Below are positions 1-64,000 of a stretch of 64,000 nucleotides of DNA, in pieces. The notes beneath the pieces were generated by a model. That model made no database searches and was not told where the DNA came from. It saw nothing but the letters and a program-made list of their open reading frames with translations. The stretch's first letter is position 1. Every line of letters begins with the position of its first letter. A program made the translations under genes and the position numbers. Source of the stretch: Candidatus Uhrbacteria bacterium (GTDB lineage Bacteria > Patescibacteriota > Patescibacteriia > 2-12-FULL-60-25); contig JADZEJ010000001.1 of assembly GCA_020850575.1 (NCBI GenBank), forward strand, positions 124,001-188,000, read 5' to 3'.

Positions 1-853
1 AACCAGCTTCTCCTTCTATCATGAAATTGCGATGATGTGCATCGCGATGGATAAAACCATTCTTATGCATTTGATTGAGTGCGTTTCGCATCTGAAGTTC
101 AATCTGCGGATGGAGTTTGAAGCCTGTTCTTCGTAACACGGCGTATACTTTTTTTCTATTTTCAGAATCAATTTTTGCTTGTTCCAATCGACGTTCATTT
201 TCCGTTTTTCCTTTTCCACCAGCTTTTGTAAAGCCCAACGCTTGACTTACTTCATACGCTAATTCGTTAAATGAAAGATGCGCAACATGATCCCGTAAAT
301 GGACTGTTCTTGGATGGTGAGCGACGACGTGTCGATACATAATCGTTGCCAAATCTACACCTTCAACCAAGTCCATCATCATGACATCTATTTTATTACC
401 TGAACATTTTATTCCTTCTGCCATCAGTTTTTTTCTAAATTCTTCATCAACTGGAAGTGTACGACATGCGATAGGACGTGGAATTTTTGCCATGGGCTTA
501 CTCGTATCATCTGCGTCCTGCAAACATTGATAAAACTGTTCTTGCATTTTAAATTCACGTAGAGCGTCGTCCGTTTGTCCAAATTTTAGGATTTTTACTG
601 CCTGTTGTTCTCCAAAAAAATACCCGTTTTTTTCCAGTCTCTTTCTTACCAAATCACTTACCTCTCTCAGATCTAATTTAAAAATAACACCATTGTTTCC
701 TTCATTTATTTTACGCGCATTACGCTCGATAAACTCCTGCAAAAGAGCATCGAATAATGCTTCCGTTGCATTCGTTAATTGCTCTGCCTCTTTAGGCGTT
801 AGCTTTTTCTTCTCAACCGGTTGAAATGGATTTTGTGGAAGATGGTCTTTCAT
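1..853 (-). CDS. Protein-kinase-fold phosphotransferase, C-terminus cut by window edge
   Basis: The reading frame is open from the ATG at 853 to base 1, giving 284 residues with no stop, so the C-terminus lies outside the window. Visible kinase features are a glycine-rich loop (NEGNNGVIFKLD), a VAIK-like lysine (QAVKILKFG), a hinge-like stretch (MMMDLVEGVDL) and a catalytic loop HRDAHHRNF with HRD and the conserved Asn. The DFG segment would lie just beyond the edge. It is the last gene of the leftward trxA-trxB-tsaD-tsaE series and probably followed tsaE directly before the local duplication. Bud32 of archaeal KEOPS is also a kinase working with a TsaD homologue, but the loop here does not look like Bud32. 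Substrate is unknown; it could be a protein or small-molecule kinase. Confidence 0.75.
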   Translation of the reverse strand, partial: MKDHLPQNPFQPVEKKKLTPKEAEQLTNATEALFDALLQEFIERNARKINEGNNGVIFKLDLREVSDLVRKRLEKNGYFFGEQQAVKILKFGQTDDALREFKMQEQFYQCLQDADDTSKPMAKIPRPIACRTLPVDEEFRKKLMAEGIKCSGNKIDVMMMDLVEGVDLATIMYRHVVAHHPRTVHLRDHVAHLSFNELAYEVSQALGFTKAGGKGKTENERRLEQAKIDSENRKKVYAVLRRTGFKLHPQIELQMRNALNQMHKNGFIHRDAHHRNFMIEGEAG

Positions 854-879
854 TATTCGTCCTTCGTAAGAAGTGTGTT

Positions 880-1326
880 TCATACAGCAATATAGATGGA
901 AATACAGCGTGTCTGGTTTTTTTGTATCCAGGATTGGACATTCTCAGGCCATTCTAACACACAGATGCTTTTTCCATCAGCTAATTCTTCATCCAAATCC
1001 AGAACCCGTAATTCCTCATCGTGTTCGATGCGATATGCGTCAACATGAATAAGTCTTGTGATTTCATGTTTTTTATCAGAAACTGGAATGACTCGCATTA
1101 ATGCAAATGTAGGACTTTGTACACGTTTTTTTGCACCCAATGTTTTTGCAAGATGCTGTACACAGGTGGTTTTTCCAGCGCCCAATGGACCTGAAAGTGT
1201 CACAATAGACCCTGGTTTTATTTCTGGATATATCAAATCAATAATCGCATTCCATGCCTCGACTTGTGGAACTTTTTGATTTTTCTTTTTTCCATTTGGA
1301 AAAATAATCGTAACTAATCGACTCAT
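880..1326 (-). CDS. tsaE: TsaE-like tRNA threonylcarbamoyladenosine ATPase, duplicate copy
   Basis: TsaE is the P-loop ATPase that works with TsaB and TsaD to make t6A at position 37 of ANN-decoding tRNAs. The Walker A motif GPLGAGKTT, the SPTFALM segment and the HVDAYRI and LEWPE motifs are all intact. This copy is about 90% identical (15 differences in 151 residues by eye) to the second copy at 3094-3540. The chosen ATG overlaps the stop of the upstream tsaD fragment as ATGA, exactly as in the full tsaD-tsaE pair; an ATG three codons earlier (1335) is possible. Because the preceding tsaD is only a fragment, this copy must be read through from upstream or have acquired a new promoter. Both copies look functional. 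Confidence 0.9.
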   Translation of the reverse strand: MSRLVTIIFPNGKKKNQKVPQVEAWNAIIDLIYPEIKPGSIVTLSGPLGAGKTTCVQHLAKTLGAKKRVQSPTFALMRVIPVSDKKHEITRLIHVDAYRIEHDEELRVLDLDEELADGKSICVLEWPENVQSWIQKNQTRCISIYIAV

Positions 1327-1502
1327 AGATTCCATTCCGGTTTAGCGTCGATCGTTTGCCATCGATCAAATGTATTTTGGGAAAAACGCCAAGAGCCGGC
1401 CGCGGCAATCATTGCGGCATTATCGGTGTGCAATCCAATAGCTGGAATTCGATGTATGCCTAAAATGGTTTGAACTTGGGCAAATTTTAATAATTCCATT
1501 AT
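1323..1502 (-). pseudogene. tsaD: 3' fragment of tsaD
   Basis: This holds the last 40 or so codons of tsaD: the frame encodes AIGLHTDNAAMIAAAGSW and ends in the same EWNL-stop as the intact tsaD at 3537-4595. DNA similarity to the intact gene is strong from 1323 to about 1447 and fades by 1500. The ORF continues upstream to 1586 with sequence unlike TsaD. It carries no catalytic metal-binding region, so it cannot be functional by itself. Together with the adjacent tsaE copy it defines a roughly 580 bp duplicated block. Confidence 0.85.
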
Positions 1503-1534
1503 AAAACAAACTCTGAAAAACAAAAATCTCCATT

Positions 1535-1855
1535 CTAAGCGGAGACATCGTATCCTGGGACACAAGGTTTCACCTTCTCCAAGCACTCATGAAACTTGCG
1601 AAAATGTTCTTGATTCAATTCACGTGTTGGATTGAAAGGCTTTTTCACCTTGCCTTCAACGGGGGTATGCAAATAGAGCACATAACTATCGTCACCTTCT
1701 CCAAATATAAAATTACGCTCACGCACCAAATCCTCTTCCACGAGGGTTTCCGAGGCTTCCGTATAGTGTTTCTCCATCATCTCTTTGCACCAATCAAGCC
1801 AGACCTGGCGTTTGCCAGGCTTGATCTTGCAGAGCATGTAGGTGGTTTTTTCCAT
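1535..1855 (-). CDS. Small hypothetical protein, possibly DUF6176-like
   Basis: This 106-residue soluble protein starts KTTYMLCKIKPGKRQVWLDW, a pattern like the small alpha-beta-barrel proteins in which a short beta strand and KPGK turn precede an amphipathic helix (the DUF6176 and Dabb style). That family link is a guess from pattern. No catalytic residues are recognised. It sits between the duplicated tsaE blocks, in DNA that is visibly more GC-rich than the neighbouring housekeeping genes, and runs in the same direction as the gene at 1903-2265. No Shine-Dalgarno site is obvious before the ATG. It is probably a recent acquisition together with its neighbour. Confidence 0.65.
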   Translation of the reverse strand: MEKTTYMLCKIKPGKRQVWLDWCKEMMEKHYTEASETLVEEDLVRERNFIFGEGDDSYVLYLHTPVEGKVKKPFNPTRELNQEHFRKFHECLEKVKPCVPGYDVSA

Positions 1856-1902
1856 AGGAATAGAAAAGGGGGAGCTGGGTAGCTCACCCCTTCAGGGCAC
1901 CT

Positions 1903-2265
1903 TCAATTGAAGGCGTTGTCCTGCGAGTTCTTGATCTCCTCCATTCCGCCTTCACAAATGTGAGAGGCGTGGTTGAGCATCTTGCCGAAGTAGGTGTTGC
2001 AGTCAGCCGCGTATTGCTCGGTCTCACACATGTGAACGTGCCACACACGATCGACCATGAGCGTCGGGACGGTGAACTGCTCGGGCATGCCAGCGACCTT
2101 GTGGTCGTGTAGGAAATGTCGGTAGGCGTTTACCGCCTCATTGATCTCGACCTGAGTCATCGGCTTGCCACCGAAAATATGGTGACACAAACGAAGTGCC
2201 TCCTCGACCCTGTGGAGGTCGAAAGTGGGCAGAGGGACGGGGTGAGAATAAACGACAACTTGCAT
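1903..2265 (-). CDS. Small WHxH-motif protein, glycine-rich-domain-protein-like
   Basis: The chosen start is the ATG at 2265, which has AAGGAG six bases upstream; the frame is open to 2313 but the extension has no such site. The 120-residue product contains VDRVWHVHMCETEQYAADC followed by YFGKMLNH. That DxxWHxH...Y..DC...FG...H pattern resembles the N-terminal part of glycine-rich-domain-containing proteins (GRDP-like), whose biochemical role is unclear; the His and Cys set could bind a metal. The codons are strongly GC-biased compared with tsaD or trxB, which suggests transfer. It appears to form a two-gene unit with 1535-1855. Confidence 0.7.
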   Translation of the reverse strand: MQVVVYSHPVPLPTFDLHRVEEALRLCHHIFGGKPMTQVEINEAVNAYRHFLHDHKVAGMPEQFTVPTLMVDRVWHVHMCETEQYAADCNTYFGKMLNHASHICEGGMEEIKNSQDNAFN

Positions 2266-2640
2266 CCGAAACTCCTTGAGTTGGGGCGGTTTATCCGCAC
2301 CTGAATTGATCATTTCATAATGGATTTAATTCGTCAAATACAAAAAAATCTAGTATCCCAACATTTCTTGTTGGTAAGGGTAACGAGGTTCGAACATGCG
2401 ATTTTATGACTTCAGACCACGCGCGCTACCATCAGCGCAATACCCTATTGATCCTGTTGAGGGGAGGTAACCGGGCTACGCATCCTGTATACAGTATCCC
2501 TTTTTGGATTCAATTGCGTACTTACCCGCAACAAGAAGGGTTTCAAGATTTTTTTGCTTTTTTTCAAAAGGATAAGTGGTGTATATAACTCTTGCCATAT
2601 GATTTTGTGACCAGTTTAGCCTGCATAAACTTCTCAATTT
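2266..2640. other. Gene-free stretch with tRNA-like element
   Basis: No convincing protein gene lies in these 375 bases. They contain the tRNA-like sequence at 2372-2447 and, just downstream of it on the minus strand, a short hairpin (CCAACA paired with TGTTGG, 2357-2373) followed after nine bases by a T run that could end its transcript. A 60-codon plus-strand ORF at 2406-2588 overlaps the tRNA-like element and looks accidental. Confidence 0.5.
2372..2447 (-). tRNA. Degenerate tRNA-like element, apparent anticodon UGA
   Basis: Read on the minus strand the 76 bases fit the canonical tRNA spacing exactly, with an encoded CCA. The acceptor stem pairs six of seven (TAGGGTA with TACCCTT). The D stem is perfect (GCGC, loop TGATGGTA, GCGC). 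The anticodon stem has G-U pairs and one mismatch, the variable loop is five bases, and the T loop reads TTCGAAC. The T stem has two mismatches (T-T and A-C). Position 33 is C instead of the near-universal U, and the loop would present UGA. A class I fold with a UGA anticodon is not a normal tRNA-Ser, which has a long variable arm. Most likely it is a decayed tRNA or mobile-element remnant. Confidence 0.45.
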
Positions 2641-3089
2641 CTTCCCTCAAACTTCACATGGTTTGCCGATGACGTGTATGCGTCATTTCCTTCTGTTGCA
2701 GACTATTTTTTTGTATTACGCCATCACTATCAATGGACAATGCCATTCATGCCAATGGCGATTGAACATTTTTATTTTATTGGTTTTAATGTAGTGATTT
2801 ATTCTTCTAGTTCTTTTGCAAAAAGTATTATTATTCCACCAGGGACAAAGCATTTTTGCCACTATCATACACCGACACGCTTTTATGGCAGAAATGCATT
2901 AGACTCTATTATCAACGTGATGCGGAAGTCATTTATTTATTGGTAGATATAGAACGTATCACACTCTCAAAAAATCATGGATCAAATTGGCTCGCGGGTC
3001 GACGACTCGTCGCTTACAAATGCTTTAATCTGATCGTTCGTGTATTTAAGAAACTTAATCTTCCACTCAAGATTTTTGGGGAAGGATAG
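2641..3089 (+). pseudogene. Remnant of a group 1 (GT4-type) glycosyltransferase
   Basis: The first part (frame of 2674) reads MPMAIEHFYFIGFNVVIYSS then FAKSIIIPPGTKHFCHYHTP. This matches the family pattern in which an AIEQFDLSGYD segment is followed by SSS.AKG..T.PG..H..Y.HTP.R. After about 2890 the match continues in a different frame as YYQRDAEVIYLLVDIERI and then RRLVAYKCFNLIVRVF..LPLKIFGEG, the family's yYgR.AeVIyPPVD and vgRLvpYKr...GeG blocks. So there is at least one frameshift, an internal deletion of the segment between the two blocks, and loss of the 5' and 3' ends. It is not expected to make enzyme. It abuts the second tsaE copy in opposite orientation, inside the foreign-looking insert. 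Confidence 0.8.
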
Positions 3090-3093
3090 CTCT

Positions 3094-3540
3094 TCATACT
3101 TTAATATAGATAGCAATACAGCGTGTCTGATTTTTTTGTATCCAAGATTGGACATTCTCAGGCCATTCTAACACACAGATGCTCTTGCCATCAGTCACTT
3201 CTTCATCCAAATCTAGAACTCGTAATTCCTCATCGTGTTCAATACGATATGCGTCAACATGGATAAGTCTCTTTATTCCGTGTCTATTATCAGCAACTGG
3301 AATAACACGCATTAAAGCAAACGTTGGACTTTGTATAAGTTTTTTTCCACCCAACGTTTTTGCAAGATGCTGTACACAGGTGGTTTTTCCAGCACCCAAT
3401 GGACCTGAAAGTGTCACAATAGACCCTGGTTTTATTTCTGGATATATCAAATCAATAATCGCATTCCATGCCTCGGCTTGTGGAACTTTTTGAGTTTTCT
3501 TTTTTCCATTCGGAAAAACAATTGTGACTAATCGACTCAT
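3094..3540 (-). CDS. tsaE: tRNA threonylcarbamoyladenosine biosynthesis ATPase TsaE
   Basis: This is the tsaE copy directly coupled to the intact tsaD. The Walker A motif GPLGAGKTT, SPTFALMRV, HVDAYRIEHDEE and LEWPENV are all present, and the length of about 150 residues is normal. The start used overlaps the tsaD stop in an ATGA arrangement (translational coupling); an in-frame ATG nine bases earlier is an alternative. TsaE drives the ATP-dependent cycle of the TsaB-TsaD-TsaE machine that installs t6A37. No tsaB is visible in this window. A second copy with the same motifs lies at 880-1326. Confidence 0.93.
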   Translation of the reverse strand: MSRLVTIVFPNGKKKTQKVPQAEAWNAIIDLIYPEIKPGSIVTLSGPLGAGKTTCVQHLAKTLGGKKLIQSPTFALMRVIPVADNRHGIKRLIHVDAYRIEHDEELRVLDLDEEVTDGKSICVLEWPENVQSWIQKNQTRCIAIYIKV

Positions 3541-4595
3541 AGATTCCATTCCGGTTTGGCGTCAATCGTTTGCCATCTATCAAACGCATTTCGGGAAAAG
3601 CGCCAAGAGCCGGCCGCGGCAATCATTGCGGCATTGTCGGTGTGCAATCCAATGGCTGGAACATGAAATAGTATGTTCGTTTGTGTTTGTATCATTTCCG
3701 CCATTCTTTTTTGCAATTCTTTATTGGCCGATACTCCTCCAACAACCGTCACAGCAACCGGATGATGTTTTTGAATAGCACGCTGCGTTTTTTGCACCAA
3801 CACATCACAAATTGCATCCTGAATCGACCATGCCATTTCTGCGATAATGGACTCATTGGATCGTTCTTCGTTTGATATACCTTCCCATGTTTGACGAACA
3901 GCGGTCTTTAAACCGGAAAAACTCATATCAAGACTTGGATCATTTATCATTGGTCGTGGAAGGGTAAAACGTGATTTCTGTTTCGTTTTTTCAAACTGCG
4001 CTGCGTACTTTGAAATCAATGGACCTCCGGGATATGCCAGACCCATTAATTTTGCAGATTTATCAAAAGCTTCACCCGCCGCATCATCACGCGTGCGACC
4101 AATAATGCGATATTTACCAAAATCTTTCATGAGCACAAGCTCGGTATGACCACCTGAAACCAAAAGAGCGAGGATTGGAAACTTCCACTGATTTCGATTT
4201 TCCGGGACAAGCCAAGATGAAGCTAAATGTCCTTCTAAATGATTAACACCGATCAATGGTTTGCCGGTTGAAAATGCGAGCGTTCGCGCTGCTTCAATAC
4301 CCACACGAAGTGCCGTGGATAATCCGGGACCACGGGTAACCGCTATCGCATCAACTGTTGATAATTTTTTGGACAAAAATATCCCAGCTCTCTCAAGCAA
4401 TGACACAACTTCGGCTACATGGGTACGGGCTGCCACTTCGGGTACGACACCTCCATAACGAGCGTGAATCGGAATCTGCGTCGCTGTTTCATGGTGACGA
4501 ATCTCTACTTTATTTCCAGAAACTCTCAGTAAAGCTACAGATGTTTCATCACAACTTGTTTCAATTGCGAGAATTGTGTGAGACTTGTTATTCAT
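3537..4595 (-). CDS. tsaD: tRNA N6-adenosine threonylcarbamoyltransferase TsaD
   Basis: This 352-residue Kae1/Qri7-family protein transfers the threonylcarbamoyl group to A37 of tRNA. Visible signatures are AIETSCDETSVAL at the N-terminus, the metal-binding NHLEGHL (His 119 and His 123), GGVSANKEL and the C-terminal TDNAAMIA. Length is typical of the bacterial family. It overlaps trxB by eight bases upstream and tsaE by four downstream, so trxA-trxB-tsaD-tsaE probably form one transcript read leftward. A fragment of its 3' end is repeated at 1323-1502. Confidence 0.96.
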   Translation of the reverse strand: MNNKSHTILAIETSCDETSVALLRVSGNKVEIRHHETATQIPIHARYGGVVPEVAARTHVAEVVSLLERAGIFLSKKLSTVDAIAVTRGPGLSTALRVGIEAARTLAFSTGKPLIGVNHLEGHLASSWLVPENRNQWKFPILALLVSGGHTELVLMKDFGKYRIIGRTRDDAAGEAFDKSAKLMGLAYPGGPLISKYAAQFEKTKQKSRFTLPRPMINDPSLDMSFSGLKTAVRQTWEGISNEERSNESIIAEMAWSIQDAICDVLVQKTQRAIQKHHPVAVTVVGGVSANKELQKRMAEMIQTQTNILFHVPAIGLHTDNAAMIAAAGSWRFSRNAFDRWQTIDAKPEWNL

Positions 4596-5517
4596 GTTCC
4601 GTCAAGTAGCGTTCAGCATCCAGTGCTGCCATGCAACCTGAACCGGCAGCGGTAATTGCTTGGCGGTAGCGCGCATCCTGCACATCGCCAGCAGCAAAAA
4701 CACCGGGGATATTGGTCAGCGAACTGCCTGGGATTGTTTTGATATAGTTCTTTTCATCCAAATCGATCACACCTTTGAACAAGGCTGTGCTTGGTTCATG
4801 ACCAATCGCCGCAAAAACACCATCAATTATCATTTCGCGTGTTTCTCCCGTGACTGTATCTTTTAGACGGACCCCCGCAACCTGATTTTGTTCAACTCCA
4901 AGAATTTCTTCGACAACCGAATTCCATATGACCTTAACTTTTGGATTATTCAAAACGCGATCTTGCATGATTTTTGAGGCTTTGAATTCATTACGACGAT
5001 GTACAATGGTCACTTCATCCGCAAATCTGGTAAGAAAATTCGCTTCTTCCATAGCACTATCTCCTCCACCGACTACTATTACTTTCTTTCCACGGAAGAA
5101 AAATCCATCGCAGGTGGCACAGGCCGAAACACCATGTCCATACAATTTTTTTTCTGATTCCAAACCTAAACGACGAGCTGTAGCGCCAGTTGAGATGATG
5201 ATCGTTTTCGTTTCGATCAACATATCGCCAGCCGTAATTTTATACGGGTATGAAGACACATCGACCGCAGTTACCATTTTAGAAATGATTTCAGTTCCAA
5301 AACGTTTTGCTTGATCGCGCATAGCCGACATAAGTTCCGGTCCCATAATGCCTTGCACAAAACCTGGAAAATTTTCGACTTCCGTAGTGGTCATCAGTTG
5401 ACCTCCTGGCTCCGCACCTTCAAAAATCATTGGTGATAAATTAGCACGAGCAGCATAAATAGCCGCTGTCCAACCGGCTGGTCCTGATCCGATAATAACG
5501 ATATTTTTCGTTTCCAT
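4588..5517 (-). CDS. trxB: Thioredoxin reductase
   Basis: This 309-residue flavoenzyme passes electrons from NADPH to thioredoxin. The FAD-binding GSGPAGWTAA lies at the N-terminus, the redox pair CATC is Cys 133 and Cys 136, the NADPH-binding GGGDSAMEEA follows, and the C-terminal FAD motif is GVFAAGDVQD. Length is standard for the low-molecular-weight type. It begins three bases after the trxA stop and overlaps tsaD by eight bases, so reductase and substrate are co-expressed. Confidence 0.97.
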   Translation of the reverse strand: METKNIVIIGSGPAGWTAAIYAARANLSPMIFEGAEPGGQLMTTTEVENFPGFVQGIMGPELMSAMRDQAKRFGTEIISKMVTAVDVSSYPYKITAGDMLIETKTIIISTGATARRLGLESEKKLYGHGVSACATCDGFFFRGKKVIVVGGGDSAMEEANFLTRFADEVTIVHRRNEFKASKIMQDRVLNNPKVKVIWNSVVEEILGVEQNQVAGVRLKDTVTGETREMIIDGVFAAIGHEPSTALFKGVIDLDEKNYIKTIPGSSLTNIPGVFAAGDVQDARYRQAITAAGSGCMAALDAERYLTEHE

Positions 5518-5520
5518 ACC

Positions 5521-5844
5521 TTATGCTAGGTATTTTGCCAGTTTGCCTACAAATTCCTCTTTACTCATACCACCGACTATCGAATCAACCACTTGACCAT
5601 TTTGAAACACAAGAAAGGTTGGGATCGACATAATTTTAAAAGCCATAGCCGTTTGACCATTTTCATCAACATTCATTTTGCCTATTTTCAGTTTTGTTGA
5701 ATCGGTTGTCTCTGCTAATTCATCAACAATCGGTGACATGATGCGACATGGACCGCACCATGGTGCCCAAAAATCGACTAAAACCGGTATGTTTGATTTA
5801 AGAACTTCGGTATCAAAATTTTCATCTGTGAATTGATTTTCCAT
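5521..5844 (-). CDS. trxA: Thioredoxin
   Basis: This 107-residue cytoplasmic thioredoxin has the active site WAPWCGPCRI (Cys 30 and Cys 33), the cis-proline loop MSIPTFLVF and a normal length. It is the first gene of the leftward trxA-trxB-tsaD-tsaE operon. A plausible promoter lies immediately upstream, with the -10 box ending nine bases before the ATG, so the mRNA would have almost no leader. Confidence 0.97.
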   Translation of the reverse strand: MENQFTDENFDTEVLKSNIPVLVDFWAPWCGPCRIMSPIVDELAETTDSTKLKIGKMNVDENGQTAMAFKIMSIPTFLVFQNGQVVDSIVGGMSKEEFVGKLAKYLA

Positions 5845-5853
5845 AGTTTCTAT

Positions 5854-5882
5854 AGACTACCCGTGAGTACTCGAATTGGCAA
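5854..5882 (-). promoter_or_regulatory. Putative trxA promoter
   Basis: On the minus strand TTGCCA (5877-5882) and TAGTCT (5854-5859) are separated by 17 bases. The ATG follows nine bases after the -10 box, so transcription would start within a few bases of the start codon. The -10 match is weak; spacing and the same layout at infB support it. Confidence 0.45.
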
Positions 5883-5955
5883 ACTACTGTCTTGCTAACC
5901 TGGTGTGATACATGATATTCATTTAACCAGTTCTTTTATCTTTTGGAGGAACACA

Positions 5956-6234
5956 ATGACTCATGAGATTCCGATTCTTGCCGTCAGTTCAGATATTGAA
6001 CCCGAGGTCATAAATTACAATCCCTATAAAAATCTATTGATATCAAGTTTCTTCGGTGTAACGTATTTCTGCTTCATGATATCGATTCTTTTGACCGGAT
6101 TCTACTCCGCCTCTCCTTCATCTCTAACTAAGTTCCAAGAAATATACTTTTATTTGGTTATCATCTTTATCACTCTATGGACAACGATGACAACCCATTT
6201 GTTCTACCAAAATCTTCAGGATCTCACGTCATGA
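5956..6234 (+). CDS. Small two-helix membrane protein, unknown function
   Basis: The ATG at 5956 is chosen because TTTGGAGGAACACA places GGAGG eight bases upstream; the frame opens at 5905 but the earlier start has no site. The 92-residue product has two hydrophobic segments, roughly residues 31-54 and 65-85, joined by a short polar loop, and a polar N-terminus. No family is recognised. It is a single-gene unit transcribed convergently with infB and followed by its own small terminator. Confidence 0.7.
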   Translation: MTHEIPILAVSSDIEPEVINYNPYKNLLISSFFGVTYFCFMISILLTGFYSASPSSLTKFQEIYFYLVIIFITLWTTMTTHLFYQNLQDLTS

Positions 6235-6250
6235 TTTCACTAATAAAATA

Positions 6251-6270
6251 CCCAATTGTTGGGTTTTTTT
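6251..6270 (+). terminator. Rho-independent terminator after 5956-6234
   Basis: CCCA, loop ATTGT, TGGG and then seven T residues. It lies 16 bases after the stop of the small membrane-protein gene. The stem is short but correctly placed. Confidence 0.55.
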
Positions 6271-6273
6271 GTT

Positions 6274-6308
6274 AAAAAAAACTCCTCTGAAGTGAGAAGT
6301 TTTTTTTA
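6274..6308 (-). terminator. Rho-independent terminator of infB
   Basis: On the minus strand ACTTCTC pairs with GAGGAGT (one G-T pair) around a six-base loop, followed by eight T residues. It begins just after the infB stop and is also flanked by T or A runs on the other side, so it may act in both directions. Confidence 0.7.
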
Positions 6309-6315
6309 TTTGTCC

Positions 6316-8352
<2,037 letters not shown>

Positions 8353-8360
8353 GTGGGCTA

Positions 8361-8389
8361 AATATAGAGCAAATTTGTAAAACCGTCAA
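8361..8389 (-). promoter_or_regulatory. Strong infB promoter, near-leaderless
   Basis: TTGACG (8384-8389), exactly 17 bases, TATATT (8361-8366), then only eight bases to the infB ATG at 8352. Initiation six or seven bases after the -10 box would give a leader of zero to two bases. There is no Shine-Dalgarno sequence. Confidence 0.8.
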
Positions 8390-8422
8390 TGTTCTGTATA
8401 CTCTCCTTTCGGAGGAAAATTC

Positions 8423-9040
8423 ATGTTCTTCCCGGTACAGGCAATTCAAGAACTAAAACTCTACAACTGGCATCTCGGATGTCCAAAACCACTTCCGCAG
8501 CACTTGCAAATCATTCTTGATAAAAATGAGTTCAATTACACCACGGACTGTCTACGGGACTACCTTTTGCATCTACCGAATCCATTCGAAATACAAAAGA
8601 TACTCGTGACGCTGCAAGACGAAGCTCGAAACCTCGCACGGGCTGAACTGAGTAATTTTTTTTGGTGGGATATTTGTCCCGGTGAGCACTGGCTATTCGC
8701 GAATATGCAACGAGATAGCCACCATTTGCTCGTTAGTTTTTGCTGGAAGACGGTTAACAAAGGCAAGCCTGCTGGAATTTTTAGTCAAACTGATGCAAGC
8801 TGGTCATTTGATAAAGATGCGCCACGTTGTTCACGTTTTCACTTCCATCAACCTGAATACCACGCCCTTGTCGAAGTATTCAAAAGATGGCTTTTGCAAC
8901 CGATGCCTGATTGGCCACATTGGGCTACTCCTACCTTACTCACCCAGGTTTTCTGGGTTTTTTTGTTCACATTGACCGGATTACGGCACAAAACTTTAAA
9001 TTTGCTAAGCAAGATTGATTTTTTTATATTCATGCTATGA
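8423..9040 (+). CDS. Hypothetical protein with terminator inside its 3' end
   Basis: TTCGGAGGAAAATTC gives a good GGAGG site before the ATG, and TATACT at 8397-8402 is a likely -10 box. The 205-residue product has a polar N-terminal part with several Trp and His residues (FFWWDICPGEHW, HFHQPEYH) and a hydrophobic C-terminal tail. No family is recognised. A rho-independent terminator at 8943-8965 lies inside the reading frame, so the last 30 or so codons may not be transcribed as a rule. That suggests either that the true end is earlier, after a sequence error or mutation, or that the tail is accidental. Confidence 0.6.
   Translation: MFFPVQAIQELKLYNWHLGCPKPLPQHLQIILDKNEFNYTTDCLRDYLLHLPNPFEIQKILVTLQDEARNLARAELSNFFWWDICPGEHWLFANMQRDSHHLLVSFCWKTVNKGKPAGIFSQTDASWSFDKDAPRCSRFHFHQPEYHALVEVFKRWLLQPMPDWPHWATPTLLTQVFWVFLFTLTGLRHKTLNLLSKIDFFIFML
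8943..8965 (+). terminator. Terminator within the 3' part of 8423-9040
   Basis: CCCAG, loop GTTTT, CTGGG followed by seven T residues. It lies 75 bases before the stop codon of the surrounding frame and upstream of truB. Confidence 0.65.
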
Positions 9041-9080
9041 GATCCTTTTTCGTTCCGGTCTGACATGTTACAACCTCGTT

Positions 9081-9758
9081 ATGGATGGTCTCATTTTGAT
9101 TGATAAACCAGTCGGCATCACCTCGCACGATGTAGTTAACCGGGCACGCCGGGCGTATAATACGCGACGTATTGGGCATGCCGGAACATTAGATCCGTTT
9201 GCGACGGGTCTTCTTATTCTTGGTATCAATAAAGGAACCAAGTCATTAACGGCTTTGGTTGGTTTGGATAAAACATATATTGCGACGGCACACTTAGGAG
9301 CAATCACGATAACCGATGATACGGAAGGTGATCGTATCGAAACACCGCTTCACACCTATATACAACCAACCGAGGCCGACGTGCTGCAGGCTTTAGATTC
9401 TTTTTTAGGCGTTTCAGAACAGATAACGCCTTTATATAGCGCAAAGAAAATTGGCGGAAAAAAAATGTATGAACTGGCGCGCTTAGGATTAGGCGAGACC
9501 GTTGAACGACCAAAAAAAAATATTACGATTTATTCAATTGGGCTTGTAACCTATCATTGGCCAGAATTAGTGTTTCAGGTTACTTGTTCATCAGGTACTT
9601 ATATTCGAGCTCTCGCGCGTGATTTAGGAGAGCGTTTGAAATGCGGTGCCTATCTAACAGGGCTCAGAAGAACATGTATTGGAGCGTACAGGATTGAAGA
9701 CTCAACTACACTAGACGCACTGCCCGTCCCCTGTTACTCTCCAGCTACTGACCATTAA
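9081..9758 (+). CDS. truB: tRNA pseudouridine(55) synthase TruB
   Basis: This enzyme makes pseudouridine 55 in the T loop of tRNA. MDGLILIDKPVGITSHD at the N-terminus is the family start, which is why the ATG at 9081 is preferred to the frame opening at 9015. The catalytic aspartate is in GTLDPFATGLL (Asp 38), and YSAKKIGGKKMYELAR and CSSGTYIRALARDLG are further TruB motifs. At 225 residues it lacks the C-terminal PUA domain of longer homologues. It stands alone, not beside rbfA or rpsO. Confidence 0.95.
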   Translation: MDGLILIDKPVGITSHDVVNRARRAYNTRRIGHAGTLDPFATGLLILGINKGTKSLTALVGLDKTYIATAHLGAITITDDTEGDRIETPLHTYIQPTEADVLQALDSFLGVSEQITPLYSAKKIGGKKMYELARLGLGETVERPKKNITIYSIGLVTYHWPELVFQVTCSSGTYIRALARDLGERLKCGAYLTGLRRTCIGAYRIEDSTTLDALPVPCYSPATDH

Positions 9759-9952
9759 TCTTGATTTAATCCCGTTTCGGTTGTGTCGTATGTCTTCTCG
9801 GTCGGTTCCTGCTTCCGTCTTTCATTCATTTTGCAGTTTTTCTTTATTCCTACTGATTGATTGACGCCACTTGCAGACCTTCCATCCTTGCCATTTCGCT
9901 TGATTTGAGACACATATCGTTCGCTTCCGGATCTTTTTTCTGTATTTAACGT

Positions 9953-11494
9953 ATGTCTTTATTTACTATCTTTGTTACCTTGGGTTTTGGTGTCGGTATT
10001 GGTTTTTTCGTTGCCAAACAACTCACACAAAAGAAATCAAAATCGGCAGAAGAAGCAATTACACAGGCTGAAACTGATGCAAAAAAAATCATTGAAACCG
10101 CCCAAAGTAAAGAAGCGGACGTGATGCTACGTGCCAAAGAAAAAGCAATTAAAATTTTGGAAGAAGCCCGAATTGAAGAAAAGAAAGTATTTGAAGACTT
10201 AAAACGTGAAGGAGCTGCCTTAACCGAACGTGAACGTGAATTTTCAAAAAAAATACTCGAGATCGAGGAAACGAAAAAACAAGCAGAAGCACAGGTTTTA
10301 AAATTGACTGAAAAAGAAAAAGAGGTCGAAGAGTTGAAAGAAACCGAAGCTAAAAAACTTGAAGAAATAAGCGGACTCAGCAAGGATCAAGCCTTGGAAC
10401 GAATTTTGCACATAGTGGAAAACCAAAAGAAAGATGATTTGATGAGTCGTTTACGTAATTTGGACGCAATGGAAACTGAAGAAGTCGAACGTAAGGCTAA
10501 GAATATCATCGGTGTCGCAATTCAACGTTTAGCGGCATCGACGGTTTCTGAAACTACAACTTCATATGTGCAATTACCAAGCGATGAGATGAAAGGGCGC
10601 ATCATTGGTCGTGAAGGTCGGAATATCAAAGCAATTGAATTTCTTACTGGTTGTGAATTAATCGTGGATGATACGCCGGGCATGATTACTATTTCAGGTT
10701 TCTCTCCTATTCGTCGTCAAATCACAAAACTTGCTTTGGAAAAACTCATCGTAGATGGTCGCATTCACCCTGGACGTGTTGAAGAAATGATTGAAGAAGC
10801 AAAAAAAGATTTGTCGAAAGAAATAAAGAAGGCGGCGGAAGATGCTCTTTACCAGCTCGGAATTCCGGTAACTGGCATTGATCCTAAACTCATTCAGATC
10901 TTGGGTCGTTTAAAATATCGCACCTCTTTTGGACAGAATCAACTCATGCACTCGATTGAAGTGGCTAATTTAGCTGCCATGATTGCGGAAGAACTCAAGG
11001 CGAATGTTATGGTTTGTAAAAAAGGTGGATTATTTCATGATATTGGCAAAGCAGTTGATCATGATATGCAAGGAGGACATCCGGAACTTGGCTATCAGAT
11101 CATGAAGAAATTTGGTTTTCCGGAGGAGATTTGCTATCAGTCGATTGGACATCATGAAGATAAACCAAAAACACTTGAGGCTGTGATCGTGAAGGCGGCG
11201 GATGCCATCTCCGGCGCACGTCCAGGCGCACGTCGTGATTCGTTTGACTTATATGTAAAACGTCTTGAGGAGCTTGAAGCTGTCGCAACCTCATTTGAAG
11301 GTGTAGAGAAGGTATATGCAATTCAGGCTGGTCGCGAACTTCGAGTCTTTGTGAATCCAAAAGCAATGGATGACTTTGGCGCAACCAAGTTAGCTCGAGA
11401 TATTGCCTTAAAAATTTCAAACGATCTCAAGACGCCCGGTGATGTGCGTGTTACGCTCATTCGTGAAACACGCGTTACAGAGTACGCACGTTAA
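9953..11494 (+). CDS. rny: Ribonuclease Y
   Basis: This membrane-anchored endoribonuclease starts mRNA decay. Residues 1-20 form the single N-terminal membrane helix. They are followed by a long charged coiled coil (about 25-180, rich in Glu, Lys and Ala), a KH domain (GRIIGREGRNIKAIEF) and an HD domain with the metal site FHDIGKAVDHD. The length of 513 is normal. It is followed by a terminator and then ymdB, the classical neighbour of rny in other bacteria. Confidence 0.96.
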   Translation: MSLFTIFVTLGFGVGIGFFVAKQLTQKKSKSAEEAITQAETDAKKIIETAQSKEADVMLRAKEKAIKILEEARIEEKKVFEDLKREGAALTEREREFSKKILEIEETKKQAEAQVLKLTEKEKEVEELKETEAKKLEEISGLSKDQALERILHIVENQKKDDLMSRLRNLDAMETEEVERKAKNIIGVAIQRLAASTVSETTTSYVQLPSDEMKGRIIGREGRNIKAIEFLTGCELIVDDTPGMITISGFSPIRRQITKLALEKLIVDGRIHPGRVEEMIEEAKKDLSKEIKKAAEDALYQLGIPVTGIDPKLIQILGRLKYRTSFGQNQLMHSIEVANLAAMIAEELKANVMVCKKGGLFHDIGKAVDHDMQGGHPELGYQIMKKFGFPEEICYQSIGHHEDKPKTLEAVIVKAADAISGARPGARRDSFDLYVKRLEELEAVATSFEGVEKVYAIQAGRELRVFVNPKAMDDFGATKLARDIALKISNDLKTPGDVRVTLIRETRVTEYAR

Positions 11495-11531
11495 GCTTTC
11501 AAAACATTTTTACTACTAAATAGTCATTAAA

Positions 11532-11564
11532 GCCGTGAAAAACTTTTATTCTCACGGTTTTTTG
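11532..11564 (+). terminator. Rho-independent terminator of rny
   Basis: GCCGTGA and TCACGG form the stem around a 13-base AT-rich loop, followed by six T residues, about 40 bases after the rny stop. Confidence 0.75.
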
Positions 11565-11673
11565 TTACCTATGGGCTCATTATTTCATATGCAAAACGGA
11601 CGCATTGAATATATACACACCCTTATTCCTGAAGGATCAATAAAATATCATTTGAAAATTTCTGTGATATCCG

Positions 11674-11679
11674 TATGAT
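11674..11679 (+). promoter_or_regulatory. Putative -10 box of ymdB
   Basis: TATGAT is seven bases before the ATG at 11687, with TTGAAA (11652-11657) 16 bases further upstream. This favours the ATG at 11687 over the one at 11675, which lies within the -10 box. Confidence 0.55.
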
Positions 11680-11686
11680 TAGCTCC

Positions 11687-12502
11687 ATGAAAAGCAAAAT
11701 TCTCTTTTTTGGAGATATCGTTGGTTCAATCGGACGCCGTGCCGTTTGCGCGATCTTACCTCGACTACGTGAACAATACTCGCCGGATGTGGTACTTGCG
11801 AACGTAGAGAATCTCGCACATGGTCGCGGTATTACACCAAAGACTCTCATCGAACTTGATGATATTGGCGTGACCGCCTACACCTCTGGAAATCATATTT
11901 TTGAAAATCCGAATGGTCTCGATTGTTTTATTGACGTTCGTTGGAAAGACCGCCTCATTCGACCTCATAATCTTTTAGCGCATCGTCCGGGTAAAGGAAT
12001 TATGTCAATTCAACTCAACGGACAAAAGCTTTTTGTGGTTAATTTGATGGGTCAATTATTTATGAAAGATGCCGTTCATAGTCCTTTTAACGCAATTGAT
12101 CACATATTAACTCATGAACTATTATCAACTGATGATACAAAACCTTTCATCCTAATTGACTTTCATGCGGAAACCACGAGCGAGAAAGAAGCATTCGGTC
12201 ATTATGTGGACGGTCGCGTCACCGGTGTCTTTGGAACACATACCCATGTCCCGACAGCGGATTTGAAGGTCTTACCTCACGGGACGGCCTATGTCACAGA
12301 TATTGGGCGAAATGGTGCGATGGATTCTGTGGTTGGTTTTGAAAAAATGACTGCTTTAAGCCGTTTTTTAGGGAAAACTCAGAAATCTTACGACATTGCA
12401 GAACATGGAGTCGCAGAGATCAATGCCATACTATTAGAGATAGATTTGGATTGTCGTACGGTGTTTGGATTGACACGTATCCAAGAAAAGATTGATGTCT
12501 AA
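11687..12502 (+). CDS. ymdB: YmdB-family metallophosphoesterase (TIGR00282)
   Basis: The family hydrolyses cyclic nucleotides such as 2',3'-cAMP at a di-metal centre. Metal-ligand motifs follow the family order: FGDIVGSIGRRAV, VENLAHGRGIT, SGNHIF, DFHAETTSEKEAFG and GTHTHVPTADLKVLP. The length of about 271 residues is normal. The second ATG (11687) is chosen because a -10 box lies just before it. Linkage to rny matches the conserved ymdA-ymdB pairing, although a terminator here separates the two transcripts. Confidence 0.93.
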   Translation: MKSKILFFGDIVGSIGRRAVCAILPRLREQYSPDVVLANVENLAHGRGITPKTLIELDDIGVTAYTSGNHIFENPNGLDCFIDVRWKDRLIRPHNLLAHRPGKGIMSIQLNGQKLFVVNLMGQLFMKDAVHSPFNAIDHILTHELLSTDDTKPFILIDFHAETTSEKEAFGHYVDGRVTGVFGTHTHVPTADLKVLPHGTAYVTDIGRNGAMDSVVGFEKMTALSRFLGKTQKSYDIAEHGVAEINAILLEIDLDCRTVFGLTRIQEKIDV

Positions 12503-12514
12503 GCCAAAAAATGC

Positions 12515-12520
12515 TACTAT
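12515..12520 (+). promoter_or_regulatory. Putative -10 box of the HU gene
   Basis: An extended TGCTACTAT element ends nine bases before the ATG at 12530. No convincing -35 and no Shine-Dalgarno site are visible, so the message would be nearly leaderless. Confidence 0.4.
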
Positions 12521-12529
12521 TGTTTACAT

Positions 12530-12838
12530 ATGAATAAAGCTGAACTTATCACCTATCTTGCCGACAAAGTCGGTATCACTAAAAAACAGTCAGAAGATAC
12601 AATTGAAAATTTTGTAGATGTCGTTATTTCAACCCTTCAAGCCGGTGGCGAAGTAACAATTGCCGGATTCGGTAGCTTTATGGCCAAGACGCGCCAAGGT
12701 CGTACAGGAGTCAATCCACAAAGACCAACGGAAAAAATTCAAATTCCTTCAGTGACTGTTCCAAAATTTAAAGCTGGTAAGAGTCTTAAAGATGCGCTGA
12801 AGAATTCAAAAACTGCACCTACTGAACCAGCTTCATAA
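12530..12838 (+). CDS. hup: HU-family DNA-binding protein
   Basis: This 102-residue nucleoid protein binds and bends DNA as a dimer. MNKAELITYLADKVGITKKQ is the family N-terminus, and GFGSFMAKTRQGRTGVNPQ covers the beta arm with the conserved Arg-Xaa-Gly-Xaa-Asn-Pro tip. The C-terminus PKFKAGKSLKDALKN is normal, with a short extra tail. It is monocistronic, with a near-leaderless promoter and its own terminator. Confidence 0.95.
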   Translation: MNKAELITYLADKVGITKKQSEDTIENFVDVVISTLQAGGEVTIAGFGSFMAKTRQGRTGVNPQRPTEKIQIPSVTVPKFKAGKSLKDALKNSKTAPTEPAS

Positions 12839-12865
12839 GCAGCACAAATTTATAGAAATTGATAA

Positions 12866-12899
12866 AACCCCTTCAAAAAGTTTATTGAAGGGGTTTTTT
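12866..12899 (+). terminator. Bidirectional terminator between HU and 12908-13465
   Basis: AACCCCTTCAA and TTGAAGGGGTT form a long stem with a nine-base loop, followed by six T residues on the plus strand. The minus strand also carries T residues after the stem, so it can serve both convergent genes. Confidence 0.8.
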
Positions 12900-12907
12900 G
12901 AAGACGC

Positions 12908-13465
12908 TCAGAAAGTAGAATCTGTATGAAGCTCTTTCTGATTCATGTGATGAATAGCGACGATCAATTGACCGAGTCGCTGCCATTTCAACAAGGCTGG
13001 CGCACACATTCCAGATACCCTCGTGTGAAATGCGTTTATCGTCTGATATGACGATCCGTGAAGAAACGTTGCCTGTTGAGCAATTAGCTGAACCCCGTAT
13101 GTGAGTCCAAGCATGGACTTTAGACCATCTCTCACACGTGTTACTGGCAATGTTCGTACGCAACAAACTGATTTGATAATGGTTTGTGCTTCTTCAACAT
13201 CGCATGGCATCGAAAGACGATTTACCAATTGGATTTTTTTTACCAAATCTCTATCCGGCAACTCTTTCATATCTTCGTCTGCCATCCCAACCAATGAGCA
13301 GAGGGCTATATTCGCCAAACCGGTTTCAAAAGCAATATCTTCTATTACTCTCAAATATATCACTTTGTTCGTTTCTGAACTCAGAGTTTGGCATTTACCT
13401 TTCAGAAGGCTAAACCAAGAATATGCTCTTTCAAACTCTCTGCGATATTCATCAATACTCGACAC
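12908..13465 (-). CDS. Hypothetical soluble protein
   Basis: This 185-residue protein probably starts at GTG (13465), with GGAGG four bases upstream; a one-base-shifted ATG is out of frame. It appears helical, has several Cys residues and no signal peptide or membrane segment. No family is recognised. It is divergent from the two orphan genes at 13617-14713 across a 150 bp gap holding promoters, and all three use strong Shine-Dalgarno sites, so they may form one functional locus. Confidence 0.65.
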   Translation of the reverse strand: MSSIDEYRREFERAYSWFSLLKGKCQTLSSETNKVIYLRVIEDIAFETGLANIALCSLVGMADEDMKELPDRDLVKKIQLVNRLSMPCDVEEAQTIIKSVCCVRTLPVTRVRDGLKSMLGLTYGVQLIAQQATFLHGSSYQTINAFHTRVSGMCAPALLKWQRLGQLIVAIHHMNQKELHTDSTF

Positions 13466-13506
13466 ATTACCTCCTCAGAAAATAACACTGTTATTTCGGG
13501 GATCTC

Positions 13507-13535
13507 AAAATAGCACCTTCCGACAAACGAGTCAA
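13507..13535 (-). promoter_or_regulatory. Putative promoter of 12908-13465
   Basis: TTGACT (13530-13535), 17 bases, TATTTT (13507-13512) on the minus strand, giving a leader of about 35 bases with GGAGG. A TTGACA at 13539-13544 on the other strand may serve the divergent pair. Confidence 0.55.
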
Positions 13536-13616
13536 TAATTGACACTTCTGTTTCTCTTTGGTTTAGTACGTACTCGCACCTTGTTTTTTAGACCCTGAAT
13601 GACCATGGAGGAATCT

Positions 13617-14108
13617 ATGCAGATTTTCGGTGTTGGGAATAAAATCATCTTCAATGGAAAAGCCCTTTATTTTGAAGATGAGCAAGGTAATCCTGTGTCA
13701 CTTCATGACCGCAGGGCTATTAGATTCCCGGATATTAAAATCGCATCTGAGATTCTGGAGGAAATTCGAAGCTGGCTCGAAAAAGCCTATCGGCAGCACG
13801 ATGTTAAAGCTGCGCTCGAATTGCATAAAAAATCACAAGGTATTTATTTTATCTTGTGGAAGTATGGTTCATTTAAGCTACCTTCTTGTCTTGATCCGTT
13901 GATGCTCACCGAAATCTCACCTGAGATGCTTAATCATCAAGGATCTCGGTGTATCACCTGGCTCTTGAGTGCAATCACGATGAAAGAATTTAGTTATTCT
14001 ATTTCTGGAAAAACACATACCTGGAGCATGTCTAATCCGGCAATGTCTCACTCTCAGAAAGGTTCTCGAATGCTTTCAAACTCATTGCGCAAAGGAGATA
14101 CTCGATGA
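13617..14108 (+). CDS. Hypothetical protein, first of an orphan pair
   Basis: The ATG at 13617 has GGAGG five bases upstream, so it is preferred over the in-frame ATG at 13599, which precedes that site. The 163-residue product starts MQIFGVGNKIIFNGKALYFE, which predicts a beta-rich start followed by helices. No known domain or membrane segment is seen. Its stop overlaps the start of the next gene as ATGA, so the two are translationally coupled. Confidence 0.65.
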   Translation: MQIFGVGNKIIFNGKALYFEDEQGNPVSLHDRRAIRFPDIKIASEILEEIRSWLEKAYRQHDVKAALELHKKSQGIYFILWKYGSFKLPSCLDPLMLTEISPEMLNHQGSRCITWLLSAITMKEFSYSISGKTHTWSMSNPAMSHSQKGSRMLSNSLRKGDTR

Positions 14109-14713
14109 CTAGTCACATGGAACGCGTACGGGCGCTTGAGAGAACCACAGCTATTCATGTCTCGATGTTGCAACTCGTTACACAGGCTGGTCTCAAACTT
14201 GAAGACCGTAGTATTGGTGGTTGCCACATTTATCTAGCACAAGCCGGGTCAAATCCAATATGGAATTTGAATTTCTCAATTCAATTTGACGTATCAATAC
14301 CCCTCGCACTCTCTCCGCTGAGTGACGAAACGTCTCATCTGATCTCATCTGCTTGTAAACCAAATGTGATCGCATCGCTTTGTTTGCAATATGCGCGTAA
14401 GCAAGTTCTCTACTTTCAATATGATGGTCGCCATGATTATTGGACATTGGAAGCAGAAACAGATACTGATGATGCGGATATTTGGGACACAGAGCTTCCA
14501 TTTCGTAAGAATATTAAGTCCGGCGAATGCATTGATTCTCACATACTGCGAGAAAAGTGGCAAAACGTCGTACAAAGTATCATCGAATTTTATTTGAAGC
14601 GCTCTGAGTCGGTATATCCTCGACGAATGTGCAGCCTTCCTCCTCCGCCTTCTATACCACCAGGCGAATTGGAATTAACCGCTCAATACGATGAGCGGTT
14701 TTTTGTTTTTTGA
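14105..14713 (+). CDS. Hypothetical protein, second of an orphan pair
   Basis: This 202-residue product is coupled to the previous gene by a four-base overlap. It has a proline-rich stretch (LPPPPSIPPGE) near the C-terminus and no recognisable motif. The last dozen codons are themselves the rho-independent terminator, and the stop codon TGA sits at the end of its T run. The gene therefore ends exactly where its transcript should end, an economical overlap. Confidence 0.65.
   Translation: MTSHMERVRALERTTAIHVSMLQLVTQAGLKLEDRSIGGCHIYLAQAGSNPIWNLNFSIQFDVSIPLALSPLSDETSHLISSACKPNVIASLCLQYARKQVLYFQYDGRHDYWTLEAETDTDDADIWDTELPFRKNIKSGECIDSHILREKWQNVVQSIIEFYLKRSESVYPRRMCSLPPPPSIPPGELELTAQYDERFFVF
14677..14711 (+). 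terminator. Terminator built into the end of 14105-14713
   Basis: AACCGCTC, loop ATACGATG region, GAGCGGTT, then T-rich sequence up to the stop codon of the enclosing gene. Confidence 0.75.
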
Positions 14714-14733
14714 CGTATACTTGATGCAAGACT

Positions 14734-15801
14734 ATGCCTGAACGTCGTTCATTAGAAGATCTCCTCCATCTCACTGTAAGCGAACAAGCGAGTGATTTAC
14801 ATTTACTCGTTGGCTTGCCTCCAATGCTTCGTATTCATAAGGTTCTCATTGCTGTTCCTGGTGCGGAGGTCGTTTCTGCACATGCACTCATGAACGATAT
14901 TCGAGGTATTTTAAGTCCAGAAACCTATGAACGTTATCAAACAGAACGCAGCATTGACGTCTCACACACTTTATCTGACGGTTCACGTTTTCGTATCAAT
15001 GCATATTTTGAAAAAGGGAATCCGGCATTAGCAGCTCGTTATATTCCAGCACATATTCCTTCTTTACAGGACTTAAATGTACCTGATGCGGTGCATGATT
15101 TTATTCGATTAAGCCAGGGAATTGTTTTAGTTACAGGCCCTGCGGGAGCTGGTAAAACAACCTTGCTCGCGGCAATGATTGAAGAGATCAACGCCACACG
15201 CAAAGAACATATTTTAACATTTGAGGATCCAATCGAGTTTCTATTCAGTCCAAAAAAATCGATTATCTCTCAATTGCAACTAGGTCGTGATTTTCCTAAT
15301 TTTCAGTCGGCTTTGAAACATGCTCTGCGCCAAGATCCAAATATTATTTTGATCGGTGAAATGCGTGACTTGGAAACCATGCAAGCGGCACTGACCTTGG
15401 CTGAAACCGGTCACTTGGTTTTCGCAACTTTACACACGAACAGCGCCCCGCAAACCATTGAACGTGTGGTGAATGCTTTTCCTCCGTTTCAACAAAATCA
15501 AGTTCGTTTACAACTCTCTTTATCTTTGCGCGGCATTATTTCTCAACTCCTCTTACCAAGCGCGGACAACAGTCTTATCGCCGCTCGTGAAGTTCTTGTG
15601 AATAATTCAGCGATTGCACACTTGATTCTTGAGGCAAAAACGGAACAAATTCCAAATGTTTTGATGACATCAGGAGATCAAGGAATGCACACCATGGATC
15701 AAGAACTTCAAGACCTTGTTAGCCAAGGCATCATCTCACCCGACACGGCAATGACATATTCCAGACATCCAGAAAAATTTGGGGGTGACGTAATTGAATA
15801 A
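14734..15801 (+). CDS. pilT: Type IV pilus retraction ATPase, PilT family
   Basis: This 355-residue hexameric ATPase powers depolymerisation of type IV pili at the inner face of the membrane. Walker A is GPAGAGKTT, the Asp box is FEDPIEF, Walker B is NIILIGEMRD, and the His box is GHLVFATLHTNSA. The N-terminal PAS-like domain begins LLHLTVSEQASDLHL, the usual PilT start. Length is normal. A TATACT -10 box at 14716-14721 immediately follows the upstream terminator. No other pilus gene is in the window. Confidence 0.95.
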   Translation: MPERRSLEDLLHLTVSEQASDLHLLVGLPPMLRIHKVLIAVPGAEVVSAHALMNDIRGILSPETYERYQTERSIDVSHTLSDGSRFRINAYFEKGNPALAARYIPAHIPSLQDLNVPDAVHDFIRLSQGIVLVTGPAGAGKTTLLAAMIEEINATRKEHILTFEDPIEFLFSPKKSIISQLQLGRDFPNFQSALKHALRQDPNIILIGEMRDLETMQAALTLAETGHLVFATLHTNSAPQTIERVVNAFPPFQQNQVRLQLSLSLRGIISQLLLPSADNSLIAAREVLVNNSAIAHLILEAKTEQIPNVLMTSGDQGMHTMDQELQDLVSQGIISPDTAMTYSRHPEKFGGDVIE

Positions 15802-15823
15802 AATAAATTTTGTTTTTATCTTT

Positions 15824-17086
15824 TTATTCAGCTACGAAACTTTGAACTTGTTCGAGTACATCTTCAAACTTGACGAGATGCGATTCAGTTTCTGTTCTTG
15901 CTTTCCATTCAACACTTCCCTCTTTAAGAGTTTTTTCTGAAACAATAATACGGAGTGGAATACCGATTAAATCTGCATCTGCGAGTTTTTCACCGATTGA
16001 ATTTGAACGCTCATCCCAGAGCACTTCAATGCCATTGCTTATAAGTTTTTCTTGTACTTCTTCAGAAGCCTGCATTATACGGTCTTGTGATTCTTTATCT
16101 TTCGCATTCAATGTCGTGATATGGACATGAGCCGGGGCAATTGATTTTGGCCAAATCATCCCTCTTTCATCGTGTGACGCTTCGACAATCGAACCAACCA
16201 AGCGTGAAACACCTATACCATAACAACCCATATAAATAGTTTTCTTTTCTCCTTCTTCTCCGGTTACCGTAAATCCGAAGGCATCAGTAAAGCGACTTGA
16301 AAGATCGAAAATATTACCTACCTCAATACCTTTACTTGCCGCAAGTTCTTTACCGCAATCTGGACATGGTTCGCCTGATTGCTTGGTTGCAATTTCCGTA
16401 TTCTGCGCAAAAGTACAGTTGCGGCATAGAATTAAATCATCTTCACCGGCAGCTGTTTCAATTTGAAATTCATGTGACGGATTTTTAGAAAATGAACCTC
16501 CGGATGACTCTGTTACTTTGGCTGAAACCCCACAACGTTCATAAATACGAAGATAGGCTTCCTTGGCTTTTTCGTAAAATTCTAAAAAATTTTGACGATC
16601 CGTATGAAAAGAATACATATCTTTCATTAGAAATTCGCGACCTCGTAGAACACCAGATTTTGCACGCAACTCATCACGAAACTTGGTTTGAATCTGATAC
16701 ACAGCCAGCGGTAAATCTTTATACGAATGTGTGAACGATTGAACGAGGGGCGTTATGACTTCTTCCGCTGTTGGACCAAGGGCATACTCTTTACCCGTTT
16801 GACTCTGTAGCTTAAATAAAACATCGACATCGTCCCAGCGCTGAGTGGTGAGCCAGTTTTCTTTTGATTGTAGAGCCGTTAAAAACAATTCTTGTCCGCC
16901 GATTGCATTCATTTCCTGACGAATTATTGTTTCAACTTTGCGAAGGACACGTAAGCCAAGAGGTAGCCACGAGTACACGCCTGCCATTTCTTGATAGACG
17001 AAACCTGCTTGTTGCAAAAATTTTGCATTGGCTGTTTCTGCATCTGCCGGAGCTGATTTTTTCGTTTTGGTAAATAATTGACTCAT
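15824..17086 (-). CDS. proS: Prolyl-tRNA synthetase, short form without insertion domain
   Basis: This class II enzyme charges tRNA-Pro. The ATG at 17086 (MSQLFTKTKK) is preferred; the frame opens at 17137. Motif 2 is seen around LRAKSGVLRGREFLMKDMYS, motif 3 in GCYGIGVSRLVGSIVEA, and the C-terminal anticodon-binding domain follows. At about 420 residues it lacks the 180-residue INS editing domain between motifs 2 and 3, so it cannot clear Ala-tRNA-Pro by that route. A four-Cys set (CRNC and CPDC) lies in the short replacement segment and may bind zinc. It is preceded by a T-box-type leader. Confidence 0.94.
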   Translation of the reverse strand: MSQLFTKTKKSAPADAETANAKFLQQAGFVYQEMAGVYSWLPLGLRVLRKVETIIRQEMNAIGGQELFLTALQSKENWLTTQRWDDVDVLFKLQSQTGKEYALGPTAEEVITPLVQSFTHSYKDLPLAVYQIQTKFRDELRAKSGVLRGREFLMKDMYSFHTDRQNFLEFYEKAKEAYLRIYERCGVSAKVTESSGGSFSKNPSHEFQIETAAGEDDLILCRNCTFAQNTEIATKQSGEPCPDCGKELAASKGIEVGNIFDLSSRFTDAFGFTVTGEEGEKKTIYMGCYGIGVSRLVGSIVEASHDERGMIWPKSIAPAHVHITTLNAKDKESQDRIMQASEEVQEKLISNGIEVLWDERSNSIGEKLADADLIGIPLRIIVSEKTLKEGSVEWKARTETESHLVKFEDVLEQVQSFVAE

Positions 17087-17113
17087 TTTCATATTTTTTA
17101 TTGTCATAATATA

Positions 17114-17315
17114 TAAAAAAAATCTCGTCTTTATCAAACATGCTAGATAACATGTTTAACAAGGACGAGAATTTTCGTGGTACCACCTTGTCTTTACTTT
17201 CGACTTGCGTCGAAAGACTTGAGCACTCAATAAGTGCAACTCTTGATAACGGAGAGTGACCGGCACTGCTTTTCGCAGGCAGCTCCAGGGCTGGGAACCC
17301 GTTCATTGCTTTGTT
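17114..17315 (-). promoter_or_regulatory. T-box-type riboswitch leader of proS
   Basis: On the minus strand the T-box signature AAGGTGGTACCACG is at 17176-17189. The antiterminator would pair ACAAGG with CCTTGT flanking it. The competing terminator pairs CTCGTC...AAACATG (up to 17169) with CATGTTT...GACGAG and ends in eight T residues at 17115-17122. Upstream are a perfect eight-pair stem III with a GCAA loop (17197-17216), a stem II-like hairpin (17221-17242) and a stem I region (17243-17315). The UGGU bulge would pair with ACCA, which fits the A discriminator of tRNA-Pro. The proline specifier was not assigned with certainty; a CCG lies on the 3' side of stem I. Confidence 0.88.
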
Positions 17316-17319
17316 TTTA

Positions 17320-17348
17320 AGTTTAGAGAGGGACAACAATACTGTCAA
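17320..17348 (-). promoter_or_regulatory. Promoter of the proS leader
   Basis: Consensus TTGACA (17343-17348), 17 bases, TAAACT (17320-17325). Initiation about seven bases on would begin the T-box leader at about 17313. Confidence 0.8.
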
Positions 17349-17370
17349 GAACTATTTTCTTTTTTATTTT

Positions 17371-17787
17371 TTATGTTTCTGTTTCGTCTATACACCATTT
17401 TCCATTCAATAAAATAACTTTCAATGGAAATATTTTTTCTCCTTGTGGTGTTTGAAGTTTCATGGAAAATATTTTTCTGTTCTCTGTAGAGAGTTGGTTG
17501 TCCAGAACTGCGGCACGTAATGCCACAGCCGTGGAATGACGTCCGTCTTCACCAATTGCAAAAAATGTTCGAATAACGTTCTCCGGTGCACTATCATCAC
17601 AAATCGTTTCAAACATTTCATCTTCGTCAAAATGCTCAATCGCATTGGCATACCGAAGTAACGTGTGATGAGCGGGATCGACTGACATCTGCGGTTGTAA
17701 TTTTAACACTTGTTGCGAAGCATAAACCATGTAGCCCGTACTCCCGAGAATACTTATGATAAGTCCTATATAAATATATCTAATCAT
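17371..17787 (-). CDS. Membrane-anchored hypothetical protein
   Basis: The ATG at 17787 is preferred because the hydrophobic segment YIYIGLIISILGSTGYMVYA follows directly; the frame opens at 17829. The product of about 138 residues has one N-terminal membrane helix and an extracytoplasmic domain ending WCIDET. The pattern (a helix-rich part, then GEKIFPLKVILLNGKWCID) resembles DUF4878 or SnoaL-like domains, which cannot be confirmed by eye. It lies between tRNA-Lys and the proS leader. Confidence 0.6.
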   Translation of the reverse strand: MIRYIYIGLIISILGSTGYMVYASQQVLKLQPQMSVDPAHHTLLRYANAIEHFDEDEMFETICDDSAPENVIRTFFAIGEDGRHSTAVALRAAVLDNQLSTENRKIFSMKLQTPQGEKIFPLKVILLNGKWCIDETET

Positions 17788-17842
17788 TTGTACATAATGA
17801 TACAGATGATTAATAGGTACAAGTTGCATCCTTAATACTCAT

Positions 17843-17880
17843 TTTAAAAAACAAAACACCACGTATTTTGTGGTGTTTTT
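17843..17880 (-). terminator. Terminator downstream of tRNA-Lys
   Basis: ACACCAC and GTGGTGT form the stem; the minus strand continues with TTTTGTTTTTT. The hairpin lies seven bases from the tRNA 3' end. Confidence 0.75.
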
Positions 17881-17883
17881 GTC

Positions 17884-17960
17884 TGGTGCGACGGCTGGGG
17901 GTCGAACCCAGGACCTTGGGCTTAAGAGGCCCCTGCTCTACCAGCTGAGCTACCGTCGCA
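17884..17960 (-). tRNA. tRNA-Lys (CUU), CCA encoded
   Basis: A complete cloverleaf is read on the minus strand: acceptor TGCGACG with CGTCGCA, D arm GCTC...GAGC, anticodon loop CTCTTAA giving CUU, T loop TTCGACC, and encoded CCA at 17884-17886. It decodes AAG. Confidence 0.95.
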
Positions 17961-17971
17961 TCGTACGTGGG

Positions 17972-17999
17972 AGTATAGATACTGTGGATATTTTGTCTA
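17972..17999 (-). promoter_or_regulatory. Promoter of tRNA-Lys
   Basis: TAGACA (17994-17999), 16 bases, TATACT (17972-17977), 11 bases before the mature 5' end. Confidence 0.65.
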
Positions 18000-18152
18000 A
18001 AATAATACACAGTCTGACTTTCTTTTATCCACTTTTCTCACATTATTTGTGTCGGGAATATAACCCAGTACAGAGGCTGAGTCAAGCATCTACGGAGAAG
18101 TTACAACTTATTACACCCTATATATTAACAGTATCTATTTCCTCTTTTAAGG

Positions 18153-18181
18153 TTGACCCGTGGTCTGTAAAAAGATACGGT
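18153..18181 (+). promoter_or_regulatory. Promoter of tRNA-Arg
   Basis: TTGACC (18153-18158), 17 bases, TACGGT (18176-18181), 13 bases before the mature 5' end. Confidence 0.6.
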
Positions 18182-18194
18182 ACATGTTACTTAG

Positions 18195-18271
18195 GCACCC
18201 CTAGCTCAGCTGGATAGAGCGCTCCCCTCCGAAGGGAGAGGTCAGACGTTCGAATCGTCTGGGGTGCACCA
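18195..18271 (+). tRNA. tRNA-Arg (CCG), CCA encoded
   Basis: Acceptor GCACCCC with GGGGTGC, D arm GCTC...GAGC, anticodon stem CTCCC with GGGAG around CTCCGAA giving CCG, T loop TTCGAAT, discriminator A and encoded CCA. It decodes CGG. Confidence 0.95.
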
Positions 18272-18318
18272 TGGTTTTCAAGTTGAACAATACACTTCTA
18301 AACGATACTCATGTATCT

Positions 18319-19347
18319 TCAACGGAATGCCTTTTTCAGATTGAGGATAAAATACAAAATTGGTTGTTGAGCATGATCCCATGTTCCAATAAATTCCCAC
18401 GGAACCGCTCCCCAATTGGTTTTGAAGCGACTTATTCCTTCCCAAGATGATCTATACTCCACCGAATTTTTATCTGACGGATTCGTCCCACCAAAATCGT
18501 AAAAATGATATCCTTTTTCCTTTGCATCACAAATCGCATTCCAATGAAGCGCATAGGGTGCCATTACTTCGCGCGATACTTCAGATGACGAACCGTAAAG
18601 ATACATAACTGTGTCGCCATATGAGATTTCGATATTAGCGCTCAAGATTTTTCCTTTTTTTTCAGCAAGACGAAGCGTTGCCATATTTGCGGCAGAGCAA
18701 GTCTCAAATGTTTTTTGAACATACTTGCGCGACTGAGGAACAAAACCATCGCGTTTTCCTGTTTCTGCATATAAATCAAGAAAAGCTTGCAGATCGTTTT
18801 TATTATTAGAGGTGCGAACAGTGATGCCGTGTTTTTCTGAAAGCCTTATGTTGTAACGAGTTTTTGCGTGCATTGAAGATTGCAAAACCGTTTCAGCCTG
18901 CGTTAGATCGAGTAAGGCAGAATTCGCCGGATTCATTGAAGCGTGCCAACCCAGTTTTTTAGAAAAACTTTTTCTCAGTTCATCGGAATACGGTATCAAA
19001 GGCTCAAAACGTAAAAAAACACTCTTGGTTTTAATATCCGGATGCTTTTGGAGTTGCTCCAATACAAAAAAGAAGATTTCTTTCCGTTCTGCTAATCCTG
19101 CTTTTGCATAAAAAATCGGACCACGAGGAGCAAACCAGTAACACAGTCCGAAATGACGTTGTCGTTTTTCGAGTTGGATTGCTGCGCGCCAATCGCCAAT
19201 CGCATCCATCACCACAAAACGACGAACAACACATCCTTGTTGTTTACGAAATTCTCCCCATGTCCAGCTTTGAGTAAATTGCGCATATGGTTGAGAACTG
19301 ACAAATGAGTCCCACATCTTTTGAGCTGTTATTTCAACAAGTTTCAT
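18319..19347 (-). CDS. FemAB-family peptidoglycan bridge aminoacyltransferase
   Basis: FemA, FemB and FemX enzymes use aminoacyl-tRNA to build the peptide cross-bridge on lipid II at the inner membrane face. The 342-residue product has two GNAT-like halves. YAQFTQSWTWGEFRKQQG is the family start, and the second half contains MHAKTRYNIRLSEKHGI, the core KTRYNIRLA-type motif, followed by FYDFGGTNP. The coiled-coil arm of staphylococcal FemA is absent, as in FemX-type proteins. No cross-bridge composition can be inferred. Downstream are tRNA-Arg and tRNA-Lys. Confidence 0.9.
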   Translation of the reverse strand: MKLVEITAQKMWDSFVSSQPYAQFTQSWTWGEFRKQQGCVVRRFVVMDAIGDWRAAIQLEKRQRHFGLCYWFAPRGPIFYAKAGLAERKEIFFFVLEQLQKHPDIKTKSVFLRFEPLIPYSDELRKSFSKKLGWHASMNPANSALLDLTQAETVLQSSMHAKTRYNIRLSEKHGITVRTSNNKNDLQAFLDLYAETGKRDGFVPQSRKYVQKTFETCSAANMATLRLAEKKGKILSANIEISYGDTVMYLYGSSSEVSREVMAPYALHWNAICDAKEKGYHFYDFGGTNPSDKNSVEYRSSWEGISRFKTNWGAVPWEFIGTWDHAQQPILYFILNLKKAFR

Positions 19348-19428
19348 AGTTATAGATCACTCCGTGAACACTGGCAATGTAATTTTATCTTCTAAATTAT
19401 CTCCTATTTTTATAGAAAATTTTTTTTA

Positions 19429-20001
19429 CTATTTTACTTTTTTTGATAACTTTTTTAAGGCTTCACGTATTCTTGCGGAAACTTCAGTGATTTCCGGTGA
19501 TAGTATTTGAACGGCTTTGCGAGCATCATCTGACGCATATCCAAGTGAGACCAGAGCCTCAATAACTTCAGTATCGTTTTCACCAAAACCTTCTTCCTCA
19601 ACTAAATGACCTTTCAAATCGAGCACAATTTTTTGCGCCGTCTTTTTTCCAACGCCTGAAATTGATGTTAGAAATGTTAGATTTCCATCTAAAATTGCTT
19701 TTTTAACTGAGGAGGCAGACCCAGCCGACATGATGAGTAAAGCGACTTTTGGACCAACACCGGATACAGAGATCAAGCGTTCAAAGAGTTCAAGATCGCT
19801 ATATTGATTAAAACCATACACATCATGCGAATCTTCACGAATATGATCGTGAATATACAGAAGAATGGATTGACCAAGAATAGTAGATAGGTGTGAGAGG
19901 TTAGACACCGTCGTACGAATTTCGTAGCCAAGACCGCTTACTTCAAGAATACAAAAACCGGCATGGAGCTCTAAAACGGTTCCTCGGAGAGTTCGAATCA
20001 T
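19429..20001 (-). CDS. ruvA: Holliday junction DNA helicase subunit RuvA
   Basis: RuvA tetramers bind Holliday junctions and recruit RuvB. The ATG at 20001 (MIRTLRGTVLELH) is the family start; the frame runs on to 20091 through the upstream terminator and so is rejected as N-terminus. Domain I is beta-rich, the two helix-hairpin-helix motifs are LISVSGVGPKVALLI and LTSISGVGKKTAQKI, and the C-terminal RuvB-binding domain follows a short linker. The length of 190 is normal. ruvB and ruvC are not in the window. Confidence 0.95.
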   Translation of the reverse strand: MIRTLRGTVLELHAGFCILEVSGLGYEIRTTVSNLSHLSTILGQSILLYIHDHIREDSHDVYGFNQYSDLELFERLISVSGVGPKVALLIMSAGSASSVKKAILDGNLTFLTSISGVGKKTAQKIVLDLKGHLVEEEGFGENDTEVIEALVSLGYASDDARKAVQILSPEITEVSARIREALKKLSKKVK

Positions 20002-20019
20002 ATACGATACTGTAGAACG

Positions 20020-20055
20020 AAAAAGCCCCGGTTTCCAGAGGCAGGAAACCGGGGA
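20020..20055 (-). terminator. Terminator of the Ser/Thr kinase gene
   Basis: CCCCGGTTTCC and GGAAACCGGGG form a perfect 11-pair stem with a seven-base loop, followed by C and TTTTT on the minus strand. Confidence 0.85.
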
Positions 20056-20065
20056 GTTTATGAAT

Positions 20066-21745
20066 TTATGGTACCAGGGAAAGTGCCGCACCTGACAAGT
20101 CGCTTTTTGCGGTTCCCGGATACTCCAGATACTGCTTCAAGAGCGGCCTCGCCTCTTCTACACGCTTCAATTGAATCAGGCACTCGGCTCGGATCAAAAT
20201 AGCCTGTGGAAGATCCGTGTATTTTTGTTTCTCAAGAATGATGCGCATTGCAATTTCTGCACGACGCCAATCCTTGAGTTTGTAAGATCCAATCCCATTG
20301 TCGTAGATTTTTTTGTCTGCGCCCGTTGGGAGAGGAGAAATTACTCGCGGTACCGGTTTATCATCAACGATGGCTACAACAGCAGTAGAAGTCGTTGGCA
20401 CAGGTGGTTCATACTCAACCGTTGAAACCTCTTTTGTTGCTATTTGCATAGGTTTCATTTCAGAAACGGTAAATGTATAAAACGTAATTCCTGCTCCCAC
20501 GAGACCTGAAATCAGGAGAAGAGCACCGTGGCTCTTTTGTTTTTTTTGACGCAATACCCTCTGATCATTTTGAGTTTGATCGAGTTCGTCATCAGATGAC
20601 TGTCCGATGAGTGCCTCACGAGGAATTGCGGCGGCCTTGGGGATCACGACCGGAGGCGAAGGAATTGAAGCAACGGTTTGCGCTTCTGGATTAACGCTGC
20701 GCTTGTTGGCTTGAATGCGCACATATGGTTCCGGATAACTACTCGGCTTTTGACAGAGCACTCGCAATTCTTCTTGAATCTCTGCCATCGTCGGTCGGAG
20801 CCAAGGCTCTTTGACCAAACAACGCGAGATGATGTGCTCGATTTCTTTATTGGGTTCGTCAATCCAGTTCGTAAGCGGTATCGGTTCGTCTTGAATGATG
20901 CGATGAGCAAATGCGTATTCCGATTCGTTCGGATCCATCCGGAAATAATATCTTCCAGTCATGAGCTCATAGAGCACTGTCCCGAAAGAATACACATCAT
21001 TGTATGGACCCTTGTCCCACTTTTTACCCGCAGGATCAATCATGGGAAAGATCTGCTCCGGAGACATATTGGTCAAGGTACCGACGATGTGACCATCGCG
21101 TGTACGCTTGACATTTGTCGTTTCATTCAGATTCTTTGCGATACCCAAATCCACGATATACACGCAGGTATTTTGACCTTCACCAGTAAACAAAATGTTT
21201 TCAGGTTTTATATCCCGATGTGCAACTTGCTCTTGATGCATGTACGCAAGCGCGTCTGCCACCTGATACGCAGTTTGTACCAGCATAGACCACGGTACGA
21301 GACAATACTTTGGCTTAGCCTCACTTCCTTCTTTGGAAAGTCCGTGTTGATATTGCATGTACGCAATCAACGCCGACAACGGTCGTACGCCTTCGACAAA
21401 ACGACTCACCAAGAACGGACGATCCGCTTGATCCATTCCGTAATCCAATGTCGGAATGATGTGCGGGTGTCTGAGTTTAAAACCCAAACGACCTTCACTC
21501 ACAAAACGACTCATCAGATCTTGATATCGCTCCTCCTTGTCCTTTGCCGGAACTTGTGACAAAGCAAGTTCGAGTTCAAGAAATTTGAGTGCGACCTGAC
21601 GTCCAATGTTTTTTGGATTCTCAGTATCAGCCGTTTGTTCGGCGAGATAGACTTTACCCATACCCCCTTCTCCGAGTTTGGAGACGAGGCGATACTTTGC
21701 GCTAATATTACTGACAACAAGGTCCGTAGCCAGCGTGTGAGCCAT
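20066..21745 (-). CDS. Membrane Ser/Thr protein kinase, PknB type
   Basis: This 559-residue eukaryotic-like kinase has a P-loop (LGEGGMGKVYLAE), the VALKFLE lysine, the catalytic loop HRDIKPEN and a metal-binding DLG in place of DFG. TNMSPEQIF stands for the APE motif, and DVYSFGTVLYEL follows. A basic linker is followed by one membrane helix (about residues 407-428, GALLLISGLVGAGITFYTF). The extracytoplasmic part ends in a helix-turn repeat region resembling TPRs (GSYKLKDWRRAEIAMRI). AGGAGAG precedes the ATG. Unlike its housekeeping neighbours it has a leader of about 50 bases containing a perfect palindrome, so it may be controlled at transcription. Confidence 0.92.
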   Translation of the reverse strand: MAHTLATDLVVSNISAKYRLVSKLGEGGMGKVYLAEQTADTENPKNIGRQVALKFLELELALSQVPAKDKEERYQDLMSRFVSEGRLGFKLRHPHIIPTLDYGMDQADRPFLVSRFVEGVRPLSALIAYMQYQHGLSKEGSEAKPKYCLVPWSMLVQTAYQVADALAYMHQEQVAHRDIKPENILFTGEGQNTCVYIVDLGIAKNLNETTNVKRTRDGHIVGTLTNMSPEQIFPMIDPAGKKWDKGPYNDVYSFGTVLYELMTGRYYFRMDPNESEYAFAHRIIQDEPIPLTNWIDEPNKEIEHIISRCLVKEPWLRPTMAEIQEELRVLCQKPSSYPEPYVRIQANKRSVNPEAQTVASIPSPPVVIPKAAAIPREALIGQSSDDELDQTQNDQRVLRQKKQKSHGALLLISGLVGAGITFYTFTVSEMKPMQIATKEVSTVEYEPPVPTTSTAVVAIVDDKPVPRVISPLPTGADKKIYDNGIGSYKLKDWRRAEIAMRIILEKQKYTDLPQAILIRAECLIQLKRVEEARPLLKQYLEYPGTAKSDLSGAALSLVP

Positions 21746-21782
21746 GCGCTCTCCTATTTTTTGCAGTTCGTTTGAAAGGTGC

Positions 21783-21798
21783 TTCCCAAATTTGGGAA
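21783..21798 (-). promoter_or_regulatory. Perfect palindrome in the kinase 5' leader, candidate operator
   Basis: TTCCCAAATTTGGGAA is a 16-base perfect palindrome just downstream of the predicted transcription start of the kinase gene, 38 bases before its ATG. The position suits a repressor site; as RNA it would form only a weak hairpin. Confidence 0.45.
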
Positions 21799-21804
21799 TA
21801 TATC

Positions 21805-21833
21805 AAAGTACACAAAAACCGGTATTATGTCAA
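21805..21833 (-). promoter_or_regulatory. Promoter of the Ser/Thr kinase gene
   Basis: TTGACA (21828-21833), 17 bases, TACTTT (21805-21810). The -35 hexamer lies in the loop of the ileS terminator hairpin. Confidence 0.6.
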
Positions 21834-21855
21834 GGTAAATACTGGTTTTTGTGGC
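21813..21855 (-). terminator. Terminator of ileS overlapping the kinase promoter
   Basis: ACAAAAACC.GTATT and AATAC.GGTTTTTGT are inverted repeats with one mismatch around a loop containing TTGACA. The T-rich 3' arm makes it terminator-like in the ileS direction. Confidence 0.55.
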
Positions 21856-21867
21856 TCAATGAAGCAA

Positions 21868-24840
21868 TTACAGGCGATGAATACCAATGGTCACGTCCGT
21901 ATCAGCCAAGATAACATCAACCTTTGCCTGCTCAGAGCCGGTTAAAGATTCGCTCGCAATAAAGGCCTTTGACTGAACGAGTGAAGATATCGCTTCACCA
22001 AGTTGTTCAAATGTTTCTCGCAAACCAAGATCCGCAACGGCAACTGTAATACCGATTACATCGCCGCGTTCCAAACCAAGTTCTTTCCGTAGGTTCATGA
22101 TGTGGCGGGCGGTTTCGCGAATGATTCCTTTACGTTTTAATTCTGGTGTGATGACCGTATCAAGCTCAACCGACCAAGCATTTTCACCGGTGTCGACACC
22201 GCCTTGGATATTTATGTCCTCGACATTCACTTCTTCTTTCAAAACTGAGGCGAGTTCGCCTCGCTGACTAAGGCGAGAAGCTTCGGCAGCATCTTTAAAC
22301 GAAGCTTTAAGTGATGCTAAGGCTTGGCGCACAGGTAATTTATTTGTCGCACGTGCCTCATGTGCGGCAGCTGCAAGAGCACGCACCGTTTCCATGTCAG
22401 ACAATAATTGTGTGTCAATTAAGCGCTCTTCAGCTTTTGGCCACTTATCCAAGTGAACAGACATTTTTAAACCCGCTATATCTTGATATAAGCGTTCTGC
22501 AAAAAATGGAGCAAATGGTGCAAGTAACGTTGAGGTTTCGAGTAATGCCTCGCGCAGGGTACGCAGAGCATCAAGCTTTTCATATTGATTATCACTCTTT
22601 AAGCGATCACGAGAACGGCGCAACCACCAAGTAGAGAGATCGTCGATCCATGTTCTAAGCGGTCGAGTAGCTGATACAATATCGTATGACTCCATTGCTT
22701 TGGTCATTTCAATCATTAACTGATGTAAACGTGCCATGAGCCAACGATCAAGCACATGCATGCTGCGTGGTTTTACGATTTCCGGGTGATCATGACCGGC
22801 AACCATCAAATAAAATGCGCGCACATTCCAGAGAATACCGAATAAACTGCGCTGTACAGTTTCAATATCTTTTTTAGAAAAATTTAACGGCTCTGCTTGT
22901 ACCACTGGAGAGGACAAAAGATAATAACGAACTGCATCCGAGCTGATAGTGGTCATTATTTCCCATGGATCCGGATAGTTTTTGAGACTCTTAGACATTT
23001 TTTTGCCATCTTCGGCCATGACAAGACCGGTACAAATGACATTTTGGAAGGCCGGCTTACCGTAGAGTGCGGTTGAGAGCACATGCAGAGTATAGAACCA
23101 ACCACGAGTTTGATCTTGTGCTTCAGCAATAAAATCGGCTGGATAATTCGCTTCAAAAAATTCTTTATTTTCTTTTGGATAATGAACCGAAGCATACGGC
23201 ATACTCCCTGACTCAAACCAACAATCGAAGACATCTGGAATTCGATGCATTTGTTCGCCATTTTCATTCGTAAATACGATATCATCAATATTAGGACGAT
23301 GAAGCGCCAAAACATCTTTGCGATCAATTTTAACTCCAGCTATTTTTTCTAATTCGTCGATACTGGAAAAAACACGTATATCGGTACCTTCATTATTTGT
23401 CCATACTGGTAATGGCGCACCCCAAAAACGAGAGCGAGAGATACACCAGTCCGGAGCTGTTTCTATTCCTTTTCCAAAACGACCTTGCTTAAAATGTCCC
23501 GGGTGCCAGTTTATCTTCTTTGCGGTTTCTTTTAGTTTTGGTTTAAGCATCGTGACATCCACATACCAGGCTGGCTGCGCCTTAAACATCAAACGAGTAT
23601 TATTACGCGCAAAAATAGCAACCGAGTGATTTATGCGTTCACTGCGATACATCAAACCCCTGTCTTCGAGATTCGCAATAATGAGTGGATCTGAATCAAG
23701 ATAAAAAATATCAGCCCCAACGGAAAGTTCTGACTTTTGGATACCTGCATCATCAACCGTCATCAAAATCGGTAAACCATGCGTATTTGCCGCATGAAAG
23801 TCTTCTTCACCAAAAGCAGGGGCGGTATGTACGATACCGGTACCGTCGGTCATGAGAACATAATCCATGGCGACCACTACAAATTTCTTCTTCCCTTCAC
23901 GAGCCACCAAATGTGACCAAGCTTCATTTGAAAGTGGAAAAAGTGGTTCATACTCCATTCCCTGCAAATCAGAACCTGGAACATGCTCAATAATTTCAAC
24001 ATCGCCTTGTTGTACATTTTGAAAGACTTTTGCCAATACTTTTTCTCCGCAAATATATTGTTCTCCTGTGGCAGTTACTTTTGCTTTTACATACATTTCT
24101 TCCGGGTGAACGGCGAGCGCAACATTTGCGGGTAATGTCCAAGGCGTGGTGGTCCAAGCTAATAAAAACGTTTTATCTTGACCTTTGACCGGAAATTTAA
24201 CCGTAATTGATGGATCTTCAACATCGATATATGAATTTTCCATCGCAACTTCAAAGTTGGAAAGAGGAGTTCCATTTGAAGGTGAATACAATGAGACGCG
24301 TAAATCTTTATAGATCATCTCTTTTTTCCACAGTTCTGCAAAAGCCCACCACACGGATTCGATATAACTAGAATCCATCGTTCTGTACGCTCCATCAAAA
24401 TCAACCCAGCGACCAAAGCGTTCAACGTATTTTTTCCATTCACTTACGTAGGTTAAAACAGAGTCGGCACAGGCTTGATTAAATTTATCAATCCCATACT
24501 CTTCAATATCTTTTTTGGTATTCAATTTCAGTTGTTTTTGCAATAAAGCTTCTATCGGCAAGCCATGACAATCCCAACCCCAACGACGTGGAACTCGATA
24601 TCCGTTCATTGTCCAAAAGCGAGGTACGGCATCCTTTAGGGCAAACTGGAGTAAGTGTCCCGGATGAGGAAGCCCGGTAGCAAATGGAGGGCCGTCATAA
24701 AAAACATAGGCCTTAGATTCAGGTCTTTCTTCAATAGAGCGTTCAAAAATACGTTGTTTTTTCCAAAATTCAGCGATTTCTTCTTCCATTTGAGGGAAGT
24801 TTGGACGGGTTCCCTGAGCCGACTTTTGTTCTTCGTTCAT
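21868..24840 (-). CDS. ileS: Isoleucyl-tRNA synthetase, eukaryote-like type
   Basis: This class I synthetase of 990 residues charges tRNA-Ile. The HIGH motif appears as HPGH (GLPHPGHLLQF), then RRWGWDCHGLPIEALLQK, an editing CP1 domain with TTTPWTLPAN and DGTGIVHTAPAFGEED, and KMSKSLKNYPDP. GWDCHGLPIE and KMSKSLKNYPDP are typical of the eukaryotic and archaeal type, found in some bacteria and often linked with mupirocin insensitivity. The C-terminus lacks the bacterial zinc finger. A TTGACG lies upstream, but its -10 is ambiguous. No T-box-like element was seen before it. Confidence 0.96.
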   Translation of the reverse strand: MNEEQKSAQGTRPNFPQMEEEIAEFWKKQRIFERSIEERPESKAYVFYDGPPFATGLPHPGHLLQFALKDAVPRFWTMNGYRVPRRWGWDCHGLPIEALLQKQLKLNTKKDIEEYGIDKFNQACADSVLTYVSEWKKYVERFGRWVDFDGAYRTMDSSYIESVWWAFAELWKKEMIYKDLRVSLYSPSNGTPLSNFEVAMENSYIDVEDPSITVKFPVKGQDKTFLLAWTTTPWTLPANVALAVHPEEMYVKAKVTATGEQYICGEKVLAKVFQNVQQGDVEIIEHVPGSDLQGMEYEPLFPLSNEAWSHLVAREGKKKFVVVAMDYVLMTDGTGIVHTAPAFGEEDFHAANTHGLPILMTVDDAGIQKSELSVGADIFYLDSDPLIIANLEDRGLMYRSERINHSVAIFARNNTRLMFKAQPAWYVDVTMLKPKLKETAKKINWHPGHFKQGRFGKGIETAPDWCISRSRFWGAPLPVWTNNEGTDIRVFSSIDELEKIAGVKIDRKDVLALHRPNIDDIVFTNENGEQMHRIPDVFDCWFESGSMPYASVHYPKENKEFFEANYPADFIAEAQDQTRGWFYTLHVLSTALYGKPAFQNVICTGLVMAEDGKKMSKSLKNYPDPWEIMTTISSDAVRYYLLSSPVVQAEPLNFSKKDIETVQRSLFGILWNVRAFYLMVAGHDHPEIVKPRSMHVLDRWLMARLHQLMIEMTKAMESYDIVSATRPLRTWIDDLSTWWLRRSRDRLKSDNQYEKLDALRTLREALLETSTLLAPFAPFFAERLYQDIAGLKMSVHLDKWPKAEERLIDTQLLSDMETVRALAAAAHEARATNKLPVRQALASLKASFKDAAEASRLSQRGELASVLKEEVNVEDINIQGGVDTGENAWSVELDTVITPELKRKGIIRETARHIMNLRKELGLERGDVIGITVAVADLGLRETFEQLGEAISSLVQSKAFIASESLTGSEQAKVDVILADTDVTIGIHRL

Positions 24841-25005
24841 ACAGTGTTTATCTAACTATGCGATGCAAAAACAATGCCGTCAATATACATAACAATACCT
24901 TACATTTTATCCAATTTAAATCATTATTTTTACGTGTGCGTAATCGTACCTTCCTAGTGACCAAGATCATTTTATTTTTTCTTTTTCGTTTTTCTTGAGA
25001 TTTGC

Positions 25006-25011
25006 TACACT
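25006..25011 (+). promoter_or_regulatory. Putative -10 box of rpiB
   Basis: An extended TTTGCTACACT element ends ten bases before the ATG at 25022, in a T-rich upstream stretch without a clear -35. Confidence 0.4.
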
Positions 25012-25021
25012 TCTTTTCAAT

Positions 25022-25456
25022 ATGACTTTCGCTCCCCTGTTTATTGGCGCTGATCATGCCGGATTTTCTTTGAAAGAACAGGTCAAAATTTTTTTGCCAA
25101 ATACCCTTTATATCGAAGATTTGTCACCAGTGTTTACGCCTGGTGATGATTATCCCGACATTGCCTTGAAGCTTGCAAAGAAAGTTGCGAAACATCCAGG
25201 AAGTCGTGGGATTTTGGTGTGCGGAAGCGGCATCGGAATGACAATTGCGGCAAATCGGATTAAGGGCGTGCGCGCTTTTGATGCGCATTCGGTTGAAGAG
25301 GTGAAACTGGCACGCGAGCACAATGATGCAAATGTCATTTCTTTATCCGGTTGGCACGAAAAACCGACCCAAGCAAAAAAATTAATTCAGGCATTTATTG
25401 AAGGAAAGGCTTCGAAGGAAGCAAGGCATGTACGACGGGTGAAAAAATTGGGATAA
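25022..25456 (+). CDS. rpiB: Ribose-5-phosphate isomerase B
   Basis: This enzyme interconverts ribose 5-phosphate and ribulose 5-phosphate. FIGADHAGFSLKEQ, DYPDIA and the catalytic-Cys motif VCGSGIGMTIAANR (Cys 67) are LacA/RpiB family marks. The ATG at 25022 is used because the family starts here and a -10 box lies just upstream; the frame opens at 24995. The 144-residue length is normal. Four bases separate it from rpe, so the two form an operon in the non-oxidative pentose phosphate pathway. Confidence 0.94.
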   Translation: MTFAPLFIGADHAGFSLKEQVKIFLPNTLYIEDLSPVFTPGDDYPDIALKLAKKVAKHPGSRGILVCGSGIGMTIAANRIKGVRAFDAHSVEEVKLAREHNDANVISLSGWHEKPTQAKKLIQAFIEGKASKEARHVRRVKKLG

Positions 25457-25460
25457 GAAC

Positions 25461-26099
25461 ATGGCACAAATTTTACCAGCTATCCTTGCACAGACGAGTG
25501 ATGAATTTTTCTCGAAGGTATTTGTATTTGATGGGATTGCACCAGTGCTTCATATCGATGTCATGGACGGAAATTTTGTGCCAAATACAACGTGGTTTGA
25601 TACGATCTCGTTGAATGAGCATTCCTTTCAATCAAAGCTAGAACTCCATCTAATGGTGATGGATCCGATGGATATCGTGCACCAATGTGAAGAGCTAGAT
25701 ATGATTTCTCGCGTGATTTGGCATATCGAGTCTCCAGTTGATCATTTAGAGATGTTGCGTACCGTTCGTCATTCGGGACGACAAGCCGGGATTGCGATCA
25801 ATCCTTCGAGTACACTTGAAACAATCTCCCCTTTTGTTGATTTAGCGGATGAGGTTTTAGTGATGGGATCGGAGCCTGGATTTTCAGGAAAAACGCTTGA
25901 GACACGGGCATTGGATCGTGTGCAAGAACTTCATATGCATCATCCAGAATTAGTTTTGGGATTTGATATTGGGGTGAATGCGGAAACGATTCAACAAATT
26001 CAACAGACTGGGGTTACCCGATTCTGTGCTGCGAGCGCCTTGTTTCGAGCAAAGAATCCGGTAGAGATGTATCGAAAATTGGAACAAATATTGAAATAA
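25461..26099 (+). CDS. rpe: Ribulose-phosphate 3-epimerase
   Basis: This enzyme interconverts ribulose 5-phosphate and xylulose 5-phosphate in a TIM barrel. Metal and catalytic motifs are HIDVMDGNFVPNTTW and LHLMVMDP. The second catalytic Asp is in GFDIGVNAETI, and the phosphate loop is near CAASALFRAKNP. The length of 212 is normal. The family's IxVxPGFxGQ appears as VLVMGSEPGFSGKTL, and the GLN-type asparagine segment is NPSSTLETI. It feeds the transketolase encoded 3 kb downstream. Confidence 0.92.
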   Translation: MAQILPAILAQTSDEFFSKVFVFDGIAPVLHIDVMDGNFVPNTTWFDTISLNEHSFQSKLELHLMVMDPMDIVHQCEELDMISRVIWHIESPVDHLEMLRTVRHSGRQAGIAINPSSTLETISPFVDLADEVLVMGSEPGFSGKTLETRALDRVQELHMHHPELVLGFDIGVNAETIQQIQQTGVTRFCAASALFRAKNPVEMYRKLEQILK

Positions 26100-26105
26100 T
26101 TGAAA

Positions 26106-26139
26106 TAAAAAAGTCCCCCCCAGATTTGAGCGGGGGGAC
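26106..26139 (-). terminator. Strong leftward terminator
   Basis: GTCCCCCC and GGGGGGAC form an eight-pair stem, followed by TTTTTTATTT on the minus strand. No known leftward gene precedes it, which implies an unannotated leftward transcript. Confidence 0.75.
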
Positions 26140-26400
26140 CGAGGTGACCCAGGAATAGGTTCACCTTGAGCGCCGGCGCCTGGAGGCGACGGACGACGGA
26201 TCTTTATTGTTTTTGTTTAGCAGCGGCCTACCCCGGGTTAGAGCTCTACCCAGACCCCGGTTTAAGGCGACGAAACGGGCGGATCTCGGATTCGAATCAC
26301 GACTCACCTCCTTCGAAATTTCATTTGATTGCGGTTTCCGTTCAGGACCATTCCTGTACGGAATCACATTTTTGGATATTTTGCATCCTCGAGTGAGGCT
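26106..26400 (-). ncRNA. GC-rich intergenic unit, possible leftward small RNA or short gene
   Basis: The 358 bases between rpe and the next gene are sharply more GC-rich than the flanks. A strong minus-strand terminator closes the stretch (26106-26139). Within it, hairpins can form from GGTGAC with TTCACC and around a near-palindrome GGGTAGAGCTCTAACCC. A minus-strand GGAGG (near 26311) could start a 12-codon frame at GTG; a different 68-codon Arg-rich frame (26161-26367) spans most of it but has no Shine-Dalgarno site. The sequence does not match tmRNA, RNase P, SRP or 6S signatures that I know. A structured RNA seems more likely than a protein. Confidence 0.35.
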
Positions 26401-26443
26401 TACCCTTCTACCTCATTATTTCTCTCTTTTTGTCAAGAGCTGC

Positions 26444-26449
26444 TACACT
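26444..26449 (+). promoter_or_regulatory. Putative -10 box of 26458-27903
   Basis: An extended TGCTACACT ends eight bases before the ATG at 26458, again a near-leaderless layout. Confidence 0.45.
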
Positions 26450-26457
26450 CAGTGGAT

Positions 26458-27903
26458 ATGAAACGTTTTTCTTCTTTGATTTTCGGAAGTGCGCTTTTAC
26501 TCTCTCCATTTACTTCTTTACCGGCTTCTGCCGCGACTCTTTCGCCTGGCGACCTCATTAAAGGTCCAGGTGAAGCCGTGTATTACTATGGTACCAATGG
26601 AAAACGCTTGGTTTTTCCAACCTCTAAAACCTATTTCACTTGGTATTCTGACTTTTCTCAGGTCAAAACAGTGACCGCTGGTGAATTGGCAGAGATTCCA
26701 TTAGGTGGAAATGCGACCTACCGCCCAGGTGTAAAACTCGTAAAGATAACCACCGATCCAAAAGTGTATGCCGTGGCTTCAAATGGAACATTGCGTTGGA
26801 TTGAAACCGAACAGGTGGTGAAAGATTTGTATGGTGCGGATTGGAATACCAAGATTGATGATATTCCAGATGCTTTTTTTATCAACTATACAATTGGTTC
26901 ATCTGTTAAGAACGCATCCGATTTTCAGCCTAGCGCTCAAACCGCTGCGGCACTAGATATAAATACCGATCGTGCTTTAGGAAATGGTGCTACAACGAAT
27001 CCGATAATCCCGACATTACCGACGACTCCCAGCAGTACACCAAGCGTCCCTGATACGAATGGCTCGCTTACTTTCACGCAATCAAAAACAACATTACAAA
27101 GTGGTGATATTTTGTCACTTACAACTCAAGCTAGTCATCCATCTGGCATTAAACGTATTGAACTTTATTTTGATGATACCCTTATTAAGAGTTGTGATGT
27201 TTCGTTTTCATGTAATGGTGAAACACAAATTCCGCTATCTGGTACAAAATCTGCGTATACCGTTAAAACAATCGTAACAACACTCTCACAAACTGTTTTG
27301 ACAGAAAGTAAAACATTGCCCGTTGCGATTGATGATTCAAGTAAAGTGCGTATTAGCTTAGGACAATCGACTATTACACCAAATCAAGCAGCCTCGATAG
27401 TAGCTGATATTGATTCAAGTATTGCTATTTTGCGAGTTGATCTAAGCGTAAATGGAATCATTGTCAAAGGTTGTGCAGACGGTGCGCGTCAATGTCGCTG
27501 GAGTGACGTGGTGAGCGGTGCAAACGTTGGACAATCTATGCCGGTGTTTGCTCGGGTGACGGATACGCTTGGTCGTACCTATACTTCAAAGACACTTACA
27601 TTAACGATTGGCACAAATGATTCGCCTAGTGTGGTGGTTACGCCGGTTAAGACCTCTATCTTCGCTGGTGAATCTTTGGAAGTGACGGTGAGCGCAAGTG
27701 ATAATGATGGCATCAGCCAAATTGATGTGATGAATGGCAATGTCGTTTTGAAGAGTTGCATGAGTGCGCAGCCTTGTACGGTCTCGACCGGACCATGGAT
27801 GAATGCCGAGACTTTTTTGCTTTTTTCTGGTGCTGCAAAAGATACCAAAGGTATGACAGGTACGGCTGATGCGACCGATGTTGTACACGTGGTTGCACAT
27901 TAA
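26458..27903 (+). CDS. Secreted surface protein with Ig-like repeats
   Basis: The ATG at 26458 begins a clear signal peptide (MKRFSSLIFGSALLLSPFTS, cleavage near PASAA); the frame opens upstream without support. The 481-residue product has an N-terminal domain of about 125 residues (GDLIKGPGEAVYYYG ... KTYFTWYSDF ... ATYRPGVKLVKITTDPKVYA). This domain also forms the N-terminus of the next gene and is common in surface proteins of Parcubacteria-like genomes. A Pro/Thr/Ser linker follows, then about three Ig-like repeats, each marked by a pattern of KSC or KGC and a second Cys about ten residues on, suggesting disulfides. Probably a cell-surface or adhesion protein. Confidence 0.8.
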   Translation: MKRFSSLIFGSALLLSPFTSLPASAATLSPGDLIKGPGEAVYYYGTNGKRLVFPTSKTYFTWYSDFSQVKTVTAGELAEIPLGGNATYRPGVKLVKITTDPKVYAVASNGTLRWIETEQVVKDLYGADWNTKIDDIPDAFFINYTIGSSVKNASDFQPSAQTAAALDINTDRALGNGATTNPIIPTLPTTPSSTPSVPDTNGSLTFTQSKTTLQSGDILSLTTQASHPSGIKRIELYFDDTLIKSCDVSFSCNGETQIPLSGTKSAYTVKTIVTTLSQTVLTESKTLPVAIDDSSKVRISLGQSTITPNQAASIVADIDSSIAILRVDLSVNGIIVKGCADGARQCRWSDVVSGANVGQSMPVFARVTDTLGRTYTSKTLTLTIGTNDSPSVVVTPVKTSIFAGESLEVTVSASDNDGISQIDVMNGNVVLKSCMSAQPCTVSTGPWMNAETFLLFSGAAKDTKGMTGTADATDVVHVVAH

Positions 27904-27930
27904 ATTCATTGAATACGAGACGAGAACATC

Positions 27931-27953
27931 ATGCGCCCGGCTCTTGCCGGGCA
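27931..27953 (+). terminator. Hairpin after 26458-27903
   Basis: ATGC.CCGGC, loop TCTT, GCCGGGCAT, followed by a broken T stretch (TTGATTTTATT). The stem is strong and the tail imperfect. Confidence 0.55.
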
Positions 27954-28044
27954 TTTGATTTTATTGTGTTTTGCGTTGACGCAAAGATGTGTTAGTGGCA
28001 TCCTGTAGGAGCTTACTCTTTTTATTATTCTCAACACTTCTCAT

Positions 28045-28836
28045 ATGAAGAAATCATTTGTTCGCGCAGCGGCATTGGTATCTACATTAGGTCTTGCTGT
28101 CGCTCCGCTTGCAAGTTCTGCAATGACAACGACCGCATTTGGTCCTGGTGACTTAGTTAAAGGTTCTGGTTCTGCGGTGTATTACTTTGCCGTCAATGGA
28201 AAGCGTTATGTGTTTCCAAACGACAAAACCTATTTCACCTGGTACAAAGATTTTTCAACCGTGAAGCAATTATCTGATGGCATGCTTTCGACTATTCCAC
28301 TTGGCGGAAATGTCACTTACCGCCCAGGTGTGAAGATGGTAAAGATTACAACTGATCCACGTACCTATGCCGTTGATCAGAGCGGGGTTCTCCGTCATGT
28401 CGGAAGCGAGCAATTAGCTGAAACCTTGTACGGATTAAACTGGAAGGGTCTCATCGATGATGTTCCAGATGCATTTTTCACGAACTACCGTGTTGGTACG
28501 GCAATTGCGGTAGCCACCGAATATCGTCCAGCTGATGTGACTGCACAAACAACCAATATTAATTTTGATAAGCAATTGGACAGCACAAAAATGACGGTTA
28601 CGATCGGTACCAAGGATAATGGTTTTGTTCCTCCTACCTTAACGGTTAAGAAGGGAACCGCTGTTACCTGGACCAATTCAGATGGCACTGAACACAATGT
28701 GACGGGAAATGGTTGGAAGTCGGATATGCTTAAATACAATCAGAGCTATACGTATACCTTCAACACGGTTGGCTCCTTTGACTACAAGGACTCCAATTTC
28801 CCAGTGATGCAAGGTACGGTGAATGTGGTGAACTAA
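28045..28836 (+). CDS. Secreted protein: surface domain plus cupredoxin-like domain
   Basis: The 263-residue product has a signal peptide (MKKSFVRAAALVSTLGLAVA, cleavage near ASSA) and then the same N-terminal domain as the preceding gene (about residues 32-160, including KTYFTWYKDF and TYRPGVKMVKITTDP). Its C-terminal domain of about 80 residues resembles plastocyanin: DNGFVPPTLTVKKGTAVTWT, then EHNVT, then VMQGTVNVVN. In copper-binding homologues the segment before the Met carries Cys and His. Here it reads YKDSNFPVMQG, so the Cys and second His are missing and only one His and the Met remain. A type 1 copper site is therefore doubtful. It is probably exported and may be paired with the previous gene. 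Confidence 0.82.
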   Translation: MKKSFVRAAALVSTLGLAVAPLASSAMTTTAFGPGDLVKGSGSAVYYFAVNGKRYVFPNDKTYFTWYKDFSTVKQLSDGMLSTIPLGGNVTYRPGVKMVKITTDPRTYAVDQSGVLRHVGSEQLAETLYGLNWKGLIDDVPDAFFTNYRVGTAIAVATEYRPADVTAQTTNINFDKQLDSTKMTVTIGTKDNGFVPPTLTVKKGTAVTWTNSDGTEHNVTGNGWKSDMLKYNQSYTYTFNTVGSFDYKDSNFPVMQGTVNVVN

Positions 28837-28855
28837 ATTGTTCAACATTTAGAAA

Positions 28856-28881
28856 AACAGTCTCGAAAGAGACTGTTTTTG
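28856..28881 (+). terminator. Terminator between 28045-28836 and transketolase
   Basis: AACAGTCTC, loop GAAA, GAGACTGTT, then five T residues. Confidence 0.8.
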
Positions 28882-28896
28882 TTTCTCGCTAGGCGG

Positions 28897-28902
28897 TATA
28901 CT
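28897..28902 (+). promoter_or_regulatory. -10 box of the transketolase operon
   Basis: TATACT ends six bases before the ATG at 28909, so transcription should begin at or next to the start codon. Confidence 0.55.
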
Positions 28903-28908
28903 CTTTGT

Positions 28909-29799
28909 ATGTTATTACCTTCACGTCTTACCGAGCTCGAGCTTGCCGCGAATCAGATTCGCCAAGATATTATTACTTCGCTTTTGTCTGCAAAAAGTGG
29001 TCATAGCGCAGGGCCTCTTGGAATGACGGATGTGTTTACCGCTTTATATTTTGAAATTGCGAACATCACACCAGAAAAGCGTGATGCGGAGGATCGTGAC
29101 CGAGTGATTTTATCGAATGCACATATTTGTCCGGTGCTGTATGCGACTTTGGCGAATCGAGGTTATTTTCCGCGCGAAGAATTATCTTCGCTCCGCAAGC
29201 TCGGGACACGTTTACAAGGACATTCAAATAATCATTTTCGACCAGAACTCCCGATTGAAACTTGTGGCGGGCCTTTGGCTCAAGGTATTTCGCAAGCTGT
29301 AGGAATGGCAATTGCGAGTCGTACTCATTTTCAGGCAAATGAAAAAGACAAAGGTCATCGCCCAACTTGGCAAACTTGGTGCCTCATGGGTGATGGCGAA
29401 TTAAATGAAGGACAATGCTGGGAAGCATTTATGCTTGCGGGAAAATTGAACTTGCGTGAACTGACGGTTTTTATTGATCGGAATAATATTCAAATTGATG
29501 GCTTTACCGAGGACATTATGCCACTTGAACCCCTTGCAAATAAATTCAAGGCTTTTAATTGGAGTGTTATTGAAATTAACGGGCACGATATTCAGTCCGT
29601 GGTTTCAGCGGCCGAACTTGCCAAAACAACATTTGAAAATCCTACTGTGATCATTTGTCACACGACCCCGGGCAAGGGTGTGAGCTTTATGCAGAATCGA
29701 TTTGAGTGGCATGGCAAGCCACCGAATGCAGAAGAAGGGCAAATCGCTTTACGTGAATTACGAACTTTGGCCGGACAAATCAAGAGCGAACATGAATAA
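28909..29799 (+). CDS. tktA: Transketolase, N-terminal subunit
   Basis: This is the thiamine-diphosphate-binding half of a transketolase split into two polypeptides. SAKSGHSAGPLGMTDVFTAL and LSNAHICPVLYA hold conserved His residues. LQGHSNNHFRP follows, then ETCGGPLAQGISQAVGMA and the ThDP motif MGDGELNEGQCWEA...DRNNIQ. The length of 296 is normal for the split form. The ATG at 28909 is chosen for the -10 box and family start. It overlaps the next gene by eight bases, so the halves are co-translated. Together they shuttle two-carbon units between sugar phosphates. Confidence 0.94.
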   Translation: MLLPSRLTELELAANQIRQDIITSLLSAKSGHSAGPLGMTDVFTALYFEIANITPEKRDAEDRDRVILSNAHICPVLYATLANRGYFPREELSSLRKLGTRLQGHSNNHFRPELPIETCGGPLAQGISQAVGMAIASRTHFQANEKDKGHRPTWQTWCLMGDGELNEGQCWEAFMLAGKLNLRELTVFIDRNNIQIDGFTEDIMPLEPLANKFKAFNWSVIEINGHDIQSVVSAAELAKTTFENPTVIICHTTPGKGVSFMQNRFEWHGKPPNAEEGQIALRELRTLAGQIKSEHE

Positions 29800-30796
29800 T
29801 ATGTTACATCCTTCTTTAAATCCTCATTTGTTTTCGCCCCAGGTTGAAAAAATTCCAACACGAAATGGGTATGGCGATGGCTTACTTGAATTATCTGAAA
29901 CGAAACCGGAAGTAATGGTTCTAACTGGTGATTTAGCTGAATCAACACGTGTGCTTGCTTTTTGGAAAAAATATCCAGAGCGTTTTGTCGAATGTGGAGT
30001 TGCCGAACAAAATATGATGGGCGTGGCAGCGGGTTTGGCATTAGCCGGTAAAATTCCCTTTGTTTCATCTTATGCAGTTTTTGTGCCAGGGAGAACGTGG
30101 GATCAGACACGAGTTTCGGTGTGTTACAGCAAATCAAATGTAAAAATTGCAGGCGCACATTCAGGTATTTCGGTTGGACCAGACGGTGCTACACATCAGG
30201 CTTTGGAAGATATTGCCATTACTCGAGTTTTACCGAATATGACCGTTATCGTTCCATGTGATGCTGAAGAAACACGTAAATGTACTTTAGCTGTAGCCCA
30301 GATGCAGGGACCGGCGTATTTTAGATTTGCTCGTGAAAAAACGCCTGTTATTACAACGGTTCAAACTCCATTTGAAATTGGAAAATCCATTTTAATGCGT
30401 ACTGGAGAGCATGTGACCTTGGTTGGTTGCGGTCCTCTTTTACATGAAGCCTTGCTTGCCGCTCACGAATTATCGAGAGATGGTATTGAAGCTGAAGTCA
30501 TTAATATGCATACCATTAAACCGTTTGATCATGCGGCACTTGAAGCGAGTGTTTTAAAAACAGGCTGTGTAGTTACCATTGAAGAGCATCAAGTTGCGGG
30601 AGGTTTGGCTGGAGCAGTCGCCGAGAGTTTGGGACGACACCATCCCGTACCGATGGAATCAATTGGCATGCAGGATTCTTTTGGAGAAAGCGGAGAGCCG
30701 GATGAATTACTTACAAAATATGGCATGAGAGCAAAGGACATCGTCTTAGCAGTGCATGATGCAATTTTGCGCAAACAAAAAAACCTCAAGAGATAG
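29792..30796 (+). CDS. tktB: Transketolase, C-terminal subunit
   Basis: This is the pyrimidine-binding and C-terminal half. The start at 29792 (or ATG 29801, also in frame) overlaps the first subunit; the frame opens earlier at 29702 only within the previous gene. VLTGDLAESTRV, the catalytic Glu in FVECGVAEQNMMGVAAGLA, the ThDP-side AVFVPGRTWDQ and GAHSGISVGPDGATHQALED are family motifs, and the transketolase C domain (EEHQVAGGLAGAVAE) follows. About 335 residues, as expected. Confidence 0.94.
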   Translation: MNNMLHPSLNPHLFSPQVEKIPTRNGYGDGLLELSETKPEVMVLTGDLAESTRVLAFWKKYPERFVECGVAEQNMMGVAAGLALAGKIPFVSSYAVFVPGRTWDQTRVSVCYSKSNVKIAGAHSGISVGPDGATHQALEDIAITRVLPNMTVIVPCDAEETRKCTLAVAQMQGPAYFRFAREKTPVITTVQTPFEIGKSILMRTGEHVTLVGCGPLLHEALLAAHELSRDGIEAEVINMHTIKPFDHAALEASVLKTGCVVTIEEHQVAGGLAGAVAESLGRHHPVPMESIGMQDSFGESGEPDELLTKYGMRAKDIVLAVHDAILRKQKNLKR

Positions 30797-30806
30797 CTCC
30801 CTTGAG
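30779..30806 (-). terminator. Terminator of 30808-31569
   Basis: ACCTCAAGG and CTTGAGGT form the stem, followed on the minus strand by TTTTTTTG. It overlaps the last codons of tktB on the other strand. Confidence 0.7.
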
Positions 30807-30807
30807 G

Positions 30808-31569
30808 TCAATTCGTACGAAATCCATCATTCATTTTTTGTTCTTCCAAAAATTTCTGAAAGGCTTCAATTGATTCTGATGGATTTTTTGCAAAACGATT
30901 CACAATATGGGATAGGAATGCCTGCCTTTCCTGCGGACTCAAGTGCTTGAGATAGTCCGCAACAAGCAAAAGTTTATCCGGCTCAGTCATATGAATCCCC
31001 CAAATTTGGGTAATGCGTTGCGCGAGAAGTTCAGCGAATTTCTCCATTTCTTCATTTTGGTGGTTCTCTGAACCTTGGATATACTCATTCGCCATCATGA
31101 ATTCAAACTCCTCACACTTCCCATGATCTGATGATTCATCTTCTGATTCGTCTTCACTCCATTGCATCGTGCCACCGATATGACCGATCGCAAGAAGCCA
31201 AAGCAGAAAAACTTGTGTCATCGCCACGGAAGAATTTTCAGAAATCATCATGATGTTTACGCCATCATTTCGTTCTTCTGCGACCGGTCTTACAACTGTC
31301 GTACTGGCAACAGCACAACTCACCATCACTTGCACCAAATCTTGGGCAGAAATATTTTCATCCAAAGTTTGGCTGAGGAGCAGTCGCTCTATGAGTGGAG
31401 GAAGTTTATTTGCGAATATCAATTGATAATTCACTTGACGAAACTGACTTGTATTCAAGACATCAGGGAGATCCCCCATGAAGCGAGTGAGCAAACCGGT
31501 ACAGGTATCGTACCCGAACTCTTGATCAATAAGAGATGCGACGATTTGAGCATATTTTTTTGGTTCCAT
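30808..31569 (-). CDS. Hypothetical acidic helical protein
   Basis: This 253-residue product has no signal peptide. It is mostly helical, with one moderately hydrophobic stretch (VAMTQVFLLWLLAIGHIGG) followed by a very acidic run (SEDESEDESSD). No family is recognised. AAAGGA precedes the ATG. It is transcribed against the surrounding sugar-metabolism genes and is closed by its own terminator. Like several orphans here, it keeps a Shine-Dalgarno site and a leader. Confidence 0.65.
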   Translation of the reverse strand: MEPKKYAQIVASLIDQEFGYDTCTGLLTRFMGDLPDVLNTSQFRQVNYQLIFANKLPPLIERLLLSQTLDENISAQDLVQVMVSCAVASTTVVRPVAEERNDGVNIMMISENSSVAMTQVFLLWLLAIGHIGGTMQWSEDESEDESSDHGKCEEFEFMMANEYIQGSENHQNEEMEKFAELLAQRITQIWGIHMTEPDKLLLVADYLKHLSPQERQAFLSHIVNRFAKNPSESIEAFQKFLEEQKMNDGFRTN

Positions 31570-31631
31570 GAGCGTCCTTTCAAGGTTCTACTCCATAGGA
31601 AGCCAGGTTTTTCTGGTTTTGACAAGACTGC

Positions 31632-31637
31632 TATGCT
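31632..31637 (+). promoter_or_regulatory. -10 box of the first PfkB kinase gene
   Basis: The extended element TGCTATGCT ends eight bases before the ATG at 31646. Confidence 0.55.
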
Positions 31638-31645
31638 AAAGGTCT

Positions 31646-32644
31646 ATGACAGCAAAAAAACCTTCCTTTGACGTAATAGCGATTGGTGAGTCATTACGAG
31701 ACGTATTTTATTTATTGCATGAAGCAAGTGTCAGTTGTTCACTTCACACGGAACGTTGTTTATTGTGTCTTGAATATGCTGAGAAAATTCCAGTTCAGCA
31801 CATTGTAAAAGTCCATGCTGCCGGCAACTCTGCTAATGCCGCCGTTGGCTCTGCGCGTTTGGGCCTGAAAAGCGCTTTAGTGTCTTGGGTTGGTAAAGAT
31901 GCGGCAGGGCAAGAAATTCAATTTGCACTCGAAACTGAAGGCGTTGACCAAAAATACGTATTGGTAGACGAAAAATCATCAACCAGTGAAGCAACGCTTT
32001 TAATTTTCAAAGGAGAGAGGACTCAACTTGTTCATTTTGAACCTCGTACATATGTCTTACCAAAATTACCCAGTACCCGTTGTATTTATTACTCCGCCAT
32101 GGGTAATAAACATCAAGCTTTTGACAAAATGCTCGTAGCGGAATTAAAAAAACGTCCTGAGACAAAATTTTCATTCCAACCCGGAACAACTCATGTCCGT
32201 GCCGGTCTTTCAGCTATTAAAGCGTTAATTCGTCAATCTTGGTTATTTATTTTGAACAAGGACGAAGCGCATCATTTGCTCCCAGATGGCGACAGAACGA
32301 TACATAATCTATGCGAAAATTTTTATCATCTCGGGGCAAAAATTGTGGTTATTACAGATGGTGTAAAAGGCGCATTCGCCTTTGATGGTAAGACTCATTG
32401 GCACATGCCAATTTTTCCAGGTGATGCTTTTGAACGAACGGGAGCCGGAGACAGTTTTGCGACTGCAGTCACTTGTGCTCTCTTGAAAAATCTTGATTTG
32501 CCGGAAGCCTTGCGCTGGGGAGCTGCAAATAGCTGGAGCGTGGTCAAACAAGTTGGACCGCAAGCCGGTTTATTGACTGAAAGCGCTATGAACAAGGTTC
32601 TTAAAGCACACTCAAAATACAACGCGCGGATTATTAGCGTGTAA
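31646..32644 (+). CDS. PfkB/ribokinase-family sugar kinase
   Basis: This 332-residue kinase has the N-terminal family motif HAAGNSANAAVGSARLGLKS and the C-terminal signature ERTGAGDSFATAVTCALL with the catalytic Asp. It is probably cytoplasmic. A Cys-rich insert (SCSLHTERCLLCLEYAEK) follows the first strand and may bind metal. Thirteen bases separate it from a class II aldolase, so it could be a fructose 6-phosphate (or related) kinase feeding the aldolase. That is inferred from context, as no classical PfkA is present in the window. Confidence 0.88.
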   Translation: MTAKKPSFDVIAIGESLRDVFYLLHEASVSCSLHTERCLLCLEYAEKIPVQHIVKVHAAGNSANAAVGSARLGLKSALVSWVGKDAAGQEIQFALETEGVDQKYVLVDEKSSTSEATLLIFKGERTQLVHFEPRTYVLPKLPSTRCIYYSAMGNKHQAFDKMLVAELKKRPETKFSFQPGTTHVRAGLSAIKALIRQSWLFILNKDEAHHLLPDGDRTIHNLCENFYHLGAKIVVITDGVKGAFAFDGKTHWHMPIFPGDAFERTGAGDSFATAVTCALLKNLDLPEALRWGAANSWSVVKQVGPQAGLLTESAMNKVLKAHSKYNARIISV

Positions 32645-32657
32645 ATTACTGCTTTAT

Positions 32658-33578
32658 ATGCTTGTCTCATTAAAAAAAGTTTTAGTTGAAGCCCGTGCGA
32701 AACATTATGCTGTACCGGCAATGAACGTGAATAATATGGAAGCTGTTAAAGCTATTATTTCGGCTGCGGAACACATGCATTCTCCTGTTATTATTCAAAC
32801 TTCAGAAGGTGCCATTGAATACGCCGGCATTGAATATCTTGCGGCACTTATTCGGATCGCTGCAAAAGGAAAGATTCCGGTAGTTATGCACTTAGATCAC
32901 GGAAAAAAATTAGAATACGTCAAAATGGCTTTAGCACACGGCTACACCAGCGTTATGTTTGATGGTTCGGCATTACCTGAAAAAGATAATATTCGCATCA
33001 GTACTCAGGTCGTAAAACTTGCACATGCAAAAGGAGCCAGTGTTGAAGCTGAGATCGGCGCAATCGCTGGTATAGAAGATTTTGTCAGTGTTGAAGAAAA
33101 AGACGCTCATTTAACAAATCCTGAAGCAGCTTTAGATTTTGTTAAAAAAACCGGATGCGATGCATTAGCAATTGCGATCGGAACCGCGCATGGAGCTTAT
33201 AAATTTAAAGGTAAAACTCATCTTGATTTAGATCGTTTAAAAAAAATAGCGAAATTGGTCAAATTGCCACTTGTACTCCATGGAGCCTCCGGTGTTTTGG
33301 AGGACGTGAAGGAGTTAGCCGAGAAACACGGAGCCCAACTTGGAAAAGCGCGTGGTGTCTTAGATGAAGATATTCAACAAGCGATTTCATTGGGTATTTC
33401 AAAAATTAATATTGATACCGATTTACGTCTGGCTTTTACAGCCGGCATACGTGAAGCTGTGGACGATTTACCACAGGTGATAGATCCACGAAAACTCCTA
33501 GAACCAGCAAACTTACTGATGCGAGAAGTTGCAATGCGTAAAATGAAATTATTTGGAAGTGCGGGGAGAGTAAAATAA
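32658..33578 (+). CDS. fba: Class II fructose-bisphosphate aldolase
   Basis: This zinc-dependent aldolase cleaves or makes fructose 1,6-bisphosphate. HLDHGKKLEYVKMALAHGY holds zinc-binding His residues, VEAEIGAIAG and GTAHGAYKFKG follow, HGASGV holds another zinc ligand, and INIDTDLR is the phosphate-binding end. The length of 306 is typical. It sits just behind a PfkB-type kinase, which suggests a glycolytic or gluconeogenic pair. Confidence 0.94.
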   Translation: MLVSLKKVLVEARAKHYAVPAMNVNNMEAVKAIISAAEHMHSPVIIQTSEGAIEYAGIEYLAALIRIAAKGKIPVVMHLDHGKKLEYVKMALAHGYTSVMFDGSALPEKDNIRISTQVVKLAHAKGASVEAEIGAIAGIEDFVSVEEKDAHLTNPEAALDFVKKTGCDALAIAIGTAHGAYKFKGKTHLDLDRLKKIAKLVKLPLVLHGASGVLEDVKELAEKHGAQLGKARGVLDEDIQQAISLGISKINIDTDLRLAFTAGIREAVDDLPQVIDPRKLLEPANLLMREVAMRKMKLFGSAGRVK

Positions 33579-33666
33579 TTACCTCTACCTGTTGACAATG
33601 CTTTTGTTTTTTGGCAGGGTTTACCTGTTCTTTGTGTTTTTTGTTCTCTCACAAATTGGAGGTTAC

Positions 33667-35247
33667 ATGTTCCCTCGTCCTGTGCATTCTGCAGGTGCTG
33701 ACGATGCCACCTTGGCGCGTGAAGCTGATACCTTTGTAACTGCTCACCCGCCCATTCAGATCTTGGCCGGACTGATCACAATTTTGCGTGAAAAACGTCC
33801 CGCATGGCATACACCCGAAACCATGCTCAATTTCTGTCCGGTTAACGAACGCATGAACGCATTTGAAGTACGGCATGATATTCGACAACGAATTTTGACG
33901 GAGTTGACCGGGGTCAAGGCTAAGTCTGCTTTGCGGACACCGCTCGAAATGCAGTGCCAACAGCTCCTGATCGCCATCGATGTCGAAGATGTGTCAGTTT
34001 CTGAGTATGAAATGGCTCATCAAGCCACGGAGCTTGCGCTCTATCTCGATGCCGGCGCTCTTTGGCGCCACCTGATGCAGTCTCTCCCTTGGGAACAGAA
34101 TGAAGATAGTGATAAAGAAATCATCGGGCTACTGATTTCGAGCCTGCTCGATTCCGGACGTGCAAAAACAGAGTGGTCGCCTTCTGGCGCTATCCTGACG
34201 CCTTGGGATTTGATGCGTGGAATCGATTCTCGCGTCTGGAATCACCATCTGCCACTTGATTTGCGAGCTCAAGTTCATGAAGCTTGGGTTCAAGCGACTC
34301 AGGATGGTAAGGAAACCGTGTTTGCTCCGAAGCATGTCTTCGCTATCGTGACACCGGATATTTTCATGGTTCACTTTAAGCTCACGGATTTGAAAAAGAT
34401 CCTGGAACTTGCGGAAGAGCGTATGGGATTTAAAGCTCCACCTCTTCCAACAGAAGAAGGAGCTCCGTCAACACGCTTTGAAGGTCAACGTCGATCAAAT
34501 CAACCGCCATCGGCGGCTGAAGTTGCTGCGACAGAGACGGATGAAGCTATCGAAAGCCTGTTCTCCGGTTTGGAAGAAAAACAAACAGAACATGCGAAGA
34601 CTGCTCCGCCTCCTCCAGGGAGCCCGCCCCCGGATGCGATGGTTACTCTGCCACCTTCGAAGGCGGATATTTCAGCTGATGATGAGATCGTTATTCCTGC
34701 TCCTGACCTTGTAGGAGTAGCTTCCATCGAAAGCGTGGTTATCGATGTTCGCGATGATGAACTCGAGGAACATGATCTCGAAGAGATTCCTCCGAGCTTG
34801 AAGTCTGCAACTGCCGAACAAAATTCAGACACTCAGGCGGTTGAAATCGCGCGAATGATGGTTGATCTTGAGAAGCATGGTATTAAGACGGAAGCAGAAC
34901 CGGATAAAATTCGACGTGTTCATTCCACGATCGAAAAAATTCTGGGACGAACGCTCAGTTCGGATGAGCATGCGCTTGAAAAAGTCAAAATACTTGCTCT
35001 CAAAGAAGAGCTTCGTGAAGTCTTGGTTCTGTTTGACAGCGCCGCATACAGCGTAGACCGATATACCAAGGGAACGGTCAGTTTGGGAGGCTTTATCGCT
35101 CGTCTCGAATTTCACCTTGGTATGACAACCGACAAGAAAAATAGCAGTCAGTCGGTATCAAATGCGCCACCTCGCTCGCGATCCTCTGGACGATCTGCTG
35201 TTCCACCGCCTCTGCCTAGTGGTGGCGGATCAGATGATTCGTCTTAA
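33667..35247 (+). CDS. Large hypothetical protein with acidic, proline-rich linker
   Basis: The ATG at 33667 has GGAGG six bases upstream; the frame opens at 33592 with a hydrophobic leader that would form a signal anchor, so the longer start cannot be fully excluded. The 526-residue product has a helical N-terminal domain of about 270 residues. A low-complexity region follows (SPPPD, PPPPG, acidic runs; about 275-390), then a second helical domain of about 100 residues and a Ser/Pro/Gly tail. No family is recognised. A good terminator closes it. Confidence 0.7.
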   Translation: MFPRPVHSAGADDATLAREADTFVTAHPPIQILAGLITILREKRPAWHTPETMLNFCPVNERMNAFEVRHDIRQRILTELTGVKAKSALRTPLEMQCQQLLIAIDVEDVSVSEYEMAHQATELALYLDAGALWRHLMQSLPWEQNEDSDKEIIGLLISSLLDSGRAKTEWSPSGAILTPWDLMRGIDSRVWNHHLPLDLRAQVHEAWVQATQDGKETVFAPKHVFAIVTPDIFMVHFKLTDLKKILELAEERMGFKAPPLPTEEGAPSTRFEGQRRSNQPPSAAEVAATETDEAIESLFSGLEEKQTEHAKTAPPPPGSPPPDAMVTLPPSKADISADDEIVIPAPDLVGVASIESVVIDVRDDELEEHDLEEIPPSLKSATAEQNSDTQAVEIARMMVDLEKHGIKTEAEPDKIRRVHSTIEKILGRTLSSDEHALEKVKILALKEELREVLVLFDSAAYSVDRYTKGTVSLGGFIARLEFHLGMTTDKKNSSQSVSNAPPRSRSSGRSAVPPPLPSGGGSDDSS

Positions 35248-35255
35248 CAACTCTC

Positions 35256-35301
35256 CCCTCATTTTTATCGTGCCGGTCACGTTAAAAACGAGGGTTTTTT
35301 T
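35256..35301 (+). terminator. Terminator of 33667-35247
   Basis: CCCTC.TTTTTA and TAAAAA.GAGGG form the stem, followed by seven T residues. Confidence 0.7.
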
Positions 35302-35303
35302 GT

Positions 35304-37019
35304 TTACCAACTTCCTCCCCCACCACCACCTCCACCACCACCCGAGCCACCACCTGAAAAACCAGAACCTCCTGAACCAGAACTCGAAGGCGGTGAAAAA
35401 GAAGAAGCGGCAGCGGTATGCATGGCTCCAAGATTTGAAACAAAGCTCGCCGCGGCAAAATGTGAAGCCGTATTGCCTTCAGCCCAATTTGGTGACTGCA
35501 TATTCAGTGACGCAAATTGTGCCGCCCATTTCTTTTCAACACCTAAGGCAATAGCAAAAGGTAAGAGCGTCATAAATTGTGCCGGGGTACGCTCTGGTGC
35601 ATTGTGAAAATCAAGACGATCTTTTTCGGTCACTGACATGAACCATTCAAACCCTTTTGCTTGACGCAAAAACTCTGAGCCGGCAGCGTTGCGACGAGGC
35701 ATGATCCATCCAAAGAAAGCTACCATGAATCCTGTTGCAATGCTGCAAATGACTCCGAGAAGATTCATACTACCGATGGTCCAGAAGAGCACTATACCGA
35801 TAGCGAATGCTCCAATAATGTATTTTCCGCGAACGGCGCCAGGGTTTTGATCGAAGAGGTTTTTCGAGTCGACTTCGATCTGCACTTTTTTCTTAAAATT
35901 TTGAATGTCTTGATAGAATTTATTTGATGGCAATTTTAATTCCTCGAGCGTTCGCTCAGTGTTGCTTCCGAAGATGCCATTGTAGAGATCCTTTTCGTAT
36001 TCATTGAGATCAGCGGGATCTTTTTGCGTTTTTACGAAGGTATAGGTAGGTGTTGAACCAAAGAGCAAACCCTTTTGTTCACCAAAACGGATATGGATAT
36101 ATCCACGTTCGGCTAAATCGATAATGGTTGCTGTGATTGCTCGATCCGGAATATCTCCTTCGGTCATGCTAGCAGCGACTGTAGCCGGTGTGTATCCTTT
36201 TGGCGCTTCGTATTCTGGAATGACGGCTGCCAATTTTGAATCACGACCACGTGTCCACCAACGAAAGTACATAAAACAGAATGCAATTAAAGGAATCGCA
36301 ATAACTCCATTATCCACGATGAATTGCCAGAGCTTTACTCTGAATGGAATCGTATTAAAAGTTCCTTCTGGAACAGCGATCGCCGCCGTCAGTCCTTCAC
36401 CTGCATTAAGGACACGTGTTGAACGAATCTCGAAGGTTTTACCCGTTTTAGGGGCAACGATGCTACATGACTTTTCGGTTGAACCGTAGGTTCCGACAAA
36501 ACAAGTGGTGGAAACTGATTCTATCGAAACATCTGAAGGTAAAGTAATAAAAAATTTTGCAGACTCGATTGGAATGGTCCAACCATTTCCGATAGCATTC
36601 CAATATAGTTCTTGCGTTTTCGTTTCCGGAAAATCGTTGATAGCTCGATTGGTTTGATAGATAATGGTATAGGTATGCGAGCCGGTAATGGTTTTATCTT
36701 TATCACCAATCTTAAGGCGTAGATTATTACCCGTCGTAGTTTTTACAAAGTCCTCTTTCTTTCCATCACGCATCACACTGAGGATATCTAAACGTAATTT
36801 ATACGTACCTCCATTACGAGGATAAACCACAGGAATATCTCTATAAATCCCATGGCGGAGTTCTTGCTCAAAATCATATTGAATCGTTTCGGTGACACGA
36901 AGGTTGCGATCAGTATCAACTGTTGCTTCGACATCATACGAACGGATGATCTCCGCGAAAACCAAATGGGGTACAAATCCAAACAAACATGATAACAGAA
37001 CAAATAAGAATCGTTTCAT
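35304..37019 (-). CDS. DUF2207-type membrane protein with poly-glycine tail
   Basis: The 571-residue product has a signal peptide (MKRFLFVLLSCLFGFVPHLV, cleavage after FA). A beta-rich extracytoplasmic domain follows (SYDVEATVDTDRNLRVTETI...HGIYRDIPV), then one membrane helix (about 233-250), a cytoplasmic winged-helix-like part (TEGDIPDRAITATIIDLAERG), two further helices near 400-445 and a C-terminal tail that is almost pure Gly and Ser ending in Trp. This order is that of the DUF2207 family, of unknown function. It is convergent with 33667-35247. Confidence 0.88.
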   Translation of the reverse strand: MKRFLFVLLSCLFGFVPHLVFAEIIRSYDVEATVDTDRNLRVTETIQYDFEQELRHGIYRDIPVVYPRNGGTYKLRLDILSVMRDGKKEDFVKTTTGNNLRLKIGDKDKTITGSHTYTIIYQTNRAINDFPETKTQELYWNAIGNGWTIPIESAKFFITLPSDVSIESVSTTCFVGTYGSTEKSCSIVAPKTGKTFEIRSTRVLNAGEGLTAAIAVPEGTFNTIPFRVKLWQFIVDNGVIAIPLIAFCFMYFRWWTRGRDSKLAAVIPEYEAPKGYTPATVAASMTEGDIPDRAITATIIDLAERGYIHIRFGEQKGLLFGSTPTYTFVKTQKDPADLNEYEKDLYNGIFGSNTERTLEELKLPSNKFYQDIQNFKKKVQIEVDSKNLFDQNPGAVRGKYIIGAFAIGIVLFWTIGSMNLLGVICSIATGFMVAFFGWIMPRRNAAGSEFLRQAKGFEWFMSVTEKDRLDFHNAPERTPAQFMTLLPFAIALGVEKKWAAQFASLNMQSPNWAEGNTASHFAAASFVSNLGAMHTAAASSFSPPSSSGSGGSGFSGGGSGGGGGGGGGGSW

Positions 37020-37033
37020 ATTGATAATGATGG

Positions 37034-37039
37034 TAGAAT
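37034..37039 (+). promoter_or_regulatory. -10 box of the second PfkB kinase gene
   Basis: TAGAAT ends six bases before the ATG at 37046, a leaderless layout. Confidence 0.5.
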
Positions 37040-37045
37040 AACACC

Positions 37046-38050
37046 ATGAAATACGTTAGACGACAACCACTCGATGTACTCACCATCGGGTCTGCTACAC
37101 GAGATATTTTTGTGGCTAGTTCGCATTTTGAAAAACTCGTTTCTGCAACGGCACCAGATGGTTTTAGCGCTTGTTTACCAATGGGTAGTAAGATTTCGGT
37201 TGACTTGATGGAACAAGCATCCGGCGGAGGCGCTACAAATGGAGCTGTTACTTTTGCACGTTTTGGACTACGGACTGCTTGTTTGTCTCGTATCGGTTCT
37301 GACACGGCCGGAGAAGATGTGGTGCGTGAAATTGCACGCGAGGGCGTCGATATTTCACACATGCAATGGGATGCAAAAGAAAAAACAGCATCTTCGATTA
37401 TTTTTTTATCAGGACATGGCAGTCGTTGTGTTTTGGTTTCTCGCGGCGCATCTCAGCATATTGAAACTTCCGTTTTGAAAAAAGGTATTCCGGCAAACTG
37501 GCTCTACCTGACCAGTCTTGGTGGAAAAATGACACAATTGAAGGAGGTTTTTGCGGCCGCAAAAAAATCCGGAACACACATAGCTTGGAATCCGGGTAAT
37601 GGAGAATTAGAATATGGTTACAAGGTATTGGAACCTTTTTTGAAACAAACTGATATTTTATTACTTAACCGTGAAGAAGCCGCCGACTTAGCGCATGTGG
37701 CTCCTCGCATGCTTGAAGAAATGCAACTTCTTCTCTCCCCCATTCCGAAATTAGCTTTAGTGATTACCGATGGCGCACGTGGCGCCTACGCTTTTTCGCG
37801 TGGGGTTGTTTGGCATGTCGGAACAATCAAAGGAAAACGAATTAATACCACGGGTGCAGGTGATGCCTTCAATAGCGGATTTGTCGCATCGCTCATAAAA
37901 GAGGGGGATATTTTTCGTGCGCTCCACATTGCGGCATTAAACGCATTTGGTGTTGTTACCCATATGGGCGCAAAACGTGGGATACTTAAGCATTATCCAA
38001 AAGCAAGCGAATTGAACTTGGTAAAAGTTCGTGAAATCTCACGCTTATGA
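37046..38050 (+). CDS. PfkB/ribokinase-family sugar kinase
   Basis: This second family member, 334 residues, shares the N-terminal EQASGGGATNGAVTFARFGL and the C-terminal NTTGAGDAFNSGFVASLI with the catalytic Asp. It differs clearly from the kinase at 31646 and lacks its Cys-rich insert, so the two are not recent duplicates. It overlaps the transporter gene by four bases (ATGA), so substrate uptake and phosphorylation may be linked. The substrate could be a sugar or nucleoside and cannot be read from the motifs. Confidence 0.9.
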   Translation: MKYVRRQPLDVLTIGSATRDIFVASSHFEKLVSATAPDGFSACLPMGSKISVDLMEQASGGGATNGAVTFARFGLRTACLSRIGSDTAGEDVVREIAREGVDISHMQWDAKEKTASSIIFLSGHGSRCVLVSRGASQHIETSVLKKGIPANWLYLTSLGGKMTQLKEVFAAAKKSGTHIAWNPGNGELEYGYKVLEPFLKQTDILLLNREEAADLAHVAPRMLEEMQLLLSPIPKLALVITDGARGAYAFSRGVVWHVGTIKGKRINTTGAGDAFNSGFVASLIKEGDIFRALHIAALNAFGVVTHMGAKRGILKHYPKASELNLVKVREISRL

Positions 38051-39027
38051 GTACTGTTAACATCAATTTAAAAAAGTTTTTAAATGATAATCAAATTATT
38101 TTGGTGTTAGCCGGTTTGATTGCCGGTGCCTTGCTCCCAAATGTCTTTAAACCGATTTCGCCGCTAGCCACTCCGATGCTCATGGCCATTTTTTTTACTT
38201 CAAGTCTTCGTTTGGATTTGAGTGAACTTTTGAATTATGCCAAAGATATCCGAATGGTGGTTATTTCAAATGTGATCATGTTGTTGTTTATTCCAGCTGC
38301 CATGTTCATTCCATTAAAATTATTTGCTCCGGACTGGGCGCTATCATTCTTGATCGTCGGTGCGATGCCAACCGGGCTTACCGTCGCTTTGATCGCTGAT
38401 TTGTTTGGAGGCAAAGCTTCGCTTGCAATGTTAGTTTCGGTGACAACATCTTTACTTGCACCAATTACCGTTCCTTTTATATTTTGGATTTTGATCGGAC
38501 AAAGCGTTCCGCTACCTATCACCAAATTGTTCTCATCTTTATTTTTTACAATCGTCATTCCATTTTTTCTTGCTCTGATTGCAAAACGTGTGGCTCCAAC
38601 ATTCACTAAAACACATGACGTTGCCTGGCGTGAAATTTCTTTAGCTTTGTTTGTCCTTTTAGTCGCATCCGCAGTCGCCGATACCGTTCAAGGAGAAACT
38701 ATACGTCTTGGGTGGAATGAAGTCGGTATTTTAGTTGTGATGAACATTTACATGGGTGGATTAGCATGGTTAGCCTATGGACTGACCGGGTGGCGCAATG
38801 CTGCGGAACGCATCACCTTAACCTTATGTATGGTGTATATGAATAACACCTTAGCATTATGGGTGGGTGGTACTTTTTTTAAACAATACGAAGTCGTACC
38901 CAAATTGCTCATTATTCTAGCGGGAGTGAATGCATTGCTTCCGCCGATAAAATGGCTTGCTCGCAACCGAATAGCAGCGGAACTTGCTAAAAATCCACAA
39001 CGGCGAACGGAGGGTCCTAATTTTTAA
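38047..39027 (+). CDS. BASS-family transporter (bile acid:sodium symporter-like)
   Basis: This 326-residue integral membrane protein has eight to ten hydrophobic segments, for example IILVLAGLIAGALLPNVF, ISNVIMLLFIPAAMFIPL and LAMLVSVTTSLLAPITVPFI. The signature region SFLIVGAMPTGLTVALIADL lies near residue 100, with a second crossover at MVYMNNTLALWVGG. The fold matches the bile acid:Na+ symporter and arsenite permease superfamily. Substrates in bacteria include organic acids and pantoate. It is translationally coupled to the preceding PfkB kinase. Confidence 0.85.
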   Translation: MSTVNINLKKFLNDNQIILVLAGLIAGALLPNVFKPISPLATPMLMAIFFTSSLRLDLSELLNYAKDIRMVVISNVIMLLFIPAAMFIPLKLFAPDWALSFLIVGAMPTGLTVALIADLFGGKASLAMLVSVTTSLLAPITVPFIFWILIGQSVPLPITKLFSSLFFTIVIPFFLALIAKRVAPTFTKTHDVAWREISLALFVLLVASAVADTVQGETIRLGWNEVGILVVMNIYMGGLAWLAYGLTGWRNAAERITLTLCMVYMNNTLALWVGGTFFKQYEVVPKLLIILAGVNALLPPIKWLARNRIAAELAKNPQRRTEGPNF

Positions 39028-39058
39028 AAACACCTGTCGGCATGATAGGTGTTTTGTA
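39028..39058 (+). terminator. Terminator after the kinase-transporter pair
   Basis: ACACCT and AGGTGT around an 11-base loop, followed by TTTTG. It is of moderate strength. Confidence 0.6.
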
Positions 39059-39059
39059 T

Positions 39060-39065
39060 TATACT
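39060..39065 (+). promoter_or_regulatory. -10 box of the hydroxyacid dehydrogenase gene
   Basis: TATACT ends eight bases before the ATG at 39074 and abuts the preceding terminator. Confidence 0.5.
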
Positions 39066-39073
39066 AAAATCCT

Positions 39074-40075
39074 ATGCCATCGCCTTCTAAAAAATTCTTT
39101 GTGTTTGTGACTCGTCGTTTTGCAGACAGTGGAATTAAAGCACTACAAAAAGCAGGACATCGTGTCGAAATTTATGAAAAAGATGAAAATATTCCACGTA
39201 CAGAACTTCTTAAAAGAGTAAAAGGCTGTGATGCCTTACTCCCCCTTTTAACGGATAGGATTGATGCAGAAGTATTTGAAGCCGCAGGACCTCAACTTAA
39301 AATCATTGCGAATTATGCCGTTGGATTTGATAATGTTGATTTAGTAGAAGCAAGAAAACGCGGAATTGTGGTGACTAATACGCCTTCTGATGCCGTAAAT
39401 GAATCCGTCGCTGAACATGCGTTTGCTCTTCTCCTGGCGCTTGCCCACCGTATTTCAGAAGCGGATCAATTTGCAAAAGCCGGGAAATATACCGGGTGGT
39501 CACCGACGCAATTTATCGGAACCGATGTACGTGGAAAAACTCTTGGTTTAATCGGCGCAGGACGCATCGGATCCATGATGGCAAAAAAAGCGGTTCAAGG
39601 CTTTGACATGAAGCTCGTTTATGCGGATGCGCATGAAAATTTGTTATTGGAACGTGATTACGGAGCTGCACGACTTCCGATTACGAAACTCCTTCAACAA
39701 TCTGATTATGTTAGTTTACATGTTCCTCTTTTGCCTTCAACACGACATTTAATTTCAACGGCTGAATTTAGCTCAATGAAGAAAACCGCTTTTTTAATCA
39801 ATACATCCAGAGGACCAGTGGTGGATGAAAAAGCACTGTTGAGAGCATTAAAAACGAAACGCATTGCTGGTGCCGCCTTAGACGTTTTTGAATGTGAACC
39901 AGCCATTGATTGTGACCTTACCGATACTTTGGAATTGCGTACTTTTTTAAATGTTATTTTAACTCCACATATTGCCAGCGCTACTATTGAAGCGCGTGAA
40001 GCAATGAGTATGGTAGCTGCTCAAAATATTTTAGCTATATTTGAAGGTAAGCCTGCACTGACTCCGGCAAAATAA
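39074..40075 (+). CDS. D-2-hydroxyacid dehydrogenase, glyoxylate/hydroxypyruvate reductase type
   Basis: This 333-residue NAD(P)-dependent enzyme has the Rossmann motif LGLIGAGRIGSMMAKKA. The catalytic residues are visible: Arg in INTSRGPVVDE, Glu in ALDVFECEP and His in LTPHIASAT. ANYAVGFDNVDLVEARKRGI is typical of the glyoxylate or glycerate dehydrogenase branch, more than of lactate dehydrogenases. The exact substrate is uncertain. It has its own near-leaderless promoter. Confidence 0.9.
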   Translation: MPSPSKKFFVFVTRRFADSGIKALQKAGHRVEIYEKDENIPRTELLKRVKGCDALLPLLTDRIDAEVFEAAGPQLKIIANYAVGFDNVDLVEARKRGIVVTNTPSDAVNESVAEHAFALLLALAHRISEADQFAKAGKYTGWSPTQFIGTDVRGKTLGLIGAGRIGSMMAKKAVQGFDMKLVYADAHENLLLERDYGAARLPITKLLQQSDYVSLHVPLLPSTRHLISTAEFSSMKKTAFLINTSRGPVVDEKALLRALKTKRIAGAALDVFECEPAIDCDLTDTLELRTFLNVILTPHIASATIEAREAMSMVAAQNILAIFEGKPALTPAK

Positions 40076-40204
40076 ACGTTTGCGATAAATAAAGTTAAAA
40101 TAAATAACTACATTGTTGGTAAAGGCGGTGTGAATATACAGTACAGGATTGGTACTCATATTTGGCAATCGAACGAGATTGTCGAGGTGTTTGATGTTTT
40201 AGAG

Positions 40205-43200
40205 TTACTTTGACCAATCTTCCGCAAAAAGTTCAGCCTGCTTTAGGATATTATCCGTTGCTAGTTTTTGCTTATCCGGAGGATAACCGTATTGATTAAG
40301 CACGCGCTTCACGATGACACGAAGACGGGCTTGCACACTTTCCTTAATAGTCCAGTCGATGGTGGTGTTTTCCTTTACTTTCTTCACAAGGATGCGAGCA
40401 ATGTCGCGGAGCGTATCGTCTCCCAATATCTCCTTAGCGCTACCGTTAATGAGGAGCGCGTCATAGAAGGCAATTTCATCTTCCGTCAGGCCAAGTTTTG
40501 TCCCGCGCAAGTCGGCGGTTTTGATTTCTTCCGCCAATTTGATCAATTCCTCGATCACTTGCGCGGCTGTCAATAAGTTATTTTGATACTTTTTGATAGC
40601 GAGCTCCAACATCTCCGAGAGTTTTTTACTCTGGATGAAGTTCTTTTTGGTGCGGGTTTTTATTTCATCTCCAAGAATCTTTTTTAAGAGTTCCAAGGCG
40701 AGGTTCTTTCGTTCCATTCCTTTAATTTCTTCCAAAAACTCGTCAGAAAGAATGGAAATGTCGGGCTTTTTGATACCTGCGGCATCAAAAATATCTACCA
40801 CACCATCGGCAACAACGGCTCGATCTATAATCTGGCGAATGATCGTTTCTTTTTCCTCATCGCTCTTGCCACCGTCGGCTGGTTCAAACTTGGTCAGACG
40901 CGCTTTCACCGCTTGGAAAAAGCCTACCTCGTCTTTAATATCCATTGCTTTCTCATGAGGTACGGAGAGAGCAAAAGCTTTAGAGAGCAAACCAACCTGT
41001 TTAGTGAATCTGTTTTTTCCATCTTCCAATCCGAGGATAAACTCCTGCGCTTCAAGAATAATGATCATCTTTTCTTTTGTGCTTGCCTTAAAATATGTTG
41101 CATAATCAAACCCGTTAAAGAGCTGCATTACCACTTCGCGCTTCTCCAGCATCGTTGCTACGGCATCTTCCTGATTTAGTGTCGGTGCGCCTTTGCCGCC
41201 GCTTTCCGTGTATGTTGCCAATGCATTCTTGAGGTGTGTTGCGATGCCAATATAATCAACAATCAAACCGCCGTCCTTGTCTTTGAATACACGATTCACG
41301 CGGGCAATGGCTTGCATCAAGTTGTGACCTTCCATGCTTTTATCTACATACATGGTGTGCAAACATGGCGCATCAAAACCAGTGAGCCACATGTCACGAA
41401 CAATCACCAGTTTCAGTTCGTCATCAGGATTCTTCAAGCGTTCCGCCAAATCTTTACGTTCCTGTTTCGTGGTGTGATGCATTTGCCAGCTTGATGGATC
41501 GCTGGAGCTCGAAGTCATTACGACTTTCACGACACCTTTCTTTTTGTCTGTGTCATGCCACTCAGGTTTCAGTGCGACGATTTCTTCATACAAAGCAACG
41601 GCAATACGGCGACTCATGGTGACAATCATTGCTTTACCGGTCATGGCTTCTTGTCGTTTTTCGAAGTGGTCGACAATGTCCTTCGCTACAATTTTGAGAC
41701 GGTCTTTGTGTCCAACAATCGCTTCAAGTTGCGTCCAACGGGCTTTCGCTTTTTCTGTGGCAGTGGATTCTTCGCCTTCATCGAGTGCCGCTACTTCCGC
41801 ATCCAATGCAGCCGCTTCCTCGGGCTTCAAGTGCACTTTAGCTAAACGAGATTCGTAGTAAATGCGAACCGTTGCGCCATCTTCCACTGCCTGTTCAATA
41901 TCGTACACGTCCACATATCCGCCAAATACGGCGGGTGTGGAAACGTCTTCCTTCTCAATCGGCGTGCCTGTGAATCCGATGAAAGAAGCATTCGGCAAGG
42001 CATCGCGCAAATACTTCGCAAAGCCATATTTTGTATATGCCTCACCGTTCTTCATTAAAGTTTTTGCGCCAAATCCGTATTGACTACGATGAGCTTCATC
42101 TGCAATCACAATAATATTTTTGCGATCAGAAAGTTCATCGAACACCGTACTGCCTTCAGCAGGTGAGAACTTTTGAATCGTTGTAAAAATGATTCCGCCA
42201 CCAGTTGTTCTGAGCAGTTCTTTCAAGTGCGTTCGGTCTTCCGCTTGTACGGGTTCTTGGCGCAACAATTGCTTACAGGCCGCAAAGGTATCAAACAATT
42301 GATCGTCGAGGTCGTTACGGTCGGTGATCACCACGACAGTCGGATTATTAAGAGAAAGCACGGCTTTACCCGCATAAAACACCATGGAAAGGGATTTGCC
42401 CGATCCTTGCGTGTGCCACACCACACCTGCCTTTCGGTTGCCGTTTTCTGCCGCAGCAAGCTTGGTGGATTCAATCGCTTTGTTGACGGCGAAGTATTGG
42501 TGATATGCACCAAGTTTTTTTGCCGTTTCAATTTGAATCATTCCTGTTTTGTCATTTTTCTTCTTGGTCTTTTCAAACACCGTAAACTGCTTGATAAGAT
42601 CAAGAAGAACGCTTGGCTTTAACATGCCATTAATCAGCGTCTCCATTTGTGGAATGGTCGCCTTCGCTTCTTTGTTCCCATCAATTGATTTCCATGCAAG
42701 AAAACGTGAGAATGACGCAGTTAGTGATCCCGCCTTGGCATCCAAGCCGTCAGAAGCAACAAGCACACCATTGTATACGAAAAGTTGCGGAATAGCGTCC
42801 TTGTAGTTTTGCAATTGCTGAAAAGCTTTCTTCACTGTGGCGTTTTCATCGGTTGGGTTTTTAAGTTCAATCACCACAAGCGGCAAACCGTTTACCAAAA
42901 GCACCACGTCAGGGCGTTTGTGGTTTTGGTTATGCATCACCGTGAATTGATTGCATACAAGGAACTCATTGTTTTCTGGATGCTCAAAATCCACGAGCCA
43001 AATCTTTTGCCCTTTGGTTTCGCCGCCCTCATAGATTTCTACTTCAATGCCGTTGGTAAGCATGACATGGAAAGCCTCATTTGCATCTGTAAGGCTTTGT
43101 ATAGGCATACCAAGAATGGTACGCAGCGCCTGTTGCTTTGCATCCGCCGTGGCCTTTGGGTTTATCTTATTGATAGCCGAAGCCAAGCGATCTTTCAGGA

Positions 43201-43321
43201 TCACTTCGGTAAGGTCTGCGCGCTCTTTTTCTTGATCTTCAGGAGAAAGATAGTTGTACCCAAGAGCCTCCAAGGTCTCGATGGCAAGCAATTCTACATC
43301 TGATTCGTATATATGGCTCAT
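40205..43321 (-). CDS. hsdR: Type I restriction enzyme, HsdR subunit
   Basis: This 1038-residue motor and nuclease subunit shows, in order, the PD-(D/E)xK nuclease ([18 protein letters not shown] near residue 140) and Walker A ([13 protein letters not shown]). The helicase box [11 protein letters not shown] follows, then [11 protein letters not shown], and helicase motif VI is suggested by [13 protein letters not shown]. All the catalytic parts look intact. It overlaps the preceding RloC-like gene by four bases and is last in the hsdM-hsdS-rloC-hsdR operon. Confidence 0.96.
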
Positions 43322-45627
43322 AGGTTTGATAAGTAATTTAGAAGGTTTGTAGCGTATGTCCGTCGGTCTTCTTCATTTGAATTGCCGACAAATTGGTGAT
43401 GATCTGGGTTTAGCGATTCTCGAAATTGATGCAGCTCTGTTTTTTGTTGATCTGTTATTACGCCCTTTGTGTGTAGATCATTGATAAAATTTTTGAGGGG
43501 TGATGTTGTGACTTGCTGATCTCGAATATTCTTCTGGTATGCTACTTGTAGGTATTTTTCAAGATATACGCGAAGGTCTTTTGTAATATCGTCTGTGTGC
43601 TTGCGCTCAATAAAGGAATAGATTTTCTCGAACGCTTGCTCATAGTCTGACAACACAAATTCATCTGTATTGAGCGGCTCAAAAGTGCTCGTCTGATCGT
43701 TTTTGTGAATCCTGAAGTACCCAGCATCAGCCTTAGTTTGTACCATCTTTTTTACAAGGGGGGGATAGTGAGTTAGAATGAGTAATTGCTTAAAGTCATT
43801 GCTGAGTTGCTTCACTATATCCACAGAAATACTGATGCGATTATCGTCAAAACTCACGACGGGATCGTCTAATACAACCATGAGGTCGGCCTTGTTGGTT
43901 TGATATTTCAGCTTCGTGAGAAAAATGGCGAAAGCAAGGCTGCGTTTATCTGATTCGCTCATCACCTTGGAAATATCTTGGTGTTCAACATTAGCTCCTT
44001 TATATGAGACCTTAAGCTCATAAATTTTCTTGTCCCCACGATTATTGGTACTACTTTGCAATACAAAATCGCCACTCCCGAGTTGGGAATATATAGAATT
44101 CAGTTCTGTGAAATATTTGGAGATGTAGCCAGACTGTTGGGTCTCCAGTTCTTGGGTTTTGGTAACAATGTCTTTTTCGAGCTTTTGAATTTCACCTTGT
44201 TGTCGTACTCTTTCAACACAATCTGCATCCTGATCTAAACGAGCGATTTTTTCTTCAACAATCCTTATAGTTTTGTGCGCATCTGCTTGTTCAGTGCTAA
44301 CCTGAGCGGGAGTTAGCTTAGCGTGATTCTCCTTCAGTTTTTTTGCTTTTGTAATGAGTACCTCTGTTCTTGTTGTTTGCTTTTTCAATTCAGTTGAGAA
44401 TGCGGAAATCGACACCGTAAGGTCTGTACCCAAAGTCATGTCGCTCAAAGCAGCATGGGGCTCTTTGTTCTTCTTCTCCACAGCATCCTTCACGGTGTTT
44501 TTCCATGCTGTCAGTTTGGTGTTCACTTCTGTTTCCAGTCGCTTCAACTCATCAAGTATCAACTCAGTTTCAATGGCAGAATCAAACGCTTTGTATTTTT
44601 GGAGTGAGACTTGCGCCTGAAGGAAACCAGCGTGCACATTTACACTTAATCCGTTCACCGCGTTTTCCGCACTGGAGAGGTTTTGTGAAATCGTACTAGC
44701 AAATCGCTCGTAGTTTTGGTTGAAATAGGCGTGGTATGCATCAAGCAACTTCTTTGCATCTCCCGCTATTGCTTGACCACAGAACGGACAATCGTCCGCT
44801 TTTTTGTACTTGAGTCCTTGTTTGATCCACGACTGCGAACCTCCGCCAGTAATACATTTTGTTGTGTGCGCGCTGATGGCATCGAGTGTTTCTTTCGTAA
44901 CATCTTTAAAATCCTTTGCAAATTCCACATTCAGCTTGCTGATAATATCCGTCAGTTTGACCTCCAACCCGAAAGTCGGAACGGTGATATCTGGCAACGC
45001 CGCAATCTGCGACTGATTGGCATAATTACTAACATCCTGTTTCTTGGTGGCGATCAAGGCTTCAAGTACCGCTTTATCTTCGGTCACTTTCAGTTGCACG
45101 AACCTTTCACGCTCCGCATCAGTCGTAAGTTTGGTGAAATATGATGGAGTCTTGAGAGTTGTTCTCTTGGTACGCACCGTCTCTTTCATTTCTCGAATTT
45201 CCTCGGATAGCTTCACGCCTTGCTCCCCAAGAATAAAATCTGACAGAGCTTCCTTGTTTTCGCGTTCAATCCTAAATCCCGTAATAACATTGCGGTGGAT
45301 AAAGTCATTATCGAACACGAAGATTTTACCCTGAAGATCGGTACAATCCCAGCCAGCAGTAGTAAATCTGTAGGGCTTTTCAGTCTTGCCATCCATGCAG
45401 CACAAAATCACTTCTTGCTGCGTGGTCGTGTCGGCAGGAATGGATTTACGTTTGGTGATGTGGTCTGGATTATTGCACGCCAAGGAATTAAAAATGTCCT
45501 TGAGTGTTGTCTTCCCAAAGGTATTGAGACCGTAAAAGACAACGGTTTTGCCAAATTCAAACTTTCCCAAGCCATCAGCTTTTCGGAATACACCAGTTTG
45601 TGTGATTTTTTGGAAACGCTTGAGCAT
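43318..45627 (-). CDS. RloC-like anticodon nuclease with zinc-hook coiled coil
   Basis: This 769-residue AAA_13/ABC-type ATPase has Walker A GLNTFGKT (residues 33-40) and a long helical region. Within it, CPFCGQ (Cys 280 and Cys 283) is a CxxC zinc-hook motif. The ABC signature-like [13 protein letters not shown] and Walker [13 protein letters not shown] follow. The C-terminal region has LRVYLEKYL, an R-x3-E arrangement, and later LNPDHHQF, resembling the Arg-Glu-His triad of PrrC and RloC tRNases. RloC proteins cut and excise the tRNA wobble base when restriction fails. Position inside an hsd operon, between hsdS and hsdR, agrees with the origin of the name (restriction-linked ORF). Nuclease activity is inferred. 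Confidence 0.72.
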
Positions 45628-45632
45628 ATGAT

Positions 45633-46835
45633 TTATGAAACATTTTTCACTCGTACCTCACCACTCATCATGCGAGGAAGCAAGGAGTCGCGAAGGGTGG
45701 AGAGGGTTTTGATTGTCTGCGTGTTCAATGCGATTTTTTCAAATAATGCATCAGCAACGAGCGCAAAAAGCCTGAGCACGGAATCGCTCGGGATAAGGAC
45801 CCTAATCTGACGTATCGATTCCGAATTCACTGCCGTTGCAATTGAAGACGTGCTACCTAAGCTGTCGTAGTTGAAATTCTTAAAGAAAAGGTATGTGTAT
45901 TCTGTCGGTAGTAAATGTGTTTTGATGTGCGCTATCGCCTCATTCGAGTACATGTCTTCCGACACAATCGCAACACGTCCAACCGTCAACTTAAAACTCA
46001 CAACAACCGTTCCTTTTGGAATCAATGGAACTCTAAATCGTTCCACAGCTGTGGCTGTTAGATACTCACTTGTCGTATCTACAAACATTCCAGACGCACC
46101 AAGATCTTTAATTGAAATCCATTTTTTGTCGCTACTGTTCCCCGAGAACCATTCACTTTCTTTTCGTGGGGGTGTGCGCCCAATTGTTACGTCAGCGATT
46201 TCAGACAATCTTTTTATTTTCCACCCCTCAGGCATTTCCCCAAGTTCACCATCCACCATCTTTCCACCGCTCTTTTTGTATGGATGACCATTCTCATTCG
46301 GAAAATTAAACTCCACAAACCACTCATGAAAGAGTTGTTGCGCAATGGCCTCCAATGTTTTGTTTTGAGTGTGGAGGAGCTCGATTTTGTCGTCGAGAGA
46401 AGAGAGGACGGCAGCGATGGCGCGTTGTTCGCACAATTCAGGAAGTAAAATCGAACGAGTATATGCGTTATTTCTGTTTAATCCAGGTACTGCTGAATCA
46501 GAATTCATTTCATTCAAACCCAAGCTAAGCAAAAGATTGTACAGAAAATCTAAATCGCATTGCGTATCTTTTTGCGTAATATAAAAAACTGTATCAATTG
46601 GATAAAATGGTGTTTCCGATTTATAAATCGCGCCAACTGTTCCTTTTCTTCCAATAATTATTCCACGTTCTTTTACTAACGCTTCATTGTTCCATCCTGT
46701 TATTCCACTAGAACCATAAACAGGTACAGATCCAGCTATACGCTTTTCTGACTGGAGACTTTTTCCATAATTCAAAACTGCCACTTCCCCTAACGTCGCT
46801 TCTCTCCAGCCTGATTGTGATTTAGTCGTACTCAT
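45633..46835 (-). CDS. hsdS: Type I restriction enzyme, HsdS specificity subunit
   Basis: The 400-residue product has two target-recognition domains joined by conserved helices. The first starts GWREATLGEVAVLNYGKS, with the helix EQRAIAAVLSSLDDKIELLH near residue 140-160. The second starts GWKIKRLSEIADVTIGRTP and ends with the repeat-like helix ALFEKIALNTQTIKTLSTLR. This two-TRD layout recognises a bipartite DNA site. It starts two bases after the hsdM stop and ends five bases before the RloC-like gene. Confidence 0.95.
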   Translation of the reverse strand: MSTTKSQSGWREATLGEVAVLNYGKSLQSEKRIAGSVPVYGSSGITGWNNEALVKERGIIIGRKGTVGAIYKSETPFYPIDTVFYITQKDTQCDLDFLYNLLLSLGLNEMNSDSAVPGLNRNNAYTRSILLPELCEQRAIAAVLSSLDDKIELLHTQNKTLEAIAQQLFHEWFVEFNFPNENGHPYKKSGGKMVDGELGEMPEGWKIKRLSEIADVTIGRTPPRKESEWFSGNSSDKKWISIKDLGASGMFVDTTSEYLTATAVERFRVPLIPKGTVVVSFKLTVGRVAIVSEDMYSNEAIAHIKTHLLPTEYTYLFFKNFNYDSLGSTSSIATAVNSESIRQIRVLIPSDSVLRLFALVADALFEKIALNTQTIKTLSTLRDSLLPRMMSGEVRVKNVS

Positions 46836-46837
46836 AG

Positions 46838-47545
46838 CTATAACGTAAATCCGATATTCCCCAGCTGTTTTTTGATCTCTTCATCCAACCGTTTTTCTTC
46901 CTCCATCTGGGTTTTGAGGGTAGCGGTAAGATCGCGCATTTTGTCTTCAAATGGAATGCCATCGCCGGCTTTTTCTTGAATACCAACATAGCGTCCAGCA
47001 GTTAGGACGAATCCATGCTTTTGCACTTCTTCCATGGTGGCGGACTTGCAAAAACCTTTAATGTCTTCGTACTTGCCGTCCTTTTTGCGCCATTCGTGAT
47101 AGGTGTTGGTGACCTTGGCTATGTCTTCTTCGGTGAAGCTACGATGCGTGCGGTCTTCCATGTAGCCGAGTTCGCTTGCATCAATGAAGAGTATTTCCCC
47201 TGTACGTTTGCGATCACCGTTACCAGTGCGCTTGCGCGAGATAAACCAGAGGCAGGCAGGAATTCCAGTATTGTAAAAGAGCTGCGTTGGAAGGGCGACG
47301 ATACAATCCACTAAGTCTGCTTCTACAATGCGCTGGCGTATTTCGCCTTCACCTGAGGTATTGGAAGAGAGAGATCCATTTGCCAATACTAATCCCATCA
47401 CGCCATGTGGCGCGAGATGATAAATCATGTGCTGCATCCAGCCAAAATTGGCATTGTTTGCGGGCGGTACGCCGTATTGCCAACGTGGATCTGTACGAAG
47501 AATATCCTGCCCCCAATCGGATTGATTAAACGGGGGGGTTTGCAA
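46838..47545 (-). CDS. hsdM: HsdM C-terminal part, out of frame with its N-terminus
   Basis: This is the 3' half of the type I methyltransferase gene. The frame becomes HsdM-like at [10 protein letters not shown], the second half of the NPPF catalytic motif, and continues with [21 protein letters not shown] and the rest of the N6-adenine methylase domain. It ends in a helical tail that contacts HsdS. There is no proper start codon (the frame opens at TTG inside the motif), so it is a broken continuation of 47526-48389 and not a separate gene. Removing one base from the C7 run would fuse the halves into about 517 residues, the normal length. Confidence 0.93.
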
Positions 47546-48389
47546 TAATGAAGTCAGCTTTAAGGTCAGGGTGCGCGTCTTTCAAGAATGAACCTTCGCT
47601 ATTCCATTTGATTTGCGATCCATCAATTCCACGAATAGCCAAGTTCATGCGTGCCAAACGATAGGTGGTCTGATTGCTTTCTTGTCCGAAGATAGAAATG
47701 TCGTCAATGTTTCCTTGGTGCTCTTCCACAAATTTTTCACTCATGATGAACATGCCCCCGCTGCCACAAGCGGGGTCGTACACGCGCCCTTTGTAAGGCT
47801 CCACCATTTCAACGAGCAAACGCACGATGGATTTTGGGGTGTAAAATTGTCCGCCCTTTTTACCTTCGGCATTGGCAAATTCTCCAAGGAAGTATTCGTA
47901 CACACGGCCAAGCAAGTCTTTTGACTTTGCGGCTTCACTACCAAGCGCGGTGTTACTGATGAGGTCTAGTAGTCCGCCGAGGGCGGCTTTGTCCAAGTTT
48001 GGTTTCGCAAACACTTTCGCTAATATACCTTTCAGCGTCGGATTTTCTTTTTCGATCAGCTCCATTGCCTCATCAAGGTCGGTTCCAATAGAAGGGAGCT
48101 TTGCTCTTGAGTGGAGATAAGACCATCGGGCATTTTGCGGAACCCAAAAAACATTTTGCGCGCGATATTCATCCTGATCTTCCGGATCAGCGCCTTCATA
48201 TTCGCCTTTGCCTTCATTTAACTTGTTATAAAGCTCTTCAAAAGAATCGGAAATGTATTTTAGAAAAACAAGGCCGAGCACAATATGCTTATATTCCGCA
48301 GCATCAATATTCTTGCGTAGCTTGTCAGCCGCTTTGAAGAGTTGCTTTTCGAGGCTTTCATTCGCCTTGTTGTTGATAGTTTTTGCCAT
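47526..48389 (-). CDS. hsdM: HsdM N-terminal part, truncated by frameshift
   Basis: The 287-residue frame holds the helical HsdM N-terminal domain ([19 protein letters not shown]), the SAM-binding motif I ([13 protein letters not shown]) and ends at [10 protein letters not shown] followed by a stop. The expected continuation [10 protein letters not shown] is in another frame from 47545. As it stands the product lacks half of the catalytic motif and the rest of the domain, so the methyltransferase would be inactive while hsdR is intact. A TATAAT lies six bases before the ATG. Confidence 0.95.
47533..47539. repeat. Seven-base G/C homopolymer at the hsdM frameshift
   Basis: The plus strand reads G7 (C7 in the coding strand), directly inside codons for the NPPF motif. 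Six C residues would restore the reading frame. It is long enough to slip during replication, and also to cause a sequencing or assembly error. Confidence 0.9.
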
Positions 48390-48645
48390 ATATTTATTAT
48401 ATTACTTCATCAAGCGTACCTACTTAACAAGTTGTCAGCTTTTTATCGTTTTTAACGTCGGATTGGTTACTGTGTCTGATTCTATTTTATTGTAAATTAA
48501 ACAAGATGTCTTTTTTACCCGGTGATTGGTTTTTTAATCATACAAGACATGTCATCTATGATTACCCGTAATTCTAATGCGTAGGTCATATTTTACAAGA
48601 GATTTTTTCAATAATCGACTATTCAAGCACTTTCTGCGTAAAACA

Positions 48646-48674
48646 AAAATCCCTCCAAAATGGAGGGATTTTTG
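48646..48674 (-). terminator. Bidirectional terminator downstream of tRNA-Ala
   Basis: AAATCCCTCC, loop of four, GGAGGGATTT, flanked by T runs on both strands. It lies directly after the tRNA on the minus strand. Confidence 0.8.
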
Positions 48675-48675
48675 T

Positions 48676-48751
48676 TGGTGGACCCTGTCGGGCTCGAACC
48701 GACCACCCCCTGCTTGCAAAGCAGGTGCTCTACCAAATGAGCTAAGGGCCC
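48676..48751 (-). tRNA. tRNA-Ala (UGC), CCA encoded
   Basis: The cloverleaf on the minus strand has acceptor GGGCCCT with AGGGTCC (one G-U pair), anticodon stem CCTGC with GCAGG around TTTGCAA giving UGC, T loop TTCGAGC, discriminator A and encoded CCA. It decodes GCA and related Ala codons. Confidence 0.95.
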
Positions 48752-48773
48752 AATACATTTCTCTTGTGGCGGC

Positions 48774-48802
48774 ATCATACCTAGATGTTTGAATTTGGTC
48801 AA
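48774..48802 (-). promoter_or_regulatory. Promoter of tRNA-Ala
   Basis: TTGACC (48797-48802), exactly 17 bases, TATGAT (48774-48779), about 22 bases before the mature 5' end. Confidence 0.7.
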
Positions 48803-48857
48803 TCAATACCACTTTCCAATCCCTTTTTTTTCGGATATGCTGTTTTGAGCAGCATTT

Positions 48858-49586
48858 ATGAAAAAATGGACTACATTACTTAAAAGCTTGGGATTCACGG
48901 ATAGTGAAAGCAAGATTTATCTTATTACTTCAGAAATGGGACCATCTTCTGTGCAAGAAATCGCGAAACGAGCAGATGTTTCTCGTGTTACCACGTATGC
49001 AGTAATTGAATCTTTAACCGGTCATGGTCTCATGAGTTCGGTACAAAAAGGGAAAAAAACCTATTTTACCGCTGAAGCTCCGGAACGATTGGTAGCCTAC
49101 ATGCAAATGCGTATGAGGAATATGGAGTCAACGTTAAAAGAAGTAGCATCCGCAGTTGATGAATTAAAATTAATGCGAGGTGGCGAGAAACCAGTCGTGA
49201 AATTATTTGAAGGTCCTGAAGCACTTAAAGCTATTCATGATGACGTGCTTTTAAGCAAGCCTAAACAAGTGTATGAATTCGGTAATTTAGACGAAATCAA
49301 TACATTGTACGAGGGTACTGATTTGGATACGTTTAAACAGCAATTGGCTCGTATGAGTCCTGAAATCCGAGGTTTTATGCTTACGCGGGGAGAATTGAAA
49401 TCGCATGGGAAGAATGTTGTTAACGTCAAGTTATCCAAAGAAAAATATTCTTTTGACGGAGATGTTCTGGTGTATGGTACTAAAGTTGCGCTTTCGACTT
49501 TTAAAGGTCGTCAAATTTCAGTTTTAATTGATAGTCATATTTTGGCTGATACCATGCGAGCCATGTTTGATTCCATCAAACCGTAA
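48858..49586 (+). CDS. TrmB-family transcriptional regulator
   Basis: This 242-residue protein has an N-terminal winged helix (LLKSLGFTDSESKIYLIT...SVQEIAKRADVSRVTTYAVI) typical of TrmB, a short helical linker, and a C-terminal domain with VVKLFEGPEALKAIHDDVL, as in TrmB-like sensors. These regulators often respond to sugars. No adjacent operon suggests a target, so its regulon is unknown; the region upstream of its ATG contains a short inverted repeat (ATGCTG...CAGCAT) that might be autoregulatory. Confidence 0.85.
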   Translation: MKKWTTLLKSLGFTDSESKIYLITSEMGPSSVQEIAKRADVSRVTTYAVIESLTGHGLMSSVQKGKKTYFTAEAPERLVAYMQMRMRNMESTLKEVASAVDELKLMRGGEKPVVKLFEGPEALKAIHDDVLLSKPKQVYEFGNLDEINTLYEGTDLDTFKQQLARMSPEIRGFMLTRGELKSHGKNVVNVKLSKEKYSFDGDVLVYGTKVALSTFKGRQISVLIDSHILADTMRAMFDSIKP

Positions 49587-50186
49587 ATCGTGTATCTCGT
49601 CTGAAAATTATATTGGTTTTCATCCAATTTCAGGTGTAACTAAAAATCCCCTCCTGTTATACAGAAGAGATCAACTCTTCAATGGAGGGGAGTCTTGCAA
49701 CTAACATACATAATTATGTATGAATTTGCTTAAAGATAAGAAGACTTTGCCTGTTGTTTTTTTCACTATTTTATCCAGTACACATGATGTTCTCCTTTGC
49801 TACATCTTGGTGTAGGTCTAGATAAATCACGTCTGTTTTCTATTTTTGAAAATCAAGGTCTTCTCGCTTAGCGCTTCATGGAAACGCGCCAAGACATTAT
49901 TTTGATGTCAACAACTGAAAAATCAGTCGTATGTATGATGTATCATGGTTTGCTCTTTTTGTCAATCAAATACCCACAATTTCTTAGTCTTTTTTGAATA
50001 GTGGGCATTATGTATCTTTGATATTACTTTGATTTGAAATTACCTTGATTTTTGGTTTGTATCTTCTACAATCGTAGATGGTATCCAAAATATTCATAAA
50101 CAAATTGTTTTTCATTTGGTGGCTTTATTTGTTACCGTTAGAATAACCGGTATTTTTTATCTCTCGCCATAGAAGACATTCTGTTT
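49587..50186. other. 600-base AT-rich intergenic stretch with one complex hairpin
   Basis: No gene was found. At 49646-49692 ATCCCCTCC and GGAGGGGA bracket an inner hairpin GAAGAG...CTCTTC; on the minus strand TTTTT follows, so it could end a leftward transcript from this gap. The rest is AT-rich, without long frames. The promoter of the CCA-adding enzyme gene closes the stretch at 50187-50192. Confidence 0.5.
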
Positions 50187-50192
50187 TATGCT
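50187..50192 (+). promoter_or_regulatory. -10 box of the CCA-adding enzyme gene
   Basis: TATGCT ends eight bases before the ATG at 50201; no Shine-Dalgarno site is visible. Confidence 0.5.
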
Positions 50193-50200
50193 AAGAGCAC

Positions 50201-51562
50201 ATGAAGTTTAGTCGTCAAAATCGAACGCTCAAACTGCGGCTTCAACGCTGCCATTCTCGTCTTGTTGAAGCTATTGTAAAAATTGCTGAAACAGTCGCTC
50301 AACATCCAACAAATCCTTTCGGTAGACCCCCGCGAGCTTTTTTGGTCGGTGGTTTGGTACGTGATCTGGCCTTGGGTCATTATTCCGGTTTGGATGCCGA
50401 TATGGAGGTTTATGGTGTGCAAGCAGAAATTCTTGAAGCCATGTTTCGTCCCCTGTTTCCAGAAGCAACTTTTTCAACGGTTGGTAAATCATTTGGTATT
50501 TTGAAAATTTCTCTTGAAGACGGCTTATCTCTTGATCTTGCTTTACCACGGACGGAATCTAAAGAAGGCGATGGTCACCGTGGGTTTAGGATTATTGGTG
50601 ATCCGAACTTAGATCCAGAAACTGCTGCTCGAAGACGAGATTTTACAATAAATTCCATCAGTCTTGATCCTTTAACGGGAACTCTTATCGACCCGCTGCA
50701 TGGATTATTTGATTTGGAAGAAGGAATTTTACGTGTAGCTGATAAAAATACTTTTGGTGATGATCCATTGCGTGTACTGCGTGCGGTACAACTTGTAGGG
50801 CGTTTTAACTTACGAGTTGAAAATGATACTTTTGATATCATTCAACGCATGGTTACATCGCCAGATTTTCGAACTTTATCGATTGAACGTACAACGGATG
50901 AATGGAAAAAATTATTTACGAAGGCACTTTTTCCAAGCCGTGGATTACAATTTGCTTCCGATATCGGACTTACGGATTTTCCAGTCGTAATGACAACCGA
51001 TATCTGTGTCCAGCTTGCACAAAAAGAAAAACTCTCAAACGAAGAACGTCTTATTTCAATGCTGGCGCTTCTTTTGGTATCGCATACACCTGAAGAACTA
51101 TCCACGCTTTTTCAACGATATTTATTTGGATCCTCCGTTGAACAGGGCGTACTTGGCGTTTTGCACGGACTCCGTGCAGTACAGGTATTGCAAGATAACC
51201 CAAATGCTTTACGCCAATTTTTACGTGACTTACTCCCAGTGCGCATCTCGACTTTTTTTGTGACGGCTCTTGCGAACGGTACTTTGAGTCATGCCAGAGC
51301 ACACACTTGGCGGAAACTTATCAAAGAACATAATCTCCAATATCAAGCTGAAAATACCTTATTGCGTGGTCAAGATTTAATTGATCTTGGATTACCAGCC
51401 GGTTCGCAAATTGGACTTTGGATTGTTTATATTGAAACATTACGTGATGCTGGAAAAATTTCCACTCGTGAACAAGCCTTACAAATTGTTACCGAACTTA
51501 TCAAGGTATGCCCTACCCCGCCCCCGAACACTCAAAACGAATCTACACAGGAGAAATATTAA
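50201..51562 (+). CDS. cca: tRNA nucleotidyltransferase / poly(A) polymerase family protein
   Basis: The 453-residue product belongs to the class II CCA-adding enzyme family. FLVGGLVRDLALG is the nucleotide-binding start, GLDADMEVYG carries the catalytic Asp pair, and ARRRDFTINSISLDPLTGTLIDPLHG and DDPLRVLRAVQLVGRFNL are further motifs. The C-terminal half is helical and less conserved; no HD domain was recognised. All three tRNA genes here already encode CCA, so its role would be repair or tailing. Its 3' end overlaps the next gene by 55 bases. Confidence 0.92.
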   Translation: MKFSRQNRTLKLRLQRCHSRLVEAIVKIAETVAQHPTNPFGRPPRAFLVGGLVRDLALGHYSGLDADMEVYGVQAEILEAMFRPLFPEATFSTVGKSFGILKISLEDGLSLDLALPRTESKEGDGHRGFRIIGDPNLDPETAARRRDFTINSISLDPLTGTLIDPLHGLFDLEEGILRVADKNTFGDDPLRVLRAVQLVGRFNLRVENDTFDIIQRMVTSPDFRTLSIERTTDEWKKLFTKALFPSRGLQFASDIGLTDFPVVMTTDICVQLAQKEKLSNEERLISMLALLLVSHTPEELSTLFQRYLFGSSVEQGVLGVLHGLRAVQVLQDNPNALRQFLRDLLPVRISTFFVTALANGTLSHARAHTWRKLIKEHNLQYQAENTLLRGQDLIDLGLPAGSQIGLWIVYIETLRDAGKISTREQALQIVTELIKVCPTPPPNTQNESTQEKY

Positions 51563-52071
51563 ATGTTCATACCTGGGATCAGACACTCTTTGACGGCTCG
51601 ACACACTTATTTGAATGTGTTGTACGTCAAGATTCAGCGAATATTATTCCATTTCTTGATAAAGATACGGTTCTTCTTACCAAACAAGAGCAACCAGGGC
51701 GTCCAACGTTTATCGATGTGCCGGGAGGCAGAATTGAGACTGGCGAAGATCCGCAAAATGCGGCATTACGTGAACTGCGTGAAGAATCAGGTTATCATGC
51801 ACAAGCTCACCTCTTATGGTCACACAAACTACACACGGGCATGATTCGTTTTGAAGAATATCTTTTTTTAGGAGGTGCACTTACACCTGTTGATCAACAT
51901 TTAGATCCAGGTGAACGTATCGAAACAATTACCGTCTCATGGAAAGAACTTGTACAACTTTGTCTTGAAAATAAGTTACGGCAACCGCACGTTATGCTTG
52001 CCATTTTATGTATGGAATTTAATCAACCAGATCGAAAGCGTTTGCAGAATTTTCTAGAACGGCTCCCTTAA
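51508..52071 (+). CDS. Nudix hydrolase, ADP-ribose pyrophosphatase-like
   Basis: The 187-residue product contains a complete Nudix box: GGRIETGEDPQNAALRELRE followed by ESGY, fitting Gx5Ex7REUxEExGU. The preceding VLLTKQEQPGRPTFIDVP matches the ADP-ribose and NDP-sugar branch of the family. It would hydrolyse a nucleoside diphosphate linked to another moiety, using Mg2+. The start overlaps the CCA enzyme gene by 55 bases, which is long; an internal start cannot be excluded, but the N-terminal strand fits the family. Confidence 0.9.
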   Translation: MPYPAPEHSKRIYTGEILNVHTWDQTLFDGSTHLFECVVRQDSANIIPFLDKDTVLLTKQEQPGRPTFIDVPGGRIETGEDPQNAALRELREESGYHAQAHLLWSHKLHTGMIRFEEYLFLGGALTPVDQHLDPGERIETITVSWKELVQLCLENKLRQPHVMLAILCMEFNQPDRKRLQNFLERLP

Positions 52072-52073
52072 CG

Positions 52074-52079
52074 TAGAAT
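52074..52079 (+). promoter_or_regulatory. Putative -10 box of 52087-52806
   Basis: TAGAAT ends seven bases before the ATG at 52087 and overlaps the end of the Nudix gene. Confidence 0.4.
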
Positions 52080-52086
52080 ACCTGCT

Positions 52087-52806
52087 ATGCGAAAAACTTT
52101 GTCGATATTAGTACCCATCCTACTTGGCGCGCTCGCTGTTGCTATTGGAATGGGAGGTTACCTTAAACAAGCAAATGACGATCGTGAACGCCTAGCTGGA
52201 ATAGCAAAACGTGCGCAAGATGAAGTTACGCGGATTAAAGAAGAAGGGCGTTTTGCTGTGGATCAAGCGAATAAAAAAATAGCCCAAGCTGATATTGAAA
52301 TTTCCAAGGCTCAGAAACAAGTTCAACTCGCACAACAAGAACGTGACTTAATGGCGAGCGCACAACAGCTATTACCTCCAAATGGAAAAACGATAAAAGG
52401 TTGGAAAGATGCGATTAATTTGCCACTTGGAATTTCACTCAAATATCCGCAGGGAACGGAAATTGAATCGAATGATGCACAAAGCTTAACTCTCCTTAAA
52501 ACGATTCCGAATTCAATTTTACCAGCTCAAGATCAACGCTGGTTATCTATTACCCCTTTTGATGAAAAACTAGAACAGGAATTATTATTCCATTTGAGTT
52601 CTTCCACAAATGTTTCGTATTCCGTACACGGACGTTTGTTAGCGGGTAAACGCGGTCAATTGAACGGTCAAACAGGATACATGACCGTACTTCATGTACG
52701 CTCTGCCGGAACTTCCTCACATTTGATATGGATCAAGGAACCTGTTCCTACCAATTCAAAAATCACTGTCACTGATATTTTGTCGACGATTGATTTTTCT
52801 CGATAA
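52087..52806 (+). CDS. Membrane-anchored coiled-coil hypothetical protein
   Basis: This 239-residue product has an N-terminal membrane segment (LSILVPILLGALAVAIGMGG), then a coiled coil of about 80 residues (DDRERLAGIAKRAQDEVTRI ... QVQLAQQERDL) and a beta-rich C-terminal domain (SLKYPQGTEIE, HLIWIKE). This domain resembles the PsbP-like lipoprotein modules that begin with an SLKYP motif, a resemblance not tested. It is probably exposed outside the membrane. It ends immediately before mutY. Confidence 0.65.
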   Translation: MRKTLSILVPILLGALAVAIGMGGYLKQANDDRERLAGIAKRAQDEVTRIKEEGRFAVDQANKKIAQADIEISKAQKQVQLAQQERDLMASAQQLLPPNGKTIKGWKDAINLPLGISLKYPQGTEIESNDAQSLTLLKTIPNSILPAQDQRWLSITPFDEKLEQELLFHLSSSTNVSYSVHGRLLAGKRGQLNGQTGYMTVLHVRSAGTSSHLIWIKEPVPTNSKITVTDILSTIDFSR

Positions 52807-52807
52807 C

Positions 52808-53698
52808 ATGCGTTCGCCGGCACACATTATTCTTACCTGGTATGCACAACATGGTCGTGTTTTACCTTGGCGTGAAACATCTGATGCATATGCGATTTTT
52901 ATGTCGGAACTCATGTTGCAGCAAACACAAGTTACACGTGTTATTCCTCTATGGGAAAACTGGTTAAGGCGATTTCCGCATTGGACCGCGCTTGCGCAAG
53001 CAAAAACAGCTGACATTATCCAAGCATGGACCGGTCTCGGGTATAATCGACGAGCCTTGTATGCGCGAGAAGCCGCACAATGGATTTGTACTCACGGTCT
53101 CCCGAAAAATGAAACGGAATGGAGAGCGCTTAAAGGCGTCGGTTCGTATATGGCGGCAGCTTTAACCGCTTTTATCCAGCATCAAAGAACTGTAGTAGTT
53201 GATACCAATGTTCGTCGAGTCATCAGTCGTGTTTTTTTAAACATTCCTTTTCCTGATCTACAAGATGATGTAAAGGTTCGAGAAAAATTACAATCACTCA
53301 TTCCACTTACAGGTAAGCATTGGGATATCCATCAAGGTTTGATGGATATTGCGTCAGAATATTGTTTCAATAGAAATCCGGACTGTACACATTGTCCGTT
53401 ATTCTCAATATGTAAAACACGTCAATTCTTTTTACAATTTCCTCACGCCAAACCAGAGAAACAAGTACTGAGAGAAAAAAAGCGTGAAGGAAAAAAATTT
53501 CCTGATCGAATTTATCGTGGACGCATTCTTCAACTTTTGCGTACTCAAAAAACCCACAAAATTTCTACTATTGGTTTAACCATTGATCCTACATTTCGTC
53601 CTTGCGACCAAGAATGGATACAGAAGATGATTACACGTATGGTCACTGATGGTTTACTTGAATCAACTGGAACCTCTATTCATCTTCCAAAAAATTAG
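52808..53698 (+). CDS. mutY: A/G-specific adenine DNA glycosylase
   Basis: MutY removes adenine mispaired with 8-oxoguanine. The catalytic Glu 34 is in SELMLQQTQV, the helix-hairpin-helix is LKGVGSYMAAAL without the Nth-type lysine, the catalytic Asp 132 is in VVDTNVRRV, and the iron-sulfur loop C-x6-C-x2-C-x5-C is CFNRNPDCTHCPLFSIC. At about 297 residues it lacks the normal Nudix-like C-terminal domain that recognises 8-oxoG, having a short winged-helix-like tail in its place. The ATG at 52808 matches the family start. Confidence 0.92.
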   Translation: MRSPAHIILTWYAQHGRVLPWRETSDAYAIFMSELMLQQTQVTRVIPLWENWLRRFPHWTALAQAKTADIIQAWTGLGYNRRALYAREAAQWICTHGLPKNETEWRALKGVGSYMAAALTAFIQHQRTVVVDTNVRRVISRVFLNIPFPDLQDDVKVREKLQSLIPLTGKHWDIHQGLMDIASEYCFNRNPDCTHCPLFSICKTRQFFLQFPHAKPEKQVLREKKREGKKFPDRIYRGRILQLLRTQKTHKISTIGLTIDPTFRPCDQEWIQKMITRMVTDGLLESTGTSIHLPKN

Positions 53699-53705
53699 GT
53701 CAAAA

Positions 53706-53740
53706 TAAAAATCCTCCGGATATACCGAAGGATTTTTTTT
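53706..53740. terminator. Bidirectional terminator between mutY and the RRM gene
   Basis: AAAAATCCT.CGG and CCG.AGGATTTTT make a stem with one mismatch and T runs on both strands, at the junction of two convergent genes. Confidence 0.75.
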
Positions 53741-53745
53741 CGCAA

Positions 53746-54015
53746 TTAATTGCGAGGTGCACGTTCTTCCATAGGGCGAGCTTTGTTGACCGCGATTTTG
53801 CGGCCACCCATCTCACCACCATCGAAGCGCTTGATTGCTTCATCAGCAGCGGCTTCTTCAGCCATCTCGACGAAAGCAAATCCACGAGGGCGACCCGTTT
53901 CACGATCCATAGGAATGTATACGGAAACGACTTCACCAGCAGCACCGAACATGTCGCGGAGATCCTGTTCCGTAGAACGGAAAGGAATTCCACCGACAAA
54001 TAACTTGGTTGGCAT
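53746..54015 (-). CDS. RRM-domain RNA-binding protein
   Basis: This 89-residue single RNA-recognition-motif protein has RNP2 KLFVGGIPF and RNP1 RGFAFVEM with the aromatic residues needed to stack RNA bases. The start at 54015 is chosen because it leaves only the RRM; the frame opens at 54105 with no family match. Such short RRM proteins occur in cyanobacteria and several candidate phyla. Codons are more GC-biased than in flanking genes, as for highly expressed or recently acquired genes. Confidence 0.93.
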   Translation of the reverse strand: MPTKLFVGGIPFRSTEQDLRDMFGAAGEVVSVYIPMDRETGRPRGFAFVEMAEEAAADEAIKRFDGGEMGGRKIAVNKARPMEERAPRN

Positions 54016-54121
54016 GTCTTGTGTCTTAACGTTATTAAGGATTGGATCCCGTTTGCGTTTTGACCAGACCCCGACCGACGGCAGGCCTTCGCACGTTCTA
54101 TCCATCGTTTAGAATAGCAAA

Positions 54122-54488
54122 AATCAAGTTAAATGTCAATATTATACTTCTCAACCATAAACATTTCTGCGACTAATTAAACTGAATACTTTTGTTTTAC
54201 TCGCATCTTTTTGTCATATAACTACACTCGTTAACTACACACTCATTCGTGGGTTTATTATTTTTATGATTTGCTGATGAATATTCAATTACTATTTTAT
54301 CTTCAATTTATTTCTATTTATCGTTTCGCGAATTATCGTTTTATTTACTTCACATACAAATCGTATTCAGTTTTACATTTTATTTTATGATTTTTCAAAC
54401 TACCATTTGATTGTGATTATATTTTTATTCTCTTTTATCATCTGTATTCAAATTATTTTTTTATAAAAATATTTTTATAATTTTTTTT
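54122..54488. other. Extremely AT-rich gap upstream of the lysine-rich protein gene
   Basis: The stretch between the RRM gene and the small basic protein gene is the most AT-rich in the window, with many TTTAT, TTTTT and TATTT runs and no frames of note. Curved DNA, a nucleoid-protein binding zone or a replication-related unwinding element are possibilities; no DnaA box cluster was recognised. It ends in the promoter at 54490-54498. Confidence 0.6.
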
Positions 54489-54489
54489 G

Positions 54490-54498
54490 TGTTATACT
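54490..54498 (+). promoter_or_regulatory. Extended -10 promoter of the lysine-rich protein gene
   Basis: TGTTATACT is an extended -10 element following the AT-rich gap. The leader would be about 90 bases and ends with AAGGAAGGAGGAAACTAC before the ATG at 54595. Confidence 0.6.
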
Positions 54499-54594
54499 TA
54501 AGAGGTGTTCGTGATAGCGTCGCTCGAGAGATATGCGCACGACATCGACTCTGAAATTTATCAGAGCGAACTATTAAAGGAAGGAGGAAACTAC

Positions 54595-54708
54595 ATGCCA
54601 GCAAAAAAGAAAGCAGCTAAGAAAAAAGTAGCTCCAAAAAAGAAAGTCGCAAAAAAAGCGAAGAAAGCCGCTCCAAAAAAGAAAGTCGCAAAAAAAGCTA
54701 AACGTTAA
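54595..54708 (+). CDS. 37-residue lysine/alanine-rich histone-like protein
   Basis: The ATG at 54595 has GGAGG eight bases upstream, among the strongest sites in the window; the frame extends upstream to 54505 without support. The peptide consists almost only of Lys, Ala, Pro and Val arranged as two copies of KKAPKKKVAKKAK-like units. This composition resembles histone H1 C-terminal tails and the HctB or Lys-rich nucleoid proteins, so DNA or RNA binding is likely but unproven. A good terminator follows. It is shorter than most annotated genes and could be missed. Confidence 0.75.
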   Translation: MPAKKKAAKKKVAPKKKVAKKAKKAAPKKKVAKKAKR

Positions 54709-54736
54709 TTATCTTTTTGAACCGATTAGGAGGAAA

Positions 54737-54766
54737 ATATCCCAGTCATCTGGGATATTTTTATTT
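54737..54766 (+). terminator. Terminator of the lysine-rich protein gene
   Basis: ATATCCCAG, loop TCAT, CTGGGATAT, followed by T-rich sequence. Confidence 0.8.
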
Positions 54767-54774
54767 CTTTATTT

Positions 54775-56004
54775 TCATGTGTTGTGAATTTTTATAATCG
54801 GTTTAATCGTTCCGTAAATACCATCGTACCCTGATTTAATTTGCAGACTATTTTCACGCATTGCTTTGATAGCTAACACAAATTCTTCTGCGACAAGCAT
54901 GCGAAGTTCCGCAAGAGACATCTCCAATAAAACATCAAATTCACTTCTTCCATCACGTACCAGCGTATCGTAGATTTTACGAGCACGTTTAGACGTTTTT
55001 CCAACACCAATCACTAAGGCAATTAATTCTTGAAGAGGAATGATAGACCGAAATGGTATGCCTTTGGGTGGTTGTGCTGCCGGAGTTTTTCGATCTGCTA
55101 GTTCCATAACTCTACTCAAGACACCAACTGTGAGAGATCGATTACATTTAGGACAGATCCCTTGTAATTTTTTTGTCTGCTCCGGTTCACACCAAAAATT
55201 ACACATCGCATGACCATCGACGTGGTATTTTCCTTCTTCAGGAAAAAATTCGATTGTTTCAATGAACTTTGTCTGATCATGTTCTGAAATAATTCGATAC
55301 AACTCTTTGTACGATGGTGAATCCATATCAAATACATTCGCTTCACGTCCAATGTTTTCGCAAGAGTGTGCATCAGAATTTGAAAGAAGAAATAAGTTAT
55401 CAAGTTGCGATAGACGCCAATTCATTTCCGGATTAGATGATAATCCCGTTTCAATCGCATAAATATATTTTGTCATTTCGCCAAAACACTCTTCAATTGA
55501 ATCAAAACCTGATTTTGACCCAAAAATTGAATACCAAGGTGTCCAAGCATGCGCTGGTACAAAAAGCGTGGTTTGATCTGTATCGAGTGCCAGTTTGATA
55601 AGTTCTTCAGAATGAATCCCTATTATCGGACGACCATCGCTTTTAAGATTAGCACCTTTTCTTTCAAGCGCTTTTGTAAAATTATCAAGCGCTTTTAGCG
55701 TTGGAAAAAGTATCAGATGATGCACGCGACGTGTTTTATCACCCTTTTTATAGATACATGAAACTTCGGTGCTCAAGAGAAAATGTGTTTTTGAAGATCC
55801 GTCTTTCAATTGGAAGGTTCCCGGTGCAACTTCTGACAATTGCTCACCAATTTCTTTACGCCACGCCGGATGCAATGCATCGGAAGTACCAACTAATTGA
55901 ATCCCCTTTCGTTCACAAGCTTTGGCAATGTTGGTCAAAATTAGTTCTTTTGAACATGCTCGTGACCATTTTGAATGAAGATGAATGTCAGTAACTATTT
56001 TCAT
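54775..56004 (-). CDS. Endonuclease Q-like PHP-domain protein
   Basis: This 409-residue protein begins with a PHP phosphoesterase domain whose metal ligands appear in order: DIHLHSKWS, GTSDALHP, STEVSC, HHLILF, VPAHAWTPW and LSNSDAHS. It continues with a zinc-finger-like set (CNFWCEP, CPKC) and a helical C-terminal region with ALVIGVGKTSKRARKIYD. This order matches endonuclease Q, which nicks 5' to deoxyuridine and hypoxanthine in DNA in Thermococcales and some bacilli. It lies one kilobase from mutY. No start-proximal Shine-Dalgarno site is seen. Confidence 0.88.
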   Translation of the reverse strand: MKIVTDIHLHSKWSRACSKELILTNIAKACERKGIQLVGTSDALHPAWRKEIGEQLSEVAPGTFQLKDGSSKTHFLLSTEVSCIYKKGDKTRRVHHLILFPTLKALDNFTKALERKGANLKSDGRPIIGIHSEELIKLALDTDQTTLFVPAHAWTPWYSIFGSKSGFDSIEECFGEMTKYIYAIETGLSSNPEMNWRLSQLDNLFLLSNSDAHSCENIGREANVFDMDSPSYKELYRIISEHDQTKFIETIEFFPEEGKYHVDGHAMCNFWCEPEQTKKLQGICPKCNRSLTVGVLSRVMELADRKTPAAQPPKGIPFRSIIPLQELIALVIGVGKTSKRARKIYDTLVRDGRSEFDVLLEMSLAELRMLVAEEFVLAIKAMRENSLQIKSGYDGIYGTIKPIIKIHNT

Positions 56005-56023
56005 AATTTGAAACTAAAAAACT

Positions 56024-56083
56024 CAGTTCTCGGTACTCAGTACCGAGTTATACACTGGTTACCAAGAACTGAAAACTGAGTCT
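56024..56083. repeat. Inverted-repeat element with nested hairpin
   Basis: An outer repeat ACTCAGTT...AACTGAGT of eight bases encloses a perfect inner hairpin CGGTAC, loop TCA, GTACCG. Other matches between the arms (AGAACTGA and CTCGGTAC) make the whole 60 bases foldable. There is no T run, so it is not a classical terminator; it resembles a short palindromic intergenic repeat. No second copy was found in the window. Confidence 0.5.
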
Positions 56084-56094
56084 ACTTATTTGCC

Positions 56095-56487
56095 TTATTT
56101 TTGTTGATACGATTGAATTGCTTTTGCTACTTTACCGTCTTCTTTCAGTTTTTCGATAAACAGAATTTGATTGCGATTAATTTCCATCATGTCTTCAGGA
56201 CCATGTATCTCATTACCAAGTTTGAGTAAAGAAATATCATCGGCTTTTTCACCTGCTTTTGGTTGTTGAATATAATATATATTTTTAAGCCACATTTTGG
56301 ATTCACTTTCTTTGTCAATTTTTCCAAAATACACCTGATTATTGGAAAGAAAAACCGCAAAAATTCCCGGGCGGCCTCCGCTAACCATCGGACGATTGCT
56401 AATGATTTGAAAAATGATTGAAGCTACCACTAAAACAGTTAGTAAAATAACCCCAAATGTCAGTTGACTTTTAATCGGAACTTCCAT
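56095..56487 (-). CDS. Single-pass membrane protein, unknown function
   Basis: The ATG at 56487 lies one base after the stop of the upstream gene, so it is preferred to the frame opening at 56523. The product of about 130 residues has one membrane helix (LTFGVILLTVLVVASIIFQI) and a beta-rich outside domain (GIFAVFLSNNQVYFGKID..WLKNIYYIQ), then an acidic helix. It is coupled to the LytR_C-like protein, so both are probably envelope components. No family was recognised. Confidence 0.7.
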   Translation of the reverse strand: MEVPIKSQLTFGVILLTVLVVASIIFQIISNRPMVSGGRPGIFAVFLSNNQVYFGKIDKESESKMWLKNIYYIQQPKAGEKADDISLLKLGNEIHGPEDMMEINRNQILFIEKLKEDGKVAKAIQSYQQK

Positions 56488-56488
56488 G

Positions 56489-57301
56489 TTATTTTTTATC
56501 TGATCCAAGAATAACGAGGACATCTCCCTTCATTGCAGTTTCGTCTTCGTTTAAAGCGGTGCTTATTTCTGCGCCTGTTACTTGTTGAATCTCTTTAACG
56601 ATATTCGGAATTTCTTTTCCAGGCTTTATGATCATTATTGTTTTTGGATACCCGAGCTTACTCTTGGCATCACCAGGAGGTAACACTTCTAAGTGTACTT
56701 CTTTTAATTTTTCAGTTACCGCTTTACCAAGACCAGCTACTCCAGAACCATTACGTACTTCAATTACTGCTTGTTCTTTTGGCGTAGCTTGTTCTTGAGG
56801 GGCTGTTTCAGTTTTTACTTCTGAAGGGTTGACCGTCACGGGCATTACAGAGAGCAGTATGTCTTCAGTCGGAGAATACAGAATGGCTTTATCCGACCAA
56901 ATTACTAATCGATCGCCAGACTGAGCGTACTGATAAAATATTGGATTATTTTTACGCAATAAGTCCGCATCTTGAACGGTCGCAACCGTCGGTACCTCGT
57001 CTGTTTTAACCTTGATGTGTTTTGCTACACGACGGATGGTTTCTTGCACTTCATCTTTTTTGGCAGGTTCCGCTTGCTCTGTTGGAGTTGATTTTTCCGC
57101 TACTTTTTTTGCAGCCAAAGTATTTTTTACAAATAATCCACCCGCAACTAAGACGATGATAATTAAAAGAGCTGCGGCGAACGGATTTATTTTTTTTGAA
57201 GCTGGCATATCGGTTTGTGAAGCAACCGGAACTTCGATTTCCTCCGGCTCTTCGGCTGGAGATGAAGTTACAATACGACGTGAAAGGACTTTGCGAGGCA
57301 T
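56489..57301 (-). CDS. Membrane protein with LytR C-terminal-type domain
   Basis: The ATG at 57301 is used because TGCTATAAT (an extended -10, TATAAT at 57314-57319) lies just upstream; the frame opens at 57334. The 270-residue product has a basic, acidic-patched N-terminus, one membrane helix (FAAALLIIIVLVAGGLFV) and a Lys/Glu-rich linker. A beta segment follows, and the C-terminal domain begins VIEVRNGSGVAGLGKAVTEK, the LytR_C (DUF4815-like) signature seen in cell-wall-linked proteins. It heads a two-gene unit. The LytR-CpsA-Psr catalytic domain itself is absent. Confidence 0.8.
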   Translation of the reverse strand: MPRKVLSRRIVTSSPAEEPEEIEVPVASQTDMPASKKINPFAAALLIIIVLVAGGLFVKNTLAAKKVAEKSTPTEQAEPAKKDEVQETIRRVAKHIKVKTDEVPTVATVQDADLLRKNNPIFYQYAQSGDRLVIWSDKAILYSPTEDILLSVMPVTVNPSEVKTETAPQEQATPKEQAVIEVRNGSGVAGLGKAVTEKLKEVHLEVLPPGDAKSKLGYPKTIMIIKPGKEIPNIVKEIQQVTGAEISTALNEDETAMKGDVLVILGSDKK

Positions 57302-57313
57302 ATGAATACTTTG

Positions 57314-57319
57314 ATTATA
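57314..57319 (-). promoter_or_regulatory. Extended -10 promoter of the LytR_C protein gene
   Basis: TGC then consensus TATAAT on the minus strand, 12 bases before the ATG at 57301. Confidence 0.65.
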
Positions 57320-57353
57320 GCACATCAATCTCAACTTATAAAAACAATGTTTT

Positions 57354-60269
57354 TTATTCTTGTACTGGATCAGGAGCCGAATCTGGAGCAGATATTTGTT
57401 CAGGCGTATTCGTTACTTCTGGAGTAACGGTAGGCGCCGTTTCTGTCGGAATCGTATCAACCTGAGGTTGTACATCTGGAGCTGTGATTGCTTCCTGTTC
57501 GGAAACTGGCTCGTTTGACTCGGGTAATTCTTCTATAGACGAATTCTCAGATTCTATTTGAGCTGGTTCTGGAGTTTGAGCTGGTTCTGGAGTTGGAGCT
57601 GGTTCTGGAATTGGAGCTGGTTCTGGAGTTGGTTGTGTTACTGGTACTGATTGAGTCGGTACAATCGATTCTCCATTGTTCTCAAAACCAACTATGAACC
57701 AGTTAAACCAGAGTTCAACTGGACAAGGGCTTAAGGTGGCACATATACCACCTTGTGGTAAACGAATCTCGAAACCGGTTGTCGTAACATTCGTTACATA
57801 ATATGCACCATTCCAAACAGAATGATCATATCCAAGACCATTTGATTTATCTACGAGCTCCGGCGAGATGTATACGTGTGGGACAAATGACGTTGTATGA
57901 GCAAAAGCTATTTTTACTGTAGATTCCCCTGGTTTTACTTGGAATCTACCAGCATTTGAAGCTCCAAAAATTACCGGTCCATTTAATTCGAGTGAACCTT
58001 TAATGGTTACTGTTCCCGTAAATTCTGCATCTACTACGGATAAGTTTTGAACATTCAAACTTTGAAGTGCCTGTGGAGTAACAGTATACGAAACATGTGT
58101 GCTATTTCCACCTTGGCTTATGATTGAAGTAGATGTTGTAGTTGATAACGTCAGAGTTGATGGTTTTGTAAAAGCTTTAAGATAATATCCATTCTGAACA
58201 AACATCATGACCTTACCAGTTGTTATCCCATTTTCGGCTTTCAGTGAACTTAGAGCACGACCAACCATCATACCGTCTTCTGTGGCTTTCATGACAAAAC
58301 CTGGGATCGGTGACATGGTCAACGCATCACCAATTGAAATATCTCCATTCTCAAGCGAGACTTTCACCGGAACACGACCAGCCAATGCGACCAATGCGGG
58401 TTTGCCTTCGCGTTGTTTTCCATCAGACATTACTAAACCAGGACGAGTTGCAACCACACCTATCACTTGATGCGCATTCGTCTGCGAAGCTCGTACAACT
58501 TGTTCTTCATTTTCAATATCAGTCGCTATTACATCACCCGCTTCAATATCATCAGTTGAATAATATACTTCTGCCAAGTCCGCACCGACATTAATCTCTT
58601 GAGTTGTTACACTTCGATTACTCACAATAGGAGCGCCTGAATTTGTTTTCGCACAAATTGTATATCCTGTCGCTGTTGTGGTGGCGGGTGCGTCAACAAA
58701 GGTTCCTGTGATCACTTCTTCACCTGTTGTGCTTTGAATTTGATTTACCGTATCATTACCGACTTTCGTACCAGAACCACAGGTATTTGTTGAGCCACGC
58801 CATACTTGGACGGTGATCGAACGAACAGCTCCTCCCGAATTTCTTACTTGAACATTAAATGTAACCAATACTTCCGTATTTATATTGGAAGGCGTTGTCG
58901 TAACAGTTGATAAATAGGTTTGGGTATTAATTGGTGTTAAGGTTACATTATTCGTCGCACTTGTCGTTTTCACATTACCGCTTATATCCGTTTTACATGC
59001 AAATCTTCCGGTAGAACTAGACCATGTTAATTTTTGATCTACACCACTGCAATCGGTGATAGACGATAAACCGGCTCCATAGAAACTTGAACTAACGTAC
59101 AAATTGACTGATGTTACGTTGCCTGCATTTACGGTTGCAAAGGTACTTGATGTAATAATTGCATTTGAAGAAGTTAGATTGGTGATATTTCCATTGGTTG
59201 CAGCAAAGGTGGTTGCAAAGAGATTGGTACTGGTGGTGTTGGTTCCAGTGGCATTGACCCAGGTAATGTTTGTTGGATTGAAGCCACCTGTGAGGGTTAG
59301 GTTGGCAATGGTGGCATTGGTGGCTGCAAAGTTCGTTGTGGTGGCATTGGTACTCGTGACATTGGTGAAAATACCCGTACTTGGGGTGATGTTGCCGATC
59401 TGCGTTCCATTCAGTGAACCACCGGTGATGGTGACAAAAGAAGAAGAGAGATTATTTATTGTTCCATTTGCAGAGAAAAGATTCGTGCTGGTTGTATTAG
59501 TACCAGTTGCGTTAGTCCAAATGAGACCTGAAATATTTGCCTGTAAAAAATTTGAAGAATTTGTAACTGAAATACTGGTGAATGTTGCATTTGTTGCTTG
59601 AATATCCCCAGTGAAAACAAAATTGCCAGTCGAAGTCCCTCCGGCAAAAATTATGGGATTTGTCGTGCTATTACCAGCATTAGTAACTGCTTGTAGTGTT
59701 CCTGAAACAGAAGAGTTGTCTAAGGTAACCCATGAAGAAATTGATGCATCGTAATAATTTAAACTTCCATTGGATGTATTGTAGTACATTCGACCGCCTG
59801 TTGCGGAAATAGGTGTAATCGCGGATGACTGTACTCCGGCTGTTGTCATAGAGTATGCAACACTATTTACCGGAACTCTTGGCGCCATTTCTCCGTCTGA
59901 ATTTACTTCTGAGGTTAAATATAAGGGTTTGGTAAAATCAACGACATTGGTCAAAGGAGTAACGCTTCCTAATTGGACTGCAAAAATACCCTGATCAACA
60001 GTGACAGCAGATTGTGTTTCAGACCAAACTGATGAGCCGCCACTTAATGCTGTATATAAACGAAACTTAAACGTATAGGAACCAGTGAGTGCAGTTCCGT
60101 TGGAATCTTTTAATCTACCCTGGTATCCCAAGGTTTGAGGGATTTCATCTGCGTAGACAGGTTTACTGATTTCAGTTCCAGGTACACTAAACAAAGACAT
60201 CGTTATCGAAACGAGCAAGCTATAAACGACTTTTTTCAACATCGATTGAAAAAGATTTTGTTTATTCAT
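57354..60269 (-). CDS. Large secreted repeat protein with proline-rich tail
   Basis: The 971-residue product begins with a signal-like segment (MLKKVVYSLLVSITMSLFSV) and a family domain YQGRLKDSNGTALTGSYTFK..LYTA, common in long surface proteins of candidate phyla. The middle (about residues 195-385) is made of Asn/Thr/Ser-rich repeats of the kind WTNATGTNTTSTNLFA. A beta-rich region follows (YSTDDIEAGDVIATD, LAGRVPVKVS), then a domain whose end resembles the C-terminal beta domain of the protein at 62751-64000 (VKIAFAHTTSFVPHVYIS...WFNWFIVG). A tail of PEPAP repeats and acidic Ser/Thr sequence closes it. Probably a fibrous surface or adhesion protein. Confidence 0.8.
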   Translation of the reverse strand: MNKQNLFQSMLKKVVYSLLVSITMSLFSVPGTEISKPVYADEIPQTLGYQGRLKDSNGTALTGSYTFKFRLYTALSGGSSVWSETQSAVTVDQGIFAVQLGSVTPLTNVVDFTKPLYLTSEVNSDGEMAPRVPVNSVAYSMTTAGVQSSAITPISATGGRMYYNTSNGSLNYYDASISSWVTLDNSSVSGTLQAVTNAGNSTTNPIIFAGGTSTGNFVFTGDIQATNATFTSISVTNSSNFLQANISGLIWTNATGTNTTSTNLFSANGTINNLSSSFVTITGGSLNGTQIGNITPSTGIFTNVTSTNATTTNFAATNATIANLTLTGGFNPTNITWVNATGTNTTSTNLFATTFAATNGNITNLTSSNAIITSSTFATVNAGNVTSVNLYVSSSFYGAGLSSITDCSGVDQKLTWSSSTGRFACKTDISGNVKTTSATNNVTLTPINTQTYLSTVTTTPSNINTEVLVTFNVQVRNSGGAVRSITVQVWRGSTNTCGSGTKVGNDTVNQIQSTTGEEVITGTFVDAPATTTATGYTICAKTNSGAPIVSNRSVTTQEINVGADLAEVYYSTDDIEAGDVIATDIENEEQVVRASQTNAHQVIGVVATRPGLVMSDGKQREGKPALVALAGRVPVKVSLENGDISIGDALTMSPIPGFVMKATEDGMMVGRALSSLKAENGITTGKVMMFVQNGYYLKAFTKPSTLTLSTTTSTSIISQGGNSTHVSYTVTPQALQSLNVQNLSVVDAEFTGTVTIKGSLELNGPVIFGASNAGRFQVKPGESTVKIAFAHTTSFVPHVYISPELVDKSNGLGYDHSVWNGAYYVTNVTTTGFEIRLPQGGICATLSPCPVELWFNWFIVGFENNGESIVPTQSVPVTQPTPEPAPIPEPAPTPEPAQTPEPAQIESENSSIEELPESNEPVSEQEAITAPDVQPQVDTIPTETAPTVTPEVTNTPEQISAPDSAPDPVQE
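59100..59640 (-). repeat. Tandem degenerate repeats inside the 971-residue protein gene
   Basis: Units of about 60-120 bases encode TNATGTNTTSTNLFA-like motifs several times, with near-identical DNA in places (for example GTTGGTTCCAGTGGCATTGA-like stretches recur). They are in frame, so changes in copy number would alter protein length without breaking the gene. Confidence 0.65.
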
Positions 60270-60648
60270 TTGAAGCTTCCGTTTTTATTTCATTGAAAGT
60301 GAGTTGGTTATTTTATTTTTACTCAATTTCAATTATTTTAGTATACACTTTTTTTTCCTTTTTTATAACTTTTTTTTTAATTTATTTCTCAACATTTTTT
60401 TATTTTTTTTAAATTTTAAAACCCGTCTCATTTTTGACGGGTTTTTTTATTTTTTTTGATTGTTGAGACCGCGTCTTCCCCCGACCCAATAGCTGGAATT
60501 TTATCCCGCAACTGAGACGGGGTCAGCATGGTCTAACTTTGTTTTTTGATTTTTGTTTTCTAACTCGGCTTATTGTCGAGCTACGAGAGCTTTTTTTACT
60601 CTTGAGACTATTGTATCGAATTTTTATTCAATGTCATTTACCCTTATT
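60270..60648. other. AT-rich intergenic stretch with terminator
   Basis: The 379 bases between the repeat-protein gene and the cohesin-like gene are AT-rich. They contain the terminator at 60418-60449 and a more GC-rich patch (60470-60530) with possible weak pairing between GAGACCGCGTC and GAGACGGGGTC-like segments. No gene was recognised. Confidence 0.5.
60418..60449 (-). terminator. Bidirectional terminator after the cohesin-like gene
   Basis: AAACCCGTC, loop of about seven, GACGGGTTT, with T runs on both strands. On the minus strand it follows the stop of the cohesin-like gene by 200 bases. Confidence 0.7.
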
Positions 60649-61941
60649 TTATCGAAGTTTTACGATGTTCTTGGTTTTTTTCTTCTTGGGGATAACTTTT
60701 ACTGTGTTTGTGGATATGTTTTCCTGTTTTTTGTGTCGAGTTAAGCCAAGTAGGATCAAAAGTGCTGCAATAATGATTAGAGCTAAGAGATACATTATGA
60801 GACTTGTATCGAATTGATTGGTTTGAATTTGAGGAGTTATGACGTGTTGTTTTATGACCTCAAAGGTCGTTGTTGCTGCCGTGCGATTTCCCGCATAATC
60901 GATAGCTTCAACTTTCGCTTCATACTTCATCGGATTGAGATTTGAAATGTCATAAAACGAAAGTGCGGTTGTCGTTACTGCAATCCCATTTAGCGACACT
61001 TCGTATTTCGAAATACCGGAAGTTTTATCAAGTGCTCCAAAACGAAGTTTATTAGGAATAGACGATGGTATCAGATCTTGATCGGATTGGATGGCTACAG
61101 ATGTCGGAGCGGTTTGATCAATTTGGATGCGGAGATGTTCTCGTTTGATGCTTCCGTCTGCAAAAGCAAGAGTTAGGTGCGCATAATATACTCCATCGCC
61201 TGGTAAAGTGATATGCGTGCTAGTGGTAGGAATAACTACTAATTCAGAAGCACCCTCCGGGGTTTCATCGAAACCGAAATAGGCTTTGTTAAGCTTTTTT
61301 CCTTTAATTTCCCACGTTACATCAACCTCACGATTGGAATACCACAAATCAGGATTTGGATGCGTTGGACTTAAAAAACGAATTGCCGCTTCACCTTCGG
61401 GAACAATTGATGGTAGCGGACGCGGTTGCTCAGGCTCATTTTTTGCCTCAACTACCTCTATATTTAAACGTCCAATGCTTCCAATTTGTTCTTCACCAGC
61501 TGAGAGCATTTTTGAATTTGTCGTCAATTGAACAAAACCGCTTCCCACTTTTTTTGCACGAAAGGTTAGTACAGCTAATGCAGAGTTTCCATTCGCCCTT
61601 GAACTGAGTGTAAAGGCACCAAAACTAAAAATTCCTTTTGCTTGATCTACGTAGGTGCCAGGTGAAACATTTTGAAAAACCCCTGCTGGCTTTGATGCCT
61701 TGTAGTCAAAAATTTCATTGGTGAATGAACCGTTCAACCGTACGGTATCGACATCTTTTGCACCGGATGTATTAAAAACTACGTTGAACGTTTGACCGAC
61801 GGTGACTTTTTTTGGACCAGTTGGAAAGACGTTTGCAGCTGCAAATACGCAAGGAATCCATCCCCCATTTGTCCACAGGATAAATGAAGTCACAAGATAT
61901 CCACAAACATATTTCGCTATGTTAAGCTTTTTTGTTTTCAT
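60649..61941 (-). CDS. Membrane-anchored cohesin-domain-like surface protein
   Basis: The ATG at 61941 (MKTKKLNIAKYVCGYLV) is used; a further in-frame ATG at 61968 overlaps the previous gene. A signal peptide is followed by a cohesin-like domain (about residues 35-165). It is recognised by KKVTVGQTFNVVFNTSG, later FSFGAFTLSSRANGNSALAV and LTFRAKKVGSGFVQLTTNS, the pattern of VGDTFTVxVN and GxGxLxxITFKVK in cohesins. Two beta or Ig-like domains follow, one with ISKYEVSLNGIAVTTT. A C-terminal membrane helix (LIMYLLALIIIAALLILLGL) and basic tail anchor it. It lies right behind a dockerin-like gene. Confidence 0.75.
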   Translation of the reverse strand: MKTKKLNIAKYVCGYLVTSFILWTNGGWIPCVFAAANVFPTGPKKVTVGQTFNVVFNTSGAKDVDTVRLNGSFTNEIFDYKASKPAGVFQNVSPGTYVDQAKGIFSFGAFTLSSRANGNSALAVLTFRAKKVGSGFVQLTTNSKMLSAGEEQIGSIGRLNIEVVEAKNEPEQPRPLPSIVPEGEAAIRFLSPTHPNPDLWYSNREVDVTWEIKGKKLNKAYFGFDETPEGASELVVIPTTSTHITLPGDGVYYAHLTLAFADGSIKREHLRIQIDQTAPTSVAIQSDQDLIPSSIPNKLRFGALDKTSGISKYEVSLNGIAVTTTALSFYDISNLNPMKYEAKVEAIDYAGNRTAATTTFEVIKQHVITPQIQTNQFDTSLIMYLLALIIIAALLILLGLTRHKKQENISTNTVKVIPKKKKTKNIVKLR

Positions 61942-61949
61942 ATATGCGT

Positions 61950-62705
61950 TTAATATGATTGACCCCAATGGGCAACTAAGAGTGATAAATCGACGTCATC
62001 AATTCTGCCATCTTCATTAAAATCTGCATCAACAGAATAGATTTTCCATGCACGGGTGAGTAATGAAATATCAATATCTTCCACAAACCGATTGTCATCC
62101 GCATCTCCGATCAAGCGACGTTTTGGATATCCAATGACTATATTAGATCTATCTGATCCACGTACTTGCTGCACTCTCACCTCATTCATGCCAAGAAATA
62201 ATGGTAATACTTTTTCCCACAGAACAGGTTCGATGAGAGTTACTCCATCCGCTGACCCGTTCACCCAAATTTGATCAGTTTGAGTTGTGCGCGTGCCGTG
62301 TACCACCCCTTTGTTCTTAAAAGTCCAAGCTCGATATTCAACCGTTGGAAGTGGTACTGTTGAAGTTGAATTATTTGGTTCTGCTGTCGTGGTTGTTCCT
62401 GAACCTCCTCCCCCTCCACCCCCACCACCTGAAGAAGGAATTATTACCGGGGGGATACTAGGTGCTGCTTGAGGCGAAGGGACTCCATGCGCCACTCCGA
62501 AATTATTACTCAAAACATTGCCAACGATTGACTCAACTCCACCGATAATTTGAAAATTGTTTGATTGTTGTTTGACCGTTGTAGAAATAAAACTACTGTT
62601 AAAATTCTGAAAATTCGCACTCGTTTGATCTACAGCAACAACCGGGACTGCTCTCAGTACTAAAAGTAATGCACAGATTCCGATATTTACTTTTCGATCA
62701 CTCAT
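61950..62705 (-). CDS. Secreted protein with C-terminal dockerin-like module
   Basis: This 251-residue product has a signal peptide (VNIGICALLLVLRAVPVVA), a Ser/Asn-rich part, a run of nine Gly residues, a Ser/Thr/Pro linker and an Ig-like domain (YRAWTFKNKGVVHGT...LGMNEVRVQQV). Its C-terminus carries two Ca-binding loops typical of a type I dockerin: GDADDNRFVEDIDISLL and DADFNEDGRIDDVDLSLL, each fitting DxDxNxxxxxxD. Dockerins bind cohesins in a Ca-dependent way. The gene ends eight bases before a cohesin-like gene transcribed in the same direction, so the two may be partners on the cell surface. Confidence 0.82.
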   Translation of the reverse strand: MSDRKVNIGICALLLVLRAVPVVAVDQTSANFQNFNSSFISTTVKQQSNNFQIIGGVESIVGNVLSNNFGVAHGVPSPQAAPSIPPVIIPSSGGGGGGGGGSGTTTTAEPNNSTSTVPLPTVEYRAWTFKNKGVVHGTRTTQTDQIWVNGSADGVTLIEPVLWEKVLPLFLGMNEVRVQQVRGSDRSNIVIGYPKRRLIGDADDNRFVEDIDISLLTRAWKIYSVDADFNEDGRIDDVDLSLLVAHWGQSY

Positions 62706-62716
62706 ACCAAGAGTAT

Positions 62717-62749
62717 AACAAAACTCCCGAGTGTGTCGGGAGTTTTGTT
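62717..62749 (-). terminator. Bidirectional terminator between 62705 and 62751
   Basis: AACAAAACTCCCGA, loop GTGTG, TCGGGAGTTTTGTT: a 14-pair stem with T-rich arms. It would end the gene at 62751-64000. Confidence 0.85.
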
Positions 62750-62750
62750 A

Positions 62751-64000
62751 TTAAGGAGTCGTTTCTGTTGATGTTGCTTCTGAAGGAGTTGATGTCGTAT
62801 CTGTTGGTACTTCTTCCGGAGAAGTTGATGTCGTTTGTATTGTCGGAGTATCCGTAATCTCATTTGGAGATTCATTTGGTTGGTTAGAAGGAGTTGATGA
62901 TACAGACTCTGCTTGAACGTCTGACGGTGGAGGTGTCGTACTTGGATCAGGCCCAACTTGTTGCTGAGCTTGAATAACTGGTTGAACTTCTTGTGAACTT
63001 GATCCATCGTCAACAATTAATTGAATGGTGGATGTCGTTCCGTCACTCACCGTAAGTGTGCTTCCTTGACCAGCTCCTAATGCATGCCAATTAAAATCAA
63101 GATCTGCATTGCGCTCCATATCAATTTTAATGTTAAATCCCTTATTATTTTCATCAATCACGGTATATTTGAAATTTTGAGATAATGCCATTTCACCTCG
63201 AGGTGTCACTACAACAATAGGTTGGACAAGATATGGCTGAGCAAAATGTACTTGAACAATTGTCTGATGCGCCTTGATTCGTGCCTGACCAACAGTATCA
63301 CCTGAAGCGATGACTTGAGCCTGTATGACAATATTTCCTTCAAATGTTGTTGTAGCTGCCGGCTGTAGTTTTTTCAAATCAACACTCTGTTGTAAGAGAG
63401 AAATAGTTGAAGAAACTGATTGAATCATGTTTTGTTGTTCCTGAAGTGCGTTGACGAGATACGGAGCAAATCCTGTATAATTAACAGCTAATTTACCATT
63501 TGAACCAGTCTTTACTAAGCCAGGTATAATCGCTTGCACCTCTTGAGCAATAAAACCTGAATGCTTTTCATCGATATCATCCTCTTTGTTCCAGTTAAAT
63601 AGGACTCCTCTCAGTGCCATCAATTTTTCAAGTGAACCTTCGATTTTTAATACGTTTTTTTTCAAACTCTGATCAGATGAACAGACCAGCGCAGAGTTTG
63701 TTGGGTCGATGTCACAAGAGCCATCAGTGTTGGTAAAACGAGCAATTGAACCGGAAGTCGCCGCTGAATACACATGTAATGGAACTGCTGGAGTAGAAGT
63801 CCCTATTCCAAGGAAACCATCACCAGTTAAACGCATCATTTCTGAACTACCTTGCGTTTTAAACTGAAAACTCCCATGTACACCTGTTCCGCTACTAGAA
63901 CCTGCAGTCAATATAATACTTCCCCCGTTATCATTTGTACCAGCTCCATCGGAAGCAATTAACATCATATCTCCACCTGCTCCATCTGTGGCTGATCCGG
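62751..64000 (-). CDS. Secreted protein with S74 endosialidase-type chaperone domain, 5' end outside window
   Basis: The frame is open through the right edge, so the N-terminus is missing; 416 residues are visible. Beta-helix-like repeats (LTAGSSSGTGVHGSFQFKTQ, FLGIGTSTPAVPLHVYSA) precede an intramolecular chaperone domain of the peptidase S74 type: SSDQSLKKNVLKIEGSLEKL, FNWNKEDD, HSGFIAQEVQAIIPGLV and LAVNYTGFAPYLVNALQE. The Ser that would cleave (in SDQSLKKN) is present. In phage spikes this domain folds a trimer and then releases itself. A beta domain like that of the 971-residue protein and a Thr/Pro/Ser tail follow. The remaining tail after the chaperone is unusual, because S74 domains are commonly C-terminal. 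Confidence 0.82.
   Translation of the reverse strand, partial: GSATDGAGGDMMLIASDGAGTNDNGGSIILTAGSSSGTGVHGSFQFKTQGSSEMMRLTGDGFLGIGTSTPAVPLHVYSAATSGSIARFTNTDGSCDIDPTNSALVCSSDQSLKKNVLKIEGSLEKLMALRGVLFNWNKEDDIDEKHSGFIAQEVQAIIPGLVKTGSNGKLAVNYTGFAPYLVNALQEQQNMIQSVSSTISLLQQSVDLKKLQPAATTTFEGNIVIQAQVIASGDTVGQARIKAHQTIVQVHFAQPYLVQPIVVVTPRGEMALSQNFKYTVIDENNKGFNIKIDMERNADLDFNWHALGAGQGSTLTVSDGTTSTIQLIVDDGSSSQEVQPVIQAQQQVGPDPSTTPPPSDVQAESVSSTPSNQPNESPNEITDTPTIQTTSTSPEEVPTDTTSTPSEATSTETTP

Follow-up and report, generated by a model that had tools for sequence, protein, structure and literature searches.

Two adjacent genes on the minus strand of a 64-kb stretch of DNA from a tiny-genome bacterium (the whole stretch analysed, referred to below as the window) probably form a non-cellulosomal, calcium-dependent plug-and-socket unit that would tether to the membrane a protein that is secreted and non-enzymatic. 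We place the probability of this reading at about 80%, and we infer both the binding and the role of calcium. On this strand, to which all window coordinates below refer, docA, cohA and the gene for a 971-residue surface protein follow, in this order, the end of a giant surface-protein gene that encodes a Peptidase_S74 chaperone domain. docA (61950..62705), identified by ORF, Pfam and PDB dockerin sequences, encodes a secreted, dockerin-bearing protein of 251 residues whose sole hydrophobic segment is N-terminal. cohA (60649..61941, with its ATG at 61941), identified by ORF, Pfam and alignment, encodes a membrane-anchored cohesin protein of 430 residues, and the gap between the two ORFs is 8 bp. 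A terminator-like hairpin with a stem of 16 pairs separates docA from the S74 fibre gene (62714..62751; -23.4 kcal/mol, z -8.1), and another hairpin follows cohA (60418..60445; z -4.5); bracketed in this manner, docA and cohA are probably one transcription unit, or short operon. The giant surface fibre gene, of which the C-terminal part lies here (62751..63998 and beyond; domain scan), runs to the contig end with 1640 residues visible, and the fibre-like 971-residue protein is encoded by the next gene downstream of cohA (57354..60269; ORF and domain scan).

DocA begins with a signal peptide (residues 1-24; 62634..62705, from hydropathy and sequence), followed by an SxNF-repeat module (residues 26-75; 62481..62630, from alignment and profile search), a Pro/Gly/Thr-rich linker (62346..62480, from sequence and alignment) and a conserved module with the motif WxYx..VNGS..LPLFLGxN (62121..62345, from alignment), which directly precedes the dockerin without a linker. 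In a profile search, the 50-residue SxNF-repeat module was almost confined to the dockerin proteins of relatives. The pre-dockerin module is positioned like the X module of cellulosomal proteins, and an Ig-like fold was assumed for it. The dockerin itself (61962..62114; Pfam, PDB and loop pattern) carries two F-hand calcium loops, DADDNRFVEDID and DFNEDGRIDDVD, which both match the dockerin F-hand pattern. As in type I dockerins (PF00404), each loop is followed by a helix, here of the DLSLLxxHW type and assigned by sequence pattern only. The two-loop pattern was found in none of the C-termini of 729 other ORFs. Pfam Dockerin_1 scored 20.0 bits in the protein scan and 23.4 bits in the genome scan, slightly below and above the cut-off of 22.9 bits, respectively, and the dockerin family profile retrieved solved dockerins from the PDB sequences (4fl4, E 5.9e-5; 1daq, E 2.2e-4). 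With the ligand residues present in its sequence, the DocA dockerin is predicted to bind calcium.

Known dockerins are internally symmetric because either half can bind (see the title of PDB entry 2vn5). The corresponding two-fold symmetry of helix recognition residues was observed when the 11 residues following each loop were compared in the 19 dockerins that have both loops in canonical form: the segments after loop 1 and loop 2 gave a mean BLOSUM62 score of 36.7 within a protein and 22.2 between proteins, and the within-protein likeness was reached in 0 of 5,000 shuffles.

CohA consists of a signal-peptide-like segment, a cohesin, two stalk modules, a transmembrane (TM) helix and a basic tail, in that order. 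Pfam Cohesin (PF00963) scored 21.5 bits in the protein scan, below the cut-off of 24.1 bits, and 24.1 bits in the genome scan, exactly at the cut-off; the orthologue in a related genome (G025) scored 32.8 bits. A search of PDB sequences with a profile of the full cohesin protein gave mainly matches of the FN3/chitinase type in the stalk and no cohesins, and an NCBIfam search returned nothing useful. The sequence profile having missed the cohesin in the PDB, its identity was settled by fold search. The AlphaFold2 model of the domain (61447..61836), built from five sequences, had a pLDDT of 90.4 and a pTM of 0.83, and its top PDB match in Foldseek was 2vo8, a Clostridium perfringens cohesin (E 3.3e-8). 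When the model was compared with the PDB using VIA-align, the 48 top entries were all cohesins (Z 17.3 to 11.3), the first non-cohesin having a Z of 11.2, and 2vo8 was aligned with a Z of 17.3 and an rmsd of 1.8 over 127 residues. The N-terminal domain of CohA is thus modelled with the nine-strand jelly-roll fold of cohesins. The two stalk modules (60847..61389) are conserved in orthologues and are predicted to be beta-sandwich-like from the alignment and from weak Big_7 and chitinase/FN3-like matches; the C-terminal TM helix and Lys/Arg-rich tail (60652..60816) were assigned from sequence and hydropathy.

These results bear out the preliminary description, which had pictured a secreted protein ending in two dockerin-type calcium loops and, eight bases away, a gene for a protein with a cohesin-like N-terminal domain and a membrane anchor at its end. 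The same description had asked whether the N-terminal domain might be another Ig-like fold, or the loops lack calcium geometry; the fold obtained is that of a cohesin, and both loops fit the calcium pattern.

The occurrence of such pairs was followed in 57 genomes (own genome, family and class) by a Pfam search, and loci were fetched around the matches; a cohesin profile and a dockerin profile were trained on the respective Pfam matches, and gene proximity was then scored. For 31 of the 35 distinct dockerin ORFs in the class, a cohesin was present in the adjoining gene or the same ORF (the raw count of 32/36 included one locus entered twice), and the other four had no cohesin next door. The figure was 14 of 18 for class loci chosen by dockerin alone. 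With approximately two cohesins per 1,000 or so genes, chance adjacency is estimated at well under 1%. A phylum-wide draw contained a dockerin in 44 of 117 genomes, and 21 of the 37 loci fetched from it encoded a cohesin on the same strand, either within the dockerin gene itself or close by, the remaining 16 having no adjoining cohesin. The pair was present in all three named Patescibacteria matches (Parcubacteria, Falkowbacteria and Uhrbacteria records). None of eight dockerin loci from outside the Patescibacteria (Planctomycetes-type, Fimbriimonadales, HR15 and Caldisericia-type records) had a nearby cohesin, a count made with a profile trained on Patescibacteria and therefore of lower sensitivity for these loci, and no relative was found on viral contigs.

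A number of individual arrangements were also recorded. A dockerin gene lies between two cohesin genes in an Uhrbacteria relative (L105:6079-9335), and a small gene, GIY-YIG-endonuclease-like by eye, has apparently been inserted between the dockerin and cohesin genes of G040 (L083:7565-9980). Immediately upstream of a cohesin gene in G005 (L066:3697-7194) is the gene for a surface protein, 1,165 residues long or longer, with a C-terminal dockerin, which could exemplify the large proteins fixed by this coupling. Dockerin and cohesin share a single ORF in G027 (L088:11329-12402) and G050 (L100:8193-9614); the G027 product is almost linker-free and could polymerise with itself head to tail. Up to six dockerin genes lie in succession at L148, L151, L152 and L160 (G117, G141 and G118), where some members in G117 and G141 carry apiosidase, GH5-like or CBM6 domains and the four members scanned in G118 carry a dockerin only. 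Proteins with one or more cohesins and a C-terminal dockerin are encoded beside plain cohesin proteins at L158, L180, L159 and L174 (G114, G111, G118 and G100, respectively), and may form adaptor-scaffoldin-like chains in Patescibacteria.

Trees of dockerins and cohesins from 30 pairs contained the same three main clades, A, B and C, and the distances in the two trees were correlated (Spearman 0.43; the largest value in 2,000 permutations was 0.26). Paralogous pairs, namely both pairs of the own genome (G000) and, in G027, one pair of type A and one of type B, fell in matching clades. Linked genes inherited together could also produce such agreement, with no binding between their products. Type A units have the helix signature DLSLLxxHW and a TM-anchored cohesin protein of 370-500 residues; type B units have the signature NSVDLSIL..LD, a cohesin protein usually of 840-890 residues and a third gene; and type C units have the signature DFSI..YYW and often two successive cohesin genes. 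Loop 1 of type B contains an insertion and does not fit the strict pattern, making calcium binding by this loop less certain. A C-terminal TM segment was present in 22 of 32 cohesin protein entries; those without one include two cut by contig ends and four of type B, and in the type B unit of the own genome the TM segment is carried by the third gene. In the dockerin proteins the sole hydrophobic segment is N-terminal, with the fused dockerin and cohesin ORF of G050 as the one exception. Most simply read, the cohesin protein would be the socket, held by its anchor, and the dockerin protein the plug, secreted from the cell. The calcium-dependent docking system that had been put forward for this locus is supported by the conserved pair, the matching trees and the division into anchored and soluble partners; the binding and its need for calcium are inferred.

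A Pfam scan of the own genome, a search for further modules that the preliminary description had recommended, found exactly two dockerin and two cohesin places, which form two adjacent pairs: the window pair (C1:185480/185977) and a second pair (C4:104609/104990). The earlier view that the cell has no other cellulosome genes overlooks this second pair. The ends of contigs C4 (plus strand) and C1 (minus strand) overlap exactly over 71 bp (C4:110042-110112 and C1:191604-191674, in loci L005 and L006) within a repeated stretch of the giant S74 fibre gene, and the 71-mer has only one other copy in the genome, 99% identical and inside C4. Judging from this overlap, the two contigs are probably adjacent, with both pairs in one surface-protein cluster, and the joined S74 fibre protein would have approximately 2,200 residues. 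The genes probably run in the order docB, cohB, a gene of 314 codons with a TM segment, the giant S74 fibre gene, docA, cohA and a fibre gene. We considered whether the type B third gene (L005:11329-12273) is the frameshifted tail of the cohesin gene, but separate genes of equal size in G002, G026 and G031 speak against this. A giant surface protein gene follows type A or B units in G012 (1701 residues), G025 (1650 and 3108), G027 (2227), G026 (1411 or more), G031 (1687 or more) and G000 (971, and 559 or more at a contig end), and the unit at L105 is followed by a 1306-residue S74 protein, some other contigs ending too early to be judged. The suggested link to the giant neighbours thus holds as a gene neighbourhood for types A and B; the part that envisaged physical assembly did not find support.

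In the mechanism that we propose, CohA would be exported and kept in the membrane by its C-terminal helix, and its cohesin would be held outside the cell on the beta-sandwich stalk. DocA would be secreted, and its C-terminal dockerin would fold around two calcium ions and bind the CohA cohesin, so that the cell would present the N-terminal SxNF module at its surface. Units of types A and B would be genetically coupled to a giant fibre protein, and a second, non-cross-reacting socket would probably come from the other pair of the cluster; each pair may be specific for its partner and may act in surface fibres. An AlphaFold2 model of a fused dockerin–cohesin chain, a natural in-frame read-through from a Falkowbacteria relative (L104) with TAA read as Gln, left the dockerin half disordered (pLDDT approximately 40, pTM 0.60). 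The recurrence of the two-gene unit in many relatives suggests that these bacteria probably fasten surface proteins by cellulosome-type calcium couplings, here without cellulose-degrading enzymes. More tentatively, a kit of orthogonal calcium-dependent pairs, in cassettes of two or three genes, could exist throughout the Patescibacteria and assemble surface fibres or host-contact structures, with the enzyme-bearing versions of some classes being cellulosomes grown from or into this kit.

The modules may be genuine and yet have their partners elsewhere, CohA binding the genome's other dockerin, or vice versa, with adjacency reflecting only a cluster of surface genes. Such an exchange is favoured by the probable location of the second pair in the same cluster; however, the two pairs fall in different clades of both trees, differ in their helix signatures (DLSLL..HW and NSVDLSI..LD) as well as in loop 1, and adjacency is also seen in genomes with a single pair, and we regard this explanation as unlikely. 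A rather improbable alternative is that the unit is a remnant or reduced cellulosome, which once carried, or still carries, polysaccharide-degrading enzymes. Against it, the dockerin proteins scanned in the class contained only Ig, FN3, DUF11 and similar modules and no enzyme domain, and their partners have one cohesin per protein with no multi-cohesin scaffold, except in G050. In its favour, some other Patescibacteria have tandem arrays of dockerin genes in which certain products bear apiosidase, GH5-like or CBM6 domains, as well as adaptor proteins that combine cohesin and dockerin. Expression of cohesins and a dockerin in Olkiluoto Shapirobacterales has also been reported and interpreted as a cellulosome (PMC9123182). 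In the own genome, the domain scan detected no enzyme domain in either dockerin protein, and the two cohesin proteins are single-cohesin proteins with no multi-cohesin scaffoldin among them; the modules occur here outside a cellulosome.

The two domains might also act apart, the dockerin as a calcium-binding adhesin and the cohesin in carbohydrate binding or adhesion. Omnitrophota dockerins have been proposed as adhesins (PMC10066038), and a paper on SEML1_0315, an essential dockerin protein of Southlakia epibionticum, speculates on a glycan role and reads the protein as glycan-targeting (Cell 2023, PMC10633639). Independent action would nevertheless leave the nearly constant adjacency and the matching trees unexplained, and we consider it very improbable.

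Little is settled about the means by which Patescibacteria attach their surface proteins and cling to other cells, and a conserved plug-and-socket pair predicts to which protein each dockerin protein is fixed. Both halves can be made in E. coli, allowing a direct test of binding. SEML1_0315 is among the essential envelope proteins of the one genetically tractable group (PMC10633639), and it is a testable idea that its essential role is cohesin docking rather than glycan binding. A large set of new orthogonal cohesin–dockerin pairs would, in addition, serve well as couplers in the laboratory.

Non-cellulosomal modules of archaea and other bacteria have been discussed (PMC9012536, PMC10066038). 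The Shapirobacterales and Southlakia examples belong to the same phylum and have the dockerin in exported proteins, and the accessible portions of the two reports mention single genes and describe no dockerin–cohesin pairing (PMC9123182, PMC10633639). Our search of the open-licence literature for dockerin and cohesin together with Parcubacteria or CPR bacteria found nothing, and the open-licence literature on Patescibacteria described no paired dockerin–cohesin unit. The domains in Patescibacteria are already on record; what is added here is that they form a conserved two-gene unit, inherited jointly and occurring in several types. As in clostridial X-dockerin dyads, a conserved module directly precedes the dockerin in DocA, and the proposed arrangement would be analogous to a clostridial anchoring scaffoldin, an anchored cohesin that catches a soluble dockerin protein. 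Unlike clostridial cellulosomes, the unit has a TM anchor instead of SLH or sortase attachment, a single cohesin, no enzymes and no CBM3 seen, and type A dockerins have a shorter inter-loop segment. The symmetry of helix residues after the loops resembles that of dockerins with two equivalent binding faces. Non-cellulosomal cohesin and dockerin proteins (of Archaeoglobus fulgidus and ANME archaea, and the GH33/GH84 cohesins of C. perfringens) have the same folds, the top PDB matches being 2vo8, 2jh2, 2w1n and 2xdh, and likewise few modules per genome and no scaffold. The C. perfringens modules are located on secreted glycoside hydrolases, and the docA–cohA unit differs from these systems in that its modules are encoded by a conserved pair of genes, with the cohesin anchored in the membrane and the dockerin protein free of enzyme domains.
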